Source: Deltaproteobacteria bacterium (lineage in GTDB: Bacteria > Desulfobacterota > Desulfobacteria > Desulfobacterales > B30-G6). Taken from it: DNA of 36,068 nucleotides. This document shows positions 1-36,068 of this stretch, piece by piece. A model generated the notes under the pieces. That model was not told the DNA's origin. It saw only the letters and a program-made list of their open reading frames with translations, and did no database searches. Where the stretch lies: the NCBI GenBank assembly GCA_022340465.1, contig JAJDNW010000027.1, positions 1-36,068 on the forward strand, in the 5' to 3' direction. The position numbers were made by a program, and so were the translations under genes. The first letter of the stretch is position 1, and each line of letters opens with the position of its first letter.

Positions 1-2027
1 AAAACAACCGTGTGGTGACGATCAAGGGTGACCCCGAAGGCTACCGCAACCGTGGCTATATCTGCGCCAGGGCCAAGGCCCTGCCCGATCGCCTCAACCA
101 CCCCGGCAGGCTGATTTCCCCGCTGCGAAGAAGCGGCCCCAGGGGTGAAGGCGGGTGGGAGGCGATTTCGTGGGAGGAGGCGCTTGCAGAAATCAGCCGG
201 CGGTTGACGCAAGCCAGAGAGATCCACGGTGCCCGCAGCGTCGCCTTCTGCCAGGGCATGCCCAAGGGAATGGAACACTTCGCCCTGATCCGGCTGGCCA
301 ACCTGTTTGGGTCCCCCAATGTCGTCGCCACCCAGGACGTCTGCCATGCCCCGCGCGAAATCACCGGCATGCACACCTGCGGCTTCTACCCGGTAACGGA
401 TTTTCATCACAAGAGTGAACTCGTAATCCTCTGGGGCAGCAACCTGACAGCCACCAACGAAGAAGGAGAAATCTGTCGGCCCCTGATCGACCAGCTGAAG
501 CAGGGCACAAGGCTCATCGTCGTGGACCCGCGCAAGACCGTGCTCGCCGGCCGTGCGGAACATTGGCTGCCCATCCGCCCCGGAACCGACCATGCCTTGG
601 CCCTGTCCTTTCTGGAGGTGCTGGTCGAAACAAACCGCTACGACCGAAACTTCGTCGAAAGCTGGACGCACGGATTCGATGCACTTGCGGAACATGTCCG
701 GCAGTATACGCCCGAAAAAGTGGCGGGTGTCGTGGGCGTTCCCGCCGCCGACATCCGGACGGCTGCGCTGGCTCTCGCAGATTCAAAGCCTGCCGCCATT
801 CAATGGGGCAACCCCGTCGAACAGAACAGACACACCTTCCAGACGACCAGAGCGCTCGTCAGCCTGATGGCCATCACCGGCAACCTCGACGTCGCCGGCG
901 GCAATCTGCACAAACTGGAACCTCCCGTTATGGGATTGGGAAAATTTGTGCGGGCGGATCTTCTTCCCGACAAGCGCAAGGAAATGCTGCATGCCCACCA
1001 CGGGACGATCCCGCGGCTGATGACCGTCCCGCCGGCCTATTTCAAAAAGGCGGTGATGGCGGAGACGCCCTACCCGGTGAAGGCGGCCTACGTCCAATGT
1101 ACCAACCCCCTCGTCACCTGGGCCGACAGCATCACGACACGGGAGGCGCTCCTCAAGCTGGACTTTCTGGCGGTGGCGGACATTCACATGACGCCGACGG
1201 CCGCCTTTGCCGACATCGTGCTCCCTGCGGCAAGCCACCTGGAATTCGATGACATCGGGCACTACGGCCTGGGGCACGGATATCTCCTGGCGCGCCCGAA
1301 GATCCTCGATCCACCGGACGGGTGCCGGCCCGACATCCAGATCATCAACGAACTCGGCAAACGCATTTCTCCCGCCGAACACTGGTTCGACAACTACCGG
1401 GACATGCTGGAATCGGTCCTTTCCCCGGCCGGGATCAGCTATGAACAGTTCTCCCAAAAAGGGTACCTAAAGGGCCCCGAGCGCTTTCAAAAATACAAGG
1501 ATGGCGGCTTCAAAACGCCCAGCGGGAAGGTGGAACTGGTACTCAGCCGGGCCGAACGCTTCAATCTTCCGCCCCTCCCTTTTTTCGACAGCTTGCCGCA
1601 GGAGCCCGACCCGGAATACCCCCTCATCCTGACCAGCGCCAAAGACCCTTTCTATCTGCACAGTTCCTACCGCTGGATTGAACGCCTCAGAAAAAGCAGT
1701 TTGCATCCCGTGGTCGAAATCCACCCGGACACCGCGTCCGCCCATCACATCGAAACCGGTGACACCGTGCGCATCGTGACCCGCAAGGGAAGCATCCGCC
1801 AGGTTGCCCGGGTGACGGGCAAAATAAGGCCGGACGTAATCAGTGCCGCCTATGGCTGGTGGTTTCCGGAGGGACGGCCGGGACGTCAATACGATTGGGA
1901 GCAGGCCGGGTACAACCTGCTGACCTCAGCCGAAAATGTCGGCCGGGAATTCGGAACCCCCAATCTGAAGGGCATTAACTGCAGGATTGAAAAAGAGGCG
2001 GAAGGTGAAAGGCGAAAGGTGCGTTAG
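1..2027 (+). CDS. Molybdopterin (Mo-bisPGD) oxidoreductase catalytic subunit, 5' truncated by the window edge
   Basis: Catalytic subunit of the DMSO-reductase superfamily. The reading frame is open to the left edge (residues NNRVVTIKGDPEG precede the first possible GTG at 12), so the N-terminal three Cys of the [4Fe-4S] site lie upstream; the fourth is probably the Cys in GYICARA (nt 63-65). The likely Mo-ligating residue is the Cys in DVCHAPREI (nt 342-344), so this is a Cys-ligand enzyme, not a Sec or Ser one. The motifs WGSNLTATNEEGE and VDPRKT and the C-terminal dinucleotide-binding domain (about nt 1618-1990, with LTSAKDPFYLHSSYR) are typical. The substrate cannot be read from the sequence; polysulfide/thiosulfate reductase-like enzymes and acetylene hydratase share this architecture. 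The last ten residues are encoded by a GGCGAAAGGTG-type low-complexity tail. An MFS transporter follows 54 nt downstream. Confidence 0.9.
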   Translation, partial: NNRVVTIKGDPEGYRNRGYICARAKALPDRLNHPGRLISPLRRSGPRGEGGWEAISWEEALAEISRRLTQAREIHGARSVAFCQGMPKGMEHFALIRLANLFGSPNVVATQDVCHAPREITGMHTCGFYPVTDFHHKSELVILWGSNLTATNEEGEICRPLIDQLKQGTRLIVVDPRKTVLAGRAEHWLPIRPGTDHALALSFLEVLVETNRYDRNFVESWTHGFDALAEHVRQYTPEKVAGVVGVPAADIRTAALALADSKPAAIQWGNPVEQNRHTFQTTRALVSLMAITGNLDVAGGNLHKLEPPVMGLGKFVRADLLPDKRKEMLHAHHGTIPRLMTVPPAYFKKAVMAETPYPVKAAYVQCTNPLVTWADSITTREALLKLDFLAVADIHMTPTAAFADIVLPAASHLEFDDIGHYGLGHGYLLARPKILDPPDGCRPDIQIINELGKRISPAEHWFDNYRDMLESVLSPAGISYEQFSQKGYLKGPERFQKYKDGGFKTPSGKVELVLSRAERFNLPPLPFFDSLPQEPDPEYPLILTSAKDPFYLHSSYRWIERLRKSSLHPVVEIHPDTASAHHIETGDTVRIVTRKGSIRQVARVTGKIRPDVISAAYGWWFPEGRPGRQYDWEQAGYNLLTSAENVGREFGTPNLKGINCRIEKEAEGERRKVR

Positions 2028-2081
2028 GCGAAGGGCGTTACGCCCCTTTGCACGCATGCGACCGACAGGAAGGAAAGTCAG

Positions 2082-3356
2082 ATGACAAACCAGGAACTGC
2101 TGGCCAAAGCGAAAAAGTACCGCTGGATCATTTTTTGGACCCTCTCCTGCGGCTACCTGCTGGTCTATTTTCACAGGCTCTGCCCAGCCGTAGTGGCCGT
2201 GGACATGATGAGGGATTTAAAGGCCACCGGTGCGCTGACCGGTTTTCTGGGGGCCGCTTATTTTTACCCCTATGCGGCCATGCAACTCCCGGCCGGACTG
2301 CTGTCCGATTCGTGGGGGCCGCGCAACACCATTACCCTGTTTTTTTTCATTGCCCTGGCCGGCTCCATCATCCTGGGACTGGCCCCCACGGTCTTGATTG
2401 CCATCCTCGGCCGTACCCTGGTAGGTCTGGGTGTGGCCATGCTCTTTGTCCCCACCATGAAAATTCTGGCGGAATGGTTCCACACCAGTGAATTCGCCCT
2501 TATGACCGGCATCCTCATGGCCGTCGGCGGACTGGGCTCGCTCATATCGGCAACTCCCCTGGTATGGCTGAGCAGCCTGATCGGCTGGCGCATGTCCTTC
2601 ATTGCGGTGGGTGTTTTCACCCTGGTGCTGGCCCTCCTGGTATGGTTTATCGTCAGAGACCGTCCGGCGGATATGGGCTGGCCCTCTCCGGCCGACGAAG
2701 CGTCGTCGGCGACATCTCCGCGCATCAGCCTCACGGACAGCGTCGTAAGGGTGCTTTCAACCCCCTATTTCTGGCCGCTTTCCGCCTGGTTTTTCTTTAA
2801 CTGTGCCGTCTTCTTCAGCTATGGGGGGCTTTGGGGCGGCCCTTACCTGGTGCAGGTGTACGGCTACAGCAAGTCGCAAGCCGGCCAGATCCTGTCCATG
2901 CTGGCCGTCGGCATGATCGTAGGCAGTCCCCTGCTGAGCTACATTTCTACGAACGTGCTGCGGTCGAGAAAAAAGGTCATCGTTCTCTCCAGCGTCGTCG
3001 TTTTTTGCCTGACCGCCTGCCTGGCATTCATCACCAACGGCATCCCCCTCTGGGCGCACTACGTTCTCTGCTTTTGCATGGGCGTTTTTGCCAGCGCCGT
3101 GGTCGTGATCGCGTTCACCGCCAACAAGGAGCTTTTCCCCGTGCAGATAGCCGGCACGGCCACCGGCCTTGTCAACCTGTTCCCCTTTGCCGGCGGGGCT
3201 GTTTTTCAGCCCATTTTGGGGTATGTGCTGGAAAAACAGGGCCGGGTCGGTGACGCCTTCACCATGGACGGCTATCAGCGTGCCTTTCTGGTGCTGTTTC
3301 TTTGCAGTGCCATTGCTCTGGCATCGAGTTTCTTCGTCAAGGAAACGCTGGAATAA
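2082..3356 (+). CDS. Major facilitator superfamily transporter (sugar-phosphate/anion permease type)
   Basis: A 424-aa polytopic inner-membrane transporter with about 12 hydrophobic segments. The MFS motif-A loop between TM2 and TM3 is visible as AGLLSDSWGPRNT (residues 71-83). The N-terminus has FHRLCPAVVAVDMM, a pattern seen in the anion:cation symporter/oxalate-formate-like branch. ATG 2082 is preceded by a good Shine-Dalgarno (AGGAAGG at 2067-2073). It lies directly between the Mo oxidoreductase and an ACT-domain protein, all on the same strand, so it may import the substrate or export the product of that enzyme; this is inference. No specific substrate can be assigned. Confidence 0.88.
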   Translation: MTNQELLAKAKKYRWIIFWTLSCGYLLVYFHRLCPAVVAVDMMRDLKATGALTGFLGAAYFYPYAAMQLPAGLLSDSWGPRNTITLFFFIALAGSIILGLAPTVLIAILGRTLVGLGVAMLFVPTMKILAEWFHTSEFALMTGILMAVGGLGSLISATPLVWLSSLIGWRMSFIAVGVFTLVLALLVWFIVRDRPADMGWPSPADEASSATSPRISLTDSVVRVLSTPYFWPLSAWFFFNCAVFFSYGGLWGGPYLVQVYGYSKSQAGQILSMLAVGMIVGSPLLSYISTNVLRSRKKVIVLSSVVVFCLTACLAFITNGIPLWAHYVLCFCMGVFASAVVVIAFTANKELFPVQIAGTATGLVNLFPFAGGAVFQPILGYVLEKQGRVGDAFTMDGYQRAFLVLFLCSAIALASSFFVKETLE

Positions 3357-3431
3357 AACCCTTGCCCCTCCTTCCGGGATGGGTATATATTTATGGCCAA
3401 CCGGATTTATTCCATGATATCGGAGGTTATC

Positions 3432-3878
3432 ATGAAACTGAAACAGATTGTCATCTCGATCGAGAACTCGCCGGGCCGCCTCTGCGAGGTCACCGAAGCG
3501 TTGGGCAAAGCCGGCATCAACCTCAGGGCGTTGAACCTTGTGGATACCGGTGCTTTCGGGCAGCTCAGGCTGCTCGTTTCGGATGTTGCCACGGCCCGCC
3601 GCATCCTGATGAAAATGCAGATCCCGGCTTTTGTCAACGAGGTGGTTGCAGCGGAAATCCCCGACCAGCCCGGCAGTCTGGCCCAGGTTCTGCATCCTTT
3701 GAGGGATGCCAATATCAACGTCATATTCATGTACGCCTTTATCGGCTTCTCTTCCGACAAGGCGGTCATGATTTTCCGATTCAGCGACAACGACAAGGCC
3801 GTAGAGGTACTGCAGCAAAGCGGTGTCCATCTGCTGGATGCCGAGGCCTTCGGCATTCTGGAAGCCAACGGCCAGTAA
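3432..3878 (+). CDS. Tandem ACT-domain protein (small-molecule sensor)
   Basis: 148 aa consisting almost wholly of two ACT domains: residues 1-70 (VISIENSPGRLCEVTEALG, then the NLRALNLVDT strand) and residues 71-148 (EIPDQPGSLAQVLHPLRDANINV). ACT domains bind amino acids or related ligands, and stand-alone double-ACT proteins of this size often sit beside CoA ligases or transporters in Desulfobacterota. The start is chosen at ATG 3432 because GGAGG at 3422-3426 is ideally spaced; an in-frame ATG at 3393 has no such site and would add 13 residues. It follows the MFS gene by 75 nt and is probably co-transcribed with it. It has no catalytic or DNA-binding domain. Confidence 0.88.
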   Translation: MKLKQIVISIENSPGRLCEVTEALGKAGINLRALNLVDTGAFGQLRLLVSDVATARRILMKMQIPAFVNEVVAAEIPDQPGSLAQVLHPLRDANINVIFMYAFIGFSSDKAVMIFRFSDNDKAVEVLQQSGVHLLDAEAFGILEANGQ

Positions 3879-3974
3879 TCCGGTGGGCGGCATCCCACGC
3901 AGCACCCGTTGGCGACCGCCCGCCTGTCGTTCCTTCCATGGACGCGATTTCGGCTCTACACACAGGCGGTTGTA

Positions 3975-6308
3975 TTGAAAAGAAAGACACCCGACAACGA
4001 TCGACAGGATGAGATCGAACGCCTGGATGCGTGCGACATCCCCGGCGATCGTTATCGTGTCTTTATCGAGGAAGTCGACGATGCGTTTTTCGAAACCGAC
4101 ATCGAAGGCAACTTCGTCTTTTTCAACGATGCTCTCTGCCGGATATTAGGGTACCCTCGCGAGGAAATAGAGGGCCGCAGTTTCCGCCGCTTCATGGATG
4201 TCGAGAATGCCGCCCTGGCTTTTAATAGCTTCAACCGCATGTTCCGCACGGGTTCGGCCGTAAACGACCTCATCTGGGAAATTACCCGGGAGGACGGCCA
4301 AAAAAGGGTTCTGGAAATCCATGCCCACCTGCTCGAACGGGATCAGGGAAAACCCAGGGGTTTTCAGGGTATCGCCCGGGACATTACCGCCTCGACCCTG
4401 GCGCAGGAGGCCCTCAAAGCCTCGGAAAAAAGAACGCGCGAGCAGTACCTGAAAAGTCGGCGCGCCGAATTGCGTTACCGAGGGTTTCTGGAATTCCTGC
4501 CCATTCCGGTGTTCGTTTTCAACATAGACGGTACGGTTTCCTATCTGAACCCGGCCTTCGAACAGGTGTTCGGTTGGACCTTGGGGGAATTGAAGGGGCG
4601 GCGCATCGACTTCGTACCGCCCGACCAGAAAGCGGCAACCAAAACGGGCATCCAGCGTCTCTACCAAAAAAAACGGATTTACGGTTTTGAAACCAAACGC
4701 CTGACCAGGGACGGCAGGCTTCTGGACATCATTCTGGACGGCGCCCTTTTCTATGATGAACAAGGAGCGCCGGCCGGGCAGGTGGTAACCCTGAGGGATG
4801 TGACCGAGGAGAAACGCATCGCCCGCAGCAACAGGACCCTCTCCCGTATTGCCAATGCATTGCACGAAATCAGGTTCCTGGATGACCGTCTGGAATATAT
4901 AACCAATCAAATCAAAGACCTTATATCCATCGAAGGTGCATCGATCATCCTGCTCGATGAGGGCAGCCGGGAATTTTATTTCCGGTTTACCGCTTACGAA
5001 GACTCCCGCACCGGCCAGAAAATGAAGGAGATCCGCTTTCCCGCCGACAAGGGCGTCGCCGGACAGGTCTACCGCACCCGCGAACCGCTGGTGGTTCACG
5101 ACGCGTCTGAGAGCCCGTATATCTTCAGGCAGGTGGATGACCAGTCCGGATATGAAACCCGCAACATGCTGGACGTGCCCATCCAGATCGACGAGCGCAT
5201 GATCGGCGTGATCTGCGCCGTCAACAAAAAGGAGGGACGCTTCGACCGGACCGACGTCGACCTGCTGAGCGCCATCGCCAACATGGTGGCATTGCCCATT
5301 GAAAATGCCCGCATCAATGAAGCGCTGCGTGTGTCCTATGAAGAGGTAAAAAGTTTCAACAGGGCCAAGGACAGGCTAATCCACCACCTCTCGCACGAAA
5401 TCAAAACACCCATTTCGGTTTTGTCCGCCTCTTTGAATCTGCTGAGAAAAAAAGGCCACCGGCTCAAGCAGGAGGAAATGAGAAGAATTCTGCAGCGCGC
5501 CGACCGCAATCTCGACCGGCTTTTAGACATGCAGTACGAAATAGAAGACATTGTCGGGCAGCGGGACTACAAAAGCCACGCTCTCATAAGTGCCCTCCTG
5601 GACGCCTGTGCCGATGAAATCGAGGTGCTGGTGTCGGACGAACTGGACTCGGAATCTGCGGCCGGGCGCATCAGGGACAGGATAGAGGAAACGTTCGGTC
5701 CCCGCCGTGCCGAATCGGAATCGATCGTTATAGACCAATTCGTCGACCGGCAGTTGACCGAAATCGAGCCCCTTTACTCGCACCGGCAGGTTGCCGTCGA
5801 AAGGCATCTGCAGCCTGCGGGCAATGTTTTCATTCCTAGAGAAGTGCTGGCCAAAATAGTCACCGCCCTTTTTCGCAACGCCATTGAAAACACACCCGAC
5901 GGCGGGCGTATCGACATTACGGTAAGCGCCGGCGCCGGGGGGCCGGTATTCGAAGTCAAAGACACCGGTATCGGCATCACCGAAGAAAACCAGCGCCTTA
6001 TCTTCGACAACTATTTCACCGCCTACGAACCGGCCCACTATTCGTCGCGCAGTCCCTATGATTTCAATGCCGGCGGCAAGGGATTCGACCTGATCCGCCT
6101 GAAAATTTTCTCGGAACGCTACCATTTCAAACTGGACATGGCCTCCGTCAGATGCGATTATCTCGGTGACGACAACCATGCATGCCCCGGGGACACCGCA
6201 GTATGCAACCCGAGCCGAAAGCGTGCCGGTTGCCTGGAAACCGGCGGGACGACCATGACGGTCCAATTCGAGGCGGCGGAAAAGAGATCGTTACTGGAGA
6301 AACCATGA
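3975..6308 (+). CDS. PAS-PAS-GAF hybrid-sensor histidine kinase with a four-Cys insertion in the ATPase domain
   Basis: 777 aa from TTG 3975 (weak SD AGGCGG at 3964-3969); the frame extends to another TTG at 3909, so the start is uncertain. Order: PAS 1 (about residues 25-145, FFETDIEGNFVFFNDALCRILGY split by the usual strands), PAS 2 (about 165-280, FVFNIDGTVSYLNPAFEQVFGW), GAF (about 300-445, ending before ALRVSYEEV), HisKA with phospho-acceptor His474 in HLSHEIKTP, a spacer of about 130 residues, then HATPase with N-box FRNAIENTPDGG, G1 DTGIGI, F-box FDNYFT and a degenerate G2 box (GGKGFDLIRLK). Between G2 and the last ATPase strand (GGTTMTVQF) lies an extra loop with Cys727, 737, 744 and 753. 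No membrane segments are seen, so it is predicted cytosolic. Its stop overlaps the next kinase's start (ATGA). Confidence 0.88.
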   Translation: MKRKTPDNDRQDEIERLDACDIPGDRYRVFIEEVDDAFFETDIEGNFVFFNDALCRILGYPREEIEGRSFRRFMDVENAALAFNSFNRMFRTGSAVNDLIWEITREDGQKRVLEIHAHLLERDQGKPRGFQGIARDITASTLAQEALKASEKRTREQYLKSRRAELRYRGFLEFLPIPVFVFNIDGTVSYLNPAFEQVFGWTLGELKGRRIDFVPPDQKAATKTGIQRLYQKKRIYGFETKRLTRDGRLLDIILDGALFYDEQGAPAGQVVTLRDVTEEKRIARSNRTLSRIANALHEIRFLDDRLEYITNQIKDLISIEGASIILLDEGSREFYFRFTAYEDSRTGQKMKEIRFPADKGVAGQVYRTREPLVVHDASESPYIFRQVDDQSGYETRNMLDVPIQIDERMIGVICAVNKKEGRFDRTDVDLLSAIANMVALPIENARINEALRVSYEEVKSFNRAKDRLIHHLSHEIKTPISVLSASLNLLRKKGHRLKQEEMRRILQRADRNLDRLLDMQYEIEDIVGQRDYKSHALISALLDACADEIEVLVSDELDSESAAGRIRDRIEETFGPRRAESESIVIDQFVDRQLTEIEPLYSHRQVAVERHLQPAGNVFIPREVLAKIVTALFRNAIENTPDGGRIDITVSAGAGGPVFEVKDTGIGITEENQRLIFDNYFTAYEPAHYSSRSPYDFNAGGKGFDLIRLKIFSERYHFKLDMASVRCDYLGDDNHACPGDTAVCNPSRKRAGCLETGGTTMTVQFEAAEKRSLLEKP

Positions 6309-7114
6309 CCACCGACAACAAACACCCTGCCCAATCCCCGGCTCCCGAAGCCTGTGACGAACGCTTTTTCAGGGATGTGAATATCGAGTTTCTGATTCAT
6401 GAGCTGAAAGATCCGATCTCCATCGTGGAAACCGGCGCCCGGACCCTGCTGAAGAAACAGGAACGTTTCGGCACCCTGACGGACCGCCAGACCAAAACGC
6501 TGAACCGGATCATCCGCAATGCAACCAGGGCTCGCGATATGCTCTACAGCCTGTTGGAGATCGGGCGTGCCGAGTCCGGAAGCTTTGCCTGCAGCCATTT
6601 CTCACCCGCTCGAACGCTGCTGGATGTACTCGTCGGCTGTCTCGAACTGCGTTCGCCCGGGATTGCGGACAAGCTTCGTGACATCGGAGAGGGGGAGGAA
6701 TACCGAACGTATTTGAGCACCTGCGGCATCCGGTACGAAGCGGGGTCGGATGCCACCGCCCTGAAGATATACCAGGATGAGATCAAGTTCAGACAGATCG
6801 TCGCCAACCTGATAAAAAACGCGCTGCATTACCGCAACGAACTGCTGGAACTCAGGGTGGGTGTCGACAAAGACGCCCTGGTCCTGGAAGTGACCGATGA
6901 CGGTCCAGGCATACCCGATCAGTTCAAGGAAACGGTTTTCCGGCGCTATACCCAGTTGAAGGAGTGCAGCCTGCAGGCCCGCAACGGCCACGGGCTCGGT
7001 CTGGCCGGCGCGAGGCTTGTGGCACGTTCCCTGGGCGGCGACATTGAACTCGAAAGCGCCAAAGACAGGGGGACCTCCTTTCGGTTGAGACTGCCGTGCC
7101 ATTTCCGGGGATAA
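6305..7114 (+). CDS. Short cytosolic histidine kinase (HisKA-HATPase only)
   Basis: 269 aa starting at ATG 6305, which overlaps the upstream kinase stop by 4 nt (ATGA), a sign of translational coupling. A TGGAG ribosome site lies just upstream. It has no sensor domain: phospho-acceptor His32 is in FLIHELKDP, followed by the dimerization helices, N-box NLIKNALHYRN, G1 DDGPGIP, F-box FRRYTQL, G2 GHGLGLAGARL and the terminal GTSFRLRLP strand. All catalytic boxes look intact, unlike the degenerate G2 box of the preceding kinase. The lack of an input domain suggests it works with the PAS/GAF kinase next door or reads another protein. The response regulator follows 63 nt downstream. Confidence 0.87.
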   Translation: MTTDNKHPAQSPAPEACDERFFRDVNIEFLIHELKDPISIVETGARTLLKKQERFGTLTDRQTKTLNRIIRNATRARDMLYSLLEIGRAESGSFACSHFSPARTLLDVLVGCLELRSPGIADKLRDIGEGEEYRTYLSTCGIRYEAGSDATALKIYQDEIKFRQIVANLIKNALHYRNELLELRVGVDKDALVLEVTDDGPGIPDQFKETVFRRYTQLKECSLQARNGHGLGLAGARLVARSLGGDIELESAKDRGTSFRLRLPCHFRG

Positions 7115-7177
7115 CATGAAGGGTGTTGCCGTAAACCACAACAAGATCATTGGAAGGACACAAAAATAGGAGACGTC

Positions 7178-7732
7178 ATGACTGAACCTGCATCTTATTT
7201 GAGCGGAAAATCGATACTGGCGGTTGATGACGAGAGGGATATTCTCGAAACCATCGAAGACATCCTGGATGGATCCACCGTCGACACAGCAAGGGATTAC
7301 GAAACGGCATCGGACAAAATAAAGCGCAACAAATACGACCTGGCCATACTGGACATCATGGGAGTCGATGGGCTGCAGCTGTTGGAGGAATGTGTCGCCA
7401 AGGGCATCCCGGCGGTCATGCTCACCGCCCATGCTGTCAACCCCGAAACATTGATGTCCTCCATCAGAAAGGGTGCCATTTCATACCTTCCCAAAGAATC
7501 TCTCGCCGAACTGGACGACCTTCTCAACCAAATCCTCGGTGCTTTTGCGCGTGGCGAAGCCCCCTGGAAGCTGCTCTTCGACAAGCTGGGCGACTACTTT
7601 GACGATCGCTTCGGAGAGGGTTGGAAAGAGAGTGACGGGGCCTTCTGGAACGATTTCGAACAGACCTTTCAGATCGGCCGGGGCATCCAGGAAAGGCTCA
7701 AAAGCGACGACCGCATCGTGAACAAATTTTAA
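7178..7732 (+). CDS. Receiver-domain response regulator without DNA-binding output
   Basis: 184 aa. The receiver domain spans residues 10-125 with acidic pair Asp17/Asp18, phospho-acceptor Asp59 (AILDIMG), Thr83 (MLTAHA) and Lys106 (YLPKES), so all signature positions are present. The remaining 60 residues (KLLFDKLGDYFDDRFGEG...) are an acidic, aromatic-rich helical tail with no recognisable HTH, GGDEF or other effector. Output is therefore probably by protein-protein contact or phosphotransfer, not DNA binding. ATG 7178 is preceded by AGGAG at 7168-7172. It is the last gene of the two-kinase cluster and is followed by the palindromic repeat region at 7733. Confidence 0.9.
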   Translation: MTEPASYLSGKSILAVDDERDILETIEDILDGSTVDTARDYETASDKIKRNKYDLAILDIMGVDGLQLLEECVAKGIPAVMLTAHAVNPETLMSSIRKGAISYLPKESLAELDDLLNQILGAFARGEAPWKLLFDKLGDYFDDRFGEGWKESDGAFWNDFEQTFQIGRGIQERLKSDDRIVNKF

Positions 7733-7973
7733 CGGACCTACAACCAATAACAAGGTAAAAGCCTGCCGGCCGAGGGGTGATGCCGCCCCGGCCGTGAAAC
7801 GGTTTGAGGTTTTTTGCGCCCGTTATGCCGAACAGCCTGAGCATACCTCAACATACCTATGCCGGGCTGAATACCGACGATATTATTTCGAACGTATAGC
7901 CCTGTTCGGCATTACGGCCGCTTTGAACCGAGCTTTTCACGGCCGGGGCGGTATTGTTCCTCGGCAATCGTTG
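7733..7973. repeat. Composite repeat containing a ~170-nt palindromic element (filled site)
   Basis: Positions 7733-7789 match 25071-25127 with one mismatch (C7741 versus T25079). The following 15 nt of that second copy reappear here at 7959-7973 (CCTCGGCAATCGTTG). Between the two matching parts this copy carries about 170 extra nt built as a long imperfect palindrome. The arms 7783-7799 and 7935-7951 are a perfect 17-nt inverted repeat (CCGCCCCGGCCGTGAAA), and a second inner pair is GTTATGCCGAACAG at 7822-7835 with CTGTTCGGCATTAC at 7902-7915 (13/14). The direct repeat CATACCT occurs twice near the tip (7842-7848, 7852-7858). No credible protein is encoded. It may be a MITE/REP-like insertion or a structured RNA. 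Confidence 0.75.
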
Positions 7974-8074
7974 TAATAGATGCCCAATGGAAAACTCAGT
8001 TTCGTAACGGTACTCTGTCAAACGCCATACATGCCGTCAAATGCCCCAAGCGCTCGAAAGATACAAAGAGTAAC
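7974..8074. other. Leader region of the Bcr/CflA gene
   Basis: About 100 nt without a coding signal between the palindromic repeat and ATG 8075. It holds the weak third copy of the promoter-region element at 8006-8030 and only a poor Shine-Dalgarno (AAGAGTAAC) before the start codon. I see nothing else in it. Confidence 0.5.
8006..8030 (+). promoter_or_regulatory. Weak third copy of the shared promoter-region element
   Basis: Ungapped alignment to the element upstream of the ureohydrolase gives 19 of 25 identities, including the AACG at its left end, the CTG.CAAAC core and ATA at the right end. It lies 44 nt before ATG 8075 in the sense orientation. The identity is modest and could be chance; matching orientation and distance to the start are the reasons to list it. 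Confidence 0.35.
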
Positions 8075-9268
8075 ATGCAAAAAGAAACCAAAACCATGTC
8101 AGACAGGCGCATGCTTGTCATCCTGGCCTTCATCAGTGCCTTTCCGGCGTTGTCCACGGATCTTTACATTCCGGCGCTGCCGCAGATGGTTGCCATACTG
8201 GAAACAACCCCTGCCCGTGTGAATCTGACCCTGAGCCTGTTTTTCATTTTTTTCGGTGCCGCCATTCTCATTTGGGGACCGTTGAGCGACAAGTACGGGA
8301 GAAAACCCGTCCTTTACTGCGGCCTGACCATTTACATCATTTCCAGTCTCATGTGTGCAATGGCCGGCAACTATATCCACCTGATCATTGCCAGGATTTT
8401 TCAGGCTCTCGGAGGCGGAGCCGCCACAGCCGTGGCCACAGCCGTTGTAAAAGACACGTACACCGGAGAAAAACGGGCCCATACCCTCGCCGTGGTCATG
8501 GCCATGGTGATCATTGCCCCTGTTGTGGCTCCGATCATTGGATCTCTGCTGCTGAAATTCGCCTCCTGGCGGGCCATCTTTTTCACCCTGGCAGGGTTCG
8601 GCATCGTTGCTTTTCTGGTATCGATTCCCCTTGCCGAACCCCTGGTCGAACCATTTCGGGGCTCCAGCTTTCGCGCCATCGGCCGTCTGTTCGTGGTGCT
8701 CAAGAATCCTGGATTTTCGTTGCTGCTCGGTATCTTCTCGTCGGTGACCATGCCCCTGATGGCATTTGTCGCCTCGTCCTCCTATGTGTACATCCAGGGC
8801 TTCGGGCTGACCGAGCAGACCTTCAGCCTCTTTTTCGCCGTCAATGCAGTCAGCGCCATGCTGGGCCCTCTCCTGTACATCAGGCTATCCAATCGGTTTC
8901 ATCCCAACGCCATCATCAGCAGCTGTTTCCTCGTAATGGCCGGCAGCGGGATTTTGGTGGCCAGCCTGGGCCCCCTCTCCCCCTTCGTGTTTGCCGCGTG
9001 CATGCTTCCGGCAACCATGTCCATCACCGGCATGCGGCCTCCCAGCGCCAATCTCTTGCTGGAACAGCAGAACCGGGATACCGGGTCTGCCTCCTCATTG
9101 ATCAATTTTGTCGGCATGATCATGGGGAGCGTTGGCATGCTGCTGATTTCCCTGGGCACAAGCCATCTTGTCTTTTTCATCGGCATCATACAGGTGGCAA
9201 CGGGAAGTCTGGGCTACTTGTTCTGGATGGCCGTTAAGAATCGATCCTTTATCGTTCAGACCCGATAA
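8075..9268 (+). CDS. Bcr/CflA-type multidrug efflux MFS transporter
   Basis: 397-aa inner-membrane drug:proton antiporter of the DHA1 type with 12 predicted membrane segments. Family marks are the first helix ending in STDLYIPALPQM (residues 27-38), motif A GPLSDKYGRKPVL (68-80) and the TM4/5 region with ARIFQALGGGAATAVATAVV. ATG 8075 is used; a second in-frame ATG at 8096 (MSDRR) is also possible, since neither has a strong Shine-Dalgarno. It stands alone, flanked by the repeat region upstream and a convergent ureohydrolase gene 36 nt downstream. A neighbouring drug target cannot be inferred. Confidence 0.88.
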   Translation: MQKETKTMSDRRMLVILAFISAFPALSTDLYIPALPQMVAILETTPARVNLTLSLFFIFFGAAILIWGPLSDKYGRKPVLYCGLTIYIISSLMCAMAGNYIHLIIARIFQALGGGAATAVATAVVKDTYTGEKRAHTLAVVMAMVIIAPVVAPIIGSLLLKFASWRAIFFTLAGFGIVAFLVSIPLAEPLVEPFRGSSFRAIGRLFVVLKNPGFSLLLGIFSSVTMPLMAFVASSSYVYIQGFGLTEQTFSLFFAVNAVSAMLGPLLYIRLSNRFHPNAIISSCFLVMAGSGILVASLGPLSPFVFAACMLPATMSITGMRPPSANLLLEQQNRDTGSASSLINFVGMIMGSVGMLLISLGTSHLVFFIGIIQVATGSLGYLFWMAVKNRSFIVQTR

Positions 9269-9304
9269 AAAACAGCGTGTTAAGTTATCCTCCCGATCCT
9301 TCAA

Positions 9305-10135
9305 TTAGCTCAGCATCTTCGATGCCAACTCCTTCAACAGCTTGGCCGCGACCATTGCGGTCATACCGGAGGAATCCCTCCACGGATTGAACTCCACGAT
9401 GTCCGCGCCGATGACCGGTGCGCCTATGCCCTGAATTGCGCAAAGCGCCTCCCGCGTAGAAAGCCCCCCGGGTTCGTAATGGGATACCCCCGGTGCATAA
9501 GCCGGGTCAAGGGCATCCATGTCGAAAGAGATGTAAAGCGGCCCGTCAAAATCAAATCGCATGTCCAGCTGCCACGCCCGCATATCGACGACTTCCACCC
9601 CGAAGCGCTCCGCCTGGCGTCGTTGGTGCGGATTCATGGTGCGTATGCCCACCTGCACCAGCCGCTTCACCAGTTGCTCTTCCATGATCCTGGCAAAAGG
9701 ACAGGCGTGCGAATTGCGGCTGCCATCGAACTCGTCATACAGATCAGGGTGCGCATCGAATTGCAGCAGGTTGATGCGGCCGTGTTTTTTGTGGTAAGCT
9801 CGCAAAACGGCCGGCGTAATTGCGTGATCCCCTCCCAGAAGCAGAACCCGGGCACCTTTCAACAACAGCGTGTCAACACAGGACTCGATCGCCTCGAACG
9901 GTGACGCAGAAGCTGGCCATTCCAAATCCCCCAGGTCCCTCAAGCGCCCCTGCTCGCCCAAGTCGATCCCGTCTTCGCTGCAAAAGTTGGCCGAACCACC
10001 GTAAAGGGCTTCGCGGATCTTCGGCGGCGCCGCGGCCGCCCCTTGCATAAAGCTGGAACCCTCGTCACAGGGTATACCGACGACGGTGACGGAGTTTTCT
10101 GCGATTTCATCTAATATTTTCCGATTGATGCCCAT
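9305..10135 (-). CDS. speB: Agmatinase-type ureohydrolase (arginase superfamily)
   Basis: 276 aa. All six Mn-binding residues of the ureohydrolase fold are present: His104 (GGDH), Asp127, His129 and Asp131 (DAHPD), and Asp205 and Asp207 (SFDMDALDP). The length and the HACPF loop (His143, Pro146-Phe147) after the second metal motif resemble agmatinase, which splits agmatine into putrescine and urea. Guanidinobutyrase or another guanidino-hydrolase remains possible, because substrate specificity is not readable. It is a single gene, convergent with the Bcr/CflA gene. Its leader contains a shared 35-nt promoter-region element and a small hairpin (GCGG-CGAAA-CCGC near 10157-10169). Confidence 0.83.
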   Translation of the reverse strand: MGINRKILDEIAENSVTVVGIPCDEGSSFMQGAAAAPPKIREALYGGSANFCSEDGIDLGEQGRLRDLGDLEWPASASPFEAIESCVDTLLLKGARVLLLGGDHAITPAVLRAYHKKHGRINLLQFDAHPDLYDEFDGSRNSHACPFARIMEEQLVKRLVQVGIRTMNPHQRRQAERFGVEVVDMRAWQLDMRFDFDGPLYISFDMDALDPAYAPGVSHYEPGGLSTREALCAIQGIGAPVIGADIVEFNPWRDSSGMTAMVAAKLLKELASKMLS

Positions 10136-10171
10136 GGTATCTCAAAATCTTTCCTAGCGGCGAAACCGCAT

Positions 10172-10206
10172 TTATAGTGTTTGTCAGAATAACGTTCCGT
10201 ATGCCC
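10172..10206 (-). promoter_or_regulatory. Shared 35-nt promoter-region element, ureohydrolase copy
   Basis: On the minus strand this reads GGGCATAC, then GGAACG, then a 21-nt block ending CAAACACTATAA (10192-10172). It aligns without gaps to 30903-30937 upstream of the CoA activase at 32 of 35 positions. It ends 36 nt before the ATG at 10135. The right end resembles a -10 box (TATAAA), but no TTGACA-like -35 is present at 17 nt. Confidence 0.6.
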
Positions 10207-10315
10207 TGAGAACGTGGCGGGTTTATTTTTCATGGTTGTTCAGAAAACTCTGGTTCGTTTTTTTGGGTCGGTTGTCTTGACGGCAATTACGATAGTAAAC
10301 GTATCCGATGAAAAA

Positions 10316-11608
10316 TTATCCGAACAGATACCAGCACGCCGCTACGGCGAATACGATCCCGGCCACATCGGCCGTCAATGCCGCCGCCAGGGTGTGGCGG
10401 ATGCGGCGAACCTGAACGGCGCCGTAGTAGACCGCCAACACATAGAAAGTCGTCTCCGTGGATCCCTGCAGGGTGCTCACCACATAACCCACATAACTGT
10501 CCGGTCCGACGGCGGGGTCGTTGATGATCGACGCCATGATCCCGTATGCTCCGGACCCGGAGAGCGGCCGCATCAGTGCCATGGGCAGGGCTTCCGCCGG
10601 CAGGCCGAAACGGCTTGTCGCCGTCCCCAGCCATGCCACCATGCTTTCCATGGCGCCGCTGGCGCGAAACATCCCCACCGCGACCAGGATGGCCACCAGA
10701 AACGGTATGATTTTAACGGCAACCTGAAACCCCTCCTTGGCCCCTTCCACAAAGACCTCGTACACCCGCACGCGTCTGGCCACGCCGAACCCCAGGAAGC
10801 CTACCATGATCAGCGGAATGATCCACGGGGAGACGGCCCGGCCGTAAACCACGGCCAGTGGTACGCACGCCGCGAGGCTCCCGAGGGCGGCGATGCTCAC
10901 CCATAAAGGGTACGCCTCCGACGGTATCTCGGCCGCCTCCTGTGTGTCCTCTTTTTCCGGCCTTCCTTCCGATTGTATGTCAGCCGCCGGAGATGCAGGG
11001 GGCCTGGAAAAACGCTGATAGAGCTTGGCGGCCGCAATGGCGATTAGGGTGGACGCCATGGTGGCGATTAGGGTCGTGGGCAGAATGCCGGCCGGGTCGG
11101 CGGACCCGGCTGCCGCCCGCAGGGCAATGACGCCCGTCGGCAGGAGCGTCACGCTGGACGTGTTGATTGCGAGGAACAGTGCCATGGCGTTGGTGGCCGT
11201 CCCGGGCGACGGGTTGAGCTTTTCCAACTCCTGCATGGCCCGAATGCCGAAAGGCGTGGCGGCGTTGCCCAATCCCAGGGCATTGGCCGAAAGGTTCAGA
11301 ATCATGGCCCCCATGGCGGGGTGGTCCGCCGGCACCTCCGGAAAAAGGCGCACCATTAAGGGCCGGATCAGGCGGGCGAGAATGTTGAGCATGCCCCCGG
11401 CCTCAGCCACCTTCATCAGCCCCAGAAAAAGCGTCATGGCCCCCACCAGCCCCAGGGCCAGTTCCACGGATCCGGTGGCCGAATCGATCATGGCTTTGGA
11501 CAGCGCTTCAATGGGTGACGGTTCACCGGCTACCGGCAGCCACAGCAGCTGGTTCCATCCGGCAACGATGAAAGCGACAAGCACAATGGCAAAGAAGATG
11601 ACGTTCAT
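10316..11608 (-). CDS. SpmA-SpmB-like fused nucleoside-recognition (Gate) domain membrane protein
   Basis: 430 aa, polytopic. Two Gate/nucleoside-recognition domains are joined: the N-terminal half (about residues 40-150, with NLSANALGLGNAATPFGIRAM) corresponds to SpmA of spore formers, and the C-terminal half (about 290-400, ending in the VSTLQGSTETTFYVLAVYYG signature) corresponds to SpmB. A hydrophilic linker near residues 200-225 (EGRPEKEDTQEAAE) separates them. Non-sporulating bacteria often carry this fusion; its substrate is unknown, and transport of small molecules or ions is the usual guess. It lies 80 nt downstream of the flavoprotein gene on the same strand and is possibly in the same transcript as padR. 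Confidence 0.82.
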   Translation of the reverse strand: MNVIFFAIVLVAFIVAGWNQLLWLPVAGEPSPIEALSKAMIDSATGSVELALGLVGAMTLFLGLMKVAEAGGMLNILARLIRPLMVRLFPEVPADHPAMGAMILNLSANALGLGNAATPFGIRAMQELEKLNPSPGTATNAMALFLAINTSSVTLLPTGVIALRAAAGSADPAGILPTTLIATMASTLIAIAAAKLYQRFSRPPASPAADIQSEGRPEKEDTQEAAEIPSEAYPLWVSIAALGSLAACVPLAVVYGRAVSPWIIPLIMVGFLGFGVARRVRVYEVFVEGAKEGFQVAVKIIPFLVAILVAVGMFRASGAMESMVAWLGTATSRFGLPAEALPMALMRPLSGSGAYGIMASIINDPAVGPDSYVGYVVSTLQGSTETTFYVLAVYYGAVQVRRIRHTLAAALTADVAGIVFAVAACWYLFG

Positions 11609-11656
11609 AACGATTGATCTTGTTATCCGATTTTTTACATCTATTCAATCATCATT

Positions 11657-11683
11657 CTTTGTGTCCTTTGTGCCTTTGTGGTT
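11657..11683. repeat. CTTTGTG-type tandem low-complexity repeat
   Basis: Three near-perfect 8-9-nt units built on CTTTGTG (11657-11683) fill the spacer between the flavoprotein and SpmAB-like genes. I recall the same phrase as an intergenic repeat in many draft genomes, but have not searched. No hairpin or terminator is evident. Confidence 0.5.
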
Positions 11684-11688
11684 CATGT

Positions 11689-12762
11689 TTATTTCTCACT
11701 ACCGAAAAACGCCCGCATCTTCATGAGCAGCGCGACGTCGCCTTCGGCGGTGTACTTTTGCTCCATGAACATCTGCTGGCCGTCCGCCTTGCCGGTCATG
11801 ATGTCCATCCAGAGGTCAAAGGGCGTGTCGATGGTCAGGGAGGGATCCTCGCAGACCCCCTCCCGGGCACTCAACGCGCCCTCGGCGATAATGAAATGGC
11901 AGTTCCCTTCCACGGCGCCGCTGAACTTGTACTGCAGGGTGGCCGCCATATCCCCTGCCCCTTCGGGGTTGAATGCCATTCCGGTAAGCAGCATGAACTC
12001 TTTTATTGAGTCCGGACGCGGAATCACTTTTTTTTCGACAAACTGTTTGGGGGTAATGCCCTCCCTGATGCACGTTTTCCAAAACATATTTCCCAGTACG
12101 TGAAACTGTTCCACGTCCCGGGCTATCGGGAGGTGAATATCCGCCATGGTCTTTTCTGTTACGAAGCCTTTTTCAATGAGCTCGCTGCCTGCCGACCGGA
12201 GAGCGGAGGCGATCGCCGCCCTGCGCTGCTCCATTCCCGCCTGCATCAGGCTTTCGGCCGCCGGTCGATAAATTTCCGCCACGAGCCGGTCTCCAAACAG
12301 GTGGTTGACATAAGCGGAAAGCTGATCAAAGGCTGAAAATTCGGGAAATCCGGCCACAGAGAGCACCACCGCCCGGCCCAGGTCATGGCGCATCGGGTGA
12401 CTGGTCTTGCCGTTTCTCTTTTCGAAAAACGGCTCTATGCAGGGCAGGGTGCGTTCGATGAATGTCTTCATGTGCGCGTTGACCGTGTGGTGGTACAGGG
12501 GGGTCGCATACACCACCAGATCCGCCTCGATCAGTTTGGGGAGCAGTTCTTTGGTCATGTCGTCCTGGAGTACGCATTGGCCGGGTGTCTTGGTCCAGCA
12601 GGTAAAACATCCCGTGCAGTAGCGAATTTTCTTGTCCCGCAGGTGGACGACGTCCACAGCGGCCCCTGCCGTCACCATGCCCGTTGCAAGGGATGCCAGC
12701 ATCCACTCCGTTTTGCTCTGACCGCCCTTGCGGGCACTGGAATTAAGCGCGAGTACTTTCAT
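11689..12762 (-). CDS. Iron-sulfur flavoprotein-like reductase fused to an SCP2-like domain
   Basis: 357 aa. Residues 1-180 are a flavodoxin/NADPH-dependent FMN reductase fold: FMN phosphate loop NSSARKGGQSKTE (7-19) and ATPLYHHTVNAHMKTFIER around 85-105. Cys49, 52, 55 and 63 form a C-x2-C-x2-C-x7-C motif like the compact [4Fe-4S] site of iron-sulfur flavoproteins. The C-terminal part, about residues 250-350 (ATLQYKFSGAVEG, then DLWMDIMTGKADGQQMFM), looks like an SCP2 sterol-carrier fold, suggesting a hydrophobic substrate. Strong Shine-Dalgarno (AGGAGGAG just upstream of 12762). It lies 28 nt downstream of the padR-type gene, its probable regulator. Confidence 0.8.
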   Translation of the reverse strand: MKVLALNSSARKGGQSKTEWMLASLATGMVTAGAAVDVVHLRDKKIRYCTGCFTCWTKTPGQCVLQDDMTKELLPKLIEADLVVYATPLYHHTVNAHMKTFIERTLPCIEPFFEKRNGKTSHPMRHDLGRAVVLSVAGFPEFSAFDQLSAYVNHLFGDRLVAEIYRPAAESLMQAGMEQRRAAIASALRSAGSELIEKGFVTEKTMADIHLPIARDVEQFHVLGNMFWKTCIREGITPKQFVEKKVIPRPDSIKEFMLLTGMAFNPEGAGDMAATLQYKFSGAVEGNCHFIIAEGALSAREGVCEDPSLTIDTPFDLWMDIMTGKADGQQMFMEQKYTAEGDVALLMKMRAFFGSEK

Positions 12763-12790
12763 TTTCTCCTCCTACTTATAGATTTTGGCA

Positions 12791-13315
12791 TCATTCTGAA
12801 ATCCTCTTCAGGGTTTCGAGGGTCCTGGACACATTTTCCACATATGCCGCAAATATCCTTACGCCGAACAGAAAACACTCTTTCTGAAAAGGGTCTGCGG
12901 TTTCTTCTATTTGGGGCCGCACCGCTTCAAGCCTTTCCTGCTCTTCGAGAATGTTCCGCAGGTATTGTTCCGAAATTTCCAACCGGTCTTCAGCGTCCAG
13001 ATACGAAAAAAAGAAAAGCCGCGCAAGAAAGGCGTTCCTGGTACGCTCCGGCAAAAGGGGAGTCTTCAAAAGGGAATGAAACGCCTTTTCCCCGGCAGCA
13101 GTAATGCTGTATACCTTTTTATTGGGAGCGCTTTCCTGAATCTCCAAACGCATGGAAATCAACCCCTCCTGTTCCATCTTTTTCAAAGCCGGGTATATCG
13201 AACCAAAACTGATTCCCGAAAAAAAAGAAAACGACAACGAAAACGCATTCTTCAACTCATAACCTGTCATGCTTTTTTTCATTAAAAATCCAAGGATTAT
13301 AGTATGTATATTCAT
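12791..13315 (-). CDS. PadR-family transcriptional regulator
   Basis: 174 aa. N-terminal winged helix typical of PadR: MNIHTIILGFLMKKSMTGYELK, the SFGSIYPALKKMEQEGLI recognition region (residues 37-54) and the wing KKVYSITAAGEKAF. A C-terminal coiled dimerization region with FFFSYL and a long charged helix follows (PadR subfamily with Vir_act_alpha_C-like tail). AGGTGA (13321-13326, minus) precedes the ATG. PadR proteins are usually autorepressing sensors of phenolics or drugs. The neighbouring iron-sulfur flavoprotein, 28 nt downstream, is the likely target gene, and a dyad sits within the promoter. Confidence 0.9.
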   Translation of the reverse strand: MNIHTIILGFLMKKSMTGYELKNAFSLSFSFFSGISFGSIYPALKKMEQEGLISMRLEIQESAPNKKVYSITAAGEKAFHSLLKTPLLPERTRNAFLARLFFFSYLDAEDRLEISEQYLRNILEEQERLEAVRPQIEETADPFQKECFLFGVRIFAAYVENVSRTLETLKRISE

Positions 13316-13351
13316 GTATCACCTATATATCGAACGTTTATATTTTTATTC

Positions 13352-13380
13352 GATCTATATCGTTTCGATGTATTTGTCAA
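13352..13380 (-). promoter_or_regulatory. padR promoter with dyad operator in the spacer
   Basis: Minus strand: perfect -35 TTGACA at 13380-13375 and a -10-like TATAGA/TAGATC at 13359-13352 (spacing 15-17 depending on register). Between them lies a dyad, TACATCG-AAA-CGATATA on the minus strand (13372-13356), with ATCG/CGAT arms fully symmetric and the outer bases partly so. Location between -35 and -10 is typical for an autorepressor site. The PadR link is inference. Confidence 0.45.
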
Positions 13381-13410
13381 AACATTTCCCAAAAAAATCG
13401 ACACAAACCC

Positions 13411-13439
13411 TTGCTTGAAAAATCATCATTGGGTATTGA
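13411..13439 (+). promoter_or_regulatory. Probable sigma-70 promoter of the adenine deaminase operon
   Basis: TTGCTT (13411-13416), a 17-nt spacer and TATTGA (13434-13439) lie about 45 nt before the start codon, divergent from the padR promoter. Two mismatches in each hexamer make this a moderate call. Confidence 0.35.
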
Positions 13440-13486
13440 CTAGACAACGAAACTTTCCAAACAAACTACGGGAGATTTTTTTGGCC

Positions 13487-15268
13487 ATGCACACAGCCGC
13501 ACACCTGACCAGGGACCGGGACACGCGCAAACTGATGGCGGTCGCCCTCGGAGAACGGCCCGCCGATCTTGCCGTTATCAACGCCGACCTGCTGAATGTT
13601 TACACCGGTGAGATTTTATCCGGCCAGGCCATTTGCACCTGCGACGGGTGGATTGCCTATGTGGGTGACCCCCATGGGCAAAGCATCGCAAAAGGCACAA
13701 CAGTGATCGATGCCGCCGGCCGCACCGTCATTCCCGGCTTCATCGACGGGCACACCCACGTGGCATGGGGGGCGGTTGCCAGCGAAGCGCTGCGCTACAT
13801 CATCAAAGGGGGCACCACCACCATCATCTCGGAAGCCCTCGAACCCTACCCGGTGGCCGGTTTGAAGGGCGTCATCGACTTTATCGAATCCCTGCAGGGC
13901 CAGCCTATCAAATGCTTCTGCACGGCCCCGGCCATGGTTTCCATCAGCCCTGAAGCAGGCAAGATGCCCCTGTCCGATCTCGAAACCCTTCTCGGGCGCG
14001 GGGAGGTTTTGGGACTCGGAGAAACCTACTGGCAGGCGCTGCTGCAGGAACCGGAGCGCCTGCTGCCACGGCTCGAGGCCACCCTGCAAGCGGGCAAACT
14101 GCTCGAGGGCCACTCCGCCGGCGCCACCGGGAAGAAATTGAATGCCTACATCGCCGCGGGCATCTCATCCTGCCACGAGCCCATAACCGCACAGGAAGTG
14201 CTCGAGCGGCTGCGTCTCGGACTGCATGTCATGGTCCGCGAAGGCAGCATTCGGCGGGATCTTAAGGAAATTGCCGCCATCAGACTCACCGGCGCGGACC
14301 TGCGCCGGCTCATTCTGGCCACCGATGGGGTTCAGCCCCTGGACCTGGTGGAAAAGGGCTACATGGAGTATATCGTCCGCAAGGCCATCGATTACGGGTT
14401 CGATCCCGTTGCCGCCGTCCAGATGGCAACCCTGAACGTGGCCGAACATTTTTCACTGGATGGGGTGATCGGCGGCATCGCTCCCGGAAAAATGGCCGAC
14501 ATGGTCATCGTCCCGGATATACGTACCGTCAGAGCGGAAACCGTGATCAGCAACGGTGCCGTCATCGTAGAAAAGGGAGAGGTCCTCGTCATGCCGCGCC
14601 GCCACGCGTGGCGCAAAAACAGCCTTAGCACGGTCAGGCTGCCGCGGGCGATGGTACCCGGTGACTTCCGGATAGCGGTCGAGACCCCTGCGGCGGAAGT
14701 CAGGGTGCGCCTCATCGATCAGATCACCGACCTGGTGACTGCGGAGGCCGAAGTGAATCTGCCGGTGGTCGACGGGGCGATATGCTCGGCCGTGGACAGG
14801 GACATCATCAAGGTCGCCGCCGTGGACAGGGCCCTGCGGCCCGGAAAAACCGGCACGGGTTTTGTCAGGGGGTTCGGCCTCACATCCGGCGCTTATGCCT
14901 GCAGCGCCGCATGGGATGCTTCGGACATTATCGTTGTCGGCACCGATGATGCGGACATGGCGGCCGCCGTCAACCGGATTCATGCACTCCAGGGGGGCGC
15001 GGTGGTTATCGAAAAGGGCCTGGTGATCGCGGAGTTGGCCATGCCCGTGCTCGGCCTGGCATCCGACCTGCCGCTGGAAGAAACCATCGACGGTCTGAAC
15101 ATGATCGCCGATGAACTGGCCCGCCGGGGAGTCGGCTTCCCGGACCCCCTGCTGACCCTCGTTACCCTCACCGGTGCAGCCATACCGTTTCTGAGAATAT
15201 GCGAAGAAGGCCTCGTGTCCCTCAAGGACGGAAAAAGCAAGGCGCTCGTTATTGAAAGGGCGTCTTAA
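13487..15268 (+). CDS. Divergent adenine deaminase-family amidohydrolase
   Basis: 593 aa, the length of adenine deaminase (AdeC), which converts adenine to hypoxanthine and ammonia. Metal-site motif GFIDGHTH replaces the usual GFIDAHVHIES. The stretch after KGGTTTIISEA lacks the canonical DPHEI motif, while GLGETYW keeps the Glu, SSCHEP keeps the His of SSDHE and ATDG keeps the Asp. The C-terminal Ade domain (MVPGDFRI through EEGLVSLKDGK) is complete. So the fold is clear, but the first-shell pattern is unusual and the substrate may not be adenine. ATG 13487 has GGAG 12 nt away; an in-frame TTG at 13481 is better spaced to GGAG (13471-13474). The carbamoyltransferase follows 97 nt downstream. 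Confidence 0.78.
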   Translation: MHTAAHLTRDRDTRKLMAVALGERPADLAVINADLLNVYTGEILSGQAICTCDGWIAYVGDPHGQSIAKGTTVIDAAGRTVIPGFIDGHTHVAWGAVASEALRYIIKGGTTTIISEALEPYPVAGLKGVIDFIESLQGQPIKCFCTAPAMVSISPEAGKMPLSDLETLLGRGEVLGLGETYWQALLQEPERLLPRLEATLQAGKLLEGHSAGATGKKLNAYIAAGISSCHEPITAQEVLERLRLGLHVMVREGSIRRDLKEIAAIRLTGADLRRLILATDGVQPLDLVEKGYMEYIVRKAIDYGFDPVAAVQMATLNVAEHFSLDGVIGGIAPGKMADMVIVPDIRTVRAETVISNGAVIVEKGEVLVMPRRHAWRKNSLSTVRLPRAMVPGDFRIAVETPAAEVRVRLIDQITDLVTAEAEVNLPVVDGAICSAVDRDIIKVAAVDRALRPGKTGTGFVRGFGLTSGAYACSAAWDASDIIVVGTDDADMAAAVNRIHALQGGAVVIEKGLVIAELAMPVLGLASDLPLEETIDGLNMIADELARRGVGFPDPLLTLVTLTGAAIPFLRICEEGLVSLKDGKSKALVIERAS

Positions 15269-15310
15269 AAATTCGTTCTCAAAGCTAACCCCGCATGAGG
15301 TCAATCGATC

Positions 15311-15340
15311 GCCCGGGGGCAATACCCTCCCGGCCGTGAA
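15311..15340. repeat. Fragment related to the 7.8-kb palindromic element
   Basis: Positions 15321-15340 (AATACCCTCCCGGCCGTGAA) match the end of the 7.8-kb element, read in reverse complement from 7954-7935, except for the CTCC/GCCC core. It lies in the spacer between the deaminase and carbamoyltransferase genes. It may be a decayed copy or simply a GC-rich coincidence. Confidence 0.35.
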
Positions 15341-15365
15341 CAACTCGATTTAAGGAGGAGGTCAC

Positions 15366-16448
15366 ATGACCATGCAAAAAGAGGAAACGATCCAGATATA
15401 CCCCGGCTGGGATGATTTTTATGGCCAGGACGTCAGCAGCAAGCTCGATTTCTTCTCCCGAAACGGCCGTCTGTTCGATGTCATTTTCGCCCAGCAGTTC
15501 GACCGTGACTTTCTCGATGCCATGTGCAACCTTGCCAGCCAGATACGACTTCTGGCAAAAACCAGAACCGGCGCCAACAAGCTGGGCATGCTGCTGAATC
15601 ACAAACGCGCCATGCTCTACTTTGTGCAGCCCTCCACGCGGACATTCATTTCCTTTCTAAATGCCTGCCACATTCTGGGTATCAAAACTTCTGAAATCCG
15701 CGGAACGACCACCAGTTCGGAGGTCAAGGGTGAATCACCGGAAGACACCATCAGGACCTTTGCCAGCTACGTGGACCTGATCATTGCCAGGAACCCGGTG
15801 GCCGGTTTTGCCGAAAAAACCGCCTGGGTGCTCAACCGCACGGAACGCCCCGTGTCCGTCATCAACGGCGGTTCCGGCCCGGACCAGCACCCCACCCAGG
15901 CCCTGCTGGACATCTACACCCTGGAACGCTCCTTCGAACATCTCGGCGGCCTCGACGGCAAAAAAATCGCCATGGTCGGCGATCTGAAACGCGGCAGAAC
16001 CGTTCGCTCGCTGAGCTACCTGATGAAAAATTATGAGGATGTCCAGCTCTATTTCGTCGCGCCAAACGTTTTCCGCATGAAAGACGACATCAAAGACTTC
16101 TTGAAAAAACACGCGATACCCTATTTTGAAACCGAAGATTTCGAAAGCGTGAAACCCGAAGTGGATGCCATTTACATGACCCGCATTCAAAAGGAGTATG
16201 CGGAAGCCCCTGCCAGTGAGGTCGACATCTACCCCGAGTTTCACCTAACCCGTGACGACCTCGCTAAAATCCAGTCGCACTGCATCATCATGCACCCCCT
16301 GCCCCGCCGCTATGAAATCGAGGTGGAGGTCGACGAGGACCCCCGGGCCGTCTACTGGCGCCAGGAGCGCAACGGCATGTGGATCCGGGCGGCGCTGATC
16401 GCCTACCTCTTCGGTGTCGATGAAATCATTATGCGGGAATTCTGCTGA
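15366..16448 (+). CDS. pyrB: Aspartate carbamoyltransferase catalytic chain (long form)
   Basis: 360 aa; about 50 longer than the usual 305-310-aa chain. Carbamoyl-phosphate residues are present: STRT (90-93), the 80s-loop pair in SSEVKGES (Ser117/118, Lys121), DQHPTQ (173-178). The aspartate-binding signature YMTRIQKE (Arg273, Gln275) and HPLPR (310-314) followed by VDEDPRAVYW-QERNG support ATCase over ornithine carbamoyltransferase or YgeW-type enzymes. It should condense aspartate and carbamoyl phosphate in pyrimidine synthesis. Extra residues are mainly N-terminal (1-50). A strong Shine-Dalgarno (GGAGGAGG at 15354-15361) precedes ATG 15366. No regulatory PyrI chain is adjacent. Pairing with an adenine-deaminase-like gene is unusual. 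Confidence 0.82.
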   Translation: MTMQKEETIQIYPGWDDFYGQDVSSKLDFFSRNGRLFDVIFAQQFDRDFLDAMCNLASQIRLLAKTRTGANKLGMLLNHKRAMLYFVQPSTRTFISFLNACHILGIKTSEIRGTTTSSEVKGESPEDTIRTFASYVDLIIARNPVAGFAEKTAWVLNRTERPVSVINGGSGPDQHPTQALLDIYTLERSFEHLGGLDGKKIAMVGDLKRGRTVRSLSYLMKNYEDVQLYFVAPNVFRMKDDIKDFLKKHAIPYFETEDFESVKPEVDAIYMTRIQKEYAEAPASEVDIYPEFHLTRDDLAKIQSHCIIMHPLPRRYEIEVEVDEDPRAVYWRQERNGMWIRAALIAYLFGVDEIIMREFC

Positions 16449-16536
16449 CGGACGCATGCCTGAGGCGCCCCCGCTTTCCGGTGGATCCCCGGTGGATAGA
16501 GGCTGACGCGCCATTCGCGTTTTTGGACGCCGGGGT

Positions 16537-16558
16537 TGACCGAACGCATCCGGGACTT
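16537..16558 (+). promoter_or_regulatory. Possible promoter of the prenyltransferase operon
   Basis: TTGACC (16537-16542) with a 16-nt spacer to TATGTT lies about 85-110 nt before the GTG start at 16649 and upstream of a palindromic dyad. Approximate match only. Confidence 0.3.
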
Positions 16559-16597
16559 ATGTTTTGCACAAGAATGTCAAAGCTAAGATGAGCGTTC

Positions 16598-16618
16598 AAC
16601 TTAGGTTAAACCTAACTT
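16598..16618. promoter_or_regulatory. Palindromic operator-like dyad upstream of the UbiA gene
   Basis: TTAGGTT-A-AACCTAA (16601-16615) is a perfect 7-bp inverted repeat around one base. It is extended by two further A:T pairs beyond a C/C mismatch. It sits 30 nt before the GTG start at 16649, downstream of the candidate promoter, as expected for a repressor site. No regulator gene adjoins it. Confidence 0.5.
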
Positions 16619-16648
16619 GAAATTAGATTAGGATCGGAGAAGGTACTC

Positions 16649-17638
16649 GTGCAAACGGAGCCTGTGCATACGGAAAATATCCCGCCCACCGAACCGGTGC
16701 CGCCTTTTTTAACCAAGTGGTGGACAGCCGCACGGCCTTTCTCGCTTCCGGCCTCCACCATGTCCGTCGTTTTCGGCACTGCCCTGGCAGTCACCATAGG
16801 CAAAGCCAAATTCCAGCCGGTGCTGTTTCTGGCCGCTTTTCTGGGAATGGCCTTGCTGCAAATCGGCAGCAACCTGCTCAACGATGTTTTCGACTTTGAG
16901 CAAGGCATCGACAAACAGGTCAACCCGGCCAGCGGAGCCGTGGTCAGGGAGTGGATCACCCCCCGGGAAGCGCTCAAGGGGGCGGTGTTGTTCATGGCCG
17001 CCGGCAGCCTTATCGGCCTCTATCTGGTTTACCGCGTGGGCACGCCCATTTTCTGGATCGGCCTCATAGGCGTGATTGTGGGTGTGATCTATACCTGGGG
17101 CCCCCTGCCCCTGAAGTTCAATGCCCTGGGCGACCTGGCCGTTTTTATAGACTTCGGCCTGTTGGGATCCCTGGGCGCGTGGACCGTTCAAACCCGTGCG
17201 CTTTCCTGGACACCGGTTATCTGGGCGGTGCCGATGTCCCTGCTGGTGGTGGCCATCCTGCACGCCAACAACTGGCGGGATATCAAAAGCGACACCAAAG
17301 GGGGCATACGCACCGTTGCCAGCGTGCTTGGGGACAAAACGTCCCAGAGCTACTACCAATTCCTGATTCTGTTTCCTTTTGCCTTTCTGCTGCTCGTCAT
17401 CACCTTTTCGTGGGCTGACGGCCTGCACCCCAGAATGCCTTTTACCTTTCTGATTACCTTCTTGATGCTGCCGAAGGCGTTCGTGCTGATCGGCAAGGGC
17501 AAACGCCGCCGCTCCCCGCGAAATCCCCATGATTTTGTGGCCCTGGACGGCGAAACCGCCCAGTTCAATCTTTTTTTCGGAATATTGTGCACGGCGGCGC
17601 TGGGCCTCGACGCCCTTTTGGGAGTCATCTTCCGATAA
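16649..17638 (+). CDS. UbiA-family prenyltransferase, MenA-like
   Basis: 329-aa integral membrane aromatic prenyltransferase with 8-9 membrane segments. The first Asp-rich motif is NDVFDFEQGID (Asp79, 82, 88); the second is NNWRDIKSDTKGG (Asp211, Asp215). The NN-x-RD-x3-D form with a following GIRTVA is typical of MenA, the 1,4-dihydroxy-2-naphthoate prenyltransferase of menaquinone synthesis. The predicted role is therefore respiratory quinone assembly, though the substrate aromatic is inferred. It starts with GTG 16649 after GGAGAAGG (16636-16643). Stop and the next start overlap (TAATG), so translation of the protease gene is probably coupled. Confidence 0.83.
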   Translation: MQTEPVHTENIPPTEPVPPFLTKWWTAARPFSLPASTMSVVFGTALAVTIGKAKFQPVLFLAAFLGMALLQIGSNLLNDVFDFEQGIDKQVNPASGAVVREWITPREALKGAVLFMAAGSLIGLYLVYRVGTPIFWIGLIGVIVGVIYTWGPLPLKFNALGDLAVFIDFGLLGSLGAWTVQTRALSWTPVIWAVPMSLLVVAILHANNWRDIKSDTKGGIRTVASVLGDKTSQSYYQFLILFPFAFLLLVITFSWADGLHPRMPFTFLITFLMLPKAFVLIGKGKRRRSPRNPHDFVALDGETAQFNLFFGILCTAALGLDALLGVIFR

Positions 17639-18288
17639 TGCAACCGTTTTTGACCAACGACCGACTTACCCGGACGGTCACCGTGCTCTCCATCGCCCTC
17701 TTCATCCCGCTTTTCGTTACCAGAGGGCTTGGAAAATTCGATTTCTGGTGGTGGATGTCAGCCAATGTTGTCGGCCTCTCGGCCATCGCCGTCCTGCTCG
17801 ACCGTGGCTGGAGAGAGGATGTGTCAAGAGATCTGGCCGAAGCGGTTTGGAAAAAAGCGGGCCTCGGGCTGGCGTCGGCCACGGCCCTCTATGCCGTCTT
17901 CTACCTCGGCAACACGACCGCCAGGCATCTGTTACCCTTTGCCGGCCGAGGCATCGAAAACGTCTATGCGTTCAAGGACAATGTCTCCGCCGTGCGCATT
18001 GCCCTTCTGATGGCGTTTGTCATCGGCCCCGGCGAAGAACTTTTCTGGCGAGGATTTTTACAACGGCGGCTCCAGATGGAAAAAGGCCCCCTGCGGGGCT
18101 TTTTACTGGCGACCACGGTTTACACGGCCGTACACCTGGCAAGCGGCAATCTCATGCTGGTGCTGGCTGCCGGCGTCTGCGGTCTTTTCTGGGGATTTCT
18201 CTACCTCCGCACGGGTTCCCTGCTGGTGAACGTCATCAGCCACACGATTTGGGATCTGGTCATATTTCTGATATTCCCCATGAATTGA
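17638..18288 (+). CDS. CPBP-family intramembrane metalloprotease
   Basis: 216 aa with about six membrane segments. Catalytic motifs of the CPBP/Abi (Rce1-like) family are present: EE-x3-R at Glu133, Glu134, Arg138 (GPGEELFWRGFLQRR), His166 (VHLASGN) and the N-x3-H pair Asn198/His202 (NVISHTIWD). Such proteins are site-2-like glutamate-activated proteases of the inner membrane, with roles from CAAX processing to bacteriocin immunity. The start is ATG 17638, overlapping the UbiA stop by one base. Co-expression with the prenyltransferase echoes Rce1-type processing of prenylated proteins, but no CAAX-ended protein is seen nearby. Confidence 0.85.
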   Translation: MQPFLTNDRLTRTVTVLSIALFIPLFVTRGLGKFDFWWWMSANVVGLSAIAVLLDRGWREDVSRDLAEAVWKKAGLGLASATALYAVFYLGNTTARHLLPFAGRGIENVYAFKDNVSAVRIALLMAFVIGPGEELFWRGFLQRRLQMEKGPLRGFLLATTVYTAVHLASGNLMLVLAAGVCGLFWGFLYLRTGSLLVNVISHTIWDLVIFLIFPMN

Positions 18289-18340
18289 GGGGCCGCAACG
18301 CTGCAAGGGCCCGGCGGTTTCAGGGGCAAGGTGGTTTCGG

Positions 18341-18952
18341 ATGAAAATTCTCTCCGTATCAGATCGAATCGAACCGCTTCTTATGCAGCGGGGACCGGAA
18401 AATCCCGCCGTCGGGGTAAATTTGATCCTGGGCTGCGGCGACCTGCCGCCGGAATATCTGACGCAACTCACCAGCACTCTGGAAGCCCCCCTGTACTATG
18501 TCATGGGAAATCACGACATCCGGCATGCCTCCAAACCACCGGAGGGATGCATGGACATTCACGGACGCATCGTCAATTTCGGAGGGCTTAGAATTTTAGG
18601 CCTGGGCGGATCGAGATGGTACAACGGCGGGTCGAATCAATACACCGAAAATCAGATGAAATGGATCGTATGGCGGCTCTACCCCCTGCTCTGGTGGAAC
18701 AGAGGTATGGATATCGTCATCGCCCACGCACCGCCGCGCCGTGTTCGTGACGCCGAAGATCGATGCCATAGAGGTTTTAAAAGCTTTCACCCGCTGATAA
18801 AACGTTTTTCTCCGAAATACTTTATTCATGGGCACATACATGCTATTTTTGACGACGTTTCCGCACGGATGACAACCATCAACCGGACCAGGGTGATCAA
18901 CAGCTATGGGTATTTCATTCTTGAAATCGATACTGACGGGGAAACAGGCTAA
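18341..18952 (+). CDS. Calcineurin-like metallophosphoesterase
   Basis: 203 aa. Metal motifs: GCGDLPP (about 31-37), GNHD (about 52-55), AHAPP (about 129-133) and HGHIH (about 164-168). The opening motif is SDRIEP (residues 7-12); the usual D-x-H is missing its His. A subfamily that begins SD-x3-P in place of D-x-H is known to me from memory, so this may not mean loss of activity. Substrate unknown (phosphodiester or nucleotide). Start ATG 18341 follows AGGGGCAAGG. The next gene overlaps its end by 47 nt, which indicates tight coupling. Confidence 0.82.
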   Translation: MKILSVSDRIEPLLMQRGPENPAVGVNLILGCGDLPPEYLTQLTSTLEAPLYYVMGNHDIRHASKPPEGCMDIHGRIVNFGGLRILGLGGSRWYNGGSNQYTENQMKWIVWRLYPLLWWNRGMDIVIAHAPPRRVRDAEDRCHRGFKSFHPLIKRFSPKYFIHGHIHAIFDDVSARMTTINRTRVINSYGYFILEIDTDGETG

Positions 18953-20012
18953 GCAGCGGAACCGCGCAAATCACGAACCGGTTGAAATGGAAACCCGCTC
19001 CTTTCACGATGACCAGGTCAACGAAAAAGCTTTCGACGCCGTCAGCAGAGGGGTCTGTGAGGTCCCCCTGGACCGGATTATCGGCAGTGTGGGACGCTAT
19101 CACGACTTTGACGGTAAGTTCAGAATCAAGTCGCACGTACCCTCTGACAGGCTGCAGCAGGTAAAAGAAGCCATGCGCCGGGGAAAACCCATGCAGCCGG
19201 TGAAACTCTACCAGATCAAGGACGAGTACTACGTCCTGGACGGCAACCATCGCGTGGCCGCCGCCAAGGAGTTCGGGCACGAAACGATCAGCGCCAAGAT
19301 CCTCGAGTTCATCCCCTCCAGCAACACCCTCGAAAACATCCTTTACCGTGAAAAAAGCGCCTTCAGGGAAGAAACCGGATTGAGCGCACCCATCGACCTG
19401 ACCGAAGTCGGGAAATATGAATACCTCCAGCAACAGATCCGGACCCACCGTGAGCACCTGCAGAAGACCACCGGGAAGCCCGTCCCCTGCTCCCGGGCCG
19501 CCCTTGACTGGTTTCACACCATCTATAAGCCGCTCACCGGCATTGTGGAGAAAAGCGGCCTTTTAAATCACTTCCCGAACCGCACCGTCGCGGACCTATA
19601 CGCGTACATATCTTTCCACCAGTGGGAGAAAGGCCGCCAGCGCACCTACGGCATCGGGATAGACAAATTGATCCCCAGAGACATGGAGGCGTTCAGAGAA
19701 AAGATGACGGACACCAAAGAACGTGAATACCCGGAGATGAAAACCGGTATTACCGCCTTCATCCTGATGACGGTAAAAGCCAAGAGCGAGTACCGCATCA
19801 TGGACAAGCTGTACCAACTCGAGGAGGTCCGGGAAATCCACTCGGTTCACGGCGAGGTGGACATCCTGATAAAGGTTGTCCTGACCAGGGATCTGCTCAC
19901 GTCCGACGCGGAAATCATCGGAAATTTTGTCCACGAGCACATCAGGGGCATTTCCGGCGTGAACAGCACGCGTACCCTGATTCCCGGCCATTCCAAAATC
20001 AAACCCGAATAA
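18906..20012 (+). CDS. ParB-like domain protein fused to an Lrp/AsnC ligand-binding (RAM) domain
   Basis: 368 aa. Residues about 50-135 form a ParB/sulfiredoxin-like domain (VPLDRIIGSVGRYHDF, then LDGNHRVAAAKEFG with the D-G-N-H-R signature). A helical middle follows (135-275). Residues 278-360 match the RAM ligand-binding domain of Lrp/AsnC regulators (FILMTVKAKSEYRIMDKLYQ, GEVDILIKVVL, INSTRT-like VNSTRT). There is no HTH. The D-G-N-H-R signature suggests a nucleotide-binding/nuclease-type ParB fold, perhaps regulated by an amino-acid ligand. Start ATG 18906 overlaps the phosphoesterase by 47 nt; ATG 18987 is an alternative. Its stop lies within an inverted repeat that could act as a terminator. 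Confidence 0.75.
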   Translation: MGISFLKSILTGKQAKQRNRANHEPVEMETRSFHDDQVNEKAFDAVSRGVCEVPLDRIIGSVGRYHDFDGKFRIKSHVPSDRLQQVKEAMRRGKPMQPVKLYQIKDEYYVLDGNHRVAAAKEFGHETISAKILEFIPSSNTLENILYREKSAFREETGLSAPIDLTEVGKYEYLQQQIRTHREHLQKTTGKPVPCSRAALDWFHTIYKPLTGIVEKSGLLNHFPNRTVADLYAYISFHQWEKGRQRTYGIGIDKLIPRDMEAFREKMTDTKEREYPEMKTGITAFILMTVKAKSEYRIMDKLYQLEEVREIHSVHGEVDILIKVVLTRDLLTSDAEIIGNFVHEHIRGISGVNSTRTLIPGHSKIKPE

Positions 20013-20033
20013 AATCGTGTTCCACGATTTTAT
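20009..20033. terminator. Bidirectional terminator-like hairpin
   Basis: ATAAAATCGTG (20009-20019), loop TTC, CACGATTTTAT (20023-20033): a perfect 11-bp stem with an A-rich 5' side and T-rich 3' side. It overlaps the ParB-Lrp stop codon and lies between convergent genes, 136 nt past the methyltransferase stop. A second imperfect stem, CCGAAATCC/GGATTCCGG, lies near 20115-20135. Confidence 0.55.
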
Positions 20034-20169
20034 GAAACGCGACTGCGTCGCTCCCTTGCTAAAGGTTAAAAACCCCATCCCTGCTGCAAGTTGCAGGCCA
20101 CTTCTAAATGTTGCCGAAATCCTTCGGATTCCGGTATTGCACATTCACAACAAAGTGGATCTCAATCTA

Positions 20170-21318
20170 TCAGTAGGTTTGATATTTAACCAACCGCCCA
20201 TCCAGTCCCGCATTCCTCAACGGCTTTTTCCAGGAGGCTTTCAAACCGACATGTTTCAGCATCTCCCTGTTCCCGAAATAGATGAACGCCCGGCTACCCG
20301 GGCAGCGCCGTTTCAAAAAATCGCCAAATGACCGGTAAAGGTCCTGCAGGTCGCCGTTTTCCTTAAGCCGTATGCCATAGGGCGGGTTGCACAGAATGGT
20401 CCTGTTTTCGAAACCCGGCAGGTTCTTAAAATCCGCGCATGAAACGGTGATCTGCTCCCCGGACGGCAGGCTGCGGCAGTTTGTTGCCGACGCCTTCACG
20501 GCGTGACGGTCGATATCGCTCCCGGCAAGCAGCCCCTTGCAAATCCCGGTCATTTGGCTGTCGGCATCGTTTTTCACCTTTTGCCAAACCCGGCGCCTGA
20601 AATCCGGCAGGTGAAAAAAACCGAATTTTCTCCTCAGAAAACCGGCAGGGATATTACCCGCCAGCATGGCGGCCTCACACAGGATGGTGCCGGATCCGCA
20701 CATGGGGTCATAGAGCGGTGTCCGCCGATCCCACCCGGAGAGCGCCAGGATGGCAGCGGCCACCACCTCCTGCATGGGCGCCTCCACAGATGTTTGCCGG
20801 TACCCGCGGCGGTGGAGCGAACCGCCGGATGTGTCCAGGCTGATCGTGCCCCTGTTTTTTTCGATGTGCAGGTTGAGCCAGACGTCGGGCGTGCGTTTGT
20901 CCACATCGGGGCGTTTTCCGATCCCGGACCTGAAATAGTCGGCAATGCCGTCTTTGAGGCAAAGGCCGGCGAATTTCGAATGGCGCAGATTGGGATTCTT
21001 GGAGACATTGGCAAATACACCGAAGGTGTTGTTGACGCTGAAACAGGCGGCCCACTCGATGGAACGGGCCGCTCGGTACAAATCGTCGCGGTCCCGACAT
21101 TTAAAAGAGAGCAGCGGTGCCAGCACCCTGGTCAACAGGCGCGCCTTATAATTGACCGCATACAGTGTTTCCGGGTCCGCTTTGAAATAGACGCCCCGAT
21201 GCCCGCTCACGATGCCCCCGGCGCCCAGCGCCGCAAGCTCCCTGGCTGCCAGGGTCTCGAGGCCGCCTGGTGTCTGGCAGAAATAGGTTCGGGTCTGCTG
21301 GTATTCGAAATGGTGCAT
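20170..21318 (-). CDS. RlmL/YpsC-type THUMP-domain RNA methyltransferase
   Basis: 382 aa from ATG 21318 (AAGGTGG 11 nt upstream). A longer frame to 21378 exists, but its first 13 residues translate an intergenic repeat (GGGGTCGA units), so it is unlikely. N-terminal FLD/THUMP region (residues about 1-160) and C-terminal Rossmann methyltransferase with motif I DPMCGSGTILCEAA and motif IV NPPYG. This is the architecture of N2-guanine RNA methyltransferases such as the N-terminal half of RlmL (m2G2445 of 23S rRNA). The last 30 residues (KASWKKPLRNAGLDGRLVKYQTY) are also typical. Probably a stand-alone gene convergent with the ParB-Lrp gene. Confidence 0.86.
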   Translation of the reverse strand: MHHFEYQQTRTYFCQTPGGLETLAARELAALGAGGIVSGHRGVYFKADPETLYAVNYKARLLTRVLAPLLSFKCRDRDDLYRAARSIEWAACFSVNNTFGVFANVSKNPNLRHSKFAGLCLKDGIADYFRSGIGKRPDVDKRTPDVWLNLHIEKNRGTISLDTSGGSLHRRGYRQTSVEAPMQEVVAAAILALSGWDRRTPLYDPMCGSGTILCEAAMLAGNIPAGFLRRKFGFFHLPDFRRRVWQKVKNDADSQMTGICKGLLAGSDIDRHAVKASATNCRSLPSGEQITVSCADFKNLPGFENRTILCNPPYGIRLKENGDLQDLYRSFGDFLKRRCPGSRAFIYFGNREMLKHVGLKASWKKPLRNAGLDGRLVKYQTY

Positions 21319-21357
21319 GGAAAAGTCAACCACCTTCATATGCCTAAGGCTTGGGGG

Positions 21358-21386
21358 CCAAGGGGTCGAAGGACCCAAGGGGTCGA
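21358..21386. repeat. GGGGTCGA tandem repeat
   Basis: CCAAGGGGTCGA occurs at 21358-21369 and again at 21375-21386. A degenerate unit (CCAGGGGTCAAGTGG) is at 25028-25042. I associate such phrases with intergenic DNA of Desulfobacterota. The repeat lies just upstream of the methyltransferase gene and shows that its longest frame starts too early. Confidence 0.55.
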
Positions 21387-21835
21387 GTGAAACAAGGATG
21401 AGCTCATAGCTGAGAGGTCATAGCTCATGGCACGCTTTCAGCTTTGCACTTTTTTCCCTTCAAACCCCGGTAAACTGGAAATAACCATATCTATATCAAA
21501 ATAGTAAACAATTTCAAATAACCCAATGCCAAATGCTCGCGCCTTCTGGGTGCGTTTTTCGTCATCCCTGCGAAGGAGGCTGTGTCGCCATCCGCTTTGG
21601 CAGGGCTAAAACCCTGCGCTACATGATCGGACAAACAGCTGGATAGAACCAAAGTATGTATAATCAAACGGTTATCAATGTCGGCCAGGGCTTTAGCCCT
21701 GAAAAATTTTCCCGGTATCGCTATTTGGTGAATAACGACACAGCCTCCTGCGCGGGGATGACGAGGGTTTTAAGCTGAGACCTTTCGCAAACATGATGGG
21801 ATTTCACTAAATAGGTACTGAATTGAGATAAAACA
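21387..21835. other. Non-coding region between methyltransferase and prfC
   Basis: About 450 nt with no coding signal. Besides the MITE-like element it includes a CATAGCT/GAGCTCAT-rich stretch (21398-21430, with ATGAGCTCAT palindrome) and an AT-rich section (21480-21540). I see no promoter or RNA gene I could support. Confidence 0.4.
21560..21763. repeat. MITE-like element with 28-nt inverted terminal repeats
   Basis: The left arm 21560-21587 and right arm 21736-21763 are inverted repeats matching at 26 of 28 bases (CGTCATCCCTGCGAAGGAGG start). Inside are two short hairpins, CAGGG-CTAAAA-CCCTG (21601-21616) and CAGGGCTTTAGCCCTG (21686-21701), which are themselves 15/16 inverted copies of each other. 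So the ~204-nt unit is a nested palindrome with no coding capacity. It fills the gap between the RNA methyltransferase start and prfC end. No target-site duplication is clear. Confidence 0.65.
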
Positions 21836-23419
21836 TTACGTTTCCCTGGTCTTGCGGAATTCGATATCCGGCCACGCCTCCATGCTGAAGCCGAGCTGCC
21901 ACTCGCTGGTAGTGAGGAAGGAAAGACTGCCCTCGGCATCCCGGGCCAGGTTCGCGTAATTGCTCTTCTCGAATTCCGCCAGCTTTCTCCGGTCCGGGCA
22001 CGCTACCCACCGGGCGACGCTTAAGTTCACCGGTTCATATTCGGCATCGACGCCGTATTCCGCCTTGAGCCGTGCCATGGTCACGTCGAACTGCAGGACG
22101 CCCACGGCACCGAGAATGTAGTCGTTCCCTGCCAGCGGCCGGAAAACCTGGATCGCCCCCTCTTCCGCAAGCTGAACCAGACCCTTTTTGAGATGCTTCA
22201 TTTTAAGGGGATTCTTCAAACGGACGCGCCTGAAATGCTCGGGAGCGAAATTGGGTATCCCGTTGAACTTCAACGGCTCCTTATCCGTAAAGGTGTCCCC
22301 GATTTTGATCGTCCCGTGGTTGTGGATCCCGATGATATCGCCGGGGTAGGCTTCCTCGACGTTTTCCCGGTCCTGGGCCATAAAAATGGTGGCGTTCGCC
22401 AGGGTGACCCCCTTGCCGATGCGGTGGTGGACAACCTTCATGCCGCGTTGGAATTTCCCGGAACAGATCCGAACGAACGCGATCCTGTCCCGGTGCGACG
22501 GGTCCATATTGGCCTGTATTTTGAAAGTAAAGCCCGAAAAGGCTTCCTCGTAAGGCGAAACATCACGCGAAGCGGCCCTGCGCATGCCCGGATGGGGGGC
22601 CATCTCGACAAAGGCGTCCAGCATTTCCCTGACACCGAAGTTGTTGACGGCGCTTCCGAAAAAAACCGGCGTCTGGCTCCCCTTCAGATACTGGCCCATA
22701 TCGAGAGGGTCGGTGGCTCCTTCGATGAGGGCCACGTCTTCCCTCAGTTCGTCCGCCTGACTGCCCAGCAAATCGTCCAGCTCGGAAGAGCTCAGATCGG
22801 TGATGACAATGCCGTCCTCGACAACCTTGGACCTCCCGGGTTTGAAAAGATGCAACCGTCGCTGATGAAAATTGTACACACCGCGAAAATGCTTTCCCAT
22901 ACCGATGGGCCAGGACAGGGGCGTGCATTCAATCTGCAGCTTTTCCTCGATATCGTCCAGAATATCCAGCGGTGTCATGCCGACACGATCCAGCTTGTTG
23001 ATGAAGGTGATGATGGGCGTGTTGCGCATCCGGCAGACCGCCATCAACTTCTCGGTCTGCGGCTCCACCCCTTTGGCGCTGTCGATAACCATGAGCGCGC
23101 TGTCCACGGCTGTCAGCACCCGATACGTGTCTTCGGAAAAATCCTGATGGCCCGGCGTGTCCAGGAGGTTGATCTCCAGGTCCCTGTAATGAAACTTCAT
23201 GACCGACGACGTAACGGAAATGCCCCTTTCCTTTTCGATGGACATCCAATCACTGGTTGCATGCCGCTGCGCCTTTCTTGCCTTGACGGCCCCGGCCTGC
23301 TGAATGGCCCCGCCAAACAGCAGCAGTTTTTCGGTCAGCGTGGTCTTCCCGGCGTCCGGGTGGCTGATAATGCCGAAGGTGCGCCGCCGCTTCACCTCGT
23401 TTTTATGCACGGTGTTCAT
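21836..23419 (-). CDS. prfC: Peptide chain release factor 3
   Basis: 527 aa, close to E. coli RF3 (529). GTPase domain: P-loop SHPDAGKTT (residues 19-27), switch [16 protein letters not shown] and NKLDR. The start [27 protein letters not shown] is diagnostic for RF3 in contrast to EF-G or EF-Tu. Domain II ([23 protein letters not shown]) and the C-terminal half with AVGVLQFDV are intact. It recycles RF1/RF2 from the ribosome after peptide release. ATG 23419 has an ACAGG site. It is transcribed divergently from the small membrane gene at 23653 across 233 nt. Confidence 0.96.
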
Positions 23420-23652
23420 CCTGTATTTTTATTCCTCTGCAACAGAGCCATCTATATGAAGTTGATTATCGCTTATCGTTGTGGACCATAAACTATATAA
23501 AATAATATCTATTTCACGATTGTAAACCCCGGCGTTGTGGGGCAAAATTACCTCAACCCTAAATCGAGCGATTGTCACAAACGGCATTGCATCCCAGGTT
23601 TAAAAAGTGTAATCTTTAAATATTATAAAAACAGAAATTTAAAGCTAGAAAC

Positions 23653-23922
23653 ATGAACCGGAGCAATAAGCGGCCCCTCACCGCAGCCTACATCGTCTTC
23701 TACACGCTCTTTTCACCCGACACCTGGCGGGTTTTGATGGGGGTGCTCCTAGCCCTGCTGTTCACCCCCCATATTATTCCGCCCGTCCTGTCCAAGACCG
23801 GCGTCGGCATGCTGTACCTCATGATTGCCGTCATCGGCTGGGCCCTCAGCTCAAAACCCGCCCAATGGATCACGGCGTGGCTGAAAAAGGTGATCCTCGG
23901 AAATAAGAACCCCGGATTTTAG
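23653..23922 (+). CDS. Small two-helix membrane protein, unknown function
   Basis: 89 aa with two hydrophobic segments (about residues 24-42 and 48-67) and basic ends; no recognised family. TTCY-like motifs and catalytic residues are absent. Third-position composition and its 11-nt spacing to the TPM-domain gene argue that it is real and co-transcribed. The upstream region (23580-23650) is AT-rich (TTTAAATATTATAAAAACAG), which fits a promoter but has no clear hexamers. Shine-Dalgarno is weak. Confidence 0.6.
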   Translation: MNRSNKRPLTAAYIVFYTLFSPDTWRVLMGVLLALLFTPHIIPPVLSKTGVGMLYLMIAVIGWALSSKPAQWITAWLKKVILGNKNPGF

Positions 23923-23933
23923 CGACATATCGA

Positions 23934-25007
23934 ATGAACTCACAAGACCAGATGCTTCCTGCAATTTATACCAGATACAGGGGCCTTTTATTGCTTTTGC
24001 CCCTTATTCTGATCATTTCGATACCGCGATGCAGCGATCCAAAGGGCGACAATGCCTTTGTGGAAGACAGGTGCGGACTCCTGGAAGCCAGCCAGCTCGA
24101 ACGGATTGCCGGCATTGAGCGCAACCTGCTCGCCGAACTCGACATTCATTTCATGACCATTATCCTGGATGCCCCTGCCGCGGACCTGAATGCCGCGGCA
24201 GTCGACCTGTTCGACAGGCATGCCCCGGGGTCGCTGACCAAAGGCGCCAGAGGGATGCTTCTCCTGATCGACCCCTGGGGAAAAGCCGTGCGCCTGGAAA
24301 CAGGCTATGATTTGGAAGGCATCTTCACCGACGCTTTCGTGGGCTACGTGGAACAGCGGCAGATGCAGCCCTTTTTCGCCGCCGGCAGAATCGGCCCGGG
24401 CATCGAGGCTACCGTCGAACTGTTGGTGGACAAGGCCCTCAGGTCCATCGATTCCGGCGACTACGTGGTGGATCAGGCAGGCGGTATTCAGGGCGGGCAT
24501 CTTTCCGGGGGCGCCGGTGCCAAAAGCGGCATGCAAATGGGCGACCGGATCGCTCCGAAACCGTCGAGCCTCCTGGCCGGCGAGTTCGGCCCCGGGAAGA
24601 CACCCAGCCAAACCCTGGAAAAGTGCCGGCAGGTCCTCGAACTGCACATCAAGGACCCGGACCTGGGTATCTATTCACCGCAAACCAGGGAATTTTTCCG
24701 GCAGTGGGTGGTTACCGATGCCCAGCAGGACAACGCACGCAAAGGGCTCGAGAAATCGCTACCCGCCGCCGACGTCCGGGTGCAGGGCGATCTGGCCGTG
24801 ATCCGCTTTCCGGTCGAAAACCGGGGAGCGGCCCCCTATTTTTTCATCAAAGGCGATCAGGGCTGGATGATCGACTTTCGCGGCATGAACCGGTCGATCC
24901 GCTTCAACCACAAAAACCAGTGGCATTTCGTGAAAACCGATCACCCCTACATGTTCGCCTTTTCCGACCTGCGTTTCGACAAACACGGCTTTCCGCATAA
25001 AAGGTGA
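23934..25007 (+). CDS. TPM-domain exported protein with an uncharacterised C-terminal domain
   Basis: 357 aa. A hydrophobic N-terminal segment (about 17-32) ending in SIPRCSD suggests export; the lipobox is poor (Arg at -1 to the Cys), so lipidation is doubtful. Residues about 40-175 match the TPM (YgcG-like/TLP18.3) fold: CGLLEASQLERI and a KGARGMLLLIDPWGKAVRLETGYDLEGIF core, then PGIEATVELLVDKAL. Residues about 200-357 form a separate domain (SQTLEKCRQVLELHIKDPDL, ending with WMIDFRGMNRSIRFN) that I do not recognise. It follows the small membrane protein by 11 nt. A role in membrane or envelope maintenance is a guess. Confidence 0.7.
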   Translation: MNSQDQMLPAIYTRYRGLLLLLPLILIISIPRCSDPKGDNAFVEDRCGLLEASQLERIAGIERNLLAELDIHFMTIILDAPAADLNAAAVDLFDRHAPGSLTKGARGMLLLIDPWGKAVRLETGYDLEGIFTDAFVGYVEQRQMQPFFAAGRIGPGIEATVELLVDKALRSIDSGDYVVDQAGGIQGGHLSGGAGAKSGMQMGDRIAPKPSSLLAGEFGPGKTPSQTLEKCRQVLELHIKDPDLGIYSPQTREFFRQWVVTDAQQDNARKGLEKSLPAADVRVQGDLAVIRFPVENRGAAPYFFIKGDQGWMIDFRGMNRSIRFNHKNQWHFVKTDHPYMFAFSDLRFDKHGFPHKR

Positions 25008-25070
25008 TGCTGTGAGGCTTGTGGGATCCAGGGGTCAAGTGGAAATCAGCTTATTTTTTTTATTTATTTT

Positions 25071-25140
25071 CGGACCTATAACCAATAACAAGGTAAAAGC
25101 CTGCCGGCCGAGGGGTGATGCCGCCCCTCGGCAATCGTTG
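25071..25140. repeat. Uninterrupted copy of the 7.7-kb repeat (empty site)
   Basis: The 57 nt at 25071-25127 match 7733-7789 with one mismatch, and 25126-25140 match 7959-7973 exactly. This copy lacks the ~170-nt palindromic insert. It contains a perfect 9-bp hairpin, GCCGAGGGG (25107-25115), loop TGATGCCG, CCCCTCGGC (25124-25132), between two converging genes, so it could terminate transcription although there is no T-run. Confidence 0.8.
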
Positions 25141-25166
25141 CGCCTTATTTTGGGTTATGGACCCGT

Positions 25167-25952
25167 TTATTTTAATCCTTCGGACGAAACCAGCTCGCCC
25201 ACAAAACTGCCCACCACCACCTTGCTTTTGAGGCGTACCGGTATATGCCGATTGTCAGCCGTCACCCAAACCTGAATTTTGGCGTCCCTGCTCTTCTTGA
25301 AAACACCACCGATGTGCCTCAGGTCCGGTACGATGAGCAGGGTGTCGTAAGATTTTCCGGCGACCTCGATGATTTCCCGCCGGATCACCCGGGCTTCGCC
25401 GATGACGTTTTTTTTGCCGTCGGTTATCGGGTGGGAGAGGCGCGAGCCGGCCTGCATGTCCATCGTCCGGATGAAATAAAAGGCGGACAGGGGGTCAAAC
25501 GTAGCGGGCAAAAGGTCGATGGACTTACTCCGCCCATCTTTGCGGCTGTAGCGGGCCTGGCTTTTCTCCCAGTCGAAAGTGACGGCCACGTCACGCTTGT
25601 ATCCGCCCTCACGCTGCTTTTTCCTGAAAAGCAGGCTGTGCTGCAGGTCGGTGTCGGCGTAGGCGTCGATGTGGTCGCGAACCTTGTAGAAAACGTCCAC
25701 AAAGGCATTTGATTTTGCCGACAGCGCGTAGTGATAGGCCGGCTCCCCGTCGATTTCCGCCATGGGCAACACCGACATCACGGCTTCTCCGGCCGGTATG
25801 ACACCCCACTTGAGAACGAAGGTCAACCGCTCGCCGGGTTGAAAGGGAACTTCTCCGGCTGCAGCGGGAAAGCCGATTATAAAGCTTACCACGCAGCTCA
25901 AAAGCACCCGAATGCCCTGGCCGGCAATGCGCCTGTTACATCCTGTTCTCAC
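25167..25952 (-). CDS. DUF3108-type exported protein
   Basis: 261 aa from GTG 25952. A signal peptide is likely (VLLSCVVSFIIGFPAAAGE, residues about 14-32). The mature part matches DUF3108-like proteins: FQPGERLTFVLKWGVIPAGEAVMSV, the aromatic/charged YHYALSAKSNAFVDVFYKVRDHIDAY, and repeated WVTADNRHIPVRLKSKVVVGSF at the end, near residue 240. The function of this domain is unknown; a lipid-like or envelope-associated role is often suspected. The frame stays open far upstream through 27533, but that part is the antisense of the amidase gene, so the start at 25952 (weak SD GAGAAAG) is preferred. Confidence 0.75.
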   Translation of the reverse strand: MRTGCNRRIAGQGIRVLLSCVVSFIIGFPAAAGEVPFQPGERLTFVLKWGVIPAGEAVMSVLPMAEIDGEPAYHYALSAKSNAFVDVFYKVRDHIDAYADTDLQHSLLFRKKQREGGYKRDVAVTFDWEKSQARYSRKDGRSKSIDLLPATFDPLSAFYFIRTMDMQAGSRLSHPITDGKKNVIGEARVIRREIIEVAGKSYDTLLIVPDLRHIGGVFKKSRDAKIQVWVTADNRHIPVRLKSKVVVGSFVGELVSSEGLK

Positions 25953-26195
25953 GATGACTTTCTCGATTTGCCTCAACGTTGCAGTTTGCAATTCGTGCGC
26001 GAATGCGTTATCGATACCTGAGGTAACATTGCTACTTATTATGGTTAATTCCAGAAAACACGTTGCCGGACAGCCTTTGTCTCCCGGCCTGCACGGCACG
26101 AAGCCGACTGCTTTGTAGCGCAGGAATTTATCCCTGCCAAGTCTCTTTCCCAAATTCATGAAAACGGTTACTTTTTCCCATAAGGAGGGACGCCC

Positions 26196-27638
26196 ATGCC
26201 TTTGAATGCAGAAATCACCCGGATGGATGCCACCGCCCTGGCCGAACTGGTTCGCAACAGGGAGGTTACCCCCGTCGAACTGGTGGATGCCGCCATCGAA
26301 CGCATTGAAAAGGTGAACCCGGAACTCAATGCCGTGATCACCCCGATTTACGATCGTGCCAGAGAAGCTTCCCGAAGCACCCTTCCCGACGGACCCTTCA
26401 CGGGCGTCCCTTACCTGATGAAGGACATCGGCGCCTTCCTGGCCGGGGTTCCCATGTCCCTGGGGACGGCGCTTCTGAGAGAATTTGTTCCGGACCACGA
26501 CAGCGAGCTGACCGTGCGCCTGAAAAAAGCCGGGCTGATCGTTATAGGCAAAACCAACACCCCCGAGTTCGGCCTGCTGCCCACGACGGAACCGCGTCTT
26601 TTCGGCCCCACGCGCAACCCGTGGAACCCCGGGAAAACCACCGGCGGATCCAGCGGAGGGTCGGCCGCAGCGGTTGCTTCCGGCATGGTTCCCATGGCCC
26701 ATGCCAATGACGGGGGCGGCTCCATCCGCATTCCGGCCTCCTGCTGCGGCGTGTTCGGTCTCAAACCCACCCGGGCGCGCAACCCCCTGGGACCCGATTT
26801 CGGCGACATGATTTCCGGGTTGGTGTGCGAGCATGCCGTTACCCGGTCGGTACGCGACTCGGCGACTCTCCTGGATGCCACCGCCGGGCCGGACGTCGGC
26901 GATCCCTATTGGGCTCCCCCGCCGGCGAGGCCGTTTGCCGATGAAGTGGGTGCGGATCCAGGCAGGCTGAAAGTCGCCTTTTCCACAGAATCGATGATGG
27001 GAGGAGCCACCCATGAGGCGTGTATCCTGGCCGTAAAGGACACGGCAGCTCTCTTGAACGATCTGGGCCACGAGGTCGTCGAAACGGGACCCGAATTGAG
27101 CCACCCGGCGGAGCACTACGTGGAATTGTTCAACGTGCTGTGGTTTTCGAGCTGCGTCGCCACCATCGACGCCATCGGTGCCATCGGCGGCTTCGCGCCG
27201 GAAGCGGGGTTTTTCGAATCGTTGACCTGGGCATTTTATGAAAAGGGGCGGGAACATAGCGCCGCCCGATATCTGTCGGCGCTGGAAGCGCTGCAGCGCG
27301 CCTCCCGCGAGATTTGCCGCTTCTTCGAAAATTACGACGTGCTGCTGACACCGGTTTTGGCCGAACCGCCGGTGGACCTGGGCACCTTCGACGCCCCGGA
27401 GAACAACCCCATGGCGGCGTGGGACCGCGTGGTACAATTCGCGCCTTTCACGGCTCTGTTCAATGCCACCGGGCAACCGGCCATGTCGGTACCCCTGTAC
27501 TGGACCGCGGACGGACTGCCCGTGGGGTCTCATTTTGTCGGGCGCTTCGGGGACGAGGCCACCCTCTTCCGGCTGGCATCCCAGCTGGAAGCGGCGCGGC
27601 CCTGGGCGGACCGCCGTCCAATGATTTCAGCATGTTGA
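26196..27638 (+). CDS. Amidase-signature family enzyme (GatA-like)
   Basis: 480 aa with an intact Ser-cisSer-Lys triad: Lys76 (LMKDIG), Ser152 in [14 protein letters not shown] and Ser176 in DGGGSIRIP, spaced as in GatA and FAAH (24 residues between the serines). C-terminal [29 protein letters not shown] is family-typical. A stand-alone amidase (no GatB or GatC genes nearby), so hydrolysis of a small amide is more likely than tRNA amidation. Strong Shine-Dalgarno (AAGGAGG at 26182-26188), ATG 26196. Divergent from the DUF3108 gene across 243 nt, in which I see nothing firm. Confidence 0.9.
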
Positions 27639-27678
27639 TGCGATTTTAAACGGTCTTTCGCGCTGGGTTGAAAATACA

Positions 27679-27742
27679 ATCACGAAAACACGAAATTTCC
27701 ATCGTTTATTTTCGTTCTTTCCGACTTTCGTGTTTTCGTGAT
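27679..27742. repeat. Perfect 17-bp inverted repeat between convergent genes
   Basis: ATCACGAAAACACGAAA (27679-27695) is the exact reverse complement of 27726-27742, with a 30-nt loop. It lies 40 nt after the amidase stop and 42 nt before the selenoprotein-candidate stop. It probably works as a bidirectional terminator or is a REP-like repeat. Confidence 0.65.
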
Positions 27743-27784
27743 GAAAAGATGTTTTTCCCTGCCAGTGACCGTTATCTATCCTTA

Positions 27785-28864
27785 CTATTGCATGCCGGCC
27801 ATGACGGCCGCCTTCAGTTCTTTTGTGTTTTTGGGCGGAGCCGGGAAATCGGCTTTGCTGATCATGGTTATGGCATCTTCAGGACAGCCGGTGGCGCACA
27901 CCGCACATCCGAAGCAGCGGTCCAAATCGAGAACGGGCACGTCATCCTCTCCCATGGAGAGCGCTGCCGGCGGGCACCGGTCGATGCAGGCTTCACAGGC
28001 CACGCAGCGATCCGCATCGAAGCGGGGTTCGAATCCGGAGTTGAAAAAAAGACCGGGCTTGGACTTGGCCAGGGCGCTTTTCACTGCCACGCAGTGATAA
28101 CGGTCGCAATTTCAGAGAAAGCCGATATCCTCGGCAACATTCTGGCTCATGTGAATGAGGCCGGCCTCCTCGGCCCTGTCCAAAACGTGCCGGGCCTCTT
28201 CACTGGACACCCGCCTGGCCCCCAGCCGCTCGATCGCGTACTGTGCGGCCGTGCCGAACTGCATGCACACGTCGTTGGGCATGCCGTGTGTGTCTTCGTC
28301 GCGCAGGGAAGCGGCATGGCGGCAGTAGCAGGTACCCACGGAGATGGTATCGTGCTTGTCGATGAAGGTCTGCACCTGATCGTAGGTGTGCACCTGGTTG
28401 CCGGCCTCGATGGTTCTGTCCACGGTGATGACCCGGCTGGTGGGAAATTCCCCGGCCACGGGGCCGGTCCTGGCATCGAACGCTTTTTCGTATGCATGGA
28501 TGAGGCGGGCGATCTCCTTGTCCCGCGCGCTGGTTCCACCGGGCATGAACTGGTGTTCGAGTATTCCCGGCATGAAACGGGCGCCCTGGTAATACTGGGT
28601 GCCGTCCATTTTCAGAGCCATGCAGAGCCCCTTGTCCGCCATTCCTTCCAGGATTGCTTCCGTTTCAGCCGCATCCCTTCCAAGTTCCTTTGCAAGGCCG
28701 GCAGCCGTGAAAGGCCCCCGGGGCATGGCGTTGTTGACCGCTGCCTCCTCCGGGGTGAACAGCACCTCCACCATGGCGAAAAACTCGGGGATATCCATAC
28801 CGGCATAACGTCCCTTGCGCTTTTTCATCACTTCCAAAAGTTCTCTGTACACGTCCTGGCTCAT
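27785..28864 (-). CDS. Winged-helix/Cys-motif/2x[4Fe-4S] ferredoxin protein with in-frame TGA (candidate selenoprotein)
   Basis: The frame is open over 360 codons apart from one TGA at codon 251 (28114-28112). Reading through it gives 359 aa: an N-terminal winged-helix-like part (about 1-105, NAMPRGPFTAAGLAKEL), a central part with CYCR-x18-C (GTCYCRHA ... DVCMQFG, about 175-200), then GFL-[TGA]-NCDRYHC, and a C-terminal two-cluster ferredoxin (DRCVACEACIDRCPP, DRCFGCAVCATGCPED). A Cys at the TGA would make C-x-C-x4-C, as I recall for homologues ending CNCD-x2-HC. Alternatives are a nonsense mutation or two genes, 28112-28864 and 27785-28090 from a GTG lacking a ribosome site. It follows the FGGY kinase gene by 26 nt. 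Confidence 0.72.
28081..28114 (-). promoter_or_regulatory. Candidate bacterial SECIS element after the in-frame TGA
   Basis: Minus strand: TGA (28114-28112), 15 nt, then TCACTGC (28097-28091), loop GTG (28090-28088) and GCAGTGA (28087-28081): a perfect 7-bp stem with a 3-nt loop starting with G. The TGA-to-loop distance is 22 nt. Stem length, loop G and distance fit the bacterial SECIS pattern as I remember it. The stem lies in coding DNA, so the match could arise by chance. Confidence 0.6.
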
Positions 28865-28890
28865 CGCTTCGTTTCCCTTTCAACCGATTT

Positions 28891-30477
28891 TCATGTTGCG
28901 TTCAGTTTCTTATATATTTTTTTGTTTTTATTATAGATATCCAGAAAGATACCGAAAAGGTCGTCATAGATCCCACGGGTTTCCGGATTGGGTTCGTAGG
29001 TGTTGCGGATCTTGACGTATTTGGGAATGTCATCGAACGCCAGGTAACCCAAGCCTACGGCAGCGATGAAGGCCGTGCCCCGGGCATTGGTCTGGATGGG
29101 GGCCTCCACCTGTTTGACGGTGCGGTCGAAAACGTCTGCATGGATCTGGCACCATATGTCCGACGAGGCCCCGCCGCCCACCAGGTGAATGGGGTCCATC
29201 TTGCGCCCAATGAATTTTTCCACGTAGGTCAGGGCCCAGCGCTGGTTGAATGCGACGCCCTCGAAAAAAGCCCGGATGACGTCTTCCCGGGTGTTTTCGA
29301 GCGACAGGTTGTACAGGCAGGCGCGTACGGCATTGTCCTCCACCGGCGTTTTTTCGCCGTTCAGCCACGGTGTGAAAATGACCTTGTTGCTCCCGGGGGG
29401 GACCTTGGCCGCGATCCCGTCGAACACCTTGTAGATGTCCGGAACGGAGGCTTCCTTCAAAAGCGCGTCCTTATGATAGAGGATGTTGTCCCGCAGGTAG
29501 TTCAAGGTCCCACCGGCGATTTCCTGCTCGTTGACCACGATGTACTTGTCCGGGATGGAAGATGGAATGGAGGCGATCCCGTGCAGGATATCCGTCTTCT
29601 TGAACGGCACGTGTGCCACTATCCAGGACGAGGTGCCGATATAGGCATGCCCCTCGTAGTCTCCCACGGCCCCCGACCCCACGGCGGCTGCCATAATATC
29701 CGGAGAGCCCATGACTACCTGAACATCCTCGCGGAGCCCCAGTTCCCCGGCCAGCTCCTTTTTTATGGGTCCCAGCACATCCACAGCGCGTTTCAGATCG
29801 GGCAGCTTGTCGCGTTCCAGGCCGGTCATTTCAATCAGTTTGTCATGGTAGGTTATCTTTTCCAGATTCCGGTTGTCGGTCACCCAGTGCAGGGTGATCG
29901 CATCGTACGACGATGCGAATTCACCGGTGAGGCAGAGGTTGATGTAATCCCTGGGCTCCAGGAATTTATAGGTCTTTTCATAAACGTCCGGGAACTCGTT
30001 CTTGATGAACAGGATATGCCCCACCGGCTCCTTGCCTGATTGTCCCGGAGCGCCGCCGGTCATCCTGACCCACCGCATCAGCTTGAGGAGTCCGTAGCCC
30101 TCGACCTTGAAGGGCCCGCCCGCCGTAATGTCCTGCACGTACTTTTCCCCGCGCATGTCCATCCAGATGACCGCGTTCATCAGGGGGCGCCCCGCTTCGT
30201 CCACGGCCACCGTCCCCGACCATTGGGTCGAGGCGCAAACAGCCACGATGTCCTCCGCAGGAACCGACCCACGCGACAGCAGCCGCTTCGCGGTGGCCAT
30301 GATGGCACGCCACCACTCCCTGGGGTCCTGTTCGGCGCCGCCACCCGGCAGCAGATTCAGCTGAACGGCCTCGAAGTCGAAATCCACGACTTCGCCGAAG
30401 ACCGAAACGACGGCCATTTTGCTGCCCGATGTCCCCAGATCGATGGACAGGACGTACTTTTCATCGTTTTTCGACAT
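28891..30477 (-). CDS. FGGY-family carbohydrate kinase (xylulokinase-like)
   Basis: 528 aa. FGGY ASKHA kinase with N-terminal phosphate-1 motif SIDLGTSGSKMAVVS (residues 11-25), the ICASTQ-like AVCASTQWSGTVAVDEAG, WMDMRGEKY and C-terminal adenosine motif LVGGGASSDIWCQIHADVF. Length and motifs fit sugar/polyol kinases of the XylB group; the substrate is not readable. Strong Shine-Dalgarno AGGAGGAATT before ATG 30477. It is the first gene of a pair with the selenoprotein-candidate ferredoxin gene. Expression in a sulfate reducer with no other sugar genes nearby suggests a non-canonical substrate. Confidence 0.83.
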   Translation of the reverse strand: MSKNDEKYVLSIDLGTSGSKMAVVSVFGEVVDFDFEAVQLNLLPGGGAEQDPREWWRAIMATAKRLLSRGSVPAEDIVAVCASTQWSGTVAVDEAGRPLMNAVIWMDMRGEKYVQDITAGGPFKVEGYGLLKLMRWVRMTGGAPGQSGKEPVGHILFIKNEFPDVYEKTYKFLEPRDYINLCLTGEFASSYDAITLHWVTDNRNLEKITYHDKLIEMTGLERDKLPDLKRAVDVLGPIKKELAGELGLREDVQVVMGSPDIMAAAVGSGAVGDYEGHAYIGTSSWIVAHVPFKKTDILHGIASIPSSIPDKYIVVNEQEIAGGTLNYLRDNILYHKDALLKEASVPDIYKVFDGIAAKVPPGSNKVIFTPWLNGEKTPVEDNAVRACLYNLSLENTREDVIRAFFEGVAFNQRWALTYVEKFIGRKMDPIHLVGGGASSDIWCQIHADVFDRTVKQVEAPIQTNARGTAFIAAVGLGYLAFDDIPKYVKIRNTYEPNPETRGIYDDLFGIFLDIYNKNKKIYKKLNAT

Positions 30478-30812
30478 AATTCCTCCTGCTGCAATGCTGG
30501 CCTGGAGCGATTGTCGAGGTTTACCTGCCTATGGCGGTGTGGCTGCATCGACAGGAAAGATGCTTTTTCGCTGCAGTCTGCCATGCAGGATGACAGTTGA
30601 CCCCACAGGTGCGGTGAGCCCGGAAATTCCGCAAAGTTTCAACTCCCTGATCTGACGTAGGAAATTGTAAGCATTCAGGTGGTATCGTGGCCGAGAGTGT
30701 AATTTATGAGAAAATTACGGCGTTCGTCAAGCTCCCATTTTTAATTAGTGGGTCTGTTTGGTTCTGAGAAGCGAAAAAAGACGGCTGAAATTTTTAGGCA
30801 CCTGCGCCGCCC

Positions 30813-30842
30813 TTGACTTCCAGGCCCGACCCTCTGTATAGA
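30813..30842 (+). promoter_or_regulatory. Sigma-70-like promoter upstream of the CoA activase gene
   Basis: TTGACT (30813-30818), an 18-nt spacer and TATAGA (30837-30842), one mismatch per box. It lies about 160 nt before ATG 31004 on the same strand. A second possible start region is the shared 35-nt element closer to the gene. Confidence 0.45.
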
Positions 30843-30902
30843 CCTGATGCATAACGTATATAGAGCATTGGCCATATATATGTTCCGTTTCACAACTGGA
30901 GT

Positions 30903-30937
30903 GGGCATACACAACCTTATTCTGACAAACACTATAA
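30903..30937 (+). promoter_or_regulatory. Shared 35-nt promoter-region element, CoA activase copy
   Basis: GGGCATAC (30903-30910), ACAACC, then a 21-nt block (30917-30937) ending CAAACACTATAA and followed by T, giving TATAAT. It matches the ureohydrolase leader at 32/35 positions without gaps. It ends 66 nt before ATG 31004. Confidence 0.6.
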
Positions 30938-31003
30938 TCCTGAATCTCGGCATGAGACTTGCTGTCACCTGAACGTAGATTTAAACGACCGGAGAATTGT
31001 ACG

Positions 31004-34000
31004 ATGAATCACGACGACATCACCTATGAGGGCATCGAAATCGGGGCGGTGTCTGTGAAATGGGCCCGTTTGTCTCATGGGCAGAAAGCGACCTTCGAAA
31101 TCAAGCGCCACGAGGGCGATCCCATAAAAACGGTAGAGGAGATCCTGGCGGCCCATAGAACCGGCAAGGTAGCCGCGGTCATGGTGACCGGCCAGGCCAC
31201 CAAATCATTCTTTGACCTGCCCTACCGTTCCGAAATCGAATGCCTTGAAAGGGCCCTGCAGTCATCCCGATCCAAGCCGGACTTGCTGCTGTCTCTCGGC
31301 GGGGAAACGTTCAGCGTCTACCCCATGAAAAATGGAAATATCCGCAACATCATCGCCTCTTCAAAATGCGCCGCAGGCACCGGCGAGTTCATGGTCCAGC
31401 AGTTTCAGCGCATGGGGTTGTCCCTCGAAGATGGACTGGCAGCCGGGAAGGATGGAGAAAAGGTCCAACTGGCCACCAGATGCTCCGTCCACTGCAAGTC
31501 GGACGCTACCCACAAGCTCAACAAAGGCGAATGCAAACCCGGGGACATTGCCGCATCCCTGATACACGACCTGGCTAAAAAGGTCGCCGAAATGGTCCGA
31601 ACGGCCCAGTGGCCGGCCAAATCGATGGTTGTCGTCGGCGGCGTGTCCGCAAACGCCTTGTTTATCGATCATTTGCGAAGCCTCTTCCAAGATGCGGATA
31701 TCCGGGTATTGCCGGAGAGCCCCTATTTTGAGGCTTTTGGCGCCGCCCTCCTGGCACGGGACCAGACGACTCCGGGAAATCGCATGCCGGCCAACCGGAT
31801 CAAGGCGGCTGAACTGCCTTTCGAACGATTGAAGCCACTCAGAGCGGCGAAGCATCTTTTGGATTTCAGGGTCCAGCGGGACGGGCTGTCCGCCATTGAA
31901 GACGGCCGCACCTACCTGCTGGGAGTGGATGCCGGTTCGACCACCACCAAGGCCGTTTTGCTGGATGCCGACAGGCTAACGGTCGGCGCATCCTGTTATC
32001 TGCGTACCCTGGGCGACCCGGTCTCGACCGTTAAAAAGTGCATCCGTGCCTTGCTCGATCAGGTGGGCGACAAAACGGTCCAGGTTATTCAGGCCGGAGC
32101 CACCGGTTCAGGCCGCGAAATGGTTTCGGTCTATCTGAACAGCTGCTCGAGTTTCAATGAAATCCTGGCACACGCCCGCGCGGCCGCCCACGAAGTCCCG
32201 GATGTTGATACGGTTTTCGAAATCGGCGGGCAGGATTCCAAATTTATCTCCTTTCTGAACGGCATCCCGGTGGATTATGCCATGAATGAGGGCTGCTCCG
32301 CCGGCACCGGCAGTTTTCTCGAGGAGTCCGCCTCCGTCGATATGAATATAGCCGTGGAGGAAATCAGCGGCATCGCCGAAAAAAGCACGGTTCCTATCGC
32401 CTTTGGCGAACGGTGTGCCGCCTTTATCAACACGGATTTGAGAAACGCCCTCCAACAGGGGGCCGAGCGCCAAGACGTCACCGCCGGGTTGGTCTACTCT
32501 ATTGCCGAGAATTATATCTCGCGCATCGTGGGGTCGCGTCACATCGGAGAAAGGCTGCTGTTTCTGGGGGGCGTGGCGTTGAACCGGTCGGTTGGCCTGG
32601 CCATGGCCGCCCGCACAGGGCAGAAAGTGGTGGTGCCGCCGCATCCTGAATTGATGGGCTGCGTGGGAACGGCCTTGATGCTGAAGGATCTCCTGGACAG
32701 GGGGGACATCACGGCACAAACCATCGACATCGATGAATTCCTCAAAGGCGGCATCAACATCAAAAGGACCTTCCGCTGCAAAGCCTGTGAAAACGTCTGT
32801 GAAATCAAGATGGTGGACATCAGGGGCAAATCCTATCCCTTCGGCGGACTCTGTTCCAAATACGAAATGCTGCGTCACGGCAAAAAAGGCCGTCAGGAGG
32901 GCCGCGATCTCGTGGCGCTGCGAGATAAGCTGATGTTCGAAACATTCAATCCCGAGCCTCCTGCAAAACCGTTGGGCACCATCGGTCTGCCCATGGCACT
33001 GTCGACCTTTGAACTGTTTCCGTTCTACGCCGCCCTGATCACCGCCATGGGATATCAAACGGTGCTGTCGGACACGTTCGAAAAGGGAACGTCCAAACCC
33101 ACGGCGGCCATATGCTACCCCTGTGAAATCGTGCATGGAGCGGTCCATGATCTTCTGGACCGGCAGGTGGATTACATTTTTCTGCCTTACCTCATAGAGC
33201 TTTCCGGTCCGGAGGAGGCGCTGCATGCCTATACCTGCACGTCCACGACAGCCATCCCGGACATTATCCGGGCGGCTTTTGGAGAAGCCTCGGAAAAAAT
33301 CATCTCCCCGCACATCAGTTTGTCCGAAGATCATCTGGAAACGACCCTCAAAGAAATTGAAAGGGTGGGCGCCAGGCTGGGAGTGGATGCGCATGCCGCA
33401 AGGCAAGCCGGCAAGAAGGCCTTGCAATTCTATGATGCTTTCATCCGGTCCTACCGTGAGCTGGGACACGAGGAATTAAAAAAAATAGAGGGAGAGCCCG
33501 CCGTAATTATCGCCGGCAGACCCTACACCGTGTGTGCCCCGGACGTTAACCTGGCGCTGCCGCGCAAGATCGTCAGCCGGGGGTATCATGCCGTCCCGGT
33601 CGATATGCTGCCGAAATTGGATGCCTCCTCGCAAAAACGAAACGTCTGGTACTTTACGCAGCAAATCGACAACGCAACAGCCTATACCCGTCGACATCCC
33701 AATGTTCACATCTGTCTGGTATCCTGCTTCTCTTGCGGACCCGACAGTTCCATGTACCACGCCTTCCGTGATCAGCTGAAAGGCCGCACCTTCTGCTATC
33801 TGGAAATAGATTCACACACGGCCCACGCAGGTTTCGAAACCCGCATCGGGGCCTTCCTGGACATCATCGAGGAAAACGAGCGTCGAAAAGAGACCGGGGA
33901 AAGCCGGGCGGATGAGGTGCATCCCGGCACATCCGGAACCCGGCAGGCGGCCCTCTCCCCCGACTTCGAGTTTGTTCTGGACAGCCACGGCAATCGCGTC

Positions 34001-35287
34001 GAATTCGGAGACCCCCGAATCGTCCACATTCATACGGACATCATCAACCGGTTTGCCGGGCAGATGACGGCGTCGGTGTACCGGAAGCATGGTCTCAGGT
34101 TTCGGGCCATGGGCAAACCCACGCCGGAAATCATGCAGTATGCCCGCAAGGTCTGTTCCGGAAGGGAATGCATTCCGATGACGTCCATCACCGGTGCCGT
34201 CGTCGACGACATGCTGAACAAACGAAGCCCCGACGAAATCGCGGTCTATTTCACCCTGGACCAGGAAGGCCCCTGTCAGAATGGCGCCTGGCCTGTCATC
34301 TGGAACATTTTCAACCGCAGGCTCAATCTGGAAAATATCATCTGGGGCGTCAACCGCAACACGACGCCGAACGCGCTGGGGCTGAACGGCGCCATCCAGA
34401 GCGCCATCAACGACGCCTCCCTGCTTGGGGACCTGTTCGAAGAAGCCGAGAATGCCCTGAAGTGCGCCGCACGGCATGCGGACGACGCATTGGACCGATT
34501 CGAACAGGCCTTCGACACCTTCAATGCCATGCTGGTAAAAGGCGACAAGCTTGAAGAGGCCCTGGGCGCATGGGCTGAACAAACCGCCGCGATCCCATTG
34601 AAAGCGCCCATCGATACTTTTCCCAAGGTGCTCGTTTTTGGCGGGCTGAACGTCATGTTCGTGCACTTTCCGGTAACCGCATATTTCATAGACCAGGGAA
34701 TCGTTCCCAAAATTGTCGAGGTGAGCGAAGGCGCCTGCTGGCTGGCGTCTGAAGGCATGTCCCGCCACGGTTATAAAAAGGGGTACATCAAACCGTCTGA
34801 GCAATTCTCCTGTCCCCCCTCCAGGGAAAACAGGCAGGAAGCCCTGGAAGTCAGAAAGTCGCGATTCGGTTTGAAGCGCATCGAATCACGTCAAAAGAAG
34901 TTCAGAGACATAATGGCCAAATCAGGGCTCTTGTTCGATCATCCCCTGCCTTTCGCTGACATCATGGATGCCGGCCACCAATACATATCCTACAACGGTT
35001 TTACGGAAACCCCCGTGACGACGGGAAGATATGTTTGTTCGCTGCAGGACGGGCTTTATGACGGCTACATCAACCTGGGATCGTTCAACTGCCAACCCGC
35101 CATGAATTCGCAGGCCATCGTTCGTCCTATTGCCAACGCCAGCGACATACCCTACGTGGCCCTGGACTGCGAAGGCCCGTGGATATCGGCCAATCAACGC
35201 CGGCTGTTGGAGGTCGTCGCCGTGAAAGCCAAAAAAATACGGGAAGAAGCGAAAATGGCGTTTCATATGAACATGGCGACTAAATAG
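31004..35287 (+). CDS. Fused CoA-enzyme activase and 2-hydroxyacyl-CoA dehydratase-like protein, 1427 aa
   Basis: Single polypeptide. It has two BcrAD/BadFG ASKHA ATPase domains: domain 1 (about 5-275, lacks the classic P-motif, has KCAAGTGEF near 119) and domain 2 (about 303-575, GVDAGSTTTKAVLL, FEIGGQDSKF, CSAGTGSF with the cluster-binding Cys). Next comes a Cys-rich hinge (CKACENVCEIKM, about residue 592) and a DUF2229/HgdB-like part with CYPCEIVHGA, CFSCGPDSSMYHAF and CSGRECIPMTS. The ATPase domain should pump an electron at low potential into the partner [4Fe-4S] site, here fused. Proteins of ~1400 aa with this order occur in anaerobes, but the substrate is unknown (double-cubane-type reductase possible). 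ATG 31004 follows GGAG at 30991-30994. Confidence 0.88.
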   Translation: MNHDDITYEGIEIGAVSVKWARLSHGQKATFEIKRHEGDPIKTVEEILAAHRTGKVAAVMVTGQATKSFFDLPYRSEIECLERALQSSRSKPDLLLSLGGETFSVYPMKNGNIRNIIASSKCAAGTGEFMVQQFQRMGLSLEDGLAAGKDGEKVQLATRCSVHCKSDATHKLNKGECKPGDIAASLIHDLAKKVAEMVRTAQWPAKSMVVVGGVSANALFIDHLRSLFQDADIRVLPESPYFEAFGAALLARDQTTPGNRMPANRIKAAELPFERLKPLRAAKHLLDFRVQRDGLSAIEDGRTYLLGVDAGSTTTKAVLLDADRLTVGASCYLRTLGDPVSTVKKCIRALLDQVGDKTVQVIQAGATGSGREMVSVYLNSCSSFNEILAHARAAAHEVPDVDTVFEIGGQDSKFISFLNGIPVDYAMNEGCSAGTGSFLEESASVDMNIAVEEISGIAEKSTVPIAFGERCAAFINTDLRNALQQGAERQDVTAGLVYSIAENYISRIVGSRHIGERLLFLGGVALNRSVGLAMAARTGQKVVVPPHPELMGCVGTALMLKDLLDRGDITAQTIDIDEFLKGGINIKRTFRCKACENVCEIKMVDIRGKSYPFGGLCSKYEMLRHGKKGRQEGRDLVALRDKLMFETFNPEPPAKPLGTIGLPMALSTFELFPFYAALITAMGYQTVLSDTFEKGTSKPTAAICYPCEIVHGAVHDLLDRQVDYIFLPYLIELSGPEEALHAYTCTSTTAIPDIIRAAFGEASEKIISPHISLSEDHLETTLKEIERVGARLGVDAHAARQAGKKALQFYDAFIRSYRELGHEELKKIEGEPAVIIAGRPYTVCAPDVNLALPRKIVSRGYHAVPVDMLPKLDASSQKRNVWYFTQQIDNATAYTRRHPNVHICLVSCFSCGPDSSMYHAFRDQLKGRTFCYLEIDSHTAHAGFETRIGAFLDIIEENERRKETGESRADEVHPGTSGTRQAALSPDFEFVLDSHGNRVEFGDPRIVHIHTDIINRFAGQMTASVYRKHGLRFRAMGKPTPEIMQYARKVCSGRECIPMTSITGAVVDDMLNKRSPDEIAVYFTLDQEGPCQNGAWPVIWNIFNRRLNLENIIWGVNRNTTPNALGLNGAIQSAINDASLLGDLFEEAENALKCAARHADDALDRFEQAFDTFNAMLVKGDKLEEALGAWAEQTAAIPLKAPIDTFPKVLVFGGLNVMFVHFPVTAYFIDQGIVPKIVEVSEGACWLASEGMSRHGYKKGYIKPSEQFSCPPSRENRQEALEVRKSRFGLKRIESRQKKFRDIMAKSGLLFDHPLPFADIMDAGHQYISYNGFTETPVTTGRYVCSLQDGLYDGYINLGSFNCQPAMNSQAIVRPIANASDIPYVALDCEGPWISANQRRLLEVVAVKAKKIREEAKMAFHMNMATK

Positions 35288-35761
35288 CTTAACCCCTCAT
35301 GCCGGCCTTGATAAGCCGGAGATGCGTGCCAATTCAGTATGTGACCCGGACATCCAACACTCCCAGTGTAACGGATCCGGGTGGATGGTACCCGCCCCAG
35401 TCGTCAACCCAAGCGGGAATAATGAGCGTGGCAAAATCATTTTCACACACCTTGTCATTTTGAATCACCCGCCGGGCTTTTTCCAGTTCCTGGTCCTCTG
35501 GGCCAGGATTCCTTACTGTATCTAAAACGGTAAACCCCGGTAATTGGATGCATGCCGGAGAAGCCAGAGATTTATTCGGCAGGTGCTAAATAGGCAACTT
35601 TAAGCAAACCATCGTAAGATAATGTTTCATCTCGATATGGTTATTAGCTATTGCCTCTGAAAAGAAGGGACGTATACGCTATCCAGAGAATTCCGGGGTC
35701 AGATTGGATCTGCCATTTGGCTAATGACAGGTAAGACGCTGAGCGAATGCGACATTGCTTG
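35288..35761. other. Intergenic region without recognised features
   Basis: 474 nt. A short hairpin CCGGC (35302-35306)/GCCGG (35315-35319) follows the CoA activase stop, but with no T-run. Frames are short with no credible start. A phrase CCGGGGTCAGATTGG (around 35693-35707) resembles boundaries of repeats seen by memory in deltaproteobacteria. No promoter or RNA could be supported. Confidence 0.35.
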
Positions 35762-35953
35762 TCAATCCGCGGATTGTCTGCGATCTTTACCGGATCTTCT
35801 CATCCGGTTTTTGGAGGCAATAAAACTTTTACGCCGGTCTCTGCCTGAACGCTTTCGTTTTATGTGGCGAAAGAGTAGATCATTCTTGAAGAAAAGAATA
35901 TAAAGGAGAAGACCCGCTACCAAAAGAATAGCAATCGCTATCAAGCCTTTCAT
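35762..35953 (-). CDS. Small single-pass membrane protein with duplicated RSG-x-DRR motif
   Basis: 63 aa. One hydrophobic segment (residues 3-21, LIAIAILLVAGLLLYILFF) and a strongly basic cytosolic tail with two copies of RSG-x-DRR: KRSGRDRRKS and RRSGKDRRQS. This RRSG-DRR pattern is recurrent in small deltaproteobacterial proteins of unknown function. Start ATG 35953 has only a weak site (TGGTGAT). The CDS ends in a 14-nt palindrome (CAATCCGCGGATTG, 35763-35776). Unknown role; moderate confidence because of size. Confidence 0.55.
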   Translation of the reverse strand: MKGLIAIAILLVAGLLLYILFFKNDLLFRHIKRKRSGRDRRKSFIASKNRMRRSGKDRRQSAD

Positions 35954-36068
35954 AACATCACCACGGTTTCGTATACCCGAACTTTACGAAATCTGCTCCT
36001 TTATGGGTTGTCGTTGGAACGTGTATGTCAATCATAGACAGGCACCGGGAGATTGGCAAACAGGCCTT

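Follow-up and report, generated by a model that had tools for sequence, protein, structure and literature searches.

The 2026 inventory of prokaryotic selenoproteins comprises 119 families (PMC13188914), and further selenoprotein candidates are reported in a supplement (PMC8318568). Several described selenoproteins of Desulfobacterota, namely HdrA, MvhD/VhuD and the GlpC-like Fe-S oxidoreductase, carry selenocysteine (Sec) in iron-sulfur electron-transfer proteins, and Sec is also reported in some members of the mercury-methylation ferredoxin HgcB and of the Fe-S cluster domain protein NF005503, where it lies in a UxxC motif (PMC13188914). Here we report on a gene of a member of the Desulfobacterales that is located in a window of 36,068 nucleotides (the whole stretch of DNA analyzed, contig JAJDNW010000027.1) and that very probably, judging from comparative sequence evidence, represents a selenoprotein family predicted to incorporate selenium. 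Like the Sec/Cys-paired bacterial families of the inventory, it combines a TGA at a conserved cysteine position with a SECIS-like hairpin and a Sec machinery; unlike all 119 listed families, it joins a winged helix, a CxCR...UxCx4C domain and a ferredoxin (PMC13188914). The family is missing from that inventory as well as from the nine deep-Sep families (PMC12013277), in agreement with the preliminary description of this DNA, which knew of no account of it as a selenoprotein; an earlier, unnamed mention may exist among the supplementary candidates of PMC8318568. A selenoprotein-rich group of anaerobes would thus gain a family that the current inventory lacks.

The resemblance to the described systems is partial in each case. 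As in HdrA, MvhD/VhuD and the GlpC-like protein, the predicted Sec would belong to an iron-sulfur electron-transfer protein, whereas the domains of these proteins are unrelated to those of the candidate except for the ferredoxin module. HgcB and NF005503 share ferredoxin-type clusters with it; unlike in these two, however, the candidate Sec motif is UxCx4C and lies outside the ferredoxin. The HgcB model NF040864 of NCBIfam scored 38.7 bits, below its cut-off of 99, and NF005503 was not among the matches listed, its sister model NF005504 reaching 27.6 bits against a cut-off of 437; no NCBIfam model exceeded its cut-off among the matches listed. The C-terminal domain resembles a PorD-type 2x[4Fe-4S] ferredoxin (36% identity over 61 alignment columns to 9bt4_H), a likeness limited to the C-terminal sixth of the protein.

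Reading frame and position of the TGA codon

The preliminary description had placed a single TGA at codon 251 of a frame open on either side, without naming the strand; both the coordinates and the codon number proved correct, and we place the gene on the minus strand (Table 1). The frame has 359 codons and the TGA is its sole interruption, flanked by 250 sense codons before and 108 codons after. The codons that follow start with NCDRYHC and then run into a two-cluster ferredoxin (two CxxCxxC...C motifs). Such a gene is one that ordinary ORF callers split in two.

Table 1. Positions in the window of the predicted selenoprotein gene, its parts and the adjoining kinase gene.
Feature	Position	Strand	Basis or remark
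Predicted selenoprotein gene, 359 residues, Sec at 251, ATG (28864)...TGA(Sec)...TAG (27785)	27785..28864	minus	Frame, homologues, selection
In-frame TGA, codon 251, predicted selenocysteine	28112..28114	minus	Cys codon in relatives; TGA in three species
SECIS-like hairpin TCACTGC-GTG-GCAGTGA	28081..28097	minus	Apical loop from nt 22 after TGA
Winged-helix domain, N-terminal, about residues 21-105	28550..28804	minus	AF2 model, fold matches
Middle domain, residues 136-275, C179-x-C181-R, C200, U251-x-C253-x4-C258	28040..28459	minus	Invariant positions
Two-[4Fe-4S] ferredoxin domain, C-terminal, about residues 278-336	27857..28033	minus	Pfam, PorD-like fold
FGGY-family carbohydrate kinase gene, directly upstream, 26-nt gap	28891..30477	minus	Context only

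Domain organization and predicted function

The protein was modeled with AlphaFold2 at a pLDDT of 90.5. The best fold matches of the N-terminal domain were winged-helix regulators of the ArsR/MarR/TrmB type (6cmv_C, Z 8.2 over 101 residues, rmsd 8.5; 1q1h, Z 7.4 over 78 residues, rmsd 2.5), while the Pfam TrmB match was weak and under the cut-off, and a PDB sequence search with the N-terminal profile returned weak winged-helix matches only. The ferredoxin domain exceeded the Pfam cut-offs (Fer4, 38.5 bits against 21.1; Fer4_7, 31.8 bits against 27), and the full profile retrieved from the PDB ferredoxin modules and polyferredoxins only. For the middle domain, a sequence search of the PDB up to E 10 found nothing, Foldseek gave no match better than E 1 (best E 1.2; best VIA Z 3.6), and there was no Pfam or NCBIfam match, all at the sensitivity used; such missing matches do not show a new fold. 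Six of its positions (C179, C181, C200, 251, C253 and C258) are invariant, as are the eight cysteines of the ferredoxin. The winged helix, the CYCR-x18-C motif and the U/C-x-C-x4-C motif named in the preliminary description were each found in the protein, and the predicted Sec sits in the last of these, between the winged helix and the 2x[4Fe-4S] ferredoxin.

We propose that U251-x-C253-x4-C258 would form, together with C179-x-C181 and C200, a metal or redox site, and that electrons would pass between this site and the fused ferredoxin. Sec at this site would have a lowered pKa and would resist irreversible oxidation. It is possible, with the balance tilted somewhat against it, that Sec251 binds an iron-sulfur (or other metal) cluster directly through its selenolate; if true, the family would offer a natural Sec/Cys pair for probing the effect of selenium on a biological Fe-S site. 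In this widespread, uncharacterized iron-sulfur family, the residue at the Sec position is likely to be reactive or to bind metal, and it therefore points to the active site of the family.

The gene neighborhood bears on the role of the product. Genes for formate-dehydrogenase-like molybdopterin oxidoreductases adjoin about ten loci of cysteine homologues. In the species with the TGA no molybdopterin oxidoreductase gene was found beside the selenoprotein gene; homologues of the oxidoreductase are located elsewhere in these genomes, one of them, in the congeneric genome G218, at a distance of about 1.4 kb from a family paralogue. From this gene context, the product may be a cytoplasmic iron-sulfur electron-transfer protein, a role to which we give about an even chance, with the formate-dehydrogenase-like oxidoreductases as its likely partners and the winged helix probably serving partner binding or dimerization. 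The main rival to this role is a redox- or metal-sensing transcription regulator, in which the winged helix would bind DNA and the Sec/Cys site would sense redox state. The regulator-like fold of residues 20-105 and the MarR or TetR-like genes that lie close to some homologues speak for it, whereas the ferredoxin at the C terminus, both clusters of which are intact, and the recurrent adjacency of molybdopterin oxidoreductases suggest electron transfer, and the many paralogues of the family per genome also count against a regulator; we regard it as rather unlikely. This alternative bears on function alone and can hold together with Sec insertion, so its likelihood is not to be added to those of the three alternatives considered below.

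FmdE or HypA genes are also found close to some cysteine homologues. On the 3' side, the species with the TGA have a convergent amidase gene and a DUF3108 gene. At the locus L043 of one relative, an FGGY kinase gene 80% identical to that of the window lies 1.9 kb upstream; the segment between it and the selenoprotein gene (L043, 1910-3734) holds an N-terminal fragment of an aldehyde ferredoxin oxidoreductase and a PLP-decarboxylase-like frame, includes a stretch of Ns, and may be an assembly join. Elsewhere in the window, positions 30959-35287 (plus strand) encode a 1442-residue fusion of a BcrAD/BadFG ATPase with DUF2229, of the CoA-dehydratase activator kind, and positions 21836-23419 (minus strand) a release factor RF3.

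Homologues and the cysteine column

Of 241 genomes from the class that were searched for homologues, 202 had matches; GTDB contigs contributed 33 loci, and a sample of 395 genomes of the phylum supplied more. Two pairs of loci were the same in sequence (L014 and L043; L044 and L091) and each pair was counted once. The results showed that TGC or TGT stands at the column of the TGA in all 62 distinct cysteine homologues, and the Cys251 column was invariant in a 39-row alignment in which identity reached down to 26%. The preliminary description had named cysteine in relatives at this column as a support for Sec, and the cysteine is there with no exception; homologues ending at the TGA position or having no Cys at the column, either of which would have spoken against its reading, were not seen among the homologues found. 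As side observations, G133 and other genomes of the class contain as many as eight scored family paralogues each, and a CNCCxCxC version of the motif is present among them.

Both halves form a single open frame in every homologue found. This bears on the possibility that the locus makes two proteins, a 250-residue product ending at the TGA and a small ferredoxin restarted from an internal GTG. A GTG-started ORF of 101 amino acids is present in the mechanical ORF list, and a 2x[4Fe-4S] ferredoxin could function as a separate protein; yet the homologues are all fused, and residues 252-258, which a restart would skip, stay conserved with N252, C253 and C258 intact. The in-frame starts shortly past the TGA are internal GTG codons only, and as the preliminary description had noted, no ribosome site is evident for them on reading the sequence. 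We consider two separate products very improbable.

The family-level search included four genomes. The same TGA was present in all three that have the gene, which belong to one genus, and a close copy was not found in the fourth (83% complete, another genus). In the tree the three TGA sequences form one clade (support 98/94) nested within the cysteine sequences, a pattern for which a single Cys-to-Sec change suffices. The invariant cysteine would accordingly have been replaced by Sec once, in the ancestor of the genus, and as read from these sequences the switch is young and confined to one genus among the genomes sampled.

Selection after the TGA codon

Between the three TGA species the genes are 77-84% identical in nucleotide sequence and have no other disabling change. 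Over the 106 codons after the TGA omega was 0.06-0.15 at a dS of 0.7-1.1, similar to the 0.10-0.12 obtained before it. Because the stop falls on an invariant cysteine column, in three species and at strong synonymous divergence, its placement in these sequences is beyond chance. A pseudogene would be a simple alternative, in which a recent nonsense mutation struck a Cys codon of a decaying gene: one base change turns TGC or TGT into TGA, and one of these two codons stands there in every close relative. However, a TGA shared by three species at this divergence, followed by a part of the gene that is still under constraint, is not what decay leaves behind; since purifying selection persists past the TGA, gene decay can be set aside as extremely improbable. 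Sequencing error is likewise very unlikely, because the TGA is conserved across separate assemblies. In codons 252-263, nine of ten informative codons were identical against a background of 47%, a result of the synonymous-conservation run test that is suggestive only.

Selenium machinery and the SECIS-like hairpin

The presence of selA, selB, selC and selD, named as a check in the preliminary description, was borne out for all four: SelA (592.6 bits), SelB (374.5 bits), tRNA-Sec (75.4 bits) and SelD (385.9 bits) are found in the genome, and the gene of SelD itself carries an in-frame TGA. In G218, a relative of the same genus, SelA, SelD with a TGA and tRNA-Sec were found. HdrA, MvhD-like and FdhA-like genes of the genome are also interrupted by TGA, and the genome is therefore selenoprotein-rich. 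About a dozen TGA-interrupted HdrA- or MvhD-like frames were noted on contigs C113, C89, C11, C112, C67, C115, C127 and C92 of this genome (G000), and many of its HdrA copies are fused or lie in arrays.

The hairpin downstream of the TGA has 7 bp, a 3-nt loop (GTG) and a folding energy of -8.4 kcal/mol, and starts 15 nt past the TGA. The bacterial SECIS model has a G in the apical loop, and the loop at +22 conforms to it. In five reference selenoprotein genes from this genome (selD, one hdrA, one mvhD-like gene and two of the fdhA-like type), the hairpins place the loop at +19 to +24 and have loops of 3-5 nt, stems of 6-8 bp and energies of -7.0 to -9.7 kcal/mol, a range into which the candidate falls. 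Its 6-bp core stem is identical across the three TGA species (-6.5 kcal/mol in the two relatives), which leaves no compensatory change to score. A tight hairpin criterion was passed by all three TGA genes, by none of the 62 cysteine homologues and by 0.94% of codon positions in the genes of the window; as it was drawn from the positives after seeing them, this result is supportive and is not an independent test. By a loose criterion, an equally good fold is reached by 2.3% of synonymous recodings and by 4.2% of codon positions, and the minimum free energy was no better than that obtained after shuffling (z from about -0.9 to 0; folding of the whole region not significant). A search with the Rfam model SECIS_1 had no match in the genome and none in the control genomes either, and is hence uninformative. 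The hairpin alone is not decisive. The peptide HCVAV is encoded in ten cysteine homologues, none of which has the 6-bp stem (0/10). The hairpin is missing from the cysteine relatives and built mostly via synonymous codon choice in a peptide common to many of them, which illustrates how little is needed to turn a cysteine protein into a selenoprotein.

That the TGA is read as Trp or Cys, by a suppressor tRNA or by genome-wide reassignment, would fit the cysteine of the relatives, and which residue is inserted does not follow from a frame being open under an altered code, but TGA is an ordinary stop for several genes of the window and the genome has the full Sec machinery and other Sec genes with hairpins like this one, so that such a reading is most improbable. 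The proposal of a selenoprotein made in the preliminary description is upheld by the TGA kept in three species, the selection after it and a hairpin resembling those in other selenoprotein genes of the genome: UGA-251 is, with high probability on these comparative grounds, decoded as selenocysteine within a single reading frame. SelA, SelB, tRNA-Sec and SelD of the cell would carry out the decoding, directed by the short hairpin 15-31 nt downstream.

As a separate observation, a molybdopterin oxidoreductase relative of a sister species (L125; G242 C2:257-2506) is interrupted by one TGA and is possibly another Sec enzyme; a second G242 copy (C230) likewise contains a TGA.
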